Shown here one piece after another: positions 1 through 64,000 of a DNA stretch of 64,000 nt; position 1 is the stretch's first letter; every line of letters starts with the position of its first letter. Source of the stretch: Cyanobium sp. CZS48M (GTDB lineage Bacteria; Cyanobacteriota; Cyanobacteriia; PCC-6307; Cyanobiaceae); contig JAUCZK010000005.1 in NCBI GenBank assembly GCA_030373145.1, positions 1-64,000 of the forward strand. Direction: 5' to 3'. A program made the position numbers and the translations under genes. The notes under the pieces are model-generated. The model saw nothing but the letters and a program-made list of their open reading frames with translations, made no database searches and had not been told where the DNA came from.

Positions 1-220
1 CTCAGATCAGGGCAATCGGGCCTAGGGATTTACACCACGCGAAGGGACGCGGCCCCGTCGAATTCGGGAGCGGCTCAAAAATCACTGACACGTTCGGGTT
101 TCTCGAAGGGACGGGAAAGGGGCGTCGGCATGTCAAGTTGATGTCTGTCGCTCAGATCAAGGACAAAAAGTTGGCTCAATATCTATCGCTTGCTTTGCAT
201 GCATCCAAACAGGACGACTC
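1..220. other. Left edge, no gene seen
   Basis: No open frame with convincing coding character is visible before the VOC gene. If the first gene is an integron cassette, the upstream attC or attI site would be expected here or just left of the window. I could not find a GTTRRRY/RYYYAAC pair with a stem in this stretch. Confidence 0.4.
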
Positions 221-613
221 ATGAAACTCGGCTACACAATCATCTACGTTCCAAATGTCGATGCATCGTTGTCGTTCTTTGAAGGTGCATTCGGTTTGTC
301 ACGCCGCTTTCTGCATGAGTCTGGGGACTACGGTGAACTTGAAACGGGAGAAACAACGCTCGCTTTTGCGTCGCACGAGCTTGGGAGTATGAATTTTCCT
401 TCAGGCTTTGTCGCAGTAAGTGAATCCAGCAAACCTCTTGGCATTGAGATAGCGTTGGTTACGCCGTCTGTTGTCGAGGCGCACACTAAAGCTCTGGCAG
501 CCGGTGCAGCCGAGTTGAAAAGACCGGAGACAAAGCCATGGGGGCAAGTCGTCTCCTATGTCCGATGTCCAGACGGAACTTCGGTTGAAATATGCTCGCC
601 GGTTGGTGGCTAA
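221..613 (+). CDS. VOC family (glyoxalase/bleomycin-resistance-like) protein
   Basis: This 130-residue protein has the two beta-alpha-beta-beta-beta repeats of the vicinal oxygen chelate fold. The first repeat starts at about residue 4 (GYTIIYVPNVDASLSFFEGA) and the second at about residue 74 (GIEIALVTPSVVEAHTKAL). It ends in the usual QVVSYVRCPDGTSVEICSP strand. Single-domain VOC proteins act as metal-dependent isomerases, dioxygenases or thiol transferases, or bind drugs; the substrate cannot be told here. The ATG at 221 follows an AACAGGACGACTC stretch with weak ribosome-binding character. The gene is less GC-rich than the core of the window. It ends seven bases before an attC-like site (620-691), so it looks like an integron gene cassette, a setting where small VOC proteins are common. 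Confidence 0.85.
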   Translation: MKLGYTIIYVPNVDASLSFFEGAFGLSRRFLHESGDYGELETGETTLAFASHELGSMNFPSGFVAVSESSKPLGIEIALVTPSVVEAHTKALAAGAAELKRPETKPWGQVVSYVRCPDGTSVEICSPVGG

Positions 614-619
614 ATTGCG

Positions 620-691
620 GCATAACAAGTCATTCCAGCCGACCGTCAAAAAGCTGCGCTTTTTGCCGTCGGCTGAATTCCAACGTAGATG
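620..691 (+). other. attC-like integron recombination site (degenerate)
   Basis: The site begins with an inverse-core-like GCATAAC (620-626). It has a perfect 8-bp stem, CAGCCGAC (636-643) with GTCGGCTG (668-675), and an inner AAAAAGC/GCTTTTT stem (648-654 and 658-664). There is an unpaired C at 635/636 and an AGATG end like that of proteobacterial attC sites. The right core is imperfect (CGTAGAT instead of GTTAGAT), so it may no longer recombine. Its place right after the VOC stop codon and its 72-bp length fit the family. The AAAAAGC...GCTTTTT stem could also terminate transcription. Confidence 0.7.
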
Positions 692-889
692 CGCTGACCA
701 GCTGAATGAGCGCGCAAATAACTACGAAGGGATGTAACATCTTGCGAAGCAAAGGTCGATACGTAATATTCTTCTGCTAAGGAGTTTGTGGCAATCTGCA
801 GATTTCATTGCGATTGCATTCTCTTAATCACAAAAAGGAGGCGTCTAAGGATGACCCTCACTGCCCTCAGACTGTTCTGGGACGTGCAG

Positions 890-1630
890 TCAAGTAGTGA
901 CAGTTGAACTGAATGAAGGCGGGATCAGCCAGCTACTGTCTCCGCGGCCTAGTGTGCAACCTGCGCAAAGCTTTACGGGTGAGTAGACATAGCCATTTGC
1001 AATCACATAATCTATAGACAGGCTAGTTTGAGCTTCAATATCATAGCAGCACGCGGCGATACGACCATCCCATGTGACTGCGAACATATGCTCAAGCTCG
1101 TAGTCGCAGGCTCCTGCCGGAGGTGCACTGGGTATGGACAATTTCCAGGATGGAAGCTCCACTTGGCCTGACCAGTCATGAAAGTAGCCTTTCTTCGGCT
1201 CCCAAAAGTAGTGGATAGCTACAATGCCACTCAAGTGCTGAACGAATTCTTCGGGCGTCCGCGTATGAGCAGAGATATTTACACAGCGAAGCCCGGAATC
1301 TGCAAGCTCTTGCCAAAGCTCTTTGGAGAACATTGTGTTTGTAGAATCTACACCATTTGAGGCAAAAGATACTTCTACGCCATTCTCAGTGGCATATCGA
1401 ATGAATAATGGCAACATTGGGTTCAGCAAGGGTTCGCCAAAATGATTCAGCCAGACAAACTTTCGGCTGTCATATTCAGGATTGCAGGATCGCCGAACCA
1501 GTTCGATGCACTTTTTAAATGTATCAAGCTCCATGTTTCCTTTTGGTCGCAATTGACCGGGATGGGGGCAATAGCTACAAGTAAGCGAGCAGAAATTAGA
1601 TACCTCAATTTGCATAACCTTAAAGCTCAT
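890..1630 (-). CDS. Radical SAM protein with SPASM-like C-terminus
   Basis: From the ATG at 1630 the protein has 246 residues. It carries the radical SAM cluster motif C14-x3-C18-x2-C21 (NFCSLTCSYC), which binds the 4Fe-4S cluster that cleaves S-adenosylmethionine. A GEPLLNP segment near residue 66 matches the usual GGEP region that contacts SAM. The C-terminus has further cysteines (GRIAACCYD and LCAGCTLG), as in SPASM or twitch domains that hold an auxiliary cluster. Such enzymes modify peptides, sugars or cofactors; no substrate gene is visible beside it. An in-frame TTG at 1669 could extend it by 13 residues, but the motif spacing favours 1630. It is divergent from the glycosyltransferase at 1865 and may share its pathway. 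It opposes the cassette direction and has lower GC than the core genome. Confidence 0.8.
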   Translation of the reverse strand: MSFKVMQIEVSNFCSLTCSYCPHPGQLRPKGNMELDTFKKCIELVRRSCNPEYDSRKFVWLNHFGEPLLNPMLPLFIRYATENGVEVSFASNGVDSTNTMFSKELWQELADSGLRCVNISAHTRTPEEFVQHLSGIVAIHYFWEPKKGYFHDWSGQVELPSWKLSIPSAPPAGACDYELEHMFAVTWDGRIAACCYDIEAQTSLSIDYVIANGYVYSPVKLCAGCTLGRGDSSWLIPPSFSSTVTT

Positions 1631-1864
1631 GATGATGCGGGGATGGCTGGAGAGAATTCTATCCGACAACCCTTTTGTAGTGGTTGAAACACTGCCACTG
1701 ACGCAGGCAAGTCATAAACTATGCCAGTGAAGGCTTTTGGGTTAGATTGGCATGGTCACGCAAGTGGGTGGCAGATTACTCAGTCATTCATTGTCGCCAT
1801 TTATGGCCTAGCATATTGCCTATCGCTCTGCCAGCCAAGAATCTTCATACACCTCGGGATTAAC

Positions 1865-2791
1865 ATGCCCATCGACGCCATTTCCAAGACCAAGCAAGGC
1901 TATGTCCAAGAGCTATTGGAAACAGGACTTCCTCTTTTCTCCATTGTCATAACATGCTTCAACAAGAAAGAATATATTAATGAAGCGATCGAGAGTGCAC
2001 TCAGCCAAGATTATGATCATTTAGAGGTAATCGTCATCGATGACGGGTCGAACGACGGATCATGGGATATCATTCAGCTGTGCTCTACAAAGAGCCATAA
2101 GATCTGCGCCACACGACATCTTCACGGCAGAAATAATGGAGTATCAGCAAGTCGTCAACTGGGAGTAGATCTAAGCAGAGGACATTATATTCTCCACCTA
2201 GATGGAGATGACAAACTCCTTCCGGGACGACTAAAGCATGATGCGGAGATTATTGACCAGTTTCCCAGCTGCACCTCAGTGATCTCAAGAACTCGCTACT
2301 TTCATCAAGACTTTAAATCTGGGACACGGGAGCTTTGCAATGCAGAGGAAATGGTCGATTCCATTGTGCCCGTTATGAACCGCCTCTATGGAACCTACGA
2401 ACTCTTTCTTTTATGCGTCTACGATCTGGATAAGGGCGAGGCTGATTTTAGAGGCCTCCCTTGCGTAGGAGCTGTAACCACACGCAAAGATATTGCAAGA
2501 TCAGTCCCATGGATCCGTGGCGTCAGTTGTGCAGAGGATATCGGATACTTTGCGAGGCTCTTAATGCAGCCAAGAATCTTCTACTCTAGCGAGTGCCTGT
2601 CCGAGTATCGGCTTACCACTCAAGGAGCCTGGTTTCAGGCAATGGCAAACAACACCGAAACTTTTTGGCAAGAATTCACGAAGCGCCAGGTTAGATACTT
2701 TGCACTCGATGTAGAACCTCAGCTCTTACTCGATGCTCAGAAACGGTTGCAAGAAATGCATGAACCCCGCATGTCTCCTTCAGAACTATAG
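1865..2791 (+). CDS. Family 2 glycosyltransferase
   Basis: The 308-residue protein opens with a classic GT-A nucleotide-sugar fold: SIVITCFNKKEYINEAIESA, then LEVIVIDDGSNDGS (acid residues for UDP binding) and later YILHLDGDDKLLPGR (the DxD metal-binding site). It should transfer a sugar from a nucleotide donor to a cell-surface or secondary-metabolite acceptor in the cytoplasm. The frame is open back to an ATG at 1721, but the extra 48 residues show no domain. I therefore start at 1865, shortly before the fold. It lies divergently beside a radical SAM gene, suggesting a small transferred biosynthetic pair. An IS5-type element follows directly. Confidence 0.85.
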   Translation: MPIDAISKTKQGYVQELLETGLPLFSIVITCFNKKEYINEAIESALSQDYDHLEVIVIDDGSNDGSWDIIQLCSTKSHKICATRHLHGRNNGVSASRQLGVDLSRGHYILHLDGDDKLLPGRLKHDAEIIDQFPSCTSVISRTRYFHQDFKSGTRELCNAEEMVDSIVPVMNRLYGTYELFLLCVYDLDKGEADFRGLPCVGAVTTRKDIARSVPWIRGVSCAEDIGYFARLLMQPRIFYSSECLSEYRLTTQGAWFQAMANNTETFWQEFTKRQVRYFALDVEPQLLLDAQKRLQEMHEPRMSPSEL

Positions 2792-2853
2792 GTTGAAGTG
2801 GCCATTCCTTAAGACGATGCCAAGTCAGTAATCGTGACGGGAGTGGAGCAAAG

Positions 2854-4085
2854 GAACCTCTGGAAAACCCACTAAAATCAATCCAGATCCAAGACTGAGA
2901 CTGGAACGGATGGCCGCCCCCCTCCAGCTGGGCTTCACGGACTACGAGCAGATCTTTGCCAAAATGAGGACGCGTCGCCAGCGCTTCTTGGATGAGATGG
3001 AGGCCACGGTTCCCTGGGAAGCGTTTTTGGCCTTGATCAAGCCCGTGTATCACAAGCCCTCCAGCAAAGGAGGTCGTTCGCCGATTCCTTTGGAGGTGAT
3101 GCTGCGGATCCACCTACTGCAGCAGTGGTTCACGCTTTCAGATCCACTGATGGAGGAGATGCTGATCGATAGGCCCTGCTTCCGCCGCTTCGCAGGGATC
3201 GAGACGATGGAAGGGAGGATCCCTGATGAGACGACGATTCTCAACTTTCGCCATCTGCTGGAAGAGCACCGGATCGCGGAGCAGATTCTTGAGGGCGTGA
3301 ACCAGATGCTGAGCAAGAGGGGAGTGATGCTGAGGGAAGGCACGATCCTTGATGCCACGATCATCAATGCCCCCAGCTCCACCAAGAACAAGGCCAAGGA
3401 GAGGGATCCTGAAATGCACTCGGTGGCCAAGTGCAAGCAGTGGTTCTTTGGAATGCGCTGCCACATCGGAGTTGATGCCGCATCTGGCCTGGTCCACGCT
3501 GTTGAGAGCACCGCCGCCAACGTGCATGAGCTGAACACAGCAGCAGACCGACTCCATGGGGATGAACGCCTCATCTACGGCGATGCAGGCCACATCGGCA
3601 TTGAGAAACGTGGCGATTTCCAGGACTGCGAAGCTGAGTTCAGGATTGCCATGAAGCCCGGCCAGCGCAGAGTGCTTCCAGAGACACCAGAGGGCAGGCT
3701 TCTGGATCTGATTGAGACGGCGAAAGCCCACTTCCGCGCCAAAGTGGAACATCCCTTTCGAATCATCAAATGTCAGTTCGGCTTCCGGAAGGCCTACTAC
3801 CGAGGAATCCGCAAGAACGACCTCAAGCTGAAGTTTCTCTTTGCCCTGGCAAACCTCTGGATGGTGCGGGAACGAATACCTGATCCAGCGTAAAGCAAGG
3901 GCTTGGTATATCTAAAGATCGATCATCATCCAGAAATCAAGCCATAACGAACGCATGGTGGAAACTGCCTGAACGTCTTTGCGTGGACTGCTGTGAGCGA
4001 AAGGAGGGCGCAATCTGTTCAGTATCGTCTCATAGACGAGAATGAGACCAGATTATTCGGATTAAGGCGTCTTGATCAGAGGTTC
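2854..4085 (+). mobile_element. IS5-family insertion sequence (ends tentative)
   Basis: The transposase at 2910-3893 defines the element. The only inverted pair I found flanking it is GAACCTCTG at 2854-2862 and CAGAGGTTC at 4077-4085. No matching target duplication is visible, and the right end would leave 190 noncoding bases after the transposase, more than usual. The presence of the element is secure; the boundaries are not. Confidence 0.35.
2910..3893 (+). CDS. IS5-family transposase
   Basis: This 327-residue DDE transposase looks intact. It has the N-terminal DUF772-type domain (PLEVMLRIHLLQQWFTLSD, then IPDETTILNFRHLLEEH). The catalytic core follows: ILDATIINAP (first Asp), LIYGDAGHIG (second Asp) and the C-terminal VEHPFRIIKCQFGFRKAYYR segment with the catalytic Glu. 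This order and the length match the IS5 subgroup. It cuts and pastes its own element through terminal inverted repeats. A decayed relative with the same TTILN..HLLEEH block lies at 50235-50465, so the family has been active in this genome more than once. The copy here sits between the glycosyltransferase and the cassette-borne 172-residue gene. Confidence 0.9.
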   Translation: MAAPLQLGFTDYEQIFAKMRTRRQRFLDEMEATVPWEAFLALIKPVYHKPSSKGGRSPIPLEVMLRIHLLQQWFTLSDPLMEEMLIDRPCFRRFAGIETMEGRIPDETTILNFRHLLEEHRIAEQILEGVNQMLSKRGVMLREGTILDATIINAPSSTKNKAKERDPEMHSVAKCKQWFFGMRCHIGVDAASGLVHAVESTAANVHELNTAADRLHGDERLIYGDAGHIGIEKRGDFQDCEAEFRIAMKPGQRRVLPETPEGRLLDLIETAKAHFRAKVEHPFRIIKCQFGFRKAYYRGIRKNDLKLKFLFALANLWMVRERIPDPA

Positions 4086-4090
4086 ATTAA

Positions 4091-4609
4091 ATGGACAACT
4101 ATGAAATCGGGAAAGATATTCAAGCTTTAAAGGAGAAGATAGACCGTCTTGAGGCCATGTCCTCATGCATTGCCAACTCCGAAAAGCCCCTCGAAGAAAC
4201 TGTTGAAAAGGCCATTCCTGAAGGCTGGCGAGGGGTGGCCGATGAAGAGATAAAAACAAAGACGGGGATTCTCATTGCCAAGACATTTAACATTGACTTT
4301 CGCAAACGTGCGGCCAACGGAGAGTCTCGAGAAGGATATATTACCATTACATCAGATGGCTACTATAAGGGCAAGATAAACTTTAGACGCAACTGTCCTC
4401 GAGTTTTTTGTGCATGTAATTTCTCTAGAGCCCGTATGGAGCTTCGCAATAGCAGCAATGACACGATAGTGGCCGTCAACTTTATCCCAAGTCGGTTTGA
4501 CCTAGGAAGAGCCGATGACGATGATTTCCCCTGCGAAGGCTGGGATCGCCTAATCGCTGAGAATTGCGACCAAATGGTGTTTGCAGATCCAATGTTTACA
4601 AGCAACTAG
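4091..4609 (+). CDS. Hypothetical protein, integron-cassette-borne
   Basis: I do not recognise this 172-residue protein. Residues 7-30 (KDIQALKEKIDRLEAM) form a short amphipathic, probably coiled-coil helix. The rest is a soluble mixed alpha/beta stretch with aromatic and charged residues (GYITITSDGYYKGKINFRR) and several cysteines (CPRVFCACNFSRA). No signal peptide or membrane segment is seen. Its GC content is clearly lower than the core genes, pointing to transfer. It is followed after 167 bases by a well-formed attC site (4777-4861) in the cassette orientation, so I read it as a cassette gene. A small hairpin, TCGTCT-CAT-AGACGA, lies about 60 bases upstream of its start. Function unknown. 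Confidence 0.6.
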   Translation: MDNYEIGKDIQALKEKIDRLEAMSSCIANSEKPLEETVEKAIPEGWRGVADEEIKTKTGILIAKTFNIDFRKRAANGESREGYITITSDGYYKGKINFRRNCPRVFCACNFSRARMELRNSSNDTIVAVNFIPSRFDLGRADDDDFPCEGWDRLIAENCDQMVFADPMFTSN

Positions 4610-4776
4610 TATTAAGCTGTAAATTGGGGGCTATGTCGCTATGCTGGCTTATTGATGGCTACGCATAAGGCAAATAGCCCCATCTATCACGCATTCAGTC
4701 AAAGCTTATGGTTTTCACGACTAGAGAAGAGTTGCGAAATACGTGCAATATGAAGACTCGCAAAACCTCCTCTGGC

Positions 4777-4861
4777 ATCTAACATCAAGATACAGAAGAC
4801 GGGAGCTTAGGGTGTCGTCTTTCCTGATTTCTCTGCCCGCTTCTGATCTTGAGCGTTAGGC
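4777..4861 (+). other. attC integron recombination site
   Basis: The inverse core ATCTAAC (4777-4783) fits RYYYAAC and the core GTTAGGC (4855-4861) fits GTTRRRY. Between them the arms pair along most of their length: TCAAGAT with ATCTTGA, CAGAAG with CTTCTG, and CGGG with CCCG. Unpaired A residues after AAGAT and after CAGAAG lie on one side only. One-sided extrahelical bases are the hallmark that lets integron integrase recognise the folded bottom strand. Length 85 bp is within the known range. The right arm, from 4845 on, is identical over 17 bases to that of the site at 7253-7339. Confidence 0.85.
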
Positions 4862-4880
4862 CTACCGGGAGGGGGCCTAG

Positions 4881-6643
4881 GAGGCTGTTGCGCATAGATC
4901 AGCGCACACCTTCTCCACAGACGGCCACGCATCTGCCCAGAACCCAGTGACAGCAACGGCTTTGGCCGAGATCATGGGTCATGAGCAAGCCCAAGACCTT
5001 CCGCCCCTGGGTGCCTGAGCAGGCCTGGCTGCTGCCGCCCTCGCCGATCGACTGGCTGCCCAAGGACCATCTGGCATTCTTTCTGCTGGATCTGATCGAT
5101 CAGCTGGATCTCGATCCCATTCTCCAGCTGTACCGCCAGAAGGACGCCCGCGGCGAGAAGGCCTACGACCCCAGGATGATGGTTGTGCTGCTTCTGTACG
5201 CCTACTGCGTCGGGATCCCTTCGTCACGAAAGATCGAGAGGGCCTGCTACGAGGATCTGCCGTTCCGGGTACTGAGCGGGAACCAGCAGCCGGACCACAC
5301 GCGGATCAGTGAGTTCCGCCGGCGGCACCTGGAGCTGCTGGAGGATCTGTTTGTGCAGGTGCTCAGGCTCTGTCAGAAGTCCGGCCTGGTGCAGATGGGC
5401 CATGTGGCGCTGGATGGCACCAAGGTGGGAGCCAACGCCAGCATCCACAAGGCCATGAGCCACGAGCGCATGGAGAAGAGCGAGCAGCAGCTCAGGCAGG
5501 AGATGCGGGCTTTGCTGAGGAAGGCCGAGATCATCGACGCCCAGGAGGACGGCCGCTACGGCAAGGGCAAGCGGGGCAGTGAACTGCCAGAGGAGCTGCA
5601 ACGCCGGGAAAGCCGGCTGGAGAAGATCCGCCAGGCCAAGGCTGAGCTGGAGGCAGAAGCCGCTGCGGCCCAGGCCCGCCGGCGCCAGAAGCAGGCTGAT
5701 GCTGCCGCTACGGAGGCCGAGCAAGGCGACGACGACAGCAAAGAAAAGCTCAGCAGCCGGGCGCACCAGAAGCAGCAACGCGCCGATACCGCACGAGCGC
5801 TGGCACTGCAGAAGCTCCAGGAGACGGGAATCGATCCGGAAACGGTGGGTCTGGGGGAAGCTGAACCGATGGCCATGCCCACACGGGGACTACCGAGCAA
5901 CGCCCAGGGCAAGCCGAGCCCCAAAGCCCAGCGCAATTTCACTGATCCAGACAGCCACGTGATGAAAAGCGGCAATGGCTACATCCAGGGCTACAACGCC
6001 CAGGCCGCAGTGGACAGCAAGCACCAGGTGATCGTGGCGATCGGGGTGAGCAACCAGGCTCCAGATGTCGAACACCTCGTCCCCATGCTGGAGCGCACCA
6101 TCGCCAGCACCGGCACCATGCCCGAGACGTTCATTGCGGATGCGGGCTACTGGAGCGAGGCCAACGCCAAGACCTGCAGCGATCGGGGCATCGATGCCTA
6201 CATCTCCACCGGGCGCCAGAAGCACGGCGAGCAGCGAGCACCATCACGGGGTCCGGTCCCAAAGGATCTCGACGCCAAAGGCAGAATGGCCCGCAAGCTC
6301 AGAAGCAAGAACGGCCGTGAGGTCTATGCCAGGCGTAAGGCGATCGTCGAGCCGGTGTTTGGTCAGACGAAAGAATATCGCGGCCTGCGGCGCTTCCTGC
6401 TGAGGGGGCTTGAGAAGGTGAATGGAGAGTGGTCGCTGATGAACACGAGCCACAACCTGCTCAAGTTGTTCCGATTCAGCTGGGCGGTGACATGAAGGCC
6501 CCACTGTCCCCCGGTGGCTCCCGCCGGGGGCCGCCAACAGATGAAGGCTCCGTACTCAGAGCGCCGATGGTGTAATCGCAGCAGGTCCGAGCCACGGCAG
6601 GGTTTTCACGGCGGAGATCACGGATTATTCGTGCAACAGCCTC
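4881..6643 (+). mobile_element. IS1182-family insertion sequence
   Basis: The left end reads GAGGCTGTTGC from 4881 and the right end is its complement GCAACAGCCTC ending at 6643. The pairing extends two bases further out (AG/CT). Flanking bases CTAG (4877-4880) and CTTG (6644-6647) would be a palindromic 4-bp target duplication with one change, as IS1182 elements typically make. The size of 1.76 kb and the single 504-residue transposase fit the family. It landed about 20 bases after the core of the attC at 4777-4861, inside the leader of the brnTA cassette. Confidence 0.7.
4981..6495 (+). CDS. IS1182-family transposase
   Basis: The 504-residue protein begins with the typical IS1182 opening (FRPWVPEQAWLLPPSPIDWL, then LPKDHLAFFLLDLID), followed by the PRMMVVLLLYAYCVGI and DHTRISEFRR helix-rich domain. 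The DDE core shows HVALDGTKVGANASIHKAMS (first Asp), a long charged Gln/Ala/Glu-rich insertion at about residues 160-280, TFIADAGYWSEAN (second Asp) and KAIVEPVFGQTKEYRGLRRF (Glu). No stop or frameshift interrupts it, so the element may still be mobile. ATG at 4981 is used because a homologous-looking N-terminus starts there. It is more GC-rich than the surrounding cassette DNA, so it came from a GC-rich host, possibly this genome. Confidence 0.92.
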   Translation: MSKPKTFRPWVPEQAWLLPPSPIDWLPKDHLAFFLLDLIDQLDLDPILQLYRQKDARGEKAYDPRMMVVLLLYAYCVGIPSSRKIERACYEDLPFRVLSGNQQPDHTRISEFRRRHLELLEDLFVQVLRLCQKSGLVQMGHVALDGTKVGANASIHKAMSHERMEKSEQQLRQEMRALLRKAEIIDAQEDGRYGKGKRGSELPEELQRRESRLEKIRQAKAELEAEAAAAQARRRQKQADAAATEAEQGDDDSKEKLSSRAHQKQQRADTARALALQKLQETGIDPETVGLGEAEPMAMPTRGLPSNAQGKPSPKAQRNFTDPDSHVMKSGNGYIQGYNAQAAVDSKHQVIVAIGVSNQAPDVEHLVPMLERTIASTGTMPETFIADAGYWSEANAKTCSDRGIDAYISTGRQKHGEQRAPSRGPVPKDLDAKGRMARKLRSKNGREVYARRKAIVEPVFGQTKEYRGLRRFLLRGLEKVNGEWSLMNTSHNLLKLFRFSWAVT

Positions 6644-6648
6644 CTTGA

Positions 6649-6671
6649 GCCGGCCAGGATTGACGGCCGGC
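6649..6671. promoter_or_regulatory. Palindromic operator candidate for BrnA
   Basis: GCCGGCC (6649-6655) and GGCCGGC (6665-6671) form a perfect 7-bp inverted repeat with a 9-bp spacer. It straddles the -35 box of the brnTA promoter. BrnA is a ribbon-helix-helix antitoxin that represses its own operon in characterised systems, so this is a natural binding site. Inference from position only. Confidence 0.5.
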
Positions 6672-6688
6672 TTTCAAGTAGCTACAAT
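6660..6688 (+). promoter_or_regulatory. Sigma-70-type promoter of brnTA
   Basis: TTGACG (6660-6665) is separated by exactly 17 bases from TACAAT (6683-6688), close to the consensus in both boxes. The predicted start of transcription falls at or within a few bases of the GTG codon at 6694, so the mRNA would be leaderless or nearly so. It lies inside the cassette, as expected for toxin-antitoxin cassettes that must be expressed without the integron promoter. Confidence 0.65.
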
Positions 6689-6693
6689 AAATC

Positions 6694-6999
6694 GTGCAGA
6701 TCGATTTCGCCCCTTTAAAGGACGCATCTAATCTCAGCAAGCACGGTGTCTCCTTGGCGCTTGCAGCTGAGCTTGACTGGGATGCTGCTCTGGTTTGGGT
6801 TGATGATCGAACTGACTACGGCGAAGCACGGATGATCGCATTAGCACCGAAGACAGCGATCCTGTACTTCGTGGCTTTCGTAGACCGCTCAACGGTCCGA
6901 AGAATCATCAGCCTTCGCAGAGCAAACCGTCGTGAAGCGAAGCACTATGTCAAAGCAACAGAAGAAATCCTCCGTGCTGATCCCGACTCCCGAAGATGA
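6694..6999 (+). CDS. brnT: BrnT family ribonuclease toxin
   Basis: The 101-residue protein matches the BrnT fold throughout: FAPLKDASNLSKHGVSLALA at the N-terminus, a DDRTDYGEARMIALAP middle strand-turn, and the RRIISLRRANRREAKHY signature near the C-terminus. BrnT is a RelE-like ribonuclease that blocks translation and is neutralised by BrnA. The GTG start places the family N-terminus (QIDFAPLKD) at residue 2 and is only six bases from the -10 box. It is co-transcribed with brnA, which overlaps its 3' end. A decayed second copy lies at 11749-11967. The attC site directly after brnA marks the pair as an integron cassette, where toxin-antitoxin genes are thought to stabilise arrays. Confidence 0.9.
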   Translation: MQIDFAPLKDASNLSKHGVSLALAAELDWDAALVWVDDRTDYGEARMIALAPKTAILYFVAFVDRSTVRRIISLRRANRREAKHYVKATEEILRADPDSRR

Positions 7000-7258
7000 T
7001 CAGGCGATCAATGCTGCTGCCAAGTCTGATCCTGATACCCAGCCGCTTACTGATGAGCAGCTCCAGGCCATGGTCCCCATTCGCTCATTGCGAGGGCGCC
7101 CAAAGTCACCACACAAAAAGCAGTTGGTCTCTATCAGGTATAGCCCTGAAGTTCTTCACTATTTCAAGAGCTTTGGCGTCGGCTGGCAGGCTCGGATGGA
7201 TGCTGCCCTCAAGGAGTATGTAGCCAATCATCCTCTTCGTGATGCAGAGGAGGCCTAG
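6947..7258 (+). CDS. brnA: BrnA family antitoxin
   Basis: This 103-residue protein overlaps the end of brnT by 53 bases in another frame, as is usual for brnTA. Residues 20-50 (DPDTQPLTDEQLQAMVPIR) are the toxin-binding acidic stretch. The C-terminal half (KKQLVSIRYSPEVLHYFKSF followed by GWQARMDAALKEYV) is a ribbon-helix-helix DNA-binding domain with the BrnA-typical SPEVLxxFK motif. It should bind and inhibit BrnT and repress the operon, probably at the palindrome 6649-6671. I use the ATG at 6947; an in-frame ATG at 6932 would add five residues. The stop codon TAG is part of the attC inverse core GCCTAGC. Confidence 0.88.
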   Translation: MSKQQKKSSVLIPTPEDDQAINAAAKSDPDTQPLTDEQLQAMVPIRSLRGRPKSPHKKQLVSIRYSPEVLHYFKSFGVGWQARMDAALKEYVANHPLRDAEEA

Positions 7259-7339
7259 CATCGAGATCCAGCGGCTGGGTGCAGATGAGCTCAATAAAGG
7301 TATAGGGCTCCCGCCCGCAGCCGATCTTGAGCGTTAGGC
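7253..7339 (+). other. attC integron recombination site
   Basis: The inverse core GCCTAGC (7253-7259) contains the brnA stop codon and the core is GTTAGGC (7333-7339). The arms pair through GAGATC with GATCTT, and GCGGCTG with CAGCCG, with extra unpaired bases (CA) on the left arm. The right arm GATCTTGAGCGTTAGGC (7323-7339) is identical to that of the attC at 4777-4861. An 87-bp length and one-sided bulges fit attC. The inverse core has G in place of the second A, a small deviation. Confidence 0.8.
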
Positions 7340-7729
7340 AGACTTGATAAATACCAGCCATCTATGCGCTTGCTAGAATTCAGGGATCCCTAAACATCGA
7401 ATGAAGAGTCGCCGTATCGGATCCTAATCAATGAACAAAACTCGCAAGCAGCCAGCCATACTCGGTTTTGCCAACTCACATCTCTCTCCGTTGCTGTTCT
7501 CGCTACAGGCAGTTGCGCTGTCCGTCAGCCAACTCCCGATCGTGCCAAGTTTGGTGCAGCATGAAATGGTGTCGGAAAAACTCATTGAACCCTTTCGCCG
7601 TCTCTGTGAGTGTTGCTGATCTGAGGCAGAAGCGAGAAGGGTTATCAGTGAGTAGGCTGCGAATGCGCCGGCATCACCTCCCAATACCAACGTTTTTTTC
7701 CTGGTGGCCATCTCCCGACGATGGGAGAT
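7340..7729. other. Post-array region, no confident gene
   Basis: This 390-bp stretch after the last attC has no gene I would defend. A 62-codon frame from an ATG at 7431 (start MNKTRKQPAILGFANSH) lies in the cassette orientation, has no recognisable domain and no attC after it. A longer frame on the other strand is equally anonymous. It could be a truncated last cassette or the junction with the chromosome. Confidence 0.4.
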
Positions 7730-8638
7730 TTAGCCCTCGGCAGGGAGCGGCCCGGCAGGGTCGAGAAGTGCCAGCTGGGGATGGGGGTAGGACAACCCAT
7801 GGTGGGCAAAGGCCCGCTTGGCCCGCTTCAGCAGATCGGTGCGGTAGACGAACTCATCGCGGGCATCCATTGGATAGCAACGCAACCGGAACTGGGTGCC
7901 CCAGAGGTGCTCCTCCATCACCACCAGGATGGGCAGCCGCAGCTGGGTGTACTGACTGCTGTAGGCCGCCTGGTAGAGAATGTCCACTACCAGATCGACA
8001 TCGACTCTGTGGTCGAAATAGACATCCGTGGCCACCTGGGCCTCCAGCTTGCCGCTGTTGGCATTGGAGATCGGATCGGTCCAGAGGAGATTGTGGGGGA
8101 TGGTGATGGTGTTGTCGTCGGGAGTGACCAGCTGCAGACTGCGCAGCCCATAGCCGACGACCTCGCCGTAGTGGTCGCCGATCCTGACCCGATCTCCCAC
8201 CTGGTAGGACCCTTCGAAGAGGGACACGACGCCGGCGAGGATCGAACTCACGTAGTCCTTGAAGGCAAATCCCAGCGCCACCGCAAGGGTTCCCGTCAAG
8301 GCGAGAAGGTTGTTCTGGGTGAGGTTGAGGAACTGATCGAGCAGATAGGAGACAGTCACGATCAGGATCAGGCCCTTCAGGAACGGCACCGACTGTTTGA
8401 TCAGCAGCCGGTAGCGGCGCGCCACCTTTTCCGACAGCCAGCCGGTCAGCCGTTCGATCAGGAACATGCCGGCGTAGGCCAACAGCACGGCGAAGACCGC
8501 GCCGATTGTCTTCATCAGCGTGACATCGGCGAGGATGCGCTGCGCCGCCGTCTCGGCCCGGGCGGCGGCCGGCACCACCATCTCCAGCGCTGCCGACAGA
8601 GGGATCATGAACCTCAGGGGGAAGGATGTCGATCCCAT
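7730..8638 (-). CDS. MscS-family mechanosensitive ion channel
   Basis: The 302-residue protein has two or three N-terminal membrane helices (TIGAVFAVLLAYAGMFLIER, then FLKGLILIVTVSYLLDQFL). These are followed by the pore-lining TM3 region with its Gly/Ala packing (GTLAVALGFAFKDYVSSILAG). The beta domain comes next: YQVGDRVRIGDHYGEVVGYG, then VTPDDNTITIPHNLLW. The C-terminal alpha/beta domain ends near residue 290. MscS channels open under membrane tension to release solutes during osmotic downshock; many small relatives are gated by other signals. It is the last gene of a minus-strand unit, starting 3 bp after the stop of the AAA-like gene, which itself overlaps the patatin gene. Confidence 0.88.
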   Translation of the reverse strand: MGSTSFPLRFMIPLSAALEMVVPAAARAETAAQRILADVTLMKTIGAVFAVLLAYAGMFLIERLTGWLSEKVARRYRLLIKQSVPFLKGLILIVTVSYLLDQFLNLTQNNLLALTGTLAVALGFAFKDYVSSILAGVVSLFEGSYQVGDRVRIGDHYGEVVGYGLRSLQLVTPDDNTITIPHNLLWTDPISNANSGKLEAQVATDVYFDHRVDVDLVVDILYQAAYSSQYTQLRLPILVVMEEHLWGTQFRLRCYPMDARDEFVYRTDLLKRAKRAFAHHGLSYPHPQLALLDPAGPLPAEG

Positions 8639-8641
8639 AGC

Positions 8642-9766
8642 TCAGGCCTCCCCGGTGAAGAAGTTGTTGTCGTCCAGGGCCTTCACCAGCCCCGGGTAGT
8701 GAGACGGCTGCACGGACAGTTCCCCTGCCTTTGCCTCAATCAGCCCTTCGCCCAAGAGCCAGTGGATGCGGGGCTGAAGCCGATGGCTGGGGAGTCCCAG
8801 CCCGAAGGCGAGATGCTCCAAACGCATCGTGCCGTGGATCAGCAGGCTGTGCAGGATGTAGCGGTCCACATCGGTCAGGCTGGGCAGATCGGGCAGAGCA
8901 GGCCTGACCTGACGCATTTCAGCGCCGTCACTGTTCGACTCCAGCCGCAGACTTTCCAGCCAGAGGGCGGCGGCGATCCTGGGGCCGCCGCCGGCCAGCG
9001 CCGCCAGCTGGCTCCACTGGTCCACCTCGGGATCCTGGTCCGCATCGGTGGATGGATGGCCACCGGAGGCCGACTGTTGCAGGCCCAGGCCGGAGGCCAG
9101 CGGCGTCAGCCATTGCCGCAGCTGGGGACCATCGAGGGCCGGGAGGCTCCTGGCATCGGGGAAATAGGAGCTGATCTGGCTCACGTGGTCGAGGAACCTC
9201 CAGGCCCACCGGTTGCAGCCCAGCAACCAGAAGCGGTCGCGACGCTCCAGGATCACCTGCCGCAGCCGCTCGATGCCGCTCCAGCCGCCGATGCAGCGAA
9301 GGAAACACTGATCCAGATTCGGTAGGCTCAGCAGCACCGGCTCCCCTGTGTCGAGGGCGGGCGGCTGGGAGCCATCCAGAGCCGCGATGAGCATCCGGGG
9401 CACGGCGTCCGGATCGACCGGACGGCGGTGGCAGGGCAGGAGGGCTTGTCGGGCGGAGAACGGGGGGTCCCGCTCAGCGAGAACCGCCTCGATCAGCGCT
9501 GAAACCGGCTCTACCGGCCGGCTCAGCACGATCAGCACGTTGGGAGCCTCCGGATCGGAGCGCCAGGCCTCGACGGCCTCCCGCAGCGCCTCGCCCACGA
9601 AGGCCCGCAGCGGCAGCGGCACGCCCAGGGCGGCGATCTGTTTCTGCAGGGCGACGCTCCGCTCGCCGGGCAGTGGCCGCAGGGGGTCATCGGCCAGCTC
9701 GGACGTGCTGCGCGCGAACCAGCTGTCCAGACCGGTCTGCAGGGCCTCGAGCAGGGGTAGGCCCAT
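8642..9766 (-). CDS. AAA-like protein with C-terminal winged helix, function unknown
   Basis: This 374-residue protein has the layout of a degenerate P-loop/AAA module followed by a winged helix. APNVLIVLSRPVEPVSALIE and ILERRDRFWLLGCNRWAWRF resemble the beta-strand and sensor segments of proteins often encoded beside MscS channels. I see no clean Walker A GKT or Walker B DE motif, so ATP hydrolysis is doubtful. Residues 300-360 (LTDVDRYILHSLLIHG and RIHWLLGEGLIEAKAG) look like a winged helix-turn-helix. The start ATG at 9766 overlaps the patatin stop by one base (TGATG), so translation is coupled. The MscS gene follows after 3 bp. Context suggests it regulates or links the lipase and the channel; this is inference. 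Confidence 0.5.
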   Translation of the reverse strand: MGLPLLEALQTGLDSWFARSTSELADDPLRPLPGERSVALQKQIAALGVPLPLRAFVGEALREAVEAWRSDPEAPNVLIVLSRPVEPVSALIEAVLAERDPPFSARQALLPCHRRPVDPDAVPRMLIAALDGSQPPALDTGEPVLLSLPNLDQCFLRCIGGWSGIERLRQVILERRDRFWLLGCNRWAWRFLDHVSQISSYFPDARSLPALDGPQLRQWLTPLASGLGLQQSASGGHPSTDADQDPEVDQWSQLAALAGGGPRIAAALWLESLRLESNSDGAEMRQVRPALPDLPSLTDVDRYILHSLLIHGTMRLEHLAFGLGLPSHRLQPRIHWLLGEGLIEAKAGELSVQPSHYPGLVKALDDNNFFTGEA

Positions 9767-10719
9767 CAGAGCAGCTCCCTGAGGGCTGGCACCTGGCCCT
9801 TCATGGCCCGATACCCCTTGCGGATGATCCGGTTGGCCTTGTGGAAATCGAAGATGGCGAAGTCGTTGAGGGGTGGCTCCACCAGCAGGTCGGGAGCGTG
9901 GGCCTCCAGCCGGCTGCGGGTGACCTGCTGCTCCATCACGTTGAGCGAGGTGCCGATCACATCGAAGATGTTCGGGCCGGGGTCTTCGCTGGGGAGCCAC
10001 TGATCCACCTTGTCGTGGAGGGTCTCCTGAAGGCTCTGGTAACGATCGCCGAGGCTCTTCAGAAACGACTCCCGGCGGCGGTTCGACGTCTCACTGGGTG
10101 TCCTGGGGGAGGGCTCATCCTCGCCCTCCTCCGCCGGATCGGGCAGGGTGGAGGACGCCAGACCTCCGGTGACGTGGCTGCGGTTGAGATTCACCGCGAT
10201 CACGACGTCGGCTCCCATGTCCCTGACCACATCCACCGGGACGGGATTGACGATGCCGCCATCGCCGAGGAAGAGATCCCCATGGCAGAAGGGCGTGAAG
10301 ATGCCGGGAACGGAGATGCTGGCCCGCACGGCATCCACCATGGAGCCCGACCTGAGGTGCACCTCCTCCCCTCTGATGAGATCGGTGGCGACGCAGCAGA
10401 AGGGAATAGGCGAGGTCTCGATCTTCATCCCCTGCATGTGCTCCGAGAGCAGCTCGTAGACCTTGTTGCCATCCAGCAGACCAGTGGTGGGGAAGACCAT
10501 GTCGAAGTAGGAGAGCATGTCCCTCCAGCTCAGATCCCTGATGAAGTCTTCCAGTTCATCCAGTTCATCGGCGCAGTGAATGGCTCCCACCAGGGCTCCA
10601 ATGCTGGCTCCGGAAATGAAATCGATCGGGATCCCGGCCTCCTCGAGGGCACGAATCACACCGATGTGGGCCCAGCCCCTGGCTCCTCCACTTCCCAGGG
10701 CCAGCCCGACGCTTTTCAT
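9766..10719 (-). CDS. Patatin-like phospholipase (RssA type)
   Basis: The 317-residue protein shows the whole patatin signature. An oxyanion loop GLALGSGGARGWAHIGV lies near residue 5, the nucleophile elbow FISGASIGALVG has the catalytic Ser at about residue 38, and the catalytic Asp sits in FLGDGGIVNPVPVDV. It should hydrolyse phospholipids or other acyl esters at the cytoplasmic face of the membrane. The start at 10719 places the motif at the N-terminus, as in RssA; upstream in-frame codons add nothing recognisable. Residues 170-240 hold a proline/charged linker absent from the shortest members. It heads a tightly coupled unit with the AAA-like gene and MscS, and a second, frameshifted MscS lies just upstream. 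Confidence 0.88.
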   Translation of the reverse strand: MKSVGLALGSGGARGWAHIGVIRALEEAGIPIDFISGASIGALVGAIHCADELDELEDFIRDLSWRDMLSYFDMVFPTTGLLDGNKVYELLSEHMQGMKIETSPIPFCCVATDLIRGEEVHLRSGSMVDAVRASISVPGIFTPFCHGDLFLGDGGIVNPVPVDVVRDMGADVVIAVNLNRSHVTGGLASSTLPDPAEEGEDEPSPRTPSETSNRRRESFLKSLGDRYQSLQETLHDKVDQWLPSEDPGPNIFDVIGTSLNVMEQQVTRSRLEAHAPDLLVEPPLNDFAIFDFHKANRIIRKGYRAMKGQVPALRELL

Positions 10720-10828
10720 GGTGCAGGGACACGAAGAAAAACCGGAACTATCGTCCCATGAAAAGATACTGTGATCCACCACCCGTCGGTGAGCGAACTC
10801 TCTGCCTGAAACGGAAGTAGTAGGCCGC

Positions 10829-11712
10829 TCAACCGTTCGGAGACTGGGGAAGGGCGGGAGAAGCCGAGGCTGCCGGAAGGCCGGCGTCGGGGTCTGCAGG
10901 ATTCTCCGGAATCGTGCGCAGGGCCAGCGTCTCGAAGGGCATGTCGACCTCTGCCTCGCGAAGCGCCTCGAACAGGCGCTCCCGCAGGGTGTGGCGCACC
11001 GAGATGTGCTGCTGCTCGTCGGCGAGCCACACCTGGAGTTCCATGGCGACGTTGTAATCGTTCAGAGCCGTGACCACCACCCTGGCCGGTGGCTCCGCCA
11101 CCAGCAGGCCCTCCCACTGACAGATGGAAAGGGCAATCGTCCGCACCCTGTCGAGATTCTCTTCCACACCCACCGTGAAGGGAATATCGAGCCGGAGATG
11201 GGGAAAGTTTGTGTAGGAAGCGACGATTGAATTGACAACGATGGTGTTCGGCACCGCCAGCATCCTGCCATCTGGTGTCACCCCCCGGTAGAGCGCATGG
11301 TGATCCGATCCACCCGGCCGTAATGGCCGCCGACCTCGATGAGATCCCCCAGCACGAAGGGCCGGTCCCAGAAAATGAAGATGCCGGAGATCATGTTGGA
11401 GAGGGCGTCCTTGGCGGCGAATCCCAGACTGAGCCCCACCACGCCCAGGCTGGCAAGGATGGAGGTGGTGTTGATGCCCAGACGCCCCAGGGCCGTGATC
11501 AGCCCGATCGAAAGAATCAGATATTTCAGTAACGTCAACAGGAAATTGCCGGCTGTGGGATCGAGATCCGCCCGCTGCACGGCCAGGCCCATAGCCTTCT
11601 TCACCAGGCGCCACATCACCCAGCTCGCCAGAAGGATGAGCAGAGCGGCCAGGCCCTGCGGCATCCAGGCGAGAACCCCGGCCATGGCTGCTCCGCTCCC
11701 TTCGGGCGCCAA
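10829..11712 (-). pseudogene. MscS-family channel, single frameshift
   Basis: Residues from 11712 down to about 11285 encode membrane helices and the pore helix (TTSILASLGVVGLSLGFAAK, then FVLGDLIEVGGHYGRVD) and then run into a stop after RITMRSTGG. The rest of the channel continues in another frame (VTPDGRMLAVPNTIVVNSIV down to 10829). Adding one G to the run of six G/C at 11281-11286 restores one frame of about 294 residues. This is either a real inactivating slip in a homopolymer or a sequencing error. The remainder looks well conserved, so decay is recent if real. It lies 110 bp upstream of the patatin gene on the same strand. Confidence 0.8.
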
Positions 11713-11748
11713 CCTTAACCCGAGCCTCCGGGTTCATCCCGATCGATC

Positions 11749-11967
11749 AGCTGGAATGCAGCACTCGTCTGGATTGATGATCGGGCTGACTATGGAGAAC
11801 TAAGGATGGTTGCCCTGGCTCCCCTTGGAGACATACTCTTTATTGTTGCCTTTGTAGAACGCGAGACAGTAAGGAGAATTATTAGCCTACGCAGAGCCAA
11901 CCGCCGTGAGGCCAATCACTATGCCAAAGCCATTAAGGAAGCTCAACCTGAAGATGCTGACGATTGA
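11749..11967 (+). pseudogene. brnT remnant (N-terminus lost)
   Basis: From 11749 the frame reads SWNAALVWIDDRADYGELRM and continues to RRIISLRRANRREANHYAKA, ending at the TGA 11965-11967. This matches the C-terminal two thirds of the intact BrnT at 6694-6999 very closely. The first 25 or so residues are missing; the sequence switches abruptly from GC-rich mscS upstream DNA to brnT DNA near 11745, so the copy was cut at a junction. Without the N-terminus it should be inactive. Confidence 0.8.
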
Positions 11968-12190
11968 GGGCGATCTGTTGATTAAAGCGGCCGCGGAATC
12001 AGATCCTGATGCCCTTCCCTTCCGCTTACAGAAGAGCAAATGAGCGCGATGGTCCCCATGCGAGTGCTGCGCGGCCGCCCAAAGTTGGCAAAGAAAGCAG
12101 CTGGTTTCAATCCGACGTAGTCCTGAGGTTGTTGACTATTTCAGGGCTTCCTTAGAGCGTTTGTTAGAGAGATGGCGGCGGAGTGCATAG
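11921..12190 (+). pseudogene. brnA remnant (frameshifted)
   Basis: The reading starts at the ATG 11921 (MPKPLRKLN), overlapping the brnT remnant as in the intact pair. Homology to BrnA then moves through all frames: ESDPDALP, a shift, LTEEQMSAMVPMRVLRGRPK, another shift near 12090, then QLVSIRRSPEVVDYFRAS to a stop at 12190. At least two indels break it. It shares the MVPxRxLRGRPK block with the intact antitoxin. It could not make a working antitoxin, consistent with loss of the toxin. Confidence 0.78.
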
Positions 12191-12236
12191 AGACTTCTAA
12201 GGCAAGATGGTGTATACTCTCTGTATAGCCGCAATT

Positions 12237-12482
12237 GTGCCATGCAAACACGGCCAGAAGTGGGGAAATAGCCTTGGGGTGCGGATCACGCGCTCGCTTG
12301 CCGAAGAGGTCGGAGTCGGCCCAGGTTCAGAAGTCCGTCTGAGTGTCCTTGAGGGTGAGCTGATCGTGAAGCCGGCGTTTCCTGCTCGGCTCAAGCTAGA
12401 AAATCTCCTCGCAGACATCACTCCTGAAAACCGTCATTCAGCAGTGGACACTGGAGAAGCCGTTGGCGTGGAGATCTTCTGA
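12237..12482 (+). CDS. mazE: MazE/AbrB-type antitoxin
   Basis: The 81-residue protein carries the MazE swapped-hairpin DNA-binding domain (QKWGNSLGVRITRSLAEEVG, then GSEVRLSVLEGELIVKP) and an acidic C-terminal tail that would wrap the toxin (ADITPENRHSAVDTGE). It should neutralise MazF and repress the operon. The frame opens at an ATG at 12207, but a TATACT -10-like box at 12212-12217 and the TATAC/GTATA inverted repeat next to it lie after that codon. I therefore prefer the GTG at 12237, which starts just before the WGNSLG motif. Its stop overlaps the mazF start (TGATG). Confidence 0.82.
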   Translation: MPCKHGQKWGNSLGVRITRSLAEEVGVGPGSEVRLSVLEGELIVKPAFPARLKLENLLADITPENRHSAVDTGEAVGVEIF

Positions 12483-12784
12483 TGCCAGCCGCCTATGTGC
12501 CCGATAGAGGAGACTTGGTATGGCTTCAGTTCACGCCTCAGGCTGGAAGCGAGCAAGCGGGGAAACGGACAGCCCTGATCATGTCACCAAAGACGTACAA
12601 CAAGAAGGTTGGGTTGACCCTTGTCTGCCCAGTGACATCCCGGGTCAAAGGTTATCCCTTTGAGGTTCGCCTGCCCGATGGTCTTGAGGTTGGTGGCGGA
12701 GTTCTTTCCGATCAGCTCAAAAGCTTGAACTGGCGAATGCGAAAAGCGAGGCTGATTGGTCATGCGCCTGCACCAATTGCCTAG
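12482..12784 (+). CDS. mazF: MazF endoribonuclease toxin
   Basis: The 100-residue protein follows the MazF/PemK family from the N-terminal PDRGDLVWLQFTPQAGSEQA (with the catalytic-region Arg and the GSEQAG loop) through the KRTALIMSPKTYNK strand. It then reaches VCPVTSRVKGYPFEV (with the conserved Thr/Ser region) and VLSDQLKSLNWRMRKARLIG. MazF cuts mRNA at short sequences and is held inactive by MazE. The C-terminus stops about ten residues earlier than most relatives; the missing part is the last helix, so activity is likely but not certain. It is translationally coupled to mazE. Confidence 0.88.
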   Translation: MPAAYVPDRGDLVWLQFTPQAGSEQAGKRTALIMSPKTYNKKVGLTLVCPVTSRVKGYPFEVRLPDGLEVGGGVLSDQLKSLNWRMRKARLIGHAPAPIA

Positions 12785-12964
12785 CAAGTGACCTCTAGAA
12801 TTCTACCCTTATTGGAGCCCGACAGTTAATGCCACTCTCTAGCATCAAGCCCCCTGGACATGGCCTTGATCCATGTTGCACAGGCGCCTGGTTCGATCCG
12901 GGTGTGATCGTCTTCCGCTTGCTTTAATGGTTGTCGAGCTGATTGATCTCAGCAAAGAGCTCCC

Positions 12965-13237
12965 GTGATATCCCAGAACACCGACGACATTCTCTGCATC
13001 TTCCAGACGCGGCTGGTCACGTTGGAGTGGATCCTAAGCCTGGGTGCAAGAGCCCTCCCGGATGGGGCCCGCTCCTGCATCGAGGGCACCAGGGCGTTGC
13101 TGACGGCAATCGAGTGCGACGACTCCCGGCCGGAGGAGAGCAAGCGCACCGAACTGGGTTCCTGCCTCTACTGCGACACGTCGGTGCGGCTCTCTGTGAG
13201 CGACTTTCTGATGCCCCATGTGAAACGCGCGGCGTGA
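12965..13237 (+). CDS. Hypothetical small protein
   Basis: I do not recognise this 90-residue protein. It is mostly helical, with an N-terminal hydrophobic/amphipathic stretch (ILCIFQTRLVTLEWILSLGA) and a C-x2-C pair near the end (GSCLYCDTSVRLSVSDFL) that could bind a metal. An overlapping frame of similar length (12943-13257) has a low-complexity composition and is less convincing. It starts at an ATG preceded by AAGAGCTCCCGTG, with no strong ribosome-binding site. It lies 24 bp upstream of modA on the same strand. Confidence 0.45.
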   Translation: MISQNTDDILCIFQTRLVTLEWILSLGARALPDGARSCIEGTRALLTAIECDDSRPEESKRTELGSCLYCDTSVRLSVSDFLMPHVKRAA

Positions 13238-13260
13238 TGAACGGCCGGTTGGGCTGATCG

Positions 13261-14055
13261 ATGGCGCATCGTGGGCGGTGGTTGAAGGCTGGGCTGCTGA
13301 CTGGGCTGGGCTGGCTGGCTTCAGCCTGCAGTGTGGCGCCCGCCCCGAGGCCGCTTCTGGTGGCGGCCGCGGTGAGCCTGGCGGGTCCCCTCCAGGAAAT
13401 CGCGGCGGCTGAGGCACCTGGCTCGCGCGCCGGCCGGCCGTTGCAGTTTCACTTTGCCTCCTCGGGCGCCCTGCAGCAGCAGATCCTGCAGGGGGCGCCG
13501 GTGGATGTGTTTCTTTCGGCCGGCCAGCGTCAGATGGATGCGCTCCAGGACGCTGGCCGGCTGCTGCCCGGCAGCCGCCGCGAGCTGTTCAGCAATGAGC
13601 TGGTGCTGGTGGTGCCCGCTCGCTCCAGTCGGCGGACCCTCAGCTTCGAGGGCCTGGCGGGGCCTGAGCTGGGCTCGATCGCCATCGGTGATTCATCGGT
13701 GCCGGTTGGCGATTACGCCCGCCAGGTGCTTAGCGCCCTGGGGCTCAGCGCCGCGGTGGCCCCCCGGCTGGTGCCGCTCGGCTCCGCCCGGGCCGTGGCC
13801 CAGGCGGTGGCCCAGGGTCATGTGCAGGCAGGCCTGGTGTACCGCAGCGATGCCCAGTCGGACGACGGCCTGCGCATCACCGCGGCGGCACCCGCCGGCA
13901 GCCATGCTCCGATTCGCTACGTGGGTGCTGTGCTCACCTCCAGCGGCAACCCCGCCGCCGCTCAGGCCTATCTGCGCACCCTGGCGGAACCCCCCTCCCG
14001 TGAGCGCTTCCGCCGCCATGGTTTCGGGGTCCCTGATCCCTCCCCCCAGCCGTGA
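13261..14055 (+). CDS. modA: Molybdate ABC transporter substrate-binding lipoprotein
   Basis: The 264-residue protein starts with a lipoprotein signal (GLGWLASAC, Cys at about residue 23), so it is anchored on the periplasmic side. The mature part begins LLVAAAVSLAGPLQEIA, the ModA strand whose Ser contacts molybdate. FHFASSGALQQQI (second anion-binding Ser), VDVFLSAGQRQMDAL, SIAIGDSSVPVGDYARQVL and AGLVYRSDA follow, in the order of the family. It delivers molybdate or tungstate to the fused permease/ATPase that follows with a GTGA overlap. Molybdate is needed for the molybdopterin enzymes such as nitrate reductase. High GC and the tight operon mark a core gene. Confidence 0.9.
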   Translation: MAHRGRWLKAGLLTGLGWLASACSVAPAPRPLLVAAAVSLAGPLQEIAAAEAPGSRAGRPLQFHFASSGALQQQILQGAPVDVFLSAGQRQMDALQDAGRLLPGSRRELFSNELVLVVPARSSRRTLSFEGLAGPELGSIAIGDSSVPVGDYARQVLSALGLSAAVAPRLVPLGSARAVAQAVAQGHVQAGLVYRSDAQSDDGLRITAAAPAGSHAPIRYVGAVLTSSGNPAAAQAYLRTLAEPPSRERFRRHGFGVPDPSPQP

Positions 14056-15894
14056 GCGCGGGCCTTCCCGACCTTTCCCCCCTCTGGCTCTCCCTGCGCA
14101 GTGCCGCCCTGGCGGTGCTGCTGGTGGTGCCCTTGGGGTTTCTCGCGGCCCGCCAGGTGAGCCGTTGGCAGGGTTCCCGCCGCGCCGGCGCCGACCTGCT
14201 GCTGCTCTCGCCCCTGGTGCTGCCGCCCACGGTGCTGGGCTTTCTGCTGCTGCAGCTGCTGGGCCCCTACGGGCCAGTGGGTGCTGGGCTGACTCGTCTG
14301 GGTCTGGAGATCGTCTTCAACTGGCCGGCCACCGTGCTCAGCTCGGCGGTGGTGGCCTTTCCGCTGCTCTACCGCACCCTGCTGGCGGCCTTCGATCAGA
14401 TGGATCCCTCGCTGGAGGCGGTGGCCCTCAGCCTCGGGGCGTCCCCCTGGCGGGTGCTGCGGGCGATCACGCTGCCGCTGCTGATGCCGGGCCTGCTGGC
14501 GGGGATCAGCCTCGCCTATGCCCGGGCCCTCGGTGAATTCGGCACCACCCTGATGCTGGCGGGCAACATCCCCGGCCGCACCCAGACCCTGCCCCTGGCG
14601 ATCTATGCGGCGGTCGATGGCGGCGACCTTGCCCTGGCCTGGTTCTGGACCGTGATGGTGCTGATCCTCAACGGCCTCTGCCTGCTGCTGGTGCAGGGCT
14701 TCCAGGGCCGGCGGCTCAGGCGGCCGCAGCGCGCTCTGGAGCTGGCGGAGCCCGCTGCTCCAGGGGCTGCCGGAGCGGTGGCTGCGGGTGCTGGGGCTGC
14801 CGGCCCGATCCGGCGTCCGGCGTCGTTTCGGCTGGAGGTGGACCTGGAGCAGCAGCGACCCGGGTTCCAGCTGCAGTTGCGCTTCAGCAGCTGCTGCCCG
14901 CGCCTGGCCATCCTCGGGGCCTCAGGGGCAGGCAAGAGCCTGCTGCTGCGCGCTCTGGCCGGGCTGGAGAGTCCGGATCGGGGCTGCGTTCGTCTCAATG
15001 GCCGGCTGCTGTTCGAGAGCCAGAGCCGCCTCAATGCACCCCTGCAGCGGCGGCGCATCGCCATGGTGGTGCAGCACCACGCCCTCTTCCCGCACCTGAG
15101 CGTGGAGCAGAACGTGGCCTTCGGGCTCGCTGGGCTGGAGCGCCACCAACGCCAGACGCGGCTGCGAACCCAGCTGGAGGCCATGGGCCTGACGGCCCTC
15201 GCCGCTCGCTTCCCCCACCAGCTCTCGGGCGGCCAGCAGCAGCGGGTGGCCCTGGCCCGCGCCCTGGTGATCGAGCCTGATCTGCTGCTGCTCGATGAGC
15301 CCCTCTCCTCCCAGGACGCCTACCGGCGCCGTCAGTTGCAGCAACAGATGATCGAGCAGCTGCAGCGCAGCGGCGTGCCCTTCCTGCTGGTCACCCACGA
15401 CATCGATGAGGCCTACCGCATGGCCGATGACCTGCTGCTGCTCGATGGGGGTCGCCTGATCGCCCATGGCCCCCGCCAGCAGGTGTTCCAGCAGCCGGGA
15501 TCACCGGCGGCGGCGCGCCTCACCGGTTGCAAGAACATCACCCGGGTGGAGCTGCGCAGCAGCGGTGATCTCTGGGCGCCAGCCTGGGGTATGGCGCTGC
15601 GGCGCCAGCGGCCCTGGCAGAGCGGCACCACCCACGTGGGTCTGCGCGCCAATCATCTGGAGCTGCGCGCCGCCGCCGATCCGGCCGAGCCCGGTGAGCT
15701 CAATGCCTGGCCCTGCCGCGTGCTGGAGGTGAACGAGAGCGCCCTGAGCGTGTCGGTGTACGTGCTGGCGCTGGCGGCCCCAGGCCCCCCCATCAGCCCG
15801 CTGCAGGTGGAGATCAGTGCCCGCGCCTGGCGGCGCCTGGCTGCGGCGGGCACGCCCTTGACCCTCTCGATCCCCGAAACCTGCCTGATGCCCC

Positions 15895-15905
<11 letters not shown>
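14052..15905 (+). CDS. modBC: Fused molybdate ABC permease-ATPase (ModB-ModC)
   Basis: This 617-residue protein joins two usually separate subunits. Residues 1-225 are a ModB-type permease with five or more membrane helices and the EAA loop ([20 protein letters not shown], then [20 protein letters not shown]). After a Pro/Ala-rich linker, residues 255-480 are a ModC ATPase with Walker A ([14 protein letters not shown]), Q-loop ([12 protein letters not shown]), signature ([15 protein letters not shown]), Walker B ([10 protein letters not shown]) and the switch His ([11 protein letters not shown]). The last 130 residues look like a regulatory TOBE/Mop-type molybdate-binding domain. The GTG start overlaps the modA stop. 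Its 3' end overlaps the convergent glcE by 11 bp. ModBC fusions are known in cyanobacteria. Confidence 0.92.
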
Positions 15906-17082
<1,177 letters not shown>

Positions 17083-17096
17083 GGCACGATGGTGCC

Positions 17097-18479
17097 ATGG
17101 CCCCCAGGCCCTCCCCCGCCGCCGCCGGTTTGAAGATCATCGTCCTGGATGACGACCCCACCGGATCCCAGTCGGTGCATGGCTGCCTGCTGCTGCTGCG
17201 CTGGGATCAGCCCACGCTCCAGCGGGCCCTGCTCGACCCCTCCCCCCTGCTGTTTCTGCTCAGTGACACCCGCTCGCTCGAGCCCCAGCAGGCCGCTGAA
17301 CGGGTGGATGACATCTGCGGGGCCCTGCGGGAGGCCTTCGCTGCGGACCAGGGTGCTGACCCTGCTGAAGTCGGCCCGGGCCCCTGGCTGCTGGTGAGCC
17401 GGGGTGATTCCACCCTGCGCGGCCATTTCCCCCTGGAGATCGATCGGATCGCGGCGGCACTCGGTCCCTTCGCGGCCACCCTGCTGGTGCCGGCCTTCCT
17501 GGAGGGAGGGCGCACCACGGTGGAGGGGGTGCATCTGCTCCATGGCGAGCCGGTCCATCACTCGGCCTTCGCCGCCGATGCCCGCTTCAGCTATCCCACC
17601 AGCTACCTGCCCGCCTGGGTGGAGCACAAGAGTGGTGGTCAGCGCCGGGCCGAGGCCGTACAGCGGATCACCCTGGCGGAGCTGGAGCCGGCTGGCCATC
17701 AGGCTTTGGTGGAGCGCCTCCTGGCCCTGGATGGCAACCCTGTGGTGGTGGTGGATGCCCAGCGGCCCGAGCAGCTCCAGGCCCTGGCTGAGGCGATCCG
17801 GGCGGTGCTGCCGCGGCGGCGGTTGCTGGTGCAGTCGGCGGCGAGCCTGCTCCAGGCCCTCGCCGCCCTGCCGCCTCAACCGCTCTCGCCCGCTGAGCTG
17901 GCCCGCTGGCGCCGCAGCGCGGCCCCGGGAGCAGTGCTGGTGGGCTCCCATGTGCCCCTGAGCGATCAGCAGCTGCAGTCGCTGCTGGCTGAACCCGCCT
18001 GCGCCGCGGTGGAGCTGCCGGTGGAGCGGGTGCTGGCCACGATCCGGCGGGAGGGCGCGGATCAGGCGCTCGAGCCGCTGCGCCAGGAGTTGCAGGAGCG
18101 GCTGGAGCAGGCCTGGCGCTCGGGCCGAACGCCGCTGCTGTTCACCAGCCGGGGGGAGCGGCCCTGCCGCGATGCCGGCGAACGCCAGCGCTTATCACTC
18201 AGCCTGGCGGGGTTGATGGCCCGCCTGGCCGCCGGCCTGCCGCCGGAGCTGAGCTATCTGATCAGCAAGGGCGGCACCACCAGTCAGACCCTGCTGCGCG
18301 ATGGTCTGGCCCTGGCCGCCATACGGCTGGAGGGACAACTGCTGCCGGGCCTCTCGCTGCTGCGCCTGCCGGCCGATCACCCGCGCTTTCCCCAGTTGCC
18401 CCTGCTGACCATGCCGGGCAACCTCGGTGACTCAGGCACCCTCCGCCAGGCCTGGCGGCTGATGGAGGCTGCCGGCTGA
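17097..18479 (+). CDS. Four-carbon acid sugar kinase family protein
   Basis: The 460-residue protein has the two-domain layout of the DUF1537/OtnK-DtnK family. The N-terminal substrate domain carries IIVLDDDPTGSQSV (the DDxTG signature), FLLSDTRSL and a SRGDSTLRGHFPLEI motif. The C-terminal nucleotide domain carries GAVLVGSHVPLSDQQLQSLL and LSYLISKGGTTSQTLLRDGL. Known members phosphorylate D-erythronate, D-threonate or related acid sugars using ATP. It lies on the plus strand between glcE and glcF, hinting at a link with photorespiratory acids, but no partner dehydrogenase is present. The ATG at 17097 adds a Pro/Ala tail; a TTG at 17130 directly before KIIVLDDDPTG is an alternative start that leaves more room for promoters. 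Confidence 0.8.
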   Translation: MAPRPSPAAAGLKIIVLDDDPTGSQSVHGCLLLLRWDQPTLQRALLDPSPLLFLLSDTRSLEPQQAAERVDDICGALREAFAADQGADPAEVGPGPWLLVSRGDSTLRGHFPLEIDRIAAALGPFAATLLVPAFLEGGRTTVEGVHLLHGEPVHHSAFAADARFSYPTSYLPAWVEHKSGGQRRAEAVQRITLAELEPAGHQALVERLLALDGNPVVVVDAQRPEQLQALAEAIRAVLPRRRLLVQSAASLLQALAALPPQPLSPAELARWRRSAAPGAVLVGSHVPLSDQQLQSLLAEPACAAVELPVERVLATIRREGADQALEPLRQELQERLEQAWRSGRTPLLFTSRGERPCRDAGERQRLSLSLAGLMARLAAGLPPELSYLISKGGTTSQTLLRDGLALAAIRLEGQLLPGLSLLRLPADHPRFPQLPLLTMPGNLGDSGTLRQAWRLMEAAG

Positions 18480-18483
18480 AGCC

Positions 18484-19860
18484 TCAGCTGCCGGTGGCGC
18501 TGCGCATCAGCAGCTCCACCGGATGGGCCACCGGAATCGGGCGGGCCGTGCTCTCCATGTGCTGGCGGATCTGCAGGCTGCAGCCGATGTTGGCGCTCAC
18601 GGCCAGATCGGCGCCGGTGCCGCTGAGATCGGCGGCCTTGATCCGGCCCAGTTCGGCGGCTTCATCGGGCTGCACCAGGTTGTAGATGCCGGCGCTGCCG
18701 CAGCACACGCCCGCTTCGATCGCCTCCACGATCCGCACGTGGGGGATCTGCCGCAGCAGCTGCCGCGGCTGCAGGCTCAGCCCCTGGCCGTGGAGCATGT
18801 GGCAGGCATCGTGGTAGGCCAGGCGCAGCGGGCGATCGGCGCTGGCGGGGCTGCCATCACCATGGCGCAGGGGCTGGAGCCGCCCCACAAACTCCTCGCT
18901 CAAGCCCACCCGCTGCAGGAACTCCTGAATGTCGGCCACCTGGGTGGCGAAGGCGCTGCCCCGGGCGGCCCACTCCGGTTCCCCCGCCAGGATCTCATCG
19001 AGCTGTTTGAGGGTGTGACCGCAGCCGGAGGCCGCCACCAGCACCGCATCAAGGGGTTCGGGGCCCGCCGCCCGCCCCACGCCGATCACCGCCTCGAAGC
19101 TGCTGAGCAGATCTTTGGCGAGGGAGCGGGTCTGCGCCAGTTCCCCCTGGTGGTGGGTCATGGCGCCGCAACAGTTCTGCTCGGGAGGGACCACCACCTC
19201 GATGCCATTGGCGCAGAGCAGCTCGATCGCCGCCCTGTTCACCGCCGGATCAAACAGCCGCTGCACGCAGCCCGTCACCAGCCCCACGCGGTAGCGGCGG
19301 CGGCCCCGGGCCGGGATCAGTGCCGGTGCCGAGGCCCCGAAGGCTTCGGGTTGCAGCGCCGGCAGCAGCCGCTCCATGGCCTCCAGCTGGGGGCCCAGCA
19401 GGCGGGTGAAGCCGCTGCGGCGGGCAAAGGCCTGCAGGGGGGTGCCCGCATAGAGGCGCAGGGGTTGCAGCAGGGCCCGCAGGCGCGCGGGGTAGGGCAG
19501 CAGCTGGAACAGCAGCGCCCGGAAACTGCGCTGCCAGGGACTGCGCAGCTCCGGAGCATTCAGCTTCGGCCGGGTGGCGGCGATCAGCTCGTCGTAGCGC
19601 ACCCCCGAGGGACAGGCCGACACGCAGGCCAGGCAGCCCAGGCAACTGTCGAAATGACCGGCCACGGTGGCATCGAGGGGCAGTTCACCGCGATCGATCG
19701 CCTTGAGCATGTGGATCCGCCCCCGGGGCGAATCCATCTCCGTGCCCAGCACCCGGTAGCTGGCGCAACTGGGCAGGCAGAAGCCGCAGTGGATGCAGGG
19801 GTCGGTGGCGAGTGCGCTGGCCGTGGGCAGGAAAGGATGGTCGGGCTGGGTGACGGTCAT
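18484..19860 (-). CDS. glcF: Glycolate oxidase iron-sulfur subunit GlcF
   Basis: The 458-residue protein has two ferredoxin-type clusters near the N-terminus (DPCIHCGFCLPSCASY and CLGCLACVSACPSGVRYDEL). Two CCG domains follow, which bind a further cluster: PEQNCCGAMTHHQG near residue 230 and GVCCGSAGIYNLVQP near residue 395, with a YHDACHMLHGQ segment between. This is the electron-transfer subunit of the glycolate dehydrogenase complex that passes electrons from FAD to the quinone pool. It is separated from glcE by the acid-sugar kinase on the opposite strand, with only 4 bp between the kinase stop and the glcF stop (convergent). Confidence 0.9.
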   Translation of the reverse strand: MTVTQPDHPFLPTASALATDPCIHCGFCLPSCASYRVLGTEMDSPRGRIHMLKAIDRGELPLDATVAGHFDSCLGCLACVSACPSGVRYDELIAATRPKLNAPELRSPWQRSFRALLFQLLPYPARLRALLQPLRLYAGTPLQAFARRSGFTRLLGPQLEAMERLLPALQPEAFGASAPALIPARGRRRYRVGLVTGCVQRLFDPAVNRAAIELLCANGIEVVVPPEQNCCGAMTHHQGELAQTRSLAKDLLSSFEAVIGVGRAAGPEPLDAVLVAASGCGHTLKQLDEILAGEPEWAARGSAFATQVADIQEFLQRVGLSEEFVGRLQPLRHGDGSPASADRPLRLAYHDACHMLHGQGLSLQPRQLLRQIPHVRIVEAIEAGVCCGSAGIYNLVQPDEAAELGRIKAADLSGTGADLAVSANIGCSLQIRQHMESTARPIPVAHPVELLMRSATGS

Positions 19861-19890
19861 CGCTGGGGGCCGGGGCGCTGGAGCCGGTGC

Positions 19891-21336
<1,446 letters not shown>

Positions 21337-21492
21337 CGGCGGCAGATCATGCGAGGTGGGTGCGGATGAGGCGGTGGGCCCGTGCTCATCCGCCGACCAT
21401 GGCTCGCAGCGGCCTGCGGCACGCTGCAGCATGGAATCGGTGCGGCGAGCCTAGGTTCAGTCCGATCCGCTGTTCTGCTCAGGGGAAACGCC

Positions 21493-21945
21493 ATGAATGC
21501 GGCAGACCTGGCCCGCAGTCCGGAGATGGCCCAGGCCATCGCCTCAGCGGCCGGCCTGTTCCGGCGTCATTTCCCCGATGCCAGGGCCAATCTCACCCCC
21601 TGGCGCGACGACCCCGTCACCCGCCGTTTCGCTGAGGAGGAGTCGGTGGACCTGGCCTTCCATTTCCCCGGCTGGAGCCCGCGGCTGCAGTGCCGCAGCC
21701 TGCTGATGCAGTTGCGCCTCGCTGCCGCCCCCGTTCCCGCCCAGGGCCCGCCGCGGCTGCTGGGGGTGGTGCTCAGCGGCATGACCTTCCAGGGGGAGCA
21801 GTGGCGGCTGGCCACGGTGGGCGACTGGTGTCCGAGCGGCCCCAACCTGCCCCAGGCCGAGGTGGTGGAGAAGCTGCAGCAGGTGTGCCGCGAGTTGTTC
21901 ACCCTGCTGGCCCGCGACCCGGACCAGCAGGAGCGGGCCGCTTAA
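21493..21945 (+). CDS. Conserved hypothetical protein
   Basis: I do not assign a function to this 150-residue, soluble protein. It has an N-terminal helix (MAQAIASAAGLFRRHFPDAR), then a TRRFAEEESVDLAFHFPGWS stretch with beta character, and a GVVLSGMTFQGEQWRLATVG strand pair. It has no membrane segment or metal motif. The ATG at 21493 follows CAGGGGAAACGCC, which contains a plausible ribosome-binding site (AGGGGAAA). It lies 79 bp upstream of heme oxygenase on the same strand; the pair may be co-transcribed. Composition matches the core genome. Confidence 0.65.
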   Translation: MNAADLARSPEMAQAIASAAGLFRRHFPDARANLTPWRDDPVTRRFAEEESVDLAFHFPGWSPRLQCRSLLMQLRLAAAPVPAQGPPRLLGVVLSGMTFQGEQWRLATVGDWCPSGPNLPQAEVVEKLQQVCRELFTLLARDPDQQERAA

Positions 21946-22024
21946 ACCTTCGCAACCAACCTGGGGCCCTTGCCGCCCATCAGCCCTACGTTGACTGTTC
22001 CGTACAAACAGCACCCCGGCTGAG

Positions 22025-22738
22025 ATGGCTGTCGACCTGGCGTCCCAACTGCGCGAAGGCACCAAGAAAGCGCACACGATGGCCGAGAACACCGGCTTCG
22101 TGACCTGCTTCCTCAAGGGGGTGGTCGACAAGATCAGCTACCGCAAGCTGGTGGCCGACCTCTACTTCGTCTACAGCGCGATGGAGGAGGAGATCGGCAA
22201 GCTCAAGGGTCATCCCGTCGTCGGCCCGATCGCCAGCGACGCCCTCAACCGCCGCGCTGCCCTTGAGGCCGACCTGGCCTTCTACTTCGGCTCCGACTGG
22301 CGTCAGCAGGTGAGCCCCACCCCGGGCGCTGAGGCCTACGTGGCCCGCCTGCATCAGGTGGCCGCCGAATCCCCCGAGCTGCTGGTGGGTCACCATTACA
22401 CCCGCTACATCGGTGATCTCTCCGGCGGCCAGATCCTCAAGAACATCGCCCAGAAGGCGATGAATCTGGGCGATCACGATGGCCTGCGCTTCTATGAATT
22501 CGACGCCATCCCCGATGAGAAGGCATTCAAGGCGAACTACCGCATCAGCCTCGATCAGCTGCCGATCGATCAGGCCATGGCCGATCGCATCGTGGCCGAA
22601 GCCAACCATGCCTTCCACCTCAACATGGTGATGTTCCAGGAGCTGGAAGGAAACCTGGTGGCGGCTATTGGCAAGGTGCTCTTCGGCTTCCTCACCCGCC
22701 GCCAGCGCACCGGCAGCACCGAAGCCGTCGCCGCCTGA
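22025..22738 (+). CDS. ho1: Heme oxygenase (biliverdin-producing)
   Basis: The 237-residue protein matches HO-1 throughout. The proximal haem ligand is His17 in REGTKKAHTMAENTGFV, followed by YFVYSAMEEEIGKLKGHP. The distal helix GDLSGGQILKNIAQKAM carries the flexible Gly residues that form the oxygen pocket, and a long C-terminal helix ends in NHAFHLNMVMFQELEGNL. With ferredoxin it cleaves haem to biliverdin, iron and CO, the first step toward phycobilin chromophores. This gene is one of the clearest cyanobacterial markers in the window. It is preceded by the hypothetical gene at 21493 and followed by a surface-polysaccharide region. Confidence 0.96.
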   Translation: MAVDLASQLREGTKKAHTMAENTGFVTCFLKGVVDKISYRKLVADLYFVYSAMEEEIGKLKGHPVVGPIASDALNRRAALEADLAFYFGSDWRQQVSPTPGAEAYVARLHQVAAESPELLVGHHYTRYIGDLSGGQILKNIAQKAMNLGDHDGLRFYEFDAIPDEKAFKANYRISLDQLPIDQAMADRIVAEANHAFHLNMVMFQELEGNLVAAIGKVLFGFLTRRQRTGSTEAVAA

Positions 22739-22792
22739 GCTCCGCTGCGGCCATGGCCTGAGCCAGAGTCATTGGCGACTGAGCCAGCACCC

Positions 22793-23824
22793 GTGCGACC
22801 CCTCCGCTTTCTGGTGCCTGGCACCACCGGCCGCTTCCGCTGCGGCGGCCTGCAGGTGGAACTGCAGACGGCCCGCCTGACGGCTCAGCTGCGGCCCACC
22901 GAGGTGGTCACCTACCGCCAGCGGGAGCCAGAGAGTCCTTTTCTGCGCGACCTGCTACGCCACGAGCCGCTGCCGGTCTCGGCCCTCTGGGTCGTGAGCT
23001 GGGGCTTTGATGTGCCGAAACTGCTGGGCCAGCTCAAGGGCCGGGCGGTGGCCTATCACGCCCACAGCAGTGGCTACGGCTTCAATCTGCCGCCGGGCGT
23101 GCCCGTGTTGGCGGTGAGCCGCAACACCCTCGGCTACTGGGGCGATCGGGCCCCCCGCAACCCGCTGATGCTGGTGCCCAATGCCCTTGAGCCCCACTGG
23201 CTCGATCGCGGCCTGGAGCGCGACATCGACGTGCTGGTGCAGGCACGCAAGACCAGTGCCTACGTGCTCAGGACCCTGGTGCCGGCCCTGCGGCGGCGGG
23301 GCCTGCGGGTGGAGGTGCAGAGGGGCTGGGTCGATGACCTGGTGGAGCTGTTCAACCGCAGCCGAGTCGTGCTCTACGACTCCGCCGACTACTGGCGTGG
23401 CCGCGGGGTGAGCGAGGGTTTCGGCCTGCCGCCGCTGGAGGCGATGGCCTGTCGCTGTGTGGTCTTCAGCAGCCTCAACCATGCCCTGGCCGATTTTCTC
23501 GACCCCGGACGGCTGGGCCATCAAATCGGTTGCGGCACCCTGGAGGCCGACCTGGAGCGGATCAGTGCGGCGGTGGCGGATCCCCAGGCCTGGCGGGCCG
23601 AACCCCAGCGACTCACGGCCCTGCTGGAGAGCTGCGGCGAGCCCGAGCTGATGCGGCGCTGGGCCGAGGCGCTGGAGCTGATCGATCGGCACTGGGACCG
23701 TCTGCTGGGCCAGGGTCCGGGCGGCTCGCCAGGCACCGGTGAGCCGCCCCTGCGCTCCCTGCCGCCCTGGCGTCTGCGCTGGCGGCAGCGGGTGGGGCGC
23801 TTGCAGGGCTGGCTGCCGGGCTGA
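22793..23824 (+). CDS. Glycosyltransferase (GT-B, family 1/4-like)
   Basis: The 343-residue protein has a GT-B layout. The N-terminal acceptor domain starts RPLRFLVPGTTGRFRCGGLQ. After AVSRNTLGYW and the conserved LMLVPNALEPHWLDRG hinge, the nucleotide domain has DIDVLVQARKTSAYVL and the donor-binding GVSEGFGLPPLEAMACRCVV (Glu for the ribose or phosphate). It should transfer a sugar in polysaccharide or lipid synthesis. The GTG at 22793 is chosen over an upstream TTG since the fold starts there. It is the first gene of a long stretch of envelope genes and is followed by an ABC exporter. Exact sugar unknown. Confidence 0.8.
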   Translation: MRPLRFLVPGTTGRFRCGGLQVELQTARLTAQLRPTEVVTYRQREPESPFLRDLLRHEPLPVSALWVVSWGFDVPKLLGQLKGRAVAYHAHSSGYGFNLPPGVPVLAVSRNTLGYWGDRAPRNPLMLVPNALEPHWLDRGLERDIDVLVQARKTSAYVLRTLVPALRRRGLRVEVQRGWVDDLVELFNRSRVVLYDSADYWRGRGVSEGFGLPPLEAMACRCVVFSSLNHALADFLDPGRLGHQIGCGTLEADLERISAAVADPQAWRAEPQRLTALLESCGEPELMRRWAEALELIDRHWDRLLGQGPGGSPGTGEPPLRSLPPWRLRWRQRVGRLQGWLPG

Positions 23825-23896
23825 CCCCGGTCGGATTCGGTCACATACCGTCAAAGCTGAATAGGTACTGCGTCGCTGGGATCCAAGCCTCGATCG

Positions 23897-25726
23897 ATGC
23901 CGCGCATGCGCAGCAGAACGGTGACCCAGCTGCGAAGCCTGCTGGCTTACCTTCCGCCGGAGCGCATGCGCGCCCTCAAGGTGCTGCTGCCGCTCTCGAT
24001 CATCCCCGGCCTGATCGATCTGGCCACGGTGGCGATGGTGGGCCGGCTGATGGGGGCGCTGGTGGGCAGCAAGCTGCCGAACACCCTCCCCGGCGTCAAG
24101 GTCTTCGGCGGCAATCCGGTTGATCAGAGCCTCTGGCTGATCCTGCTACTGATTGCCCTCTCCTGGGTGGGCTCCTTCTCCAAGGTGGGGCTGCAGTACT
24201 TCCAGCAGCGCCTCACCGCCAAGATCTGGATTGATCTCTGCAATCTGATTCACTCCAGGGTGCTGGCCCAGAGCTATGAGTTCCATCTCTCCAAGAGCAC
24301 AGCCAAGCTCTCCACCCTGCTGCTGAGCCATATCAAGAAGACCTCCAATTCGGTGGTCAATCCGCTGCTGCGCATGGTGGGCAGCATCTTCTCGATCCTG
24401 CTGCTGTCCTTCGGGGTGCTGGTGGTGGGCCGCTGGCTGGCGGTGATCCTGATCAGTTCGCTGGTGGGGGCCTACCTCACCCTGTCGCTGCTGATCACCC
24501 CGTACCTGCGCCATGCCTCCAAGCAGAAGCTCCGGCTGGAGTCGCGCAGCGCCCACATCCTGATGGAGTCGCTGGGATCCATACGCGACATCCGCCTCAC
24601 CGGCGCCGAGGGCTATTTCCGCGACGCCTTTGTCTCGACCGGGGAGAAGGCCAAGCAGTACTCCTGGGCCTCGGAGCTGCTGCCCACCCTGCCGCGGATG
24701 CTGATCGAGCCCTTCGGCATCACCCTGATCTTTGCGGTGGGGGCCGTGCCGGCCCTGCTCAGCGGTGATCGCGGCCGCATCATCGAGATCATCCCCTTCC
24801 TCTCCACACTGGCGGTGGTGGCCCTGCGGCTCACCCCTCCGCTTCAGGACTTCTTCTCAGCCCTCACCCAGCTGCGCGGCGGTCTGCCGGTGATGGACAA
24901 GACCCTCGAATATCTCAACCTGCCCAGGGAACGGGCCACCCTGCAGACCCCCGGTGTGCCCAGCCCCGAGGGCATCTTCCCCACCCGCACCATCCGCCTG
25001 CGCGACGCCTGGTACAGCTATCCCGGCAGCCCGGAGCCCGTGCTCAGGGGGGTGAGCCTTTCAATCCCCGTGGGGTCCCGCATCGCCCTGGTGGGCTCCA
25101 CCGGCAGCGGCAAGACCACCACCGCCCACCTGTTGCTGGGACTGCTTCACCCCCACCCGGGCTGCCTTGAGCTCGACGGCATTCCTGTCAATGATCTGGA
25201 CATCCCGGCCTGGCAGGCCAGCTGCGCCCAGGTGCCGCAGTTCATCAACCTGCTTGACGCCAGCATTCTCGAGAACGTGGCCTTTGGCCTGTCCGAGCTG
25301 AGCGTCGACACCGATGAGGTCTGGGAGTCGCTGCACGCGGCCCAGTTGGCGGATTTCGTCAGTGAGATGCCCTACGGACTGCATACCCCCGTGGGCGAGA
25401 ACGGTCTGCAGCTCTCCGGCGGCCAGCGGCAGCGCCTGGCCCTGGCGAGGGCCTTTTATCGCCGCGCCCGCTTCCTGCTGCTCGATGAGGCCACCAGTGC
25501 CCTCGACAACCGCACCGAGAACGAGGTGATCGAGGCGCTGGAGGTGGTGGGCCGGCGCTGCACCACCGTGGTCATCGCCCACAGGCTCAGCACCGTGATG
25601 CGTTGTGATCGCATCTATGAGTTCGAGGCTGGGACGATCAAGGCCTCCGGTACCTTCGAGGAGCTGAAGCAGCGCTCGGACACCTTCCGGGATCTGGCCT
25701 CCCTGGAACGCAAGCTGGTCAGCTGA
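23897..25726 (+). CDS. ABC exporter, fused permease and ATPase
   Basis: This 609-residue half-transporter has an N-terminal membrane domain of about six helices (residues 25-330). The ATPase domain has Walker A ([20 protein letters not shown]), Q-loop ([10 protein letters not shown]), signature ([15 protein letters not shown]), Walker B ([13 protein letters not shown]) and H-loop ([10 protein letters not shown]). The arrangement and the cytoplasmic loop resemble PglK/MsbA-type flippases. As a homodimer it likely flips a lipid-linked oligosaccharide across the inner membrane, fitting its place between a glycosyltransferase and kdsA. The start at 23897 gives a basic N-terminus; a start at a later Met (residue 4) cannot be excluded. 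Confidence 0.88.
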
Positions 25727-25745
25727 CGCCCTCCTCCTTCCCCCC

Positions 25746-26558
25746 ATGAGCTTCACCCTGATCGCCGGCCCCTGCGTGATCGAAAGCCCCGAGCTGGTGT
25801 TCCAGGTGGCTGAGCGGATGCAGGCGATCGCCCAGCGCCTGGGCATCACCTACATCTTCAAGGCCAGTTTCGACAAGGCCAACCGCAGTTCCGGCGGCTC
25901 CTTCCGGGGGCCGGGTGTCAGCGGCGGCCTGGAGGTGCTCAAGGAGGTGAAGCAGCGCTTCGGCCTGCCGGTGCTCACCGACATCCACGAAAGCCAGCAG
26001 GCGGCCCAGGTGGCCGAGGTGGTGGACGTGCTCCAGATTCCCGCCTTCCTCTGCCGCCAGACCGACCTGTTGCTGGCGGCGGCCGAGGCCGTGCGCGGCA
26101 CCGACAAGATCATCAACGTCAAGAAGGGCCAGTTCCTCGCCCCCTGGGACATGGCCCAGGTGGTGACCAAGCTGCGTGAGGCCGGTGTGGAGAACCTCTG
26201 GCTCACGGAGCGGGGCTCCAGCTTTGGCTACAACACCCTCGTCGTCGATTTCCGCAGCCTGCCCCAGCTGCGCGCCCTGGGTTGCCCGGTGATCTTCGAT
26301 GCCACCCATTCGGTGCAGCAGCCGGGTGGCCGTGGCAGCAGCAGCGGCGGCCAGCGTGAATTCGTGGCGCCCCTGGCGCGGGCTGCGGCCGCGGTGGGCA
26401 TCGATGGCCTGTTCATGGAAGTGCATCCCGACCCCGAGCAGGGCCTCAGTGATGGGCCGAACATGGTGCCCCTGCACCGGGTCGAGCCGTTCCTGGAGCA
26501 ACTGCTGGCCATTCGTGCCCCCCTGCAGGAGCAGGGGGAGGCCGTCACGGTGCTGTGA
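25746..26558 (+). CDS. kdsA: KDO-8-phosphate synthase
   Basis: The 270-residue TIM-barrel enzyme begins [20 protein letters not shown]. It carries the KdsA motifs [30 protein letters not shown] and [20 protein letters not shown], then [13 protein letters not shown] (Asn rather than a metal-binding Cys, the metal-independent class) and [14 protein letters not shown]. It condenses arabinose-5-phosphate with phosphoenolpyruvate to KDO-8-phosphate. Translation continues directly into kdsC, whose GTG overlaps the kdsA stop. It follows the ABC flippase by 19 bp, so the three may share a transcript. KDO genes occur in some picocyanobacteria with KDO-containing surface glycans. Confidence 0.95.
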
Positions 26559-27106
26559 GTCGGCTTCTGGCCTGGCGCTGGCGGGATCGGCTGCGGGCCC
26601 TGAGGCTGCTGGTGCTGGATGTGGATGGGGTGCTCACCGACGGGGGCCTCTGGACCACGGAATCCGGGGAGGTGATCAAGCGCTTTGATGTGCGCGATGG
26701 CCTGGGCATCCGGCTGTTGCAGCAGGCGGGTCTGGAGGTGGCGCTGCTCAGTGGCGGCAAAGGCGGCGCCAGCGAACAGCGGGCCCGCTACCTGGGCATC
26801 GGCCACTGTCTCACCGGCGTCAAGGACAAGCCCGTGGCCCTGGCCCGGTTGCAGAGCAGCCTGGGGATCAGCCCTGCCGAGACGGCCTTTGTGGGTGACG
26901 ATCTCAACGATCTGGCGGTGCGGCCGGTGGTGGGCCTGCTGCTCTGCCCGGCCGATGCCGTGACGCCCCTGCGCCGCCAGGCTGATGCGGTGCTCGCTGC
27001 CGAAGGCGGCCATGGCGCCGTGCGCGGTCTGGCCGAGGCGATCCTGCGGGCGCGGGGGGAGTGGCGGGAGCTGAGCCGCGCCGGCTGGCGTGACCGCAAT
27101 GGTTAA
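26555..27106 (+). CDS. kdsC: KDO-8-phosphate phosphatase
   Basis: The 183-residue HAD-superfamily protein has motif [17 protein letters not shown] (nucleophile Asp and acid Asp), motif II in ALLSGGKGG, and motif III/IV around [13 protein letters not shown], all in the KdsC arrangement without a cap domain. The ending is an Arg-rich tail after [11 protein letters not shown]. It removes phosphate from KDO-8-phosphate to release KDO. The GTG start overlaps the kdsA stop (GTGA) and the next gene overlaps its stop (ATGGTTAA), so kdsA-kdsC-27099 is one translational unit. Confidence 0.93.
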
Positions 27107-28223
27107 GCGTCCCGCGGGCCTGCGCCAGCGGTTGCGCGCCGGTCTCCTCCAGGCCCTGAGGAGTGGGCGGCTCGGTCCGCTCAGCCGGCTGGAGCGGCTG
27201 GACCGGGATGAGTGGCAGGCCTTGGCCGCCTACCGGGGGCTGGTGCATCAGGCTTTCGGCCAGCGGCCCTTCGCCCCCCAGGTGAGCGCCGATCTCTGGG
27301 ATCGCCACGCCTTCCGCTCCGCCGCCTCCACTAAGCCGTTTTTCAGCCCAGCCCGGCGCGAACTGGAGAATTCCTCCCACCACTACGGCCACGACATCCA
27401 GCTCAAGCGCCATGCGGGGCTGCCGTTGATCGGTTCACCGCTGCCGCATCTGCTGGAGCATGGCCTCAAGGTGAGCCGGGGGGCCACCTTCGAGAGTCCG
27501 CGCCCCTGGACCCGTGGCTATCTCTGCATGGGACCCCTGCGGGCGAGCTGGCTGCGGGAGCGCTTCGGGCTGCCGGCCCATCCGATCGGCCCCTGGATCG
27601 CCTACGCCCGGCCCCTGCTCAATGCCGAGGCGATCGGCCGCTTGCGCGCCGAGCTGGGCCCCACCCTGCTGGTGGTGCTGGCCCACAGCTGGGACCAGGT
27701 GGAGCGGCGCATGGATCTTGACCACTGCGTGGCGGAAGTGCGCGCCCTGATGGAGGCCGGCGGTTACCGCTCGTTGATCTGGCTGCGCCATTGGAAGGAT
27801 CCCGAGCAGCTGCCGCTGCCGCCGGAGTGGATCGTGGCCTGCAATGGGCACCGCTCCAACCCCTGGTTCCTCGATGCGCTGCGCACCCTGCTGGAGCTCA
27901 GTGATGGGCTGGCCAGCAACGCCTTCGGCACTCACCTCGGCTACGGGGTGGCCCTGGGGACACGGCTGCACTGGATCGAGGCGGAAGCCCAGCAGGACCT
28001 CTCGGCCCTGGCGGGGGCCAAGGCCGAGGAGGAGGCCGGTGAGTGGGCCGAGCGACAGCGCCTGAGCGCCCTGCTGCGGCGAGCGCTGGGGTCCGCTGAG
28101 CCGGGTGCCCAGGAGCGCGTGCGGGGGCTGCTGGATCCCTACTGGGGTTTCGATGCGGTTCAGCCCGAGCAGGCCCTGCGCCAGCTCTTGCTGAACCGGC
28201 GCGGCTCGAGCTTGGCCGCCTGA
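27099..28223 (+). CDS. Unknown protein of the KDO operon
   Basis: I do not recognise the family of this 374-residue soluble protein. It overlaps kdsC by 8 bp. The N-terminal part is basic and helical. The middle holds a HHYGHDIQLKRHAG stretch and CMGPLRASWLRERFG, followed by HPIGPWIAYARPLL. The second half has a Rossmann-like TLLVVLAHSWDQVERRMD, a SLIWLRHWKDPEQ strand and a NGHRSNPWFLDALRTLLE helix that together resemble a GT-B-type donor domain. Coupling to kdsA/kdsC suggests a sugar transferase acting on a KDO-containing glycan, but this is inference only. No signal peptide or membrane helix. Confidence 0.55.
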   Translation: MVKRPAGLRQRLRAGLLQALRSGRLGPLSRLERLDRDEWQALAAYRGLVHQAFGQRPFAPQVSADLWDRHAFRSAASTKPFFSPARRELENSSHHYGHDIQLKRHAGLPLIGSPLPHLLEHGLKVSRGATFESPRPWTRGYLCMGPLRASWLRERFGLPAHPIGPWIAYARPLLNAEAIGRLRAELGPTLLVVLAHSWDQVERRMDLDHCVAEVRALMEAGGYRSLIWLRHWKDPEQLPLPPEWIVACNGHRSNPWFLDALRTLLELSDGLASNAFGTHLGYGVALGTRLHWIEAEAQQDLSALAGAKAEEEAGEWAERQRLSALLRRALGSAEPGAQERVRGLLDPYWGFDAVQPEQALRQLLLNRRGSSLAA

Positions 28224-28228
28224 GTCCC

Positions 28229-29458
28229 GTGCTGGATTTCCCCTCGGTTGCTCCGTTTCGCCTCGATCAGGTGAGGTCGGCGCCGCTGCTGATGACCGGC
28301 CTTTTTGCTGCCCAGCTGGCGTTGGCGTCGGCCCTGGCCTGGGCGGGAGTGCGCCAGCGGGCCGTCTTCTGGTGGACGGCCGGTCTGGCCCTGGTGGCCC
28401 TCGTGGCCCTGTTCTTCACCCTGGGCAGCTGGGGCAACAGCGATACCACCAAGCTGAGTTACTACTTCGGTTTCGATCTCTCCCGGGTCAAGGGGGAGGC
28501 CTTCTGGGTGCTGGTGGCCCCCTGGGTGCTGCGCCTGCCCTACCGCATGTCGGCGGTGCATGGGCTGGTGGTGGCCTGCTATGCCCTGGTTCCGCTGCTG
28601 CTGGCCTGGCGCTGGCGGGCCCTGGCCTGGGGTGGCTGGTGGAGCCTGTTGCTCTGCTGCAGTCCGATGCTGCGCAATTTTCTCCAGAACGGCGTCAGCC
28701 GCCAGGCCCTGGCCACGCTGCTGCTGGTGCCCCTGCTGCTCTGGGCGGGCCAGCTGCTGGCGCTGCAGCGGCGCTGGGTTGCCCTGGCTGCCCTGCTCTC
28801 ACTGACGATGCACACGGCCTTCGCTGGTTCCCTCGCCCTGGCGCTTCTGCCCCGCTTGCTGGTGGGGCGAGCGAGGCCGCAGGGGCTGACCCGCTGGCCC
28901 CTGCGCCGGCCCGCTGCTGTCATCGCCCTGGCGGTCCTGGCCGCCGGCCTGGTGCTGCTGGTGGCGTTGGCCCTGCCCACGGCACTGGAGAAGCTGGCGG
29001 TCTACGTGCAGCAGGAGAGCTACTTCAACAAGTACCCCCTGGATCAGGCGGTGGGAAGGCTGCAGGCGGCGATGGCCCTTGGGCTGCTGCTCAGCTGCTG
29101 GCGTCGGCGGCTGGGCTGGCGCACCTTGCTGAGCTGTGCACTGACCCGCCAGCTGATCCTGTTCGGTCTGCTGTACCACCTGATGCAGTGGTCAGTGCAG
29201 GCCGTATGGTTCCCGCAGATCACCAGTCGGCTGGCCGATGTGGTGGGCCTGTTTCTGTTGCTTGTGTACCTGGCCTGGTTGAACCGCTACCAGTGCCATT
29301 GGGCGGTGCTGCCAGCCTTGTTCGTCACGATCGATTACTGGCTGATGGAGCGTCTGCTGCCCTCACGCCTGCTCAGCTGCGGTCTCGACGACAACTTCCT
29401 CTGCATTCCTGATCGTTGGCCCTGGCAGATCCGTTACTGGGATCTCCCCTCACGCTGA
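28229..29458 (+). CDS. EpsG/Wzy-like polysaccharide polymerase candidate (copy 1)
   Basis: The 409-residue protein is almost entirely hydrophobic with about ten predicted membrane helices. It has a periplasmic-looking GSWGNSDTTKLSYYFGFD loop, LPYRMSAVHGLVVACYAL, and SPMLRNFLQNGVSRQALATL, an EpsG-family hallmark region with conserved Arg/Gln. It ends with a Cys-containing CIPDRWPWQIRYWD tail. EpsG-type and Wzy-type proteins polymerise oligosaccharide repeats on the outer face of the inner membrane. The GTG start is 5 bp after the upstream gene's stop and its TGA overlaps the next start, so it is in the kds operon. The next gene is a clear paralogue. Confidence 0.7.
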   Translation: MLDFPSVAPFRLDQVRSAPLLMTGLFAAQLALASALAWAGVRQRAVFWWTAGLALVALVALFFTLGSWGNSDTTKLSYYFGFDLSRVKGEAFWVLVAPWVLRLPYRMSAVHGLVVACYALVPLLLAWRWRALAWGGWWSLLLCCSPMLRNFLQNGVSRQALATLLLVPLLLWAGQLLALQRRWVALAALLSLTMHTAFAGSLALALLPRLLVGRARPQGLTRWPLRRPAAVIALAVLAAGLVLLVALALPTALEKLAVYVQQESYFNKYPLDQAVGRLQAAMALGLLLSCWRRRLGWRTLLSCALTRQLILFGLLYHLMQWSVQAVWFPQITSRLADVVGLFLLLVYLAWLNRYQCHWAVLPALFVTIDYWLMERLLPSRLLSCGLDDNFLCIPDRWPWQIRYWDLPSR

Positions 29459-30684
29459 TGCTGGCTGCGGCCTTTCCGCTCGACGCTCCCTTCCGGATCG
29501 ACCAGGTCACCCAGGCCCCGGGGCTGATGGGTGTGCTGTTTCTGGCCCAGGTGGTGATGGCGCTGCTGCTGCATCTGGCCGGTGCCTACCGGCGGCCGCG
29601 GCTGTGGTGGAGCGCTGCTGCTGTGCTGCTGCTGCTGGTGCTGGTGTTTTTCACCCTGGGCAGCTGGGGCAACAGCGACACCACCCGCTTTTCCCATTAT
29701 CTGGCGGTGGATCCGGAGCGGGGGCCACCGGAGCCGCTCTGGCGCCTGCTGCGGCCGCTGCTGCTTCTGCTGCCCTACCGCATGGCGGCGGTGCATGGAC
29801 TGGTGGCCAGTGGCTACGCGGCGGCGGCGCTGCTGATGGCCCGGGCCTGGCGGGTGCCCTCCTGGGGTGGTTGGTGGAGCCTGCTGATCTGCTGCAGCCC
29901 GATGCTGCGGGGCTTCATGCAGAACGCCCACAGCCGTCAGGCCCTGGCGGTGCTGCTGCTGCTGCCGCTGATGCTCTGGGCGGCCCGGCAGTTCCGCCCC
30001 CGCCGCCTCTGGTTGGGGCTGGGGGTGATCCTCTCGGCGCTCACCCACAGCACCATCGTCTGGAATCTGCTGATCAGCCTCAGCCCCCTGGCGATGAGCC
30101 TGCCGGAGTCCATGGCCCGGGCGGTCGGGCGCTGCCGAAGCCTCTGGGCCCTGGCGGGCTGGCGGCGCTGGTTGGTGCTGTCGCTGCTGCTCGCTGGTGG
30201 GGGCCTGATCGCCCTGGTGGGATTCACGGCCCTGCAGCGCCTGCACGACTACTCCACGGATGCCTATTTCAGCGATTATTCGATCCGCAAGATCGTGGGC
30301 CGTCTGCAGCGCGCCCTGGCCCTGGGCTTCCTGCTGGCCTGCGCCCAGAAGCGCCTCTCCCCCCTGCGCCTGCTGCGTTGCGACCAGACCCGGCTGCTGA
30401 TGGTCTTCGGGGTGGGTTACCTGCTGATCCAGGCCTCGGTCACGCATCAGTGGCTGCCGCAGGTGACCAGCCGCCTGGCCGACAGCGTCGGTTTTCTGCT
30501 GCTGATCAGCTTCCTGATCTGGCTGAACCACTACGACGCCCACTGGTGCGTCATTCCGGCGCTCTATGTGACCTTCCAGTACTGGTTCGAGGGCCGCATC
30601 CTCCCCTCCGCCGGCTTCGATTGCGGCCGTAACGACGGCTTCCTCTGCGTGCCCGACCGCTGGCCCTGGCAGGTGCGCTGGTGA
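29458..30684 (+). CDS. EpsG/Wzy-like polysaccharide polymerase candidate (copy 2)
   Basis: This 408-residue membrane protein is a tandem paralogue of the preceding gene. It has the same GSWGNSDTTRFSHYLAVD loop, LPYRMAAVHGLVASGY, SPMLRGFMQNAHSRQAL, SYL-type central loops (STDAYFSDYSIRKIVGRLQR) and the identical C-terminal CVPDRWPWQVRW. ATG at 29458 overlaps the previous TGA (TGATG). The two share long identical stretches yet differ enough to suggest divergent roles, such as two linkage specificities. It ends 17 bp before the convergent cca gene. Polymerase function is inferred from EpsG-like topology, not shown. Confidence 0.7.
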   Translation: MLAAAFPLDAPFRIDQVTQAPGLMGVLFLAQVVMALLLHLAGAYRRPRLWWSAAAVLLLLVLVFFTLGSWGNSDTTRFSHYLAVDPERGPPEPLWRLLRPLLLLLPYRMAAVHGLVASGYAAAALLMARAWRVPSWGGWWSLLICCSPMLRGFMQNAHSRQALAVLLLLPLMLWAARQFRPRRLWLGLGVILSALTHSTIVWNLLISLSPLAMSLPESMARAVGRCRSLWALAGWRRWLVLSLLLAGGGLIALVGFTALQRLHDYSTDAYFSDYSIRKIVGRLQRALALGFLLACAQKRLSPLRLLRCDQTRLLMVFGVGYLLIQASVTHQWLPQVTSRLADSVGFLLLISFLIWLNHYDAHWCVIPALYVTFQYWFEGRILPSAGFDCGRNDGFLCVPDRWPWQVRW

Positions 30685-30700
30685 ACAACAGGGCCCGTCC

Positions 30701-32023
30701 TCACCAGCGCTCCTGATCGAGACGCCTGGCGCGCAGCTGGCGCAGCGTTTCCCCCAGGGCCGGTCCGGTTACGGCTCCCGCCTCCAGCAGCTGCCGGGCA
30801 CTGGTGGGTGAAGGCAGGGAGCGCCAGCGCAGCAACCAGCGCAGCAACCCCCGCCGCCAGAGGCCGGCCGGTCCGCTCACCAGCGCCAGGATCACCACCT
30901 CCGGGCTCAGCCCCCCCCGCTCCAGCACCTGGCTCAGCTGCGCCGGGCTGGCGCCAGGTTCAAGGCCGGGCTCCGCCAGCCAGTGGCGCAGCCGCACCAG
31001 TCCGCGCAGGCACTGCTGACTGCGGTGGGGCAGTTGCAGCTGGTCGGCCAGAGCCACGGGGTCGGCCAGGGGGGCCAGCAGAGCCAGCATCAACCACTGC
31101 TCCTGAGGCCAGGGGGGCAACTGCGCCAGGGCCAGCAGCCGCTGGGCCCAACGCAGCCGCCGCCGCCAGCTCAGGTCGTGCTGCAGGCCCGAATCCAGCA
31201 GTTCCAGGGCCTGCCAGTGCTGCAGCAGCTCCAGGGCCCGCGGCCAGGGCTCGCGCCCCAGCAGCAGTTCCAGTTCCTTGCGCAACCGGCTGCCCAGGGA
31301 GGGTGGCACCCCCGGGCTGCCGCCGGGGTGGACCTCAGCCCGGCGCCAGGGCCAGGCCGCCAGGGTGCGCTGCCACTGGGCCAGCGCTTCGGGGGCCAGC
31401 TCCAGGCCCAGGCGGGCGCTGTAGCGGGCGGCCCGCACGATCCGGGTGGGATCGTCCTCAAGGCTGTGGGGGTGCAGGAAGCGCAGGCGCCGGGCCGCCA
31501 GATCACCCTGGCCGCCGAAGGGATCCAGCAGCTGACTGTCGAGGGTGCCGGGGTGGGCGGTTCCGGCCTGCTCCAGTTGCTCGGCATCCAGCAGCAGCGC
31601 GATCGCGTTGATGCTCAGGTCACGGCGGGCCAGGTCATCGGTCAGGGAGCCATAGGACACGCTGGGATTGGCGCCGGGCTCCTCGTACCACTCCCGCCGG
31701 GCGGTGGCCAGGTCCAGCAGCACCCCGTCGATGTCGAGTTCGGCGGTGCCGAACTCCTCGTGCAGCTGGCAGCGGCGCAGGCTGGGCCCCAGCCGCTCGG
31801 CCAGCTGGCGGGCGATGCGGTGGGCGGCGGGCGGGCCCTCTTCAGCACTGGATTGCTCCACCACCAGGTCGAGGTCGGGCAGGCCCCGCCAGGGATCCCT
31901 GTGCACCCGGTGCAGCAGCAGATCCCGCACGGCCCCGCCCACCAGAGCCACCGGCAGGGGGGCGGCAGCTTCCACCACCAGCTGCAGGGCCCGGCGCAGG
32001 GGCGGCTCCAGCTGGATCAGCAC
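30701..32023 (-). CDS. cca: CCA tRNA nucleotidyltransferase / poly(A) polymerase family
   Basis: The 440-residue class II enzyme has the nucleotidyltransferase head: VALVGGAVRDLLLHR, then PDLDLVVEQ (first acidic pair) and the TAELDIDGVLLDLATARRE (third Asp). The neck motif DLARRDLSINAIALLLD and the basic LLDPFGGQGDLAARRLRFLH and DDPTRIVRAARYSARLGL segments of the CCA-adding family follow. It adds or repairs the 3' CCA of tRNAs. The start is a GTG at 32023 that overlaps the stop of the gene at 32017. It is the last gene of a pcrA-32017-cca run. Confidence 0.88.
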   Translation of the reverse strand: MLIQLEPPLRRALQLVVEAAAPLPVALVGGAVRDLLLHRVHRDPWRGLPDLDLVVEQSSAEEGPPAAHRIARQLAERLGPSLRRCQLHEEFGTAELDIDGVLLDLATARREWYEEPGANPSVSYGSLTDDLARRDLSINAIALLLDAEQLEQAGTAHPGTLDSQLLDPFGGQGDLAARRLRFLHPHSLEDDPTRIVRAARYSARLGLELAPEALAQWQRTLAAWPWRRAEVHPGGSPGVPPSLGSRLRKELELLLGREPWPRALELLQHWQALELLDSGLQHDLSWRRRLRWAQRLLALAQLPPWPQEQWLMLALLAPLADPVALADQLQLPHRSQQCLRGLVRLRHWLAEPGLEPGASPAQLSQVLERGGLSPEVVILALVSGPAGLWRRGLLRWLLRWRSLPSPTSARQLLEAGAVTGPALGETLRQLRARRLDQERW

Positions 32024-33099
32024 GGGGTCACCAGTCGTCGGGTGAGCCAGGCCATGCGCCGCACCCGCACCAGACGATGCAGGAATTCCAGGGGATGGCG
32101 CCGGTAGCGGGGGTTGTGGGCCCAGAGGGGCCCAAGGCCCAGCCAGACCACCTCGGCGCCGCTGAGGCTGCGCACGCCGTAGAGCGCCGAGGTGAGGCCG
32201 GCCACCACCAGGCGCCGGCCGGGGGCCGCCTGCTCCAGAGCCCGCACCAGCACCTCCACCGGCACGGCGCTGCGCAACACGGCAGCCACCCCCTGGGGTG
32301 TTTCGGGTCCGAAGCTGCCTGCGTTCGGTGCCTTGGGGTGCTCGATCAGCACGAGCCGGTCCAGGGCTGGATCGAAGCCCGGCAGCTGACCGATCCAGGC
32401 GGCGAGCAGGGCCGGTGGCAGGCGCTCTTCGGGGAACTGATGGGCCAGGTTGGGCAGGGAGCAGAGCCAGAGCGGCCGCTCTGGCCGGGTGGCCGCCAGG
32501 CAGGCTTCAACGAACGCTGCGCAGGCCCCATCGAAGCTGGCCACCAGGGCCTCGAACAGCCGCGAGCGCGTGCTGAGCGGCACGGGATCGATCGGCCCTT
32601 GGGGTCGGTGCCAGCACGGTTGGGGTCCTTCGAGGGCCGTGTGAACCCGACGGTGCGGCTCTGGAATCGGCAGGTTGAGCAGGCTTGGCAGGATCGCCTT
32701 CAGCTCACGGGCGCAGCGGTAATACAGGCCCAGGCCATCGCCGCAGATCAGCCAGGTGGTGATCTCCAGCTGCTCGCAGGGCTCGCGCTGCACCCGCTGC
32801 CACTGGTTGTTGAGACAGGCCAGATCGAAGCGGCCGGGCCTGAGCTCCTCCGGCTTCATCACCAGGTGCACCGGGGCCATGGCAGGGGGATCCAGCTGGC
32901 GCAGCTGCTCCAGCCAGCGCTCGATCGCCCCGTGCTGCTCCGCCAGGCGCAGGGGATCCCAGGTGATGGCTCCGGTGAGCAGCAGGGCGATCTCGGCGGC
33001 ACCGCCGCGCAGCTCCGGCCGCTCCAGCACCACCGCCAGCTGGTTGACCAGGTGAATCAGCCCTCCGCTGAGCACCAGCACCCTGGCGGCCGGGCTCAC
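32017..33099 (-). CDS. Unknown protein between pcrA and cca
   Basis: I do not recognise this 360-residue protein with certainty. The opening ARVLVLSGGLIHLVNQLAVV, the ITTWLICGDGLGLYYRCARE segment, the LVLIEHPKAPNAG strand and VVAGLTSALYGVRSLSGAEVV resemble the two Rossmann halves of GT-B enzymes of the polysialyltransferase kind, including a late Ser/Thr-Ser pair. A weak similarity in layout to the gene at 38486 is apparent. The GTG start overlaps the pcrA stop (GTGA) and its stop overlaps the cca start by 7 bp. A role in surface glycan synthesis would fit the wider region but not the operon partners. Confidence 0.5.
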   Translation of the reverse strand: MSPAARVLVLSGGLIHLVNQLAVVLERPELRGGAAEIALLLTGAITWDPLRLAEQHGAIERWLEQLRQLDPPAMAPVHLVMKPEELRPGRFDLACLNNQWQRVQREPCEQLEITTWLICGDGLGLYYRCARELKAILPSLLNLPIPEPHRRVHTALEGPQPCWHRPQGPIDPVPLSTRSRLFEALVASFDGACAAFVEACLAATRPERPLWLCSLPNLAHQFPEERLPPALLAAWIGQLPGFDPALDRLVLIEHPKAPNAGSFGPETPQGVAAVLRSAVPVEVLVRALEQAAPGRRLVVAGLTSALYGVRSLSGAEVVWLGLGPLWAHNPRYRRHPLEFLHRLVRVRRMAWLTRRLVTPC

Positions 33100-35522
33100 A
33101 GGGGTTCGATCGGTGCCAGGCGCGGATCGAGGATCTTCGGGCCCATGCCCTCGAACTTCACCGCGATCGAGATCTTCTCGCCGCTGCCGAACAGGTGGGT
33201 GATCGTGCCGTCGCCGAAGCTGGCGTGGCGCAACTGATCGCCGATGGCCCAGGCCCGCGCCGGCGCCCGGCGGCGCACCGCATTGGTGGGGGCCGAAGCG
33301 CTGCCGCCGGCGGCCACCCGCTGGCTCTCCTCGCGGTCCACCCGGGTGAGGCGATCAAGCCGCTGCTCCCGCCGGATGGCGGCGCCACCGCTCTGGGGGA
33401 TGTCGCCCTGCACCAGCTCAGGCGGCAGCTCCGAGAGAAACACCGAGGGAATGGCCGGCTCGCGCATGCCGCCCCACAGCCGCCGCTCACTGGCGTGGGA
33501 GAGGAACAGCCGCTCCTTGGCGCGGGTGATGCCCACGTAGCAGAGGCGCCGCTCTTCCTCCAGGGCGGAGGGATCCTCCAGGGAGCGATAGCTCGGGAAC
33601 AGCCCCTGTTCCAGCCCCACCAGGCAGACCACCGGAAACTCCAGCCCCTTGCTGGCGTGCAGGGTCATCAGGGTGACCCGGTCGGCGGCGGTGTCCTTGC
33701 TGTCGGCGTCGCTGGCCAGGGCGGCGGAGGCCAGGAAACCCTCCAGCGACCCCTCCTCGTTCTCCTCCTGGTACTGCAGGGCGGCGTTCACCAGTTCCTG
33801 CAGGTTGCGCCGCCGCTCCTCGGCCTCATCGGTGCCTTCGGTGATCAGTTCGGCCAAGTAGCCGCTCTGCTCCATCACCCGCTGCACCAGCTCCGCTGGG
33901 GGCGCGTCCTGGATGCGGCCGCTGAGATCACTGATCAGTTCGCTGAACTGCAGCAGCCCCTTGGCGGAGCGACCGGCCAGGGAGCGCACAGCCTCCGCAT
34001 CGTTCACCACCTCCCACAGTGGCATGCCCAGCTGGGCGGAGGCGTCGCTGAGGCGCTGCACCGTGGTTTTGCCGATGCCGCGCCGGGGCACGTTCAGCAC
34101 CCGCAGCAGGCTGACGCTGTCGGCGGGGTTCACCAGCAGGCGCAGGTAGGCCAGCACGTCCTTGATCTCGCGCCGGTCGTAGAAGCGCAGACCGCCCACG
34201 ACGATGTAGGGAATCCCCCAGCGCACCAGGGATTCCTCCATCGCCCGGCTCTGGGCGTTGGTGCGATAAAGGATCGCCATGTCGCCCCAGCTCAGCTCGG
34301 GGTGGGCCGCCTCCAGCATCCGTAGGCGGTGCACCACCGCCTCGGCCTCGGCGATCTCGTCGTCGCAGCGGGTGAGGGTGATCAGCTCGCCTTCGCCGCG
34401 GGTGGGGCGCAGCACCTTGTCGATGCGCTCGCTGTTGTGGGCGATCAGGGCGTTGGCCGCCTCCAGGATCGTGGCGGTGGAGCGGTAGTTCTCCTCCAGC
34501 TTCACCATCGTGCGGGTGTCCTCGTCGCTGGCCCGGTCGCCGAAGTCGTCCTGGAAGCCCATCAGGATTGTGAAATCAGCCGCCCGGAAGCTGTAGATGC
34601 TCTGGTCGGCGTCGCCCACCACGAACACCGAGCGCCCGCCCCAGTCGTTGAAGGTTTCGGGGTCGCGGCCGCCGGTCACCAGCAGCTTGATCAGGTCGTA
34701 CTGGGTGCGGTTGGTGTCCTGGTACTCGTCCACCAGCACGTGGCGAAAGCGGCCGTGCCAGTAGTGGCGCACCTGCTCGTTGCTCTGCAGCAGTTGGACG
34801 GGCAGCAACAGCAGGTCGTCGAAGTCGAGGGCGTTGTTGGCGGCGAGGGCACGCCGGTAGAGCCGGTAGGCCTCGGCTTCCTTGCGGCCGCGCATCCCCT
34901 CGGCCTTGGCCTCCATCACATCGGGCAGCCAGCCCTGATTCTTGGCATTGCTGATGGCCCAGCGCACTTTCTTGGGCTCGAAGCGCTTGGGATCGAGACC
35001 CAGCTCCTGGGTGACGATCTCCTTGACCAGGGTCTGGGCGTCGGATTCGTCGTAGATCGAGAACTGGCGGGTCCAGGTGAGGCCTTCGGGATCCTTGTAC
35101 TTGTCGATGTCGAAGCGCAGCAGCCTCGCGAACAGGGCGTGGAAGGTGCCGATCCAGAGCTCCTTGGTCACCTCCCGGTAGATGCGGTTGCGCAGCTGCC
35201 GCTGCTGCTGGGGCTGGAGGGTGCTGAAGGGCTGGCCGAACTGGCTGCCGGCCAGCCGCTGGGCCAGCAGCAGCTCCAGCCGTTCCTTCATCTCCCGCGC
35301 CGCCTTGTTGGTGAAGGTGACCGCCAGCAGCTGGTGGGGATCGACGCCGTGGTGGCCGATCAGGTGGGCGATGCGATGGGTGAGCGCCCGCGTCTTGCCG
35401 CTGCCGGCGCCGGCCACCACCAGCAGGGGCCCCACGTGGTGATCCACCGCCCGGCGCTGGGCGTCGTTGAGGCCGGCCAGGAAGCCGCCTGAACCAGGAG
35501 TGGGTGAAGGGGTGCCGACCAT
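33096..35522 (-). CDS. pcrA: UvrD/PcrA-type DNA helicase
   Basis: The 808-residue SF1A helicase has all motifs: Q-motif LNDAQRRAVDHH, Walker A VVAGAGSGKTRALTHR, Ia AVTFTNKAAREMKER, II HVLVDEYQDTNRTQYDLIK, III VVGDADQSIYSFRAA, IV TVKLEENYRST-like, V TLMTLHASKGLEFPVVC and VI LCYVGITRAKERLFL. It unwinds DNA 3' to 5' in nucleotide-excision repair and replication-fork clearance. The C-terminus has a short basic tail with a Tudor-like RHASFGDGTITHLFGSG strand set, as in PcrA, for RNA polymerase contact. It starts at ATG 35522, back to back with the plus-strand glycosyltransferase unit. Confidence 0.95.
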   Translation of the reverse strand: MVGTPSPTPGSGGFLAGLNDAQRRAVDHHVGPLLVVAGAGSGKTRALTHRIAHLIGHHGVDPHQLLAVTFTNKAAREMKERLELLLAQRLAGSQFGQPFSTLQPQQQRQLRNRIYREVTKELWIGTFHALFARLLRFDIDKYKDPEGLTWTRQFSIYDESDAQTLVKEIVTQELGLDPKRFEPKKVRWAISNAKNQGWLPDVMEAKAEGMRGRKEAEAYRLYRRALAANNALDFDDLLLLPVQLLQSNEQVRHYWHGRFRHVLVDEYQDTNRTQYDLIKLLVTGGRDPETFNDWGGRSVFVVGDADQSIYSFRAADFTILMGFQDDFGDRASDEDTRTMVKLEENYRSTATILEAANALIAHNSERIDKVLRPTRGEGELITLTRCDDEIAEAEAVVHRLRMLEAAHPELSWGDMAILYRTNAQSRAMEESLVRWGIPYIVVGGLRFYDRREIKDVLAYLRLLVNPADSVSLLRVLNVPRRGIGKTTVQRLSDASAQLGMPLWEVVNDAEAVRSLAGRSAKGLLQFSELISDLSGRIQDAPPAELVQRVMEQSGYLAELITEGTDEAEERRRNLQELVNAALQYQEENEEGSLEGFLASAALASDADSKDTAADRVTLMTLHASKGLEFPVVCLVGLEQGLFPSYRSLEDPSALEEERRLCYVGITRAKERLFLSHASERRLWGGMREPAIPSVFLSELPPELVQGDIPQSGGAAIRREQRLDRLTRVDREESQRVAAGGSASAPTNAVRRRAPARAWAIGDQLRHASFGDGTITHLFGSGEKISIAVKFEGMGPKILDPRLAPIEPL

Positions 35523-35663
35523 GGCCTGAGCCTAGGGACCATGGCTCGGTGGTCCAGGGCCCTGCGCTCCGCCGCTCGGCGCCGAGGGCCGGCACGCCTA
35601 CATTCCTGCCAACGCCCCCGTCTTCGCCGCCTGTCGACGATGCCGCCCCAGACGCCGCCCCAG

Positions 35664-36383
35664 ATGACTGCCAGCGTGGCTCCGATCCCAATCTTCATCG
35701 GCTACGACTCGCGCGAGCGGGCCGCCACCACCGTGCTGATCGACAGCCTTTATCAGCACAGCAGCGCACCGTTGGCGATCACGCCCCTGGTGACCCCCCA
35801 GCTGGAGCGCCAGGGGCTCTACCGGCGGCAGCGGGATCCGAAGCAGAGCACCGACTTCTCCTTCACCCGCTTCCTGGTGCCCCATCTGATGGGCTACCAG
35901 GGCTGGGCCATCTTCATGGACTGCGACATGCTCTGCCGCGGCGACATCGCCCGGCTCTGGGCCGAGCGCAGCGACGACCACGCCCTGATGTGCGTGCAGC
36001 ACGAACACGTGCCGTCGGAAACGGTGAAATTCCTCGGCGAGGTGCAGAGCGCCTACCCGAAGAAGAACTGGAGCTCGCTGATGCTGCTCAATTGCGGCCG
36101 CTGCCAGGCACTCACACCCGACTACGTGAACAGTGCCAGTGGCCTGGAGCTGCACCGCTTCCACTGGCTGGCCGGCGACCATGAGATCGGTGCCCTGGAC
36201 GCCCGCTGGAACCATCTGGTGGATGTGCAGGCCGCTCCGACGGCCGCCGTGACCGACGGAGGGCCCGCCCTGCTGCACTGGACCCTGGGGGGGCCCTGGT
36301 TCCGGGAGCAGCGCACCATGGGTGGTCCGCTGGCGGCGGAATGGTTCTCCGCCCGCGATGATGCCCTCAGGCTCTGGGACTGA
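35664..36383 (+). CDS. Glycosyltransferase, GT8-like
   Basis: The 239-residue protein starts APIPIFIGYDSRERAATTVL and has the metal-binding DxD in GWAIFMDCDMLCRGDIARLW, followed by NWSSLMLLNCGRCQAL and a C-terminal ALLHWTLGGPWFREQRT that closes the donor site. This is the GT-A fold of family 8 and related enzymes. The likely role is addition of a hexose to a lipopolysaccharide or glycan core. The frame is open to 35541; I start at the ATG 35664, which lies directly before the fold, though 35640 is also possible. It is followed 4 bp later by two tandem glycosyltransferases. Confidence 0.78.
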   Translation: MTASVAPIPIFIGYDSRERAATTVLIDSLYQHSSAPLAITPLVTPQLERQGLYRRQRDPKQSTDFSFTRFLVPHLMGYQGWAIFMDCDMLCRGDIARLWAERSDDHALMCVQHEHVPSETVKFLGEVQSAYPKKNWSSLMLLNCGRCQALTPDYVNSASGLELHRFHWLAGDHEIGALDARWNHLVDVQAAPTAAVTDGGPALLHWTLGGPWFREQRTMGGPLAAEWFSARDDALRLWD

Positions 36384-36387
36384 CCCG

Positions 36388-37461
36388 TTGGGCGCGCGCG
36401 CAACGGAGCCGGTGGTGCCGGGGCTGGGCGTGGTGCCCGGCCTGAGTGTGGTAACGGTCTGCATGAACCGCCGCGACCACCTGCTGCGCTCGGCCGCCGC
36501 CCTCAGCCGCTGGCCCTATCACCAGGAACACCTGATCGTGGACTGGAGCAGCACCGAGCCCCTGCGCAGGGACGACCTGCCCGCCGATCCCCGCCTGCGC
36601 CTGCTGCGGGTGGAGGGGGAATGCCGCTGGAACCTCTGCCGTGCCTACAATTTCGCCATCGCCCGGGCCCGGGGCTCCCTGCTGCTCAAGCTCGATGCGG
36701 ACTGCTGGCCGAGTGAGCGCTTCGATCCCGCCGCCGCTGGGCTGAGGGTGGCTCTTGAGGCCGCTGATCCGGCTCTCTCAGAGGGCGCCCGGTCCATCCT
36801 CTGCGCCCTTGGCAGTGGCCCCGAGGGCCGCAAGGGTCAGGTTCTGATAGCCCGCTCGCTGCTGGCGGCGGTGGGCGGCTACAACGAAGTGCTGGTGGGC
36901 TACGGCTTCGACGACAAGGACCTGGCGGCGCGGCTGGTGCAACGGCTGGGGCAGCAGCCGGCCCGCATCCCCGCCGACTGGCTGGAGGTGATCCCCCACA
37001 GCGATCAGGAGCGGGCCGAGCAGGCCGCGGCCGCAGGCTGGTTCGGTCTGCGACGCTCCCAGGGGTTCGCCGCCATGCGGGCCTCCCGTCTAGCCAACCG
37101 GTTGCTGGCGGCCCAGCATCCCTGGGGACGGCGCTCGCGGGCCAGCCGCTATCTGGAGCAGGCCCCGGGGTTGTGGCGGCTGCAGCCAGGCAGCCTCCCC
37201 CAGCCCTCCCCGGCGCTGCAGGAGGAGGTGGAACATGCCCGGCGCATGACCTTCTGGGGCACCTTCCTGGCGATACCGGAGGTGTTCCTCGAGCAGATGC
37301 CCTACCCCCTAGTGCCCCCGGCGCGGGGTGGGGCCTGGCCGGTGCACTGGTGGCATCGCCTCTACTGGCTCAGTGGCCGTCAGTTGCTGCACCTGCCCGT
37401 GCTCGCCCTGGCGCTGGTGCGCGAGGCCCTGCAATGGGCCCGGCGGCGGCCAAGGGGCTGA
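36388..37461 (+). CDS. Glycosyltransferase, family 2/galactosyltransferase-like (copy 1)
   Basis: The 357-residue protein opens LSVVTVCMNRRDHLLRSAAA, has HQEHLIVDWSSTEPLR in the nucleotide-binding strand, LLKLDADCWPSERFD (DxD) and GYNEVLVGYGFDDKDLAARL with the acidic catalytic loop. The C-terminal third holds MRASRLANRLLAAQHPWG and a hydrophobic end with PVHWWHRLYWLSGRQLL. It probably transfers a sugar to a surface glycan. No ATG lies near the fold; a TTG at 36388 or GTGs at 36412/36415 could start it. The next gene overlaps its 3' end by 28 bp and is a clear paralogue. Confidence 0.75.
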   Translation: MGARATEPVVPGLGVVPGLSVVTVCMNRRDHLLRSAAALSRWPYHQEHLIVDWSSTEPLRRDDLPADPRLRLLRVEGECRWNLCRAYNFAIARARGSLLLKLDADCWPSERFDPAAAGLRVALEAADPALSEGARSILCALGSGPEGRKGQVLIARSLLAAVGGYNEVLVGYGFDDKDLAARLVQRLGQQPARIPADWLEVIPHSDQERAEQAAAAGWFGLRRSQGFAAMRASRLANRLLAAQHPWGRRSRASRYLEQAPGLWRLQPGSLPQPSPALQEEVEHARRMTFWGTFLAIPEVFLEQMPYPLVPPARGGAWPVHWWHRLYWLSGRQLLHLPVLALALVREALQWARRRPRG

Positions 37462-38489
37462 GTCCCGTTCTTAAATTGGCGCTGCAATCGCCTGTGGGCG
37501 CGATCCCCTCCCTCAGCCTGGTCACCGTCTGCATGAACCGGCGGGAGCACTTGATGCGCTCCGCCGCTGCGGTGGCCGCTTGGCCCCACCACCAGGAGCA
37601 CCTGGTGGTGGATTGGAGCAGCGAGCAGCCCCTGCGCCGCTCCGATCTGCCGCCCGATGGGCGCCTGCGTCTCCTGCGCGTCGAGGGGGAGAAGCGCTGG
37701 AACCCCTCCCGCGCCTACAACTTCGCCCTGGCCCAGGCCTGTGGCGATCAGTTGATGCGCATGGACGCCGATTGCTGGCCCACCGCCGGCTTCGATCCAG
37801 AGGCCCTGCTGGCAGCTGGACCCATCTGGGTGGGCAACGGCGGCGAGGGACGCTACGGCCAGTTCCTGATGACCCGTGAGCGCTTCGAGGCGGTGGGAGG
37901 GTTCAACGAGTGCATGCGTGGCTGGGGCTTCGAGGACAAGGACCTGCGCGGGCGCCTGGGCTTCCAGCAGGGGTGGTCGCTGGCTGAGATCCCCGCCGCC
38001 GCCATCGGGGTGATCACCCACTCCAATGAGGAGCGCATGGGCCAGCCCAAGGCGAACGGCCGCGGCAGTCTGCGCCACAGCCTCGGCCTGGCCACGATGC
38101 GGGCCTCCCGTCTCGGTAACCGCCTGGTGGCCGCCCACTGCCCCTGGGGTGCCGCCAGTGGCCGCTGCCGCTACCAGGAGCTCCAGCCCGGGCTCTGGCG
38201 CCTGGAGCCGGGCAGCCTGCCGAAGCCACCGGCGGACAGTGCCGATGAGATGGATCACGCCCGGCGCATGGCCTTCTGGGGCTGCTTCCTGGCCATCCCG
38301 GACATCTTTCTGGAGCGGTTGCCGATCAAGCTGGTGCCCCTGGATCGCCACGGGATCTGGCCGGTGCGATGGTGGCATCGCCTCCACTGGCACACGGTCC
38401 GGCGGCTGCTGGAGCTGCCGGTCTGGTTGCTTTCTCTCGGTCGCGGCCGTCTGCAGGGGATGAAGCGGGCGGCCGGCCGGCCGACGTGA
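37434..38489 (+). CDS. Glycosyltransferase, family 2/galactosyltransferase-like (copy 2)
   Basis: This 351-residue protein parallels the preceding one segment by segment: LSLVTVCMNRREHLMRSAAA, HQEHLVVDWSSEQPLRRSDL, MRMDADCWPTAGFD (DxD), GGFNECMRGWGFEDKDLRGR, MRASRLGNRLVAAHCPWG and PVRWWHRLHWHTVRRLLELP. It is a tandem duplication with diverged specificity. The ATG at 37434 lies inside the end of copy 1 in another frame, so translation is coupled. The following gene starts at a GTG overlapping its stop. Confidence 0.8.
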   Translation: MGPAAAKGLSPVLKLALQSPVGAIPSLSLVTVCMNRREHLMRSAAAVAAWPHHQEHLVVDWSSEQPLRRSDLPPDGRLRLLRVEGEKRWNPSRAYNFALAQACGDQLMRMDADCWPTAGFDPEALLAAGPIWVGNGGEGRYGQFLMTRERFEAVGGFNECMRGWGFEDKDLRGRLGFQQGWSLAEIPAAAIGVITHSNEERMGQPKANGRGSLRHSLGLATMRASRLGNRLVAAHCPWGAASGRCRYQELQPGLWRLEPGSLPKPPADSADEMDHARRMAFWGCFLAIPDIFLERLPIKLVPLDRHGIWPVRWWHRLHWHTVRRLLELPVWLLSLGRGRLQGMKRAAGRPT

Positions 38490-39403
38490 TCCGGCTCACC
38501 TTTGTGTTCAACGCCATCCACCTTGAGGCGGCACGGCGCCTGCGCCGGGGGGTGCTGCCGGATCCGCTGGCGCAGCTCAGATGGGCCACGCCGGTGCTGC
38601 AGGTGCTGGTGCTGGAGAGCAGCCGCCTGCGCCTGGAGCCCCACGACCGTCAGCTCTGGCCCCTGCGCCTGCGGATCCAGCCGGTGGTGATGGCGGCCCT
38701 GGCCCTGCTCACCAGCCTCCGGCTGGTGGAGGAGGTGCGTCTGCCCCACCTGCGCGGCGCGGGCCGGGCCCTGCGCTGGCTGGTGCGCCGCAGTCCCCGG
38801 CTGCTCCTGCTCGATGACGGCCTCGATCAGTACCGCGCCCAGCCAAGGGCCCTCGATCCTGGACGTTTCCCGCCGGGAACGCCCCTGGCCCTCTTCTCAG
38901 ATCAGCGCGATGGCCGGGCCCCCTGGTGCGGGCGCTTTCAGCTGCTGGAGCTGGGGCCGCTTTACCAGGCCGCATCCAGGCCTGGGCCGTTGTTGGCTGT
39001 TCTTCCGGCTGTCCCCCCACCGGCGGCTGTCGCCCCTCCCGTGGCTGAAGTGCCGGGCACCTTGATCGTGGACTCCCCTGGGGTGGAGCGGCTGCTGCCG
39101 ACAGCGCACCAGCTGCCCCGGCCGTGGCAGCTGGTGCCCCACCCGGTGCCCTCGAAACGCTCGTGGCCCCTGCCACCTCAAGCTCCACCGGCGGCAGCTG
39201 ATGTTCTGATGACGCTGGAGCAGCGCATCGCCGGTTTTCCTGGCCTGATCGTGGTGGGGGAGAGCATGGCCCTGCTGGCGGCCCTGGCCCTGCGTCCGGC
39301 TGGATCGCCCCTGCTGGTGGCCTTGCCGGCCAGCAGCGATCCCCACCTGCGCGCCCTGGTGCTGCGCCTGGCCAGTCGTGATCCGGCGGTGAACCTGGCC
39401 TGA
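38486..39403 (+). CDS. Unknown protein of the surface-glycan cluster
   Basis: The 305-residue protein is not confidently assignable. It begins IRLTFVFNAIHLEAARRLRR and has LQVLVLESSRLRLEPHDRQL. LLLLDDGLDQYRAQPRALDP carries a DDG motif seen in glycosyltransferase families such as the polysialyltransferase/GT-B group, and GTLIVDSPGVERLL and LIVVGESMALLAALAL follow. The Pro-rich stretch near residue 200 divides two halves. The GTG start overlaps the stop of copy 2 (GTGA), which ties it to glycan assembly. It converges with the minus-strand GT4 gene 17 bp downstream. Confidence 0.5.
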   Translation: MIRLTFVFNAIHLEAARRLRRGVLPDPLAQLRWATPVLQVLVLESSRLRLEPHDRQLWPLRLRIQPVVMAALALLTSLRLVEEVRLPHLRGAGRALRWLVRRSPRLLLLDDGLDQYRAQPRALDPGRFPPGTPLALFSDQRDGRAPWCGRFQLLELGPLYQAASRPGPLLAVLPAVPPPAAVAPPVAEVPGTLIVDSPGVERLLPTAHQLPRPWQLVPHPVPSKRSWPLPPQAPPAAADVLMTLEQRIAGFPGLIVVGESMALLAALALRPAGSPLLVALPASSDPHLRALVLRLASRDPAVNLA

Positions 39404-39419
39404 TCCGGTTTGCTTCGGT

Positions 39420-40496
39420 TCAGGCCAGTTGCCGCAGCAGCTCCTCCACCGCTCGGCCGGTGTCGGCCCAGCGGAAGCGGCGGGCCTGGAGCAGGCCCGC
39501 CTGCCCCAGCTGGGCGGCCAGGGACGGCTGCTCGATCAGGGCTTCCATGGCGGCCCCGATGGCGCCAACCTGGCGGGGGTCCACCCGCAGGGCCGCCTCC
39601 CCCACCACCTCCGGCAGGGCCCCGGCTTCGGCGGCGATCACCGGGGCGCCGCAGGCCATCCCCTCCAGGGCCGGCAGCCCGAAGCCCTCCCAGAGGCTGG
39701 CCATCACCAGCCCGCGGCAACGGTTGAGCAGCTCCAGCCGCTCCTGGTCGCTCACCCAGGGGCGCCAGTCGCAGCGACCGGCGATGCCCAGCTCGCTGGC
39801 CAGGCGCTGCAGGCGAGGGGTGTAGCGGGGATCCTGGGGGCCCACCAGGGCCAGGCGGTGGTCGCGATCGCGCAGCCCCGCGAAGGCCCTCAGCACCCGC
39901 TCCAGATTCTTGTGGGGGTCGTGGCGGCCGAGCACCAGAAAGAATGGCTGCCGCTCCAGCCCCAGGGGCCGCAGCAGCCCCGGGCTGAAGCCCAGGCGGA
40001 TCGGCACCAGCCGCCTGGCGGGCACCCCCAGGCGCTGGTGCACCTCCCGGGCCGTGGCTTCGGAGTTGCAGAGCACCCGCACCGCCCTGTGCAGCACAAG
40101 CGGCACATAGGCCAGGTGGTAAGCCAGCAGCGGGGTGAGCTGGGGATAGCGCAGGGGCAGCAGGTCGTGGGCGAGTACCACGGAGCGCACCCCCCGCCCC
40201 AGGGGGGCTTCGGGCAGGGGCGAGAGCAGCAGCGGCGCCCCGCTGCGGCGCAGCAGCTTCGGCAGCTCCCGCTGAGTCCAGAGCAGCCGGTGCAGGTGGC
40301 CGGCGCGGCCGTGCTCGGGCGAGAGGTTGGCGGGGATGGCCAGGCTGCCGGGGCGATCGCTGCCGCAGGGATCCAGCAGCGGCACCAGGGCGGGATCCAG
40401 GGCTGCCGCAAGCTCCCTCGCCACCACGCCGATGCCGGTGGGTCGCCGGCCGAGGTAGCTGCCGTTGAAGAGGGCCAGGGGCATCGACGCACTCAT
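39420..40496 (-). CDS. Glycosyltransferase family 4
   Basis: The 358-residue protein has a GT-B fold with the N-terminal domain starting PLALFNGSYLGRRPTGIGVV (the glycine-rich acceptor loop), VVLAHDLLPLRYPQLTPLLA and VLCNSEATAREVHQRLG. The donor domain has FFLVLGRHDPHKNLERVLRA (Lys of the phosphate-binding site) and MASLWEGFGLPALEGMACGA with the E-x7-E motif. It resembles mannosyl- or rhamnosyltransferases of polysaccharide pathways. It overlaps the upstream GT2 by 4 bp, forming a two-gene minus-strand unit. Confidence 0.87.
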   Translation of the reverse strand: MSASMPLALFNGSYLGRRPTGIGVVARELAAALDPALVPLLDPCGSDRPGSLAIPANLSPEHGRAGHLHRLLWTQRELPKLLRRSGAPLLLSPLPEAPLGRGVRSVVLAHDLLPLRYPQLTPLLAYHLAYVPLVLHRAVRVLCNSEATAREVHQRLGVPARRLVPIRLGFSPGLLRPLGLERQPFFLVLGRHDPHKNLERVLRAFAGLRDRDHRLALVGPQDPRYTPRLQRLASELGIAGRCDWRPWVSDQERLELLNRCRGLVMASLWEGFGLPALEGMACGAPVIAAEAGALPEVVGEAALRVDPRQVGAIGAAMEALIEQPSLAAQLGQAGLLQARRFRWADTGRAVEELLRQLA

Positions 40497-41410
40497 CGCC
40501 TGGGGGACACTGCCGTATCGGCGCTGGGGAAGGGAGCCATGGCGGCGGCCATCGCCACCAGCGTCGCCCAGCTGCGTTTCGGTCGCCCCGGCAGCCGCAG
40601 CAGTGTCAGCAGCAGCAGGCGCAGGCTGCGCAGGGCCAGCACCCAGCCGGGCCGGTGACGGCGCAGGAAGCGCAGGTAACTGAGGGTCGAGAGCCGCTGG
40701 CGCCGCTCACTGGGGGTGTGGCTGCCCGCGCCGCGCTGGTGGCTCACCGCCAGCGCCGGCCACCAGAGCACCGGGGCACCCGCCGTCGCCAGCCGCAGGC
40801 AGAGGTCCATGTCTTCGTAGTACAGGGGGAAGGCGGGATCGAAGCGGGCGGGCGGGGTGTGGGCGCTGGGTCGGATCAACAGGCTGCAGCCGCTCAACCA
40901 GTGCAGTGGAACCGTGCCAGTGGCTGAGCCGCTGGAGTCGGCAGCGCTGGCTGCGCTCACCCGGCGGCGGCGGAAGTGGACGCCGGGATCGATCCAGCCG
41001 CCGCTGGGCTCGAGCTCGCCGCTGCCGCTGCGCACGGCGGTGCCCAGCAGCGCAAGGGGCGACAGCTGGGCCAAGGCCAGGCTCAACCGCTCCAGTTCAT
41101 CGCCGGCCGGCAGGGCGGTGTCGGGATTGAGCAGCCAGATCCAGCCCCCCCAGCCCCGGCGGGCCAGGTGCTCGAAACCCCGGTTGCAGCCTGCCCCGAA
41201 GCCATCGCCTTCACTCCCCGCCACCAGTGCCAGCTCCAGCTCAGGGCCGCAGCTGGCACTGCTGAGGTCGCTGACCCGCAGCGGTGCCGAGAGCGGACTG
41301 TTGTCCACCACCAGCCAGCGGACCGGCGACAGGCTCTGGCGGGCCAGATCGGTCCCCAGCTGCTGCAGGGCATCGAGGCTGTGATAGGCCACGCTGAGCA
41401 CCACGGGCAC
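40493..41410 (-). CDS. Glycosyltransferase family 2 (rhamnosyltransferase-like)
   Basis: The 305-residue protein has VVLSVAYHSLDALQQLGTD, RWLVVDNSPLSAPLRVSD, GDGFGAGCNRGFEHLARRG and WIWLLNPDTALPAGDELERL (NPD in place of DxD, as in rhamnosyltransferases), followed by FDPAFPLYYEDMDLCLRLAT. The acceptor is probably a surface glycan. The frame reaches 41506, overlapping the HIT gene; a GTG at 41410 next to the first strand is the better start. The gene is coupled to the GT4 gene by an ATGA overlap. Confidence 0.82.
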   Translation of the reverse strand: MPVVLSVAYHSLDALQQLGTDLARQSLSPVRWLVVDNSPLSAPLRVSDLSSASCGPELELALVAGSEGDGFGAGCNRGFEHLARRGWGGWIWLLNPDTALPAGDELERLSLALAQLSPLALLGTAVRSGSGELEPSGGWIDPGVHFRRRRVSAASAADSSGSATGTVPLHWLSGCSLLIRPSAHTPPARFDPAFPLYYEDMDLCLRLATAGAPVLWWPALAVSHQRGAGSHTPSERRQRLSTLSYLRFLRRHRPGWVLALRSLRLLLLTLLRLPGRPKRSWATLVAMAAAMAPFPSADTAVSPRR

Positions 41411-41432
41411 GGAACCGGGAGGAACGGCAGTG

Positions 41433-41942
41433 ATGGGCGACCCGCAGCTGAGGGCAGCTTCGCAGCAGGACCAAGGCCAGCCCAGGGGCGAAGCCCCCTG
41501 CGGCATCTGCCTCCTCCATGGTGATGGCGAGGTGGTGGCCCGCGACGAAATCCTCCGCCAGGGCCCCTGGCTGCTGCGCCATCACCCCCGCCCCGCCCCC
41601 CTGGCGGGTTGGCTGCTGCTGGATGCCCGCCGCCATCTCGGCGGTCCGATTGACTTCCAGCCAGAGGAGGCCGCGGCCTTCGGGCCGATGCTGCAGCGCT
41701 GCAGCGCCCTGGTGCGCACGCTCACCGGCTGCGAACGGGTGTACGCGATCGCCTTCGGGGAAGGGGCCCGGCATCTGCATGTTCACCTGATTCCCCGCCA
41801 CGGGGAGGATCCCGCCACGGAGGCGTGGAAGGCGGCGGATCACTACCGGGCAGTGGCCTCGGGCGAGCGGGCCGCGGCGGCGGATCAGCAGGTGGAGGAG
41901 CTGGTGCGGGAGGCCCGGGAGCTCACCGCCGCCTGGCGATAG
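41433..41942 (+). CDS. HIT family protein
   Basis: The 169-residue protein has the histidine-triad signature RHLHVHLIPRHGEDP (His-x-His-x-His-x-x) near residue 115, an N-terminal C-x2-C pair (PCGICLLHGDGEVVARDE) and the GWLLLDARRHLGGPIDFQPE strand. HIT proteins hydrolyse or transfer nucleotide-phosphate bonds, such as dinucleoside polyphosphates or adenylated substrates. The ATG at 41433 is preceded by a GTG one codon earlier. It lies 28 bp upstream of kdsB on the same strand and divergently overlaps the possible long start of the GT2 gene. Confidence 0.85.
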   Translation: MGDPQLRAASQQDQGQPRGEAPCGICLLHGDGEVVARDEILRQGPWLLRHHPRPAPLAGWLLLDARRHLGGPIDFQPEEAAAFGPMLQRCSALVRTLTGCERVYAIAFGEGARHLHVHLIPRHGEDPATEAWKAADHYRAVASGERAAAADQQVEELVREARELTAAWR

Positions 41943-41970
41943 GCTCCGCTGCAGCGACCGAGATCCAGCG

Positions 41971-42819
41971 GTGAACGAGGCGGACCTGCAGCAGGCAGCA
42001 GCGCCCCCCTGGCGTTGTCTGGTGGCGGTGCCCGCCCGGCTGGAGTCGTCGCGGTTGCCCAACAAGGTGATGGCCGACATCGGCGGGAAGCCGATGCTGC
42101 GGCGGGTGCTGGAGTGCTGCCGGCGCTCCCGCCGGGCCGCTGCGGTGGTGCTCTGCACCGACAGCGACCTGCTGCGCCGGGAAGCAGGAGCCTGGGGGTT
42201 CCCCGTGCTGATGACAGCGGCCTCCTGCAGCTCCGGCAGCGACCGTCTCGCTTCGGTGGTGGAGGCGCTCACGGCCCTGGCCGCGGCGGCGGCGGCCAGC
42301 CCTGACGCGCCCCCGCCGGATCCCGCCCGCACGGTGATCATCAACGTGCAGGGGGATCAGCCCTTCATCGATCCGGCGGTGATCGATGCGATGGCCGAGG
42401 CCTTCGCCAGCACCACCCCAGGTCCTGCTGTGCTCACCCCGGTGTACCGGATGGGGGCGGAGAAGGTGCACAACCCGAATGTGGTCAAAACGCTGCTGGC
42501 GGCCGATGGTCGCGCCCTTTACTTCTCCCGCTCGGCCCTGCCCCATGTGCGCGGCGTCGAGCCCGCCGACTGGCCCCAGCACGCCCCCTACTGGGGCCAT
42601 GTGGGCATCTACGGCTACCGGGCCGATGTGCTGGCGCGCTGGAGCGACCTGCCGGCGTCGCCGCTGGAGCAGATCGAGAAGCTGGAGCAGCTGCGGCTGA
42701 TCGAGGCGGGCATTCCGGTGGGCACCTTCCCCGTCGACGGTGATTTTCTCTCGGTGGACACCGCCGAGCAGCTGGAGCAGGCCCGTGCCATCGCTGCTGC
42801 TGCTTCTGCTGCCGGCTGA
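41971..42819 (+). CDS. kdsB: CMP-KDO synthetase
   Basis: The 282-residue protein has the cytidylyltransferase signature VAVPARLESSRLPNKVMADI (the Lys and Arg of the CTP site), AAVVLCTDSDLLRR, MTAASCSSGSDRLASVV, TVIINVQGDQPFIDPAVIDA and YFSRSALPHVRGVE with WGHVGIYGYRADVLARWSD. It activates KDO with CTP to give CMP-KDO. It starts at a GTG (41971) and ends 4 bp before the convergent kdsD. With kdsA and kdsC at 25.7-27.1 kb and kdsD beside it, the KDO pathway is complete in this window. Confidence 0.95.
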   Translation: MNEADLQQAAAPPWRCLVAVPARLESSRLPNKVMADIGGKPMLRRVLECCRRSRRAAAVVLCTDSDLLRREAGAWGFPVLMTAASCSSGSDRLASVVEALTALAAAAAASPDAPPPDPARTVIINVQGDQPFIDPAVIDAMAEAFASTTPGPAVLTPVYRMGAEKVHNPNVVKTLLAADGRALYFSRSALPHVRGVEPADWPQHAPYWGHVGIYGYRADVLARWSDLPASPLEQIEKLEQLRLIEAGIPVGTFPVDGDFLSVDTAEQLEQARAIAAAASAAG

Positions 42820-42823
42820 GCGC

Positions 42824-43822
42824 TCAGCTGGCCGAGGGGGTCAGGCCCGCCTGCACCAGGTCGTGCAGGCGCAGCAGGCCCAGCATCGGTCCCCCCGCAG
42901 CCAGCACCGGCAGCACGCCGATCGGCTTGCGCCGGTTGCGCTCCATCCGCTCCAGGGCCTCCACCGCCAGCAGATCCGCCGCCACGGTGATCGGATCGAC
43001 GGTCATCAGATCGGCGGCCCGCAGCTCAGCCCACTCGGCTGGCGCGTGCTGCTCCAGGGCCCGGCGCAGGTCGCCGTCGGTGATCAGCCCGGCCAGCTCG
43101 GCGCTGGAGTTGGCCCGGCGCACCCAGCAGGCCCCTACCCCATCGCCGGTGAGCCCGGCGATCACGGCACTGAGGCTGGCGCTCTCTTCGAGCGGATGCA
43201 GCTTGGTGGTGGGCACCATCAGATCCCCCACCGTGAGGGTGAGCTGCTTGCCCAGGGCACCGGCGGGGTGGTTGAGGGCGAAATCAGCCGGTGAGATGCC
43301 GCGCCGCTCCATCCACACCGCCGCCAGGGCATCGCCGATCGCCATCGCCACGGCGGTGCTGGCGGTGGGCGCCAGGTTGAGCGGGCACACTTCCCGGTCG
43401 ACGGAGCCATCCAGCACCACCTCGCAGCCCCGGGCCAGGCTGGAGGCCACCCGGCCCACGAGCGCCATGCGGCCGGTGCCGCGGCGGCGCAGGTGGGGCA
43501 GGATCTCCAGCAGCTCCTGGGTCTCGCCGCTGTTGGAGAGCAGCAGCACCACATCTTCGGGGGCTACCACCCCCAGATCCCCGTGCAGGGCATCGAGGGG
43601 GTTGAGGTAGAGGGCCATCAGCCCGATCGAGGAGAAGGTGGCGGCGATCTTGCGGGCCACGATGCCGCTCTTGCCCACCCCGGTGATCACCAGCTTGGCG
43701 CGCTGGTCAGCGCAGCGATCGAGCAGCGCCAGGGCCGCATCCACCTGCGCGGCATCCAGGCGCCCGGAGGCCGCAGCGATGGCGGCCGCCTCTTCCTGCA
43801 GACAGCGCGTCAGTGCCGACAT
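42824..43822 (-). CDS. kdsD: Arabinose-5-phosphate isomerase
   Basis: The 332-residue protein has the SIS sugar-isomerase domain (KLVITGVGKSGIVARKIAAT, then VVLLLSNSGETQELLEILPH) and the TASTAVAMAIGDALAAVWME region with the PAGALGKQLTLTVGDLM linker typical of KdsD/KpsF. Two CBS domains follow (around residues 210-325). It converts ribulose-5-phosphate to arabinose-5-phosphate, the first step to KDO. It faces kdsB tail to tail with a 4-bp gap. This completes the four enzymes kdsD, kdsA, kdsC and kdsB. Confidence 0.93.
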   Translation of the reverse strand: MSALTRCLQEEAAAIAAASGRLDAAQVDAALALLDRCADQRAKLVITGVGKSGIVARKIAATFSSIGLMALYLNPLDALHGDLGVVAPEDVVLLLSNSGETQELLEILPHLRRRGTGRMALVGRVASSLARGCEVVLDGSVDREVCPLNLAPTASTAVAMAIGDALAAVWMERRGISPADFALNHPAGALGKQLTLTVGDLMVPTTKLHPLEESASLSAVIAGLTGDGVGACWVRRANSSAELAGLITDGDLRRALEQHAPAEWAELRAADLMTVDPITVAADLLAVEALERMERNRRKPIGVLPVLAAGGPMLGLLRLHDLVQAGLTPSAS

Positions 43823-43855
43823 TCCGGAGCCCCGCTCGTGCTGGGGACTGTATGG

Positions 43856-44353
43856 CTAGAGGCGGGCGAGGGCTGAGCGCACCTCCCGGTCGGCGTCCTT
43901 GCGGCGCTCATCCTGACGCTTGTCGTGGAGCTTGCGGCCCTTGGCCAGGCCGAGGGTGAGCTTGATCCAGGAGCCCTTGAGGTGCAGGTTCAGTGGCACC
44001 AGGGTGAGGCCCTTCTGGTCCAGCGCCACCCGCAGCTTGTCGATCTCGCGGCGGTGGGCCAGCAGCTTGCGGGTGCGCAGGGGTTCGTGGTTGAAGTAGG
44101 CACTCGCGTGGCTGTGGGGCGAGATGTGCACGTTGTGCAGCTGCAGTTCACCGCTGCGGATCAGGCCGAAGCCGTCGCGCAGGTTGGCCTTGCCCGCCCG
44201 GATCGACTTCACCTCCGTGCCCACCAGCTCGATGCCAGTTTCCAGGGTTTCGAGGATCTCGTATTGGTGCCGTGCGAAACGGTTGTCGGCCAGCAGCCGA
44301 TTGGAGGCATCCCGTGCCGCCTTGGCCGCCTTCTTGCCCGCGCCTTTGGCCAT
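43856..44353 (-). CDS. smpB: SsrA-binding protein
   Basis: The 165-residue protein has the SmpB oligonucleotide-binding beta barrel: [59 protein letters not shown] and [18 protein letters not shown] basic C-terminal tail ([18 protein letters not shown]) enters the mRNA channel of the stalled ribosome. It delivers tmRNA to rescue ribosomes. The start at 44353 gives the usual short Lys-rich N-terminus; an upstream in-frame codon at 44386 would add eleven residues. It is divergent from ruvB with 59 bp between. Confidence 0.94.
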
Positions 44354-44412
44354 CGACCTCCCCTCTGCTGAGCTGACCCTATCCACGGCCTGGCCTGCCT
44401 ACTGTCGGGGCC

Positions 44413-45492
44413 ATGGCGATCGTCTCCTCCGCAGCCGGATCCGGCGCCCAGCCGCCGCCGCGGCTGCTGGATCCGCGCCAGCAGCAGACCGGCCCAGGCC
44501 AGGATCCGCTGGAGGCCGATGCCGAAGCTCCCCTGCCCAACCGCGAAGACGGGCTGCGGCCGCGGCGCCTGAGCGAGTACATCGGCCAGAGCGAGCTCAA
44601 GCAGGTGCTGGGCATCGCTGTGGAGGCCACGCGCCAGCGGGCCGAAGCGCTCGATCATGTGCTGCTCTACGGCCCGCCTGGCCTCGGCAAGACCACCATG
44701 GCCCTGGTGCTGGCGGAGGAACTGGGGGTGCGCTGCCGCATCACCAGCGCCCCGGCCCTGGAGCGCCCCCGCGACATTGTCGGTCTGCTGGTGAATCTGC
44801 GCCCCCATGAGGTGCTGTTCATCGATGAGATCCACCGGCTCAACCGCGTGGCCGAGGAACTGCTCTATCCGGCGATGGAGGATTTCCGCCTTGATCTCAC
44901 CGTGGGCAAGGGCACCACGGCCCGCACCCGGGCGGTGCCGCTGGTGCCCTTCACCCTGGTGGGTGCCACCACGCGCGCCGGGGCCCTGAGTTCACCCCTG
45001 CGCGACCGCTTCGGCCTGATTCAGCGGCTGGAGTTCTACACCGTCGACGACCTGCAGGCGATCGTCGAGCGGGCCGCCGGGCTGATTGGTCTGGTGCTGG
45101 AGGCGGAGGCGGCCGTGGAGGTGGCCCGCCGCTGCCGTGGTACACCCCGCATCGCCAACCGGTTGCTGCGGCGGGTGCGCGATGTGGCCAGCGTTCAGGG
45201 GGAGGCGCGCATCGGCCCGCGGTTGGTGGCCGAAGCCCTCAGCCTGCACCGGGTGGATGCCCGCGGCCTCGATGCCAGCGATCGCCGCCTGCTGGAGTTG
45301 CTCCTCGGCGGCTACGGCGGCGGCCCCGTGGGCCTCGACACCCTGGCCGCCGGTCTCGGCGAAGACCCGATCACCCTGGAAACCGTGGTGGAGCCGTTTC
45401 TGCTGCAGCTCGGCTTCCTGCAACGCACCCCCCGGGGCCGGGTGGCCACCGAGGCGGCACGCCGCCATCTGGGCTGGCCGGAGGCCGCCTGA
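44413..45492 (+). CDS. ruvB: Holliday junction helicase RuvB
   Basis: The 359-residue AAA+ motor shows [16 protein letters not shown], Walker [21 protein letters not shown], Walker [21 protein letters not shown], sensor 1 [20 protein letters not shown], sensor 2 [18 protein letters not shown] and the C-terminal winged helix. With RuvA it drives branch migration of Holliday junctions. The N-terminal 50 residues before the motif are a low-complexity extension, common in picocyanobacteria. Its TGA overlaps the ATG of the TPR gene (TGATG). Confidence 0.96.
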
Positions 45493-46361
45493 TGCACAAC
45501 TGGCGTCAGCGTCTCCTGTTCAGCTGCGCAACCGGCCTGCGGGCCATGGGAATGGCCCTGCTGGCGGCCGGCCTGGCTCTGCTGCTGCCGGCACCGGGAC
45601 CGCTCTGGGCCAGCCCCGCTGCAACAACACCGCCTGCAACCCCGCAGCGGTCCCAACCGTTGCCGCAGTTGTTCGAAGCGGCCCTCGCCGCCAGCCGCGA
45701 AGGCCGCTTCGGCGATGCCCTGCCCCTCTGGGACCAGGTGCTGGAGCAGGCCCCCAGGGATGCCGCCGCCTGGAGCAACCACGGCAATGTGCAACTGGCC
45801 CTGGGGCGGGCTGAGGCCGCGATCGCCGATCAGGAGCGGGCGATGGCGCTCGATCCGATCAACCCCGACCCCCACCTCAACCGCGGCACCGCCGAGGAGG
45901 CCCTGGGCCAGTGGGAGCAGGCCGCCGCCGATTACCACTGGATCCTGGAGCGGGATCCCGAAGACGCCTCCGCCCTCTACAACCTCGGCAATGTGCAGGG
46001 CTCCCTCGGCCATTGGGATCAAGCCAGGGACTGCTTCGAGGCGGCGGCGGCGGCCCGGCCGGGCTTTGCCATGGCCCGCTCCAGCGCCGCCCTGGCCGCT
46101 TTTCAGCTGGGGGAGCCGGCCAAGGCTGAGCAGGACCTGCGCAAGCTGGTGCGCCGCTATCCCCTGTTCGCCGATGCGCGGGCGGCGCTGACGGCCCTGC
46201 TCTGGCAGCGGGGCGCCGTCGGTGAAGCCGAAAGCAACTGGGCGGCGGCTTCAGGCCTGGATCCCCGCTACCGCCAGCCAGAATGGTTGCTGGAGATCCG
46301 ACGCTGGCCACCGGGGCCGGTCCAGGCTCTCGAGAATTTTCTCCAGTTGGTCCAGCGATGA
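45492..46361 (+). CDS. Secreted or thylakoid-lumen TPR repeat protein
   Basis: The 289-residue protein has an N-terminal signal sequence (MGMALLAAGLALLLPAPGPL then an ALWAS-type cleavage site near residue 41). Four to five tetratricopeptide repeats follow (EGRFGDALPLWDQVLEQAPR, AAWSNHGNVQLALGRAEAAI and DASALYNLGNVQGSLGHWDQ are among them). TPR arrays bind partners in complex assembly; the export signal suggests a lumen or periplasm role, such as photosystem assembly, by analogy with other cyanobacterial TPR proteins. It is translationally coupled to ruvB and to the M20 hydrolase (ATGA overlap). Confidence 0.8.
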   Translation: MHNWRQRLLFSCATGLRAMGMALLAAGLALLLPAPGPLWASPAATTPPATPQRSQPLPQLFEAALAASREGRFGDALPLWDQVLEQAPRDAAAWSNHGNVQLALGRAEAAIADQERAMALDPINPDPHLNRGTAEEALGQWEQAAADYHWILERDPEDASALYNLGNVQGSLGHWDQARDCFEAAAAARPGFAMARSSAALAAFQLGEPAKAEQDLRKLVRRYPLFADARAALTALLWQRGAVGEAESNWAAASGLDPRYRQPEWLLEIRRWPPGPVQALENFLQLVQR

Positions 46362-47581
46362 GTTCTGCCGCCCCACCCCGTTCCAGCGGCACCGCGGCGG
46401 AGCTGTGGCAGCGGCTGGATCTGGCCCGGGCCCTGGAGCAGGCCACGCCCGAGCTGATCGGCCTGCGCCGCCATGTCCATGCCCACCCCGAACTGAGCGG
46501 CGCCGAACACCAGACGGCGGCCCTGGTGGCCGGTGAACTGCGCCTGCTCGGTTGGCAGGTGCGAGAAGGCGTGGGCCGCACCGGTGTGGTGGGTGAGCTG
46601 GGCCCCCGGGACGCGCCCCTGGTGGCCGTGCGGGTGGATATGGATGCTCTGCCGGTGGAGGAGCGCACCGGCCTGGCCTTTGCCTCCAGCCAGCAGGGCT
46701 TGATGCACGCCTGCGGCCACGACCTGCACACCGCCGTGGGGCTCGGCGTGGCGCGGCTGCTGGCCCCCCTGGCGGACCAGCTGGGCGCGCGGGTGCGGCT
46801 GCTGTTCCAACCGGCGGAGGAGACGGCCCAGGGGGCGGCCTGGATGCTGGCCGATGGCGCCATGGAGGGGGTGCAGGCCCTGTTCGGGCTGCATGTGTTC
46901 CCCAGCCTGGAGGTGGGAACGATCGGCGTGCGCAGCGGCAGCCTCACCGCCGCCGCCGGCGAGCTGGAGGTGGAGGTGCTGGGGGAAGGGGGGCACGGGG
47001 CGAGGCCCCACCAGTCCACCGATGCGATCTGGATCGCGGCCCGGGTGGTGAGTGGCCTGCAGGAGGCGATCAGCCGCCGGCTCGATGCCCTGCACCCGGT
47101 GGTGGTGAGCTTTGGGCGGATCGAAGGGGGCAAGGCCTTCAATGTGATCGCCGACCATGTGCGCCTGCTGGGCACCGTTCGCTGCCTGGACACCACCGTG
47201 CACGCTGAGTTGCCGGGCTGGATTGAGGACACCGTCCATGCCATCTGCCGGGGCTACGGCGGCGAGGCCCGCGTGCGCTACCGCTGCATTTCGCCGCCGG
47301 TGCACAACGACCCGGGCCTCACCGACATCGTTGAAGAAGCCGCCCAGGCGTTGCTGGGTCGCCAGCAGGTGCTGCGCCTGGAGCAACCGTCGCTGGGGGC
47401 CGAGGATTTCGCCCAGCTGCTCAGCGCTGCACCGGGCACGATGTTCCGTCTGGGAGTGGCGGGGGCCGAGGGCTGTGCGCCCCTGCACAACGGCGGTTTC
47501 AATCCCGATGAGGGCTCCCTGGCCGTGGGCGTGCAGGTGCTCACCCTCAGCCTGCTGCTGTGGATGGAGCGCCAGGCTTGA
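46358..47581 (+). CDS. M20 family amidohydrolase (AbgB/IAA-hydrolase type)
   Basis: The 407-residue metallopeptidase-like protein begins with LIGLRRHVHAHPELSGAEHQ. It has the metal ligands in VRVDMDALPVEE (Asp), HACGHDLHTAV (Cys-Gly-His, then His), FQPAEETAQGAAWML (Glu-Glu) and GLHVFPSLEVGTIGV (His), plus the lid domain EVLGEGGHGARPHQSTDAIW. It should remove the acyl group from an N-acyl amino acid or conjugate. The ATG at 46358 overlaps the stop of the TPR gene. It starts exactly at the family N-terminus. Confidence 0.9.
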   Translation: MSSAAPPRSSGTAAELWQRLDLARALEQATPELIGLRRHVHAHPELSGAEHQTAALVAGELRLLGWQVREGVGRTGVVGELGPRDAPLVAVRVDMDALPVEERTGLAFASSQQGLMHACGHDLHTAVGLGVARLLAPLADQLGARVRLLFQPAEETAQGAAWMLADGAMEGVQALFGLHVFPSLEVGTIGVRSGSLTAAAGELEVEVLGEGGHGARPHQSTDAIWIAARVVSGLQEAISRRLDALHPVVVSFGRIEGGKAFNVIADHVRLLGTVRCLDTTVHAELPGWIEDTVHAICRGYGGEARVRYRCISPPVHNDPGLTDIVEEAAQALLGRQQVLRLEQPSLGAEDFAQLLSAAPGTMFRLGVAGAEGCAPLHNGGFNPDEGSLAVGVQVLTLSLLLWMERQA

Positions 47582-47838
47582 GCCGCTCCCGTTCTGCCCT
47601 GAGGATGGTGCTGGCCCTCTCGGCCCCGTTGCTGATCCTGCTGGCGCTGGTGAGCCTGGCTTCCCGCCGCGGCAACCAGCGGCTCGAGGCGGTGCCGGCT
47701 CTGCTGATCGGTAGCGGGCTGCTGGTGAGCAGTGGCGTGCGCCGGGCCCGGCGGCGGCGGACTCTGCTGGAGGCGCTGCAGCAGGCCACACCGGGGCAGC
47801 CCGCCGGCGGCGGCCGCGTGAACGGCGTGGGAGGGTGA
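47578..47838 (+). CDS. Small membrane protein (DUF3188-like)
   Basis: The 86-residue protein has two predicted hydrophobic helices (LALSAPLLILLALVSLAS and RLEAVPALLIGSGLLVSSGV) and a basic, Arg-rich cytoplasmic end (VRRARRRRTLLEAL). It resembles the small DUF3188 proteins of cyanobacteria. A TTG at 47578 overlaps the stop of the M20 gene; an ATG at 47605 is an alternative start. Function unknown; it likely sits in the cytoplasmic or thylakoid membrane. Confidence 0.6.
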   Translation: MSRSRSALRMVLALSAPLLILLALVSLASRRGNQRLEAVPALLIGSGLLVSSGVRRARRRRTLLEALQQATPGQPAGGGRVNGVGG

Positions 47839-47864
47839 ACTCACCCCATCCCTGAGCTGAGGCC

Positions 47865-48497
47865 ATGGCCGATCCAGACTCCGCCAGCCCGGCTGGCCTG
47901 AACCCCGATCAGATTCGCGAGGCCATCGTCTCCGGTGACCCATCCCGCGCCCTGCCGGCGCTGGTGGGGCTGCGGCGGCTGGAGGCGGAGCAGGCGGTGC
48001 CGCTGCTGCTGCTGGGCCTGGAGCAGGAACCGTTCATCGTGCGCTCGATCAGCTGCGCGGGCCTGGGGGTGAAGCGCAACGAGGCGGGCTGGCAGGCCCT
48101 GACAACGGCCCTCAGCGCCGATGAGGATGCCAATGTGCGCGCCGAGGCCGCCAATGCCCTGGCCAGTTACGGGGTGGAGCGGGCCTGGCCGCTGCTGCGC
48201 CAGTCGTTTGCGGCCGACGACCAGTGGCTGGTGCGCTGCAGCATCCTCTCGGCCCTGGCGGAGCAGGCGGAGATCGAGCCCGGCGTGCTGCTGGAGCTGG
48301 CCCAGATGGCCATCGCCGATACCGATGGCAGCGTGCGTGTGGGCGGAACTGAGATTCTCGGCCGGATCGTCCGGGATGCCGGCGCCAACTCGGAGCAGAC
48401 GGAGATCAGTGAAGCGGCGCGCCAGGGATTGAGTGGCCTGCAGCAGGATCCAGACCATCGGGTGGTGGCGGCGGCCCTCAATGGTCTGCAGGGCTGA
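47865..48497 (+). CDS. HEAT-repeat protein
   Basis: The 210-residue protein consists of helical HEAT-type repeats: ALPALVGLRRLEAEQAVPLL, PFIVRSISCAGLGVKRNEAG, DANVRAEAANALASYGVERA, WLVRCSILSALAEQAEIEPG and GSVRVGGTEILGRIVRDAG. Proteins of this shape include the CpcE/NblB group that handle phycobilins or phycobilisome parts, but no lyase motif is evident here. It lies 26 bp downstream of the small membrane protein, so the ruvB-TPR-M20-DUF3188-HEAT series may be one transcript. A TPP riboswitch follows 38 bp later. Confidence 0.75.
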   Translation: MADPDSASPAGLNPDQIREAIVSGDPSRALPALVGLRRLEAEQAVPLLLLGLEQEPFIVRSISCAGLGVKRNEAGWQALTTALSADEDANVRAEAANALASYGVERAWPLLRQSFAADDQWLVRCSILSALAEQAEIEPGVLLELAQMAIADTDGSVRVGGTEILGRIVRDAGANSEQTEISEAARQGLSGLQQDPDHRVVAAALNGLQG

Positions 48498-48535
48498 GAG
48501 TCCGTTTCCGGCCAGGCTTGCTAGGTTTTGGGCGT

Positions 48536-50143
<1,608 letters not shown>

Positions 50144-50489
50144 GCGAGGAGGCTCTGGGCTTTGGCAAGGCCTCTTCCCAGGAGGAGGCCATCCCAGCGG
50201 CTTCAACCGTTGGGTTGAATCAGGACTGGCCTGATTGATCGGGGATCTGTGGCTGGGCCCTGATGGACAAGTGGTTCACGGACCCGCCCAAACATCGTTG
50301 ATGCCGAGAGTGTTCGACTCGGATTCCCCTGATGGGACAACGATCCTCAACTCCCATCACCTGCTGGAAGAGCACCAGATCGCTGATGGCGATTCACGGC
50401 CGCGTTTCGGCGGGAATCAGCACAAAGAGGTGGGATTGATCGCTCTGGCAGGCAGATCCCGCTAGAGGGAAGGCACGAGCGGATACCCC
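50144..50489. other. Intergenic stretch with IS remnant
   Basis: The 346 bases between thiC and the ATPase hold no intact gene. The middle matches the IS5-type transposase remnant described separately. The rest is unassigned; I see no terminator hairpin with a T run after thiC. Confidence 0.6.
50235..50465 (+). pseudogene. Degenerate IS5-type transposase fragment
   Basis: The block SPDGTTILNSHHLLEEHQIA, read from about 50325, aligns with IPDETTILNFRHLLEEHRIA of the intact transposase at 2910-3893. Earlier bases GTGGTTCACGG match the QQWFTL region. Between and after these blocks the homology breaks off, so only a few dozen codons with frame changes remain. It is a scar of an old insertion directly upstream of the P-type ATPase start. 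Confidence 0.75.
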
Positions 50490-52844
50490 ATGAGCTGGCT
50501 GGAGCCCACCAATCTGCTGCTGCTGGTCTGCGCCCTGATCTACGGCCTGATCGGGGAATGGGTTGATGGCGGCATCCTGATGGTGTTCGTGGCGGGCATC
50601 AGCCTGCTCGATGCCGTCCAGCAGCAGCGCAGCAACCGTGCCCTGGCGGAGCTGGCCCGCCTTTCGGCGCCCCGTGCCCATGTGCGCCGCGATGGCCAGG
50701 ATCTCGACCTTCCCGCCGAGCAGGTGCGGGTGGGTGATCGGCTCCGGCTGGAAGAAGGCGATCGGGTGGCGGCCGATGCCGCCATCAGCGAGGGGGTGGG
50801 GTTGTGGCTGGATGAGTCCCTGCTCACCGGTGAATCCCTGCCTGTCGCCCGCTCCACGCCCGGGGAGCGAATCCTGGCGGGTTCGCTGGTGGCCAGTGGC
50901 CGCGGCTGGGCCGAGGTGGTGGCTGTGGCTGAGGCCACCGAACTGGGCCGGCTAGGCAGCAGCCTGGCCACGGTGCAACCGCCGCCCACCCGCCTGCAGC
51001 GCCAGACCCGGCACCTCACCGGACGCCTCACCCTGCTGGCGCTGGGACTCTGCGCAGCCCTGGCGGTGATCCAGGGAGCGATCAGCGGCGACTGGCCCCA
51101 GGCCCTGCTCGCTGCCCTGGCCCTGGCCCTGGCGGTGCTGCCCAACGAGATACCCGTGGTGCTGGCCCTGTTCCTGGCCCTCGGCGCCCTGCGCCTGGCA
51201 CGGATCGGGGTGCTGGCCCGCTGGCCCGCGGCGGTGGAGAGCCTCGGCAGCGCCACGGTGCTCGCCGTCGACAAGACCGGCACGCTCACCGAGAACCGCA
51301 TGGGGGTTCAGCAGCTGCTCACCTGGCCGGAGCTGGAGGGCTGGCAGGCGGGGGAGCCCCTGGAGGAACCGGTTCATCAGCTGCTCGAGCTGGCGGTGCT
51401 CGCCAGTCGTGGAGATCCGGTGGATGCGATGGAACTGGCGATCCAGCGCCTGGCCGCCGACCATCTCGGCGGCACCGAACACCTCCATCCCGACTGGCCC
51501 CTTGAGCGGGAATACCCTCTGCAGAGCGATCTGCTGGTGTTCTCCCGCCTCTGGCACGACGGCGACGGGGGCTTGCGGCTGGCCGCCAAGGGAGCTCCCG
51601 AGGCGATCGCCGATCTGTGTCATCTCGATGCCGGACAGACCACCGCCCTTCTGGCTGCCGCCGATGGGCTCGCCGCCAGGGGGCTGCGGGTGCTGGCGGT
51701 GGCGCGCGGGCTCGATGGCGTGCCGGTGCACGAGGGTCAGCCATCCGCAGGCGGCGGCGCTCTGCCGGATCACGTGCACGGCTACCTGTTCGAGCCGGTG
51801 GGGTTCCTGGCCCTGGCGGACCCGCTGCGCCCCGAGGTGCCGGCGGCGATCGCCACGGCACGGGGCGCTGGCGTTCGCGTGGTGATGATCACGGGAGACA
51901 GCCCGGTGACGGCCCGCTCGATCGCCGATCAGGCGGGCTTGCCGCCCGGTCCGGTGCTCTCCGGCCCGGAGCTGGAGGCCCTCACGCCACAGGAACTGGC
52001 TGTCAGCATCCGCGAGGTGGCGGTCTTCGCCCGGGTGATGCCCCAGCAGAAGCTGCAGCTGGTGCGGTCCCTGCAGGCCGCCGGCGAGGTGGTGGCGATG
52101 ACCGGCGATGGCGTCAACGACGCCCCGGCCCTCAAGGCCGCCGACATCGGCGTGGCCATGGGCAAGCGCGGCACGGCCGTGGCGCGGGAATCAGCCGATC
52201 TGGTGCTGCTCGACGACACCTTCAGCGATCTGGTGGCCGCCCTGGAACTGGGCCGGCGCGTTGATGCCAACCTGCACCGAGCACTGGGTTACACCCTGGC
52301 GATTCACCTGCCCATCGCCGCGCTCGGCCTGGTGCCCCTGCTATTGCCTGGCCAGGCCCTGATCCTGCTGCCGGTGCACATCGCCCTGCTGCATCTGGTG
52401 ATCGATCCGGCTTGCACGGTGGTGTTCGAGGCGCTTCCCGCCACACCGGGCCTGATGCGGCAGCCCCCCCGCCCGCCGGAGGCTCCCTTGTTCGGGCCCG
52501 ACACCTGGCGCCATTCCCTCACCCAGGGCGCCGTCGTGATGGTGGCCGCCCTGGTGCTGGCCTTCTGGCCCGAGGCCGACGCCGCCACCCACCGCAGCCT
52601 GGTGTTCTCGCTGCTGCTGCTCGCCGGCGGTGGGCTTGTGTGGCTGAACGGCGATCCCCACAGCCGCATCACCGCCGCCGGTGCAGGCATCGGCCTGGGA
52701 CTGTGGCTGCTGCTGCTGGCCATCCCCGGGTTGCAGCAGTTGCTCAGCCTCGCGCCGCTGCAGCCATCCGAGATCCTCACCGTGCTGCTCACCACAGCAC
52801 TCGCCCTGCTGCTGGCGGGCCTGCTCAACCGCCGGCTCGCCTGA
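50490..52844 (+). CDS. P-type cation-transporting ATPase, N-terminus shortened
   Basis: The 784-residue protein has the P-type motifs: TGES (LDESLLTGESLPVARST), the phosphorylation site AVDKTGTLTENRMG, the hinge TGDGVNDAPALK and MITGDSPVTA. The membrane motif is LPNEIPVVLALFLALG, similar to the PEEFPVV type of cyanobacterial cation ATPases. It pumps a cation whose identity the sequence does not fix. It starts at the first membrane helix (LLLLVCALIYGLIGEWVDGG) and lacks the cytoplasmic N-terminal domain of about 50 residues that relatives carry, and an IS remnant sits just upstream. The start may be secondary. Its end overlaps the convergent sulP end by 20 bp. Confidence 0.85.
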   Translation: MSWLEPTNLLLLVCALIYGLIGEWVDGGILMVFVAGISLLDAVQQQRSNRALAELARLSAPRAHVRRDGQDLDLPAEQVRVGDRLRLEEGDRVAADAAISEGVGLWLDESLLTGESLPVARSTPGERILAGSLVASGRGWAEVVAVAEATELGRLGSSLATVQPPPTRLQRQTRHLTGRLTLLALGLCAALAVIQGAISGDWPQALLAALALALAVLPNEIPVVLALFLALGALRLARIGVLARWPAAVESLGSATVLAVDKTGTLTENRMGVQQLLTWPELEGWQAGEPLEEPVHQLLELAVLASRGDPVDAMELAIQRLAADHLGGTEHLHPDWPLEREYPLQSDLLVFSRLWHDGDGGLRLAAKGAPEAIADLCHLDAGQTTALLAAADGLAARGLRVLAVARGLDGVPVHEGQPSAGGGALPDHVHGYLFEPVGFLALADPLRPEVPAAIATARGAGVRVVMITGDSPVTARSIADQAGLPPGPVLSGPELEALTPQELAVSIREVAVFARVMPQQKLQLVRSLQAAGEVVAMTGDGVNDAPALKAADIGVAMGKRGTAVARESADLVLLDDTFSDLVAALELGRRVDANLHRALGYTLAIHLPIAALGLVPLLLPGQALILLPVHIALLHLVIDPACTVVFEALPATPGLMRQPPRPPEAPLFGPDTWRHSLTQGAVVMVAALVLAFWPEADAATHRSLVFSLLLLAGGGLVWLNGDPHSRITAAGAGIGLGLWLLLLAIPGLQQLLSLAPLQPSEILTVLLTTALALLLAGLLNRRLA

Positions 52845-54678
52845 AGCCGCCATCGGATGTCCCTTGGTCGCAGGAAGCGTCAGCGCTGGCTTTGGCTTGA
52901 TCCTCCCAGTCAACCCAATCAACGGAATGGGCTTTGAGATAACAGCTGACGGCCTCCCCAACCGTGGCAAAAAACCGTTCTTCTCCAAATTGTGAGAACA
53001 GCCCAAAGCGCTTGAGCTTGTCTTTAACGGGATCTTTCATCTCGGCGAAGCCGAGCATGATTCCGGCCTTCGCCAAGGTGTGATCCAGTTCATCTAACGT
53101 GTCTGCGGAGGTGACATCGATGCTGGTGACAGGCTCAGCCTCCACGACGAGCCAGTTCACCTGGGTTGGTGATGACTCCAGGGCCGTCATCACCCGATCC
53201 CGGAAGAATTCGGCATTGGCGAAAAACAAGGGCGCATCCCACCGGAACAAAACCAGGCCCGGGACCAGGCGTGACTCCGGGTAACGGCCGATGTCGTGAT
53301 ACCCCTTGACACCATCGACCCGTCCCAGGACAGCGGAGTGGGGACGCCAACCATCCCAGAGAAACTCGATCACGGCAATGACGATCGCCAGCCCGATACC
53401 AGGAATGGCGCCAAAAACGGCGACTCCAGCCAGGCAGACCATCGACAGCCAGAACTCCCAGCGCTGCATCCGATAGATGCGCCGAAGATCAGCCACCTCG
53501 ATCAAGGTGATCGCTGAAGCAATCACCACCCCTGCCAGCGCGGCTGTTGGCAGGTTTCGCAACAGGTTCGGCGCCGCCAGGAGCAACGCGGCGACTGTGA
53601 CCGCACCGACGACTCCGGTCAACTGGGACTTGGCGCCTGCCGCCTCGGCAACCGGAGTGCGCGACGTGCTTGCGCTGATGGGGAGGCCCTGAAACAAACC
53701 GGCGACCAGGTTGGCCGCGCCCAATCCAACCATCTCCTGATTGGCATCGATCGTGTCCCCCAGTCGCGCGGCATAGGTTCTCGACAGCACGCTCGTGTCA
53801 GCGAACGACACGAGGGCGATGGCGCAGCCTCCGAGCAACACCGGCACGAGGTCGCCCGTGCTGATCGAGGGGATCGACAAAGCGGGCAAACCTCTGGGAA
53901 GAGGACCGAGCACCGTCACGCCGAATCGGGTCGCAAGATTCAGCACTGAGACGCTGACGGTCGCGGTAACGACAGCCAGCAAACCCCCCGGGAAGCGCCT
54001 GCTGCGCCTCAGGAGCCCAATCATCAGCAAGGTGCCGACGCCAAGGGCCAGCGATGCCCCGTTCGTGCTTCCGGCCAGCACCGCTGCAACAAAGGACCGG
54101 GCTTCGATCAGCAGTCCATCGCCCTTGACCGTGAAACCGAACAAGGCAGGCAGCTGGCTGACCAGCACGGTCAGAGCGATGCCGTTCATGTAGCCGTAGC
54201 GGATCGGCTTGGAGAGCAATTCGGTGATGAAACCCAGGCGAGCGGTTCCCGCAAGAACGCACAGGCTGCCGGAGACGAGGGCCAGCATCCCGGCCAGGGC
54301 CATGGCGCGCTGGGAATCACCCCCAGACAGCGGCAACACGATGCCGAGGATGAGGGCGACGAGTGACGAGTCCGGTCCCAGGACCAGCATCCGGCTGGGG
54401 CCGAACAGGGCATACGCGAATAAGCCGAAAATGGTGGCGTACAGGCCACAGATGGCCGGAACACCGGAAGCCACCGCGTAGGCAATGCCGACCGGTAGCA
54501 GCACTGCCGTCAAGGCCAGGCCGGCCACGATGTCGTGGCGGAGCCAGGCGATCCTGTAGTGGCCGATGGCAGAGAGACCAGGGACCCATCGCCTCCAGCC
54601 AGTGGGAGTCTGACGTCGCTTGATGCGTGGGTTGGCAGAGGGGGAGAGGGGCGTTGGGGGAGGCGTCGAGGCGCTCAT
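52825..54678 (-). CDS. SulP-family anion transporter with STAS domain
   Basis: The 617-residue protein has about twelve membrane helices with the SulP signature (LLPVGIAYAVASGVPAICGL, YATIFGLFAYALFGPSRM, and FADTSVLSRTYAARLG, NQEMVGLGAANLVAGLFQG). A C-terminal STAS domain follows (FRWDAPLFFANAEFFRDRV, then DVTSADTLDELDHTLAKA). SulP proteins carry sulfate, bicarbonate or similar anions by cation symport; the cyanobacterial BicA bicarbonate pump belongs here, but I cannot assign sulfate or bicarbonate. corA ends one base upstream on the same strand, so the two form an operon. It is less GC-rich than the genes on either side. Confidence 0.87.
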   Translation of the reverse strand: MSASTPPPTPLSPSANPRIKRRQTPTGWRRWVPGLSAIGHYRIAWLRHDIVAGLALTAVLLPVGIAYAVASGVPAICGLYATIFGLFAYALFGPSRMLVLGPDSSLVALILGIVLPLSGGDSQRAMALAGMLALVSGSLCVLAGTARLGFITELLSKPIRYGYMNGIALTVLVSQLPALFGFTVKGDGLLIEARSFVAAVLAGSTNGASLALGVGTLLMIGLLRRSRRFPGGLLAVVTATVSVSVLNLATRFGVTVLGPLPRGLPALSIPSISTGDLVPVLLGGCAIALVSFADTSVLSRTYAARLGDTIDANQEMVGLGAANLVAGLFQGLPISASTSRTPVAEAAGAKSQLTGVVGAVTVAALLLAAPNLLRNLPTAALAGVVIASAITLIEVADLRRIYRMQRWEFWLSMVCLAGVAVFGAIPGIGLAIVIAVIEFLWDGWRPHSAVLGRVDGVKGYHDIGRYPESRLVPGLVLFRWDAPLFFANAEFFRDRVMTALESSPTQVNWLVVEAEPVTSIDVTSADTLDELDHTLAKAGIMLGFAEMKDPVKDKLKRFGLFSQFGEERFFATVGEAVSCYLKAHSVDWVDWEDQAKASADASCDQGTSDGGFRRAGG

Positions 54679-54679
54679 T

Positions 54680-55744
54680 TCAAAGAGGCCTGCTTCGCCT
54701 CGAACCGGTTCGCTTCCGGTCCAGCCTGCTGAGGACGTAGTAACTGGCGAAGGCGATGAGGATCATGACGAGCATGAACGCCGGATAGGACACCCTCCAG
54801 TTCCTGGGGCCTGTGATCATCGACCATTCGGACATCCCCCCGATGCCGGCCAGCAGCGTCAACGGCATAAAGATCGTGGTGATCAATGTCAACCGTCTGA
54901 CGGTAATATTTGTTTCATTGGCCGCTTTAGCCATTTCATTATTCAGCATTGAAAGATACATTTCCATCAAGCTGGTAACGATATCTCGATAGGATTCGGT
55001 CAGCTCGAAGAACCTGACAAGGTGATCGTAGATGTCGCGATAATGATAGATTGACTGCTCTGAGATGAACGGACAATCCCTGCGACATATCCTCCCGAGG
55101 ATCTCACGTTCGTGAAAGAGGCTCTTGCGAAGCCTTAGCAGATACCGCCTAAACCGAATCAATTCGGCCGGCTTGAAGCTCGCTGGGTCCGAGATCAGGG
55201 CCCCTTCCACATCGTCCAACTCGTCCTCGAGCGCCTCAATGGCAACAAACTTCTGATCCACAACATCATTCAGAATCAGGTGCATGACCTGGGAAGGCCC
55301 TTGCCGCTCCACTGCTCCCTCAAGGCTCTTCTCGACTAGTCGTTCAATTCCCTCTAGAAAGGGCCGCCGGCCTGGGTTGACGTGACTGATGCTGACCAGG
55401 AACTTCTCACCGATGAACAAATTAATTTCACCCACCTCCAGGGCGCCATTGTCATACTCAAACGCGTTAAAGAGAATGAATGTATTATTCGGAAAGTCTT
55501 CGATCTTGGGAATCTGATTATCATCAAAGCAATCCTCGATCGAAAGGTGGTGAAGACCGAGCAACCCCACCAGCTCCTCGAGCTCCACCCTGGTGGCCTC
55601 GTTGTAGTGCAACCAGGCGAAACCACACTCCTCCGCTGCCGCCACAGCAGCCCTGGCCGTCCCGACGCGCTTCGGAGGGCCGCTGCTGCCGATCTGGTAA
55701 AAGCAGGAGCCAGACACGTCGTCCTGATCGGATGCCAACCACAA
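54680..55744 (-). CDS. corA: CorA-family divalent cation transporter, GMS variant
   Basis: The 354-residue protein has the large cytoplasmic domain with the long acidic helices (KFVAIEALEDELDDVEGAL) and two C-terminal membrane helices. At the pore mouth, where CorA has Gly-Met-Asn, it reads GGMSEW, so the motif is GMS at residues 303-305. The Asn is important for Mg2+ selection in characterised CorA, so a shifted selectivity (Mg2+, Co2+, Zn2+ efflux or other) is possible. The start appears to be a TTG; no good ATG is at hand. GC content is visibly lower than neighbours, a sign of transfer. It is co-transcribed with sulP. Confidence 0.87.
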   Translation of the reverse strand: MWLASDQDDVSGSCFYQIGSSGPPKRVGTARAAVAAAEECGFAWLHYNEATRVELEELVGLLGLHHLSIEDCFDDNQIPKIEDFPNNTFILFNAFEYDNGALEVGEINLFIGEKFLVSISHVNPGRRPFLEGIERLVEKSLEGAVERQGPSQVMHLILNDVVDQKFVAIEALEDELDDVEGALISDPASFKPAELIRFRRYLLRLRKSLFHEREILGRICRRDCPFISEQSIYHYRDIYDHLVRFFELTESYRDIVTSLMEMYLSMLNNEMAKAANETNITVRRLTLITTIFMPLTLLAGIGGMSEWSMITGPRNWRVSYPAFMLVMILIAFASYYVLSRLDRKRTGSRRSRPL

Positions 55745-55878
55745 GCGTAGGAAGGGAATGATGGGAATTGGAAATCCATTGGTTACGTCTATTGATCACG
55801 ACCTCCGCAAAGATCCCCAGGGATTTACGCCAACAAAGGGGACGCAAGCAGGATGGAGCCGGTGGTGGGATCCGCTGC

Positions 55879-56979
55879 TTAGGGCGTGTTCCACACGAAC
55901 CGCGAGGAGGCCGCATAGTTCCAGACGAACACCACCAAAATGCCGGCCAGTTGGGCCAGGAACGTGTTGCGGGACACCAGGTTGTAGAAGGTGGAGGCCA
56001 CCCCCACATTGGCCAGCACCGGCAGTGAGGCCACCAGCAGGAACTTGAGCAGGCCCTTCAGCAGGGCTGCTCCCTGCTGGCGCTGGAAGCGGAAGGTGAG
56101 GGCGTTGTTGATCAGGTAGTTGGTGCTCGCGGCCACCACCACCGCAATCGGCAGCGCCTGCCTGAAGGTCAGCCCCGCCGCGCCCATCAACGCCTGCACC
56201 ACCAGCATCTGTACCGCCACTCCGCTCAGGCCCACCAGCGCAAAACTGATGGCGCGGCGGGGGATTGCGCGCAGCAGCAACGTGTGCAGGATCGAGACCC
56301 CCAGGTCCCAGACGATCGCCAGATCCAGCTTGGAATCACCGGCCATCCGGGCCTGGAAGCGCAGGGGAATCTCACTGACCTGCAGCGACCCGCGGCTGAT
56401 CGAGAGCAGCTCGTAGAGAAACTTGAATCCGTTCACATCCACCCGCCGCACATGGCGCAGCACCGCCTCCGGCCGCAGGGCAAAAAAGCCGCTCATGTAA
56501 TCGGTGAGCCTGCGGTAGCCGGGCAGGCTGTAGCGGGCAATCGTGTTGGCCCAGGTTGAATTGCGCGTGCGCTTCTCACTCAGGCCGTGGATGGCGGCGT
56601 CAGGGTGGAAGCGGCTGCCCACCACCAGATCGCTGCCGCTGCTGAGCAGGGCTGCCACCGCCGCTTCCACTGCCGCCGGTTCGTGCTGGCCGTCGCAGTC
56701 CATCACCACGATCACATCGCCGGTGGCATCGAGGATGCCCTCCTTGATGGCGCTGGCCAGGCCAGCGCGCCCCACCCGACGGATCAGGCGCACGCCAGCC
56801 TGACCGTGGGCCAGCTGCTTGACCAGATCGGCCGTGCCATCGGCCGAATCGTCGTCCACGAACAGCACTTCAAGATCGAAGCGTTGCTTCAGCGGCAGCA
56901 GTTCCTCCAGGATCCTGCCCACGTTCTGTCGTTCGTTGTACGTCGGCAGAACGATGGACAGGCGCTCGGGTGCAGCCAT
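55879..56979 (-). CDS. Dolichol-phosphate-mannose-synthase-like GT2 fused to GtrA domain
   Basis: The 366-residue protein joins a DPM1-type GT2 (LSIVLPTYNERQNVGRILEE, LEVLFVDDDSADGTADLVK, DVIVVMDCDGQHEPAAVEAA with the DxD, and YMSGFFALRPEAVLRHVRR) to a C-terminal GtrA-like four-helix membrane domain (ISFALVGLSGVAVQMLVVQA to FVWNYAASSRFVW). Such proteins make polyprenyl-phosphate sugars for glycosylation or lipid modification and may flip them. It starts at ATG 56979 with the DPM motif at once. It precedes tktA on the same strand. Confidence 0.88.
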   Translation of the reverse strand: MAAPERLSIVLPTYNERQNVGRILEELLPLKQRFDLEVLFVDDDSADGTADLVKQLAHGQAGVRLIRRVGRAGLASAIKEGILDATGDVIVVMDCDGQHEPAAVEAAVAALLSSGSDLVVGSRFHPDAAIHGLSEKRTRNSTWANTIARYSLPGYRRLTDYMSGFFALRPEAVLRHVRRVDVNGFKFLYELLSISRGSLQVSEIPLRFQARMAGDSKLDLAIVWDLGVSILHTLLLRAIPRRAISFALVGLSGVAVQMLVVQALMGAAGLTFRQALPIAVVVAASTNYLINNALTFRFQRQQGAALLKGLLKFLLVASLPVLANVGVASTFYNLVSRNTFLAQLAGILVVFVWNYAASSRFVWNTP

Positions 56980-57014
56980 TGGAGCCTTTGCCTGGATTGT
57001 GGAGGCTGAGCGGC

Positions 57015-59027
<2,013 letters not shown>

Positions 59028-59091
59028 GGTTGGGGGGAGGAGTGAGGGGAGTGGGCGTTCCGGGCGGCGGATGACTGGCGGGGCCAGGCCT

Positions 59092-60339
59092 TCAGCGCAT
59101 CCGACGGAAGGCGAGGCAGACGTTGTGGCCGCCAAATCCGAACGAATTGGAGAGCACGACGTTCAGGTTCTGTTCCCGCGCCTGATTGGGCACGACATCC
59201 AGATCACAGGCCGGATCTGGATTTTGGTAATTGATCGTAGGTGGTACCAGGTTGTGGCCTATCGCCAGCACCGCGGCCACGGCCTCGATGCCGCCACTGC
59301 CGCCCAGCAGGTGTCCGGTCATCGACTTGGTCGAACTGACAGGGATGCGATAGGCGTGCTCGCCAAGGGCCGCCTTGATCGCCGCGGTCTCGTTGCTGTC
59401 GTTGGCCTGGGTGCTGGTGCCGTGGGCATTGACGTAATCCACCTGCTCAGGCTCAATCCGTGCATCGGCCATGGCCAGGCGCATCGCTTCGGCGCCACCG
59501 AGGCCCCCCGGCGTGGGCGAAGTGATGTGATGGGCGTCGCAGGTCATGCCGTAGCCCACCACCTCGGCGAGGATCTCCACTCCCCGGGCGCGCGCGTACT
59601 CCAGGCTTTCGAGCACCAGGATCCCGGAGCCCTCACCGATCACGAAGCCGTTGCGCTCGGCGTCGAAGGGGCGGCTGGCGGTGGCGGGATCGTCGTTGCG
59701 GAAGGACAGCGCCTTGGCACTGGCGAAGCCGGCCACCCCCAGGGGCGTGATCGCCGATTCGGCTCCGCCGCACACCATCGCGTCGGCCAGGCCCAGCTGA
59801 ATCAGGCGGAAGGCATCGCCGATGGCGTTGGATCCAGCCGCACAGGCCGTGGAGACAGCGCTGCTGGGACCCTTGGCCCCCAGAGCGATCGCGGTCAGCC
59901 CGGCTGCCATGTTCGGAATCATCATCGGCACGCAGAACGGGCTGACCCGATCAGGTCCCCGGTCGGCGAGCACATGGGCCTGGCTCTCCATCATCAGCAG
60001 GCCGCCAACGCCCGAGCCGATCGCCACACCGATGCGGTGCTGGGTGCTCTCGTCGATCACGAGCTGCGCCTGCTCCACCGCCTGCTTGGAGGCCACCACG
60101 CCGAACTGGCAGAAGCGGTCCCAGCGCTTGGTCTCCTTGCGATCCAGCACACCACTGGGATCGAAGTTCTTGACCTCGGCCGCAAAACGACAGGCATGCC
60201 TTGAGGCATCAAACAGGGTGATCGCTGCCACCCCATTGGAGCCGAGCCGCAAGCCGTCCCAGTACTGGGAAACGTCGTTGCCGATCGGTGTGACCGCGCC
60301 GAGGCCCGTGACCACGACACGGCGGAGACCCTCCACCAT
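59092..60339 (-). CDS. fabF: 3-oxoacyl-ACP synthase II
   Basis: The 415-residue condensing enzyme has [20 protein letters not shown], the catalytic Cys in [20 protein letters not shown], and the two catalytic His in [20 protein letters not shown] and [20 protein letters not shown]. It extends acyl chains on ACP for fatty acids. The start ATG at 60339 (or a GTG at 60345) is 8 bp after the acpP stop, with a TGAGGGTG stretch as ribosome-binding site. acpP and fabF are a typical operon. Confidence 0.95.
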
Positions 60340-60347
60340 CGACACCC

Positions 60348-60590
60348 TCAGGCCTGCTTGTCCAGGATGTACTTGACGGCGTCACCGACGGTGGTGATGC
60401 CTTCGGCCGACTCGTCGGGAATCTCGATGTCGAAGGCCTCTTCCAGGGCCATGACCAGTTCCACCGTGTCGAGCGAGTCGGCCCCCAGATCATTCTGGAA
60501 GTTCGACTCTGGCTTCACTTCAGCGGCATCGACGCTGAGCTGCTCGGCAACGATCGAACGGACTTTCTCGAAGATCGCTTCCTGTGACAT
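60348..60590 (-). CDS. acpP: Acyl carrier protein
   Basis: The 80-residue acidic protein has the phosphopantetheine attachment motif [20 protein letters not shown] (Ser after GAD) and [19 protein letters not shown] at the C-terminus. It carries the growing acyl chain for fatty-acid synthesis. It is the first gene of the acpP-fabF operon and lies 149 bp upstream of psaC in the divergent direction, so the promoters of both sit between them. Confidence 0.97.
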
Positions 60591-60678
60591 GGCCGGTGTG
60601 TGGGAGGCCGCATCCTACGGGTCGCCCTGAACGGCTCCCTGGCCCGTATGAAAAAGGATGACGGCCTGGGGCCCCTGA

Positions 60679-60984
<306 letters not shown>

Positions 60985-61010
60985 GGCCTTCATCCGCTCT
61001 GTGCACCTCG

Positions 61011-61033
61011 GCCCGGCTTTGTCGGGCTTTTTT
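61011..61033 (+). terminator. Rho-independent terminator after psaC
   Basis: GCCCG (61011-61015) pairs with CGGGC (61023-61027), with a GCTTTGT loop, and six T residues follow (61028-61033). This fits the intrinsic terminator expected after psaC, a monocistronic gene in most cyanobacteria. Confidence 0.85.
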
Positions 61034-61117
61034 CATGCCTGCACCCCGTTCCTGTCCAGCGCACTGGGCGCGCGGGTGCTGATCCTTTAGAAACAGCCGA
61101 AGTCCGGCCCATCAGCC

Positions 61118-63043
<1,926 letters not shown>

Positions 63044-63072
63044 ATCTCAACCTGCTCGCTGCTCTCCTTCCC

Positions 63073-64000
63073 ATGCGCCTGCTCGTTCTGCTGCTGGCCC
63101 TGCTGGCGCTGCTGGCCTTCTTCGCCGCCAGCGAGTTCGCCCTGATTCACCTGCGGCCCAGCCGGGTCAAGGTGCTTGCCGCCGACGGCCACGGCGGTGC
63201 CCTCTCGGTGGAGCGGCTGCAGCAGCGCCTGCGCCGGGTGCTGGTGGCCACCCAGCTGGGGGTGGCCCTGGCGATGGTGGCCCTCGGCTGGGCTGGCCGT
63301 GGTCTGGCGGTGCGGCTCGATCCCGGGGCCGAGCGCCTCTGGGTGGATGTGGCGGTGTTTCTAGGCCTGGTGGGGCTGGCCACCGTGATCGGCGGTGTGG
63401 CCCCCAAAGCCTGGGTGATGCACCGGCCGGAGAGCTCGGCCCTGCAGCTGGCGCCGTTGCTGGAGTGGGTGATCCGTACGCTCTGGCCGCTGTTGATCCT
63501 GGTGGAGCGGTTCGCCAATGGTCTGCTGCGACTGCTGGGTCTGCCGCGCAACTGGGATGAGCTGGTGCCCGCCCTCTCCGCCGGCGAGCTGGAAACCCTG
63601 ATCGAATCCAACAGTGTCACCGGTCTGCTGCCGGATGAGCGCAGCATTCTCGAAGGGGTGTTCTCCCTGCGAGACACCCAGGTGCGGGAGGTGATGGTGC
63701 CCCGCTCCGGCATGGTCACCCTCCCCCTGGAGGTCACCTTCGCCGAGATGATGGAGGCGGTGCACGCCACCGCCCACGCCCGTTTCCCCGTCATCGGTCA
63801 GTCGCTCGATGACGTGCGCGGTGTGCTCGACCTGCGCCGCCTGGCCGAACCGATCGCCCAGGGGCAGCTGCAGGGCGACACGCTCCTGGCCCCCTTCATC
63901 ACCCCGGTGGCACGGGTGCAGGAAACGGTGTCGCTGGCGGTGCTGTTGCCGCTGATCCGCAGCGGTCAGCCCCTGCTGGTGGTGGTGGATGAACATGGCG
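63073..64000 (+). CDS. CNNM/CorC-type membrane protein (DUF21 and CBS), cut by window end
   Basis: From the ATG at 63073 the frame stays open for at least 309 codons to the window end. It starts with a transmembrane DUF21 domain (LLLALLALLAFFAASEFALI, then HLRPSRVKVLAADG), has an APKAWVMHRPESSALQLAP region, and then a cytoplasmic CBS pair (REVMVPRSGMVTLPLEVTFA, then ARFPVIGQSLDDVRGVLDLR). Such hemolysin/CNNM proteins are linked to Mg2+ homeostasis. It lies 29 bp downstream of glmS on the same strand. The C-terminal part, including any CorC_HlyC domain, is outside the window. Confidence 0.85.
   Translation, partial: MRLLVLLLALLALLAFFAASEFALIHLRPSRVKVLAADGHGGALSVERLQQRLRRVLVATQLGVALAMVALGWAGRGLAVRLDPGAERLWVDVAVFLGLVGLATVIGGVAPKAWVMHRPESSALQLAPLLEWVIRTLWPLLILVERFANGLLRLLGLPRNWDELVPALSAGELETLIESNSVTGLLPDERSILEGVFSLRDTQVREVMVPRSGMVTLPLEVTFAEMMEAVHATAHARFPVIGQSLDDVRGVLDLRRLAEPIAQGQLQGDTLLAPFITPVARVQETVSLAVLLPLIRSGQPLLVVVDEHG

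Follow-up and report, generated by a model that had tools for sequence, protein, structure and literature searches.

Four neighbouring genes in a 64,000-nucleotide stretch of Cyanobium sp. CZS48M DNA (hereafter the window) encode a patatin-type lipase, an AAA-like protein and two MscS channels. A first-pass annotation had read them as a single module laid out as a membrane-stress or defence system, which raises the question of which of these genes belong together and what they do. The open reading frames of the window place all four on the minus strand, with the following features:

7730-8638, minus strand: MscS_down, MscS-family channel of 302 aa, from the clade associated with AAA/MID; forms the core together with MID
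8642-9766, minus strand: MID, pseudo-AAA and winged-helix protein of 374 aa; core partner of the channel
8669-8872, minus strand: C-terminal winged-helix domain of MID, residues 300-367, as predicted in the AlphaFold2 model
9311-9337, minus strand: MID strand at the expected Walker B site (strand 145-149), with PNLDQ against VDDLQ of Novosphingobium
9500-9523, minus strand: MID loop at the expected Walker A site, SRPVEPVS, after strand 1 (alignments A1 and A2)
9766-10719, minus strand: PAT, putative RssA-like patatin phospholipase of 317 aa; accessory
10829-11712, minus strand: MscS_up, second MscS, frameshifted in the window

The tight coupling described for the lipase, the AAA-like gene and MscS agrees with the coordinates: the patatin stop overlaps the MID start in a TGATG (9764-9768), and MscS_down begins 3 bp past the MID stop. 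As described, a second MscS of the same orientation lies upstream, although its coding sequence is divided over two frames (11281-11712 and 10832-11290). As MscS_up is a single open frame in four relatives (loci L012, L018, L019 and L020), and as its length in the window differs from that in L012 within a G/C-rich run, the split is attributed either to a frameshift or to an error in sequencing. The module does have transposases and toxin-antitoxin genes close by, as had been reported.

MID and MscS_down were found in exactly the same cyanobacterial genomes, i.e. 25/386 in a sample of the phylum and 10/300 in a sample of the family (E<=1e-3 for MID, E<=1e-50 for the MscS_down type); the search scores about 4 to 7 candidates per genome and may miss divergent members of either family. 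Their co-occurrence in 25 of the 25 carriers among 386 genomes has a hypergeometric probability of 7e-40, ignoring relatedness, and the arrangement is beyond chance. Hence the neighbourhood survey proposed earlier for the 374-residue gene never met MID without this MscS among the sampled genomes and, at the cut-offs used, an AAA-fold partner was present in the same genome as each MscS of this clade. The count in the family sample also sets aside the possibility, raised in the same annotation, that the cluster is kept as housekeeping by all picocyanobacteria.

The MscS adjoins MID or is fused to it in 35 of 37 copies, and in the other two it lies one ORF off (1/37) or about 420 kb off (1/37). 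Locus L060 has a single 711-aa ORF containing both proteins, genomes G462 and G499 carry them in 2:2 copies, and G355 retains both although they are unlinked. Distances among MID proteins followed those among their MscS (Mantel r 0.78 for 36 cyanobacterial pairs, the Halomonas and Novosphingobium PP1Y pairs being absent from the comparison; 0/2000 permutations as high), as expected for genes inherited together.

MscS_down belongs to the MscS channel family by its beta and C-terminal domains, which matched Pfam MS_channel_2nd (PF00924; E 3.4e-18, 66.0 bits, cut-off 20.2) and MS_channel_3rd (PF21082; E 1.8e-10, 41.5 bits, cut-off 21); its TM2/3 segment scored 20.8 bits, slightly below the cut-off of 23.1, and its mechanosensitivity is putative. 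It shares these two domains and a similar size with E. coli MscS and relatives, from which it differs by its separate clade, its clade-typical residues and an AAA-fold partner that was always present in our samples. In the MscS tree, 42 MID/AAA-associated sequences form one side of a branch with 100/100 support, against 33 other MscS (the split MscS_up of the window, the second Caulobacter MscS, five duplicate loci and rows shorter than 150 residues were omitted). The MscS_up copies of relatives fall outside the MID-linked clade and, judged by their position in this tree, which is without the window's own split copy, MscS_up is an ordinary paralogue.

Six residues of MscS_down (N194, G196, S228, Y255, D258 and D268) are invariant in 42/42 associated rows and reach at most 24% in the others; all six sit in the C-terminal part, which we take to be cytoplasmic from MscS topology. 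About 38 of the 49 clade-typical positions are cytoplasmic, which is roughly that part's share of the aligned core. A binding-site map based on clade-typical residues was therefore rejected, the cytoplasmic share being no more than its length gives, and only the six invariant residues are offered as a hint.

The patatin is less firmly attached to this pair. PAT carries a patatin domain (Pfam PF01734, E 9.8e-29), with GxSxG (here GASIG) and DGG motifs recognised by eye, as expected of an RssA-like phospholipase. It scored 220.5 bits over residues 3-314 against the NCBIfam RssA model (NF007623), below the curated cut-off of 272, and by this comparison it is a close relative of RssA that is not filed as RssA itself. 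The neighbour of RssA is rssB, whereas PAT adjoins the MID-MscS pair.

The first reading made the patatin, MID and both MscS a single four-gene machine in which the patatin is necessary. The four-gene order is indeed identical in five picocyanobacteria (window included), a three-gene order is found in three more, and in loci L065, L067 and L068 a patatin stands beside the MID-MscS pair in a different gene order; moreover, MID is present in six of the nine genomes with such a patatin (P 3e-6, rising to 3e-5 when the window's own genome is excluded; relatedness ignored). However, three of these nine are without MID, 19/25 MID carriers have no patatin of PAT type at E<=1e-70, and a patatin adjoins only 11/37 MID copies, the other 26 being without one (with only short flanks available for L054 and L060). 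With MscS_up outside the linked clade and frameshifted in the window, such a machine appears quite improbable. The proposal that the genes belong together was right, but many MID copies have no patatin beside them and the upstream MscS is an ordinary paralogue; the conserved core is thus MID plus MscS_down, to which the patatin is a looser accessory.

MID itself had no Pfam family over cut-off and no NCBIfam, PADLOC or PHROG match. Its AlphaFold2 model (pLDDT 85.1) consists of an AAA+ domain, with the alpha/beta core and lid of that fold, and a winged helix. RuvB was the best Foldseek match (E 2.7e-6), yet with a low TM-score of 0.35 (TM-scores ranged from 0.22 to 0.38 of query length), and NSF D2 was superposed on the model with Z 12.4 and rmsd 3.7 over 222 residues. 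The description of MID as AAA-like and lacking clear ATPase motifs was borne out. Walker A (GxxxxGK[ST]) is absent from MID and 35 cyanobacterial relatives in alignment A2, which does not include the split MID of L023; the expected region is modelled as a strand (78-83) followed by a helix (89-97), and an xPVEP-like pattern is common at this loop among the relatives. Nor are the acidic residues of Walker B found in MID, where LSLPNLDQ aligns with ITVDDLQ of the Novosphingobium partner. MID is therefore similar in predicted fold to RuvB and Orc1/Cdc6 (i.e. AAA+ proteins with a C-terminal winged helix) and to STAND NTPases, but differs from them by its missing Walker motifs, its length of 374 aa, its lack of sensor repeats and its pairing with a channel.

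The pairing extends beyond Cyanobacteria. In all five plasmid records with an MscS_down match at E<=1e-20 (Halomonas, two Novosphingobium, Caulobacter and one haloarchaeon, with the Salinirubellus partner), the gene immediately upstream of this MscS is MID-related or encodes an AAA protein. The Walker A lysine is retained in three of these five partners: the motif is present in those of Novosphingobium and Caulobacter, and its K is changed to R in Salinirubellus. The MID profile found the Halomonas partner with 67.7 bits and that of Novosphingobium US6-1 with 40.7 bits; scores for Caulobacter (18.6 bits, E 2.5e-7) and Salinirubellus (12.9 bits, E 1.3e-5) were obtained against only 7 sequences and would count as marginal in a large database. 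The alphaproteobacterial partners have hydrophobic, transmembrane-like segments, as judged by eye. Searched against plasmids, MID matched Halomonas only, the Halomonas piece and the Salinirubellus partner each matched only their own record, and a second cyanobacterial MID matched none. The Novosphingobium MscS retrieved four more plasmid records at E<=1e-20 (three Paracoccus and one Pseudorhodobacter), whose MscS are not in the tree; the one record inspected of these four, from Paracoccus ferrooxidans, has a large MscS and no AAA partner.

MscS channels are usually described as opened by membrane tension alone. We consider that MID and MscS_down probably form a two-gene unit, in which a specialised channel is served by a dedicated cytosolic AAA-fold/winged-helix regulator. 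MID would bind the cytoplasmic part of MscS_down and set its opening and closing according to a cytosolic state, possibly under osmotic or membrane stress. Since the alphaproteobacterial partner keeps ATP-binding motifs, control of the channel may be ATP-driven in those pairs; the absence of these motifs suggests that the cyanobacterial MID is a nucleotide-independent scaffold or sensor, i.e. a pseudo-ATPase. The general nitrogen and carbon signal protein PII has no AAA fold and is no dedicated operon partner of the MscS-like protein PamA, and in these respects differs from MID. PamA of Synechocystis nevertheless binds cytosolic PII (PMC4440785), and resembles the MID-MscS pair as a cyanobacterial MscS-like protein with a cytosolic partner.

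The winged helix could instead make MID a DNA-binding regulator, controlling expression of the channel operon without being part of the channel. The operon arrangement would suit such a role, the residues of the winged helix fit 2wte (Csa3; Z 11.2, rmsd 1.4 over 72 residues, with the first MID model), and HTH regulators gave its best sequence matches among solved structures (7fby, 9w4v), although these profile matches are weak (E 0.012 at best). Winged helices ending AAA domains often serve assembly, as in Orc/Cdc6 and STAND proteins, while the fused ORF of L060, the co-retention of the unlinked genes in G355 and the transmembrane-like segments of the alphaproteobacterial partners all point to a role at the membrane. 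Control of transcription is thus unlikely, and the channel regulator is retained as the preferred reading.

Lysophospholipids lower the tension threshold of MscS. They also reduce that of MscL (PMC12940486). In the lineages that possess it, the RssA-like patatin might change the membrane by releasing lysolipids and fatty acids, so that lipid hydrolysis would be an optional input to the MID-MscS unit; alternatively, it might act in lipid repair after stress.

The earlier annotation could name no system of exactly this composition, and we likewise found none in the family libraries or the open-access literature. Searches of open-access PMC gave no description of the MID-MscS pair, which weakly supports its absence in print. 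We tentatively put forward, at somewhat less than even confidence, an undescribed mechanosensitive system of bacteria and haloarchaea: an MscS-type channel whose obligate gatekeeper has an AAA fold, runs on ATP in some lineages and has become a nucleotide-free pseudo-ATPase in Cyanobacteria, the system being in some cases connected to a phospholipase that adjusts the surrounding membrane. Wherever this clade has been seen so far (Cyanobacteria, Proteobacteria and a single haloarchaeal plasmid), an AAA-fold partner accompanied it. If this proposal is true, there are mechanosensitive channels whose gating or assembly is served by proteins dedicated to them. Within a single channel type, the family would supply a natural progression from ATPase to pseudo-ATPase, making the role of the nucleotide directly testable, and the pairing suggests a function for the unnamed MID protein family.

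There remains the defence layout, i.e. an anti-phage or abortive-infection module with MID as sensor and the patatin and channels as membrane-damaging effectors. Patatins are known defence effectors, MID is patchily distributed, its AAA and winged-helix domains resemble the cores of STAND and Avs proteins (6j5t and 8dgf), and the window module is close to transposases and toxin-antitoxin genes. Yet MID is unlike a STAND or Avs defence NTPase in having no Walker (NTPase) motif and in ending after the winged helix, without sensor repeats. Among five module sequences, PADLOC gave a single match, PDLC00755 for the patatin, at E 0.042 (the other four had no match up to E 0.1), and PAT scored 10.4 bits against the DS-2 anti-phage phospholipase (NCBIfam NF053870), whose cut-off is 400. 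At E<=1e-2, 50,697 phage records held no MID relative, and none of 60 pattern stretches for MID in viral contigs was confirmed.

The flanks were scanned without a control, using gene calls that are longest-ORF guesses, for 136 of 139 proteins (the very large L060:2563-8376, L061:8639-14431 and L062:8127-13937 were left out). Among the 25 of 36 PADLOC families listed, each matched 2 proteins; the 25 of 158 Pfam families listed are largely housekeeping or general genes, including histidyl-tRNA synthetase, exonuclease VII, ribose-5-phosphate isomerase and orange carotenoid protein. With antisense shadow ORFs excluded, no flanking family besides the patatin adjoins more than 5/36 loci; the transposases and toxin-antitoxin genes are therefore a feature of the window locus and not of the pair. 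A defence island was rejected as the main reading on these PADLOC and Pfam contents, and the claim of a defence layout was not supported; we regard a defence module as very unlikely.

We also rejected the idea that MID evolves fast because of conflict: although its similarity between the window and CCY 9618 is the lowest among the three genes compared, its dN/dS of about 0.32 is near the value of about 0.31 for MscS_down (0.13 for the patatin), with no sign of positive selection. In genome G076, MID is split by an insertion and MscS_down is still open, a point against the preferred channel-regulator reading.

The first-pass annotation had proposed that a patatin, an AAA-like protein and two MscS channels form one membrane-stress or defence module. 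The four genes, located on contig C5 of the 2.77-Mb host genome, do form one module: on the minus strand, transcription runs from an upstream MscS gene (MscS_up) through an RssA-like patatin and a 374-residue protein (hereafter MID) to a second channel (MscS_down), with the patatin stop and MID start overlapping in TGATG and a 3-bp gap between the MID stop and the MscS_down start. The upstream MscS is present on the same strand as claimed, but it is frameshifted in the window. The module and its surroundings are as follows:

2910-3893 and 4981-6495, one DDE transposase each, with DUF772 domains, at lower coordinates than the module
6694-7258, intact BrnT/BrnA toxin-antitoxin pair, on one side of the module
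7730-8638, minus strand, MscS_down
8642-9766, minus strand, MID
9766-10719, minus strand, patatin
10829-11712, minus strand, MscS_up
11751-12143, decayed BrnT/BrnA copy (67 % identity), on the other side, beginning about 40 bp past the MscS_up start
12207-12784, MazE/PemK-type toxin-antitoxin pair
13261-14055, putative binding-protein gene, ahead of the next ORF
14052-15905, single ORF in which an ABC permease domain is joined to an ABC ATPase domain

The module thus lies between two related BrnT/BrnA copies. By eye, the genes at 13261-15905 look like a molybdate-type transporter.

Defence was rejected as the main reading: nothing in the module matched PADLOC better than E 0.042, no relatives of MID were found among phage records (E ≤ 1e-2), and none was confirmed in viral contigs. 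A PADLOC scan of 136 flank proteins (E ≤ 1e-10) matched 36 families, the best 25 of which each matched two flank proteins, 21 of these 25 being PD-T4-6 models; the best 25 of 158 Pfam families in the same proteins were largely housekeeping or general, both scans being read as absolute numbers.

The novel finding, a clade of MscS channels with an AAA-fold partner, is both narrower than the module first described and stronger. MID was found in 10 of the 300 genomes of the family sample and in 25 of the 386 genomes of the phylum sample (across 13 families), the window's own genome being counted in both, and divergent members of either family could be missing from these counts since few candidates were scored per genome and the E cut-off was our choice. 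MscS_down (E ≤ 1e-50) occurred in the identical 10 and 25 genomes, and the two phylum-sample genomes with two MID copies had two MscS copies each. Among 37 MID copies (the window, a set of 10 loci and a set of 26 copies), MscS_down was directly behind MID or fused to it in 35. One ORF separates the two genes at locus L068, and at L059 (genome G355) they lie about 420 kb apart on the same contig. The fusion (L060, 132-2264, one open frame of 711 aa) may be natural, or may result from loss of the stop or from a sequencing error. At L023 (6295-10250), an insertion splits MID while patatin and MscS_down remain open; by eye, it carries transposase genes of IS21 and IS256 look. L073 (3979-9571) holds two MID-MscS pairs in tandem, with a further MscS upstream. 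MID and MscS_down distances were correlated (Mantel r 0.78, 36 cyanobacterial pairs, 0/2000 permutations as high), as would be expected for genes inherited together. Between the window (7730-10719) and L012, dS was 0.22 for MscS_down, 0.68 for MID and 0.55 for patatin, and recombination within the module may therefore have occurred.

MID matched no Pfam family over cut-off (best E 0.094) and nothing in NCBIfam, PADLOC or PHROGs. Its AlphaFold2 model (36-sequence alignment, pLDDT 85.1, pTM 0.84) comprises an AAA core followed by a winged helix. Foldseek retrieved RuvB (E 2.7e-6) as well as Orc1/Cdc6, HORMA-Trip13 and STAND/NLR proteins, although TM-scores were low (0.22 to 0.38 of query length); with VIA-align 2, NSF D2 was aligned over 222 residues (Z 12.4, rmsd 3.7), clamp loaders and TnsC being tied with it within 1 Z. 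The earlier remark that the middle gene lacks clear ATPase motifs was borne out by alignments with relatives: the Walker A site reads SRPVEPVS in the window, an xPVEP-like pattern being common there among relatives, and MID lacks the Walker B acids. On its predicted fold, MID is a pseudo-AAA protein. Judged by pairwise comparison with CCY 9618 (dN/dS ~0.32), it is under purifying selection and hence not decaying.

In a tree of 75 MscS cores (42 associated, 8 upstream or neighbouring, and a small background of 25 from seven cyanobacterial genomes), the 42 associated channels, including the unlinked one of G355, were separated from all others by a branch supported at 100/100; the program warned of long branches between the MID-associated and MscS_up groups. 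A second MscS precedes patatin in five picocyanobacteria (window counted), L072, L073 and L074 have other MscS genes upstream of MID, and in Caulobacter one follows the pair. Those copies placed in the tree fall in other MscS groups, the window's split MscS_up and the Caulobacter copy being left out.

A plasmid protein search with MscS_down (E ≤ 1e-20) returned five records, with a partner directly upstream in 5/5:

Halomonas: MID relative broken by a frameshift (L077, 7564-8711), its MscS open; 67.7 bits to the MID profile
Novosphingobium US6-1: AAA ATPase, 1110 aa; 40.7 bits
Novosphingobium PP1Y: partner directly upstream of its MscS
Caulobacter: ATP-binding protein, 860 aa; 18.6 bits
Salinirubellus (haloarchaeon): hypothetical protein, 331 aa; 12.9 bits

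The US6-1, Caulobacter and Salinirubellus scores come from a database of seven sequences, and among them only that of US6-1 would be clearly significant by itself. Walker A is intact in the Novosphingobium and Caulobacter partners and altered in that of Salinirubellus, so loss of ATP binding in cyanobacterial MID looks derived, a direction that we infer. A search started from the Novosphingobium MscS yielded four additional plasmid records (E ≤ 1e-20; outside the tree); that of Paracoccus ferrooxidans, which was inspected, encodes a large MscS lacking a partner, and this counts against the pairing.

Beyond the observed pair, gene order, clade, predicted fold and absent motifs, we infer a mechanism in which MID would bind the cytoplasmic part of MscS_down and control its gating. 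Six MscS_down residues (N194, G196, S228, Y255, D258 and D268) are invariant in 42/42 associated rows and infrequent among the remaining 33, and all lie in the region that is cytoplasmic in MscS; they give only a hint, because the 49 clade-typical positions are not concentrated there. PamA-PII (PMC4440785) offers a precedent for a cytosolic partner.

Patatin adjoins the pair in 11 of the 37 copies (8 before MID and 3 after MscS, at L065, L067 and L068; the flanking sequence is short at L054 and L060). With a cut-off of E ≤ 1e-70, it was found in 9 of 386 genomes, six of them with MID (P 3e-6, or 3e-5 without the window's own genome, relatedness being ignored), and it lies elsewhere in the genome in G460 and G499. 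Patatin, initially counted as part of the module, is thus genuinely associated with the MID-MscS pair, but optional. MscL is activated at a lower threshold in the presence of lysophospholipids (PMC12940486), so a neighbouring phospholipase could affect the channel through the membrane.
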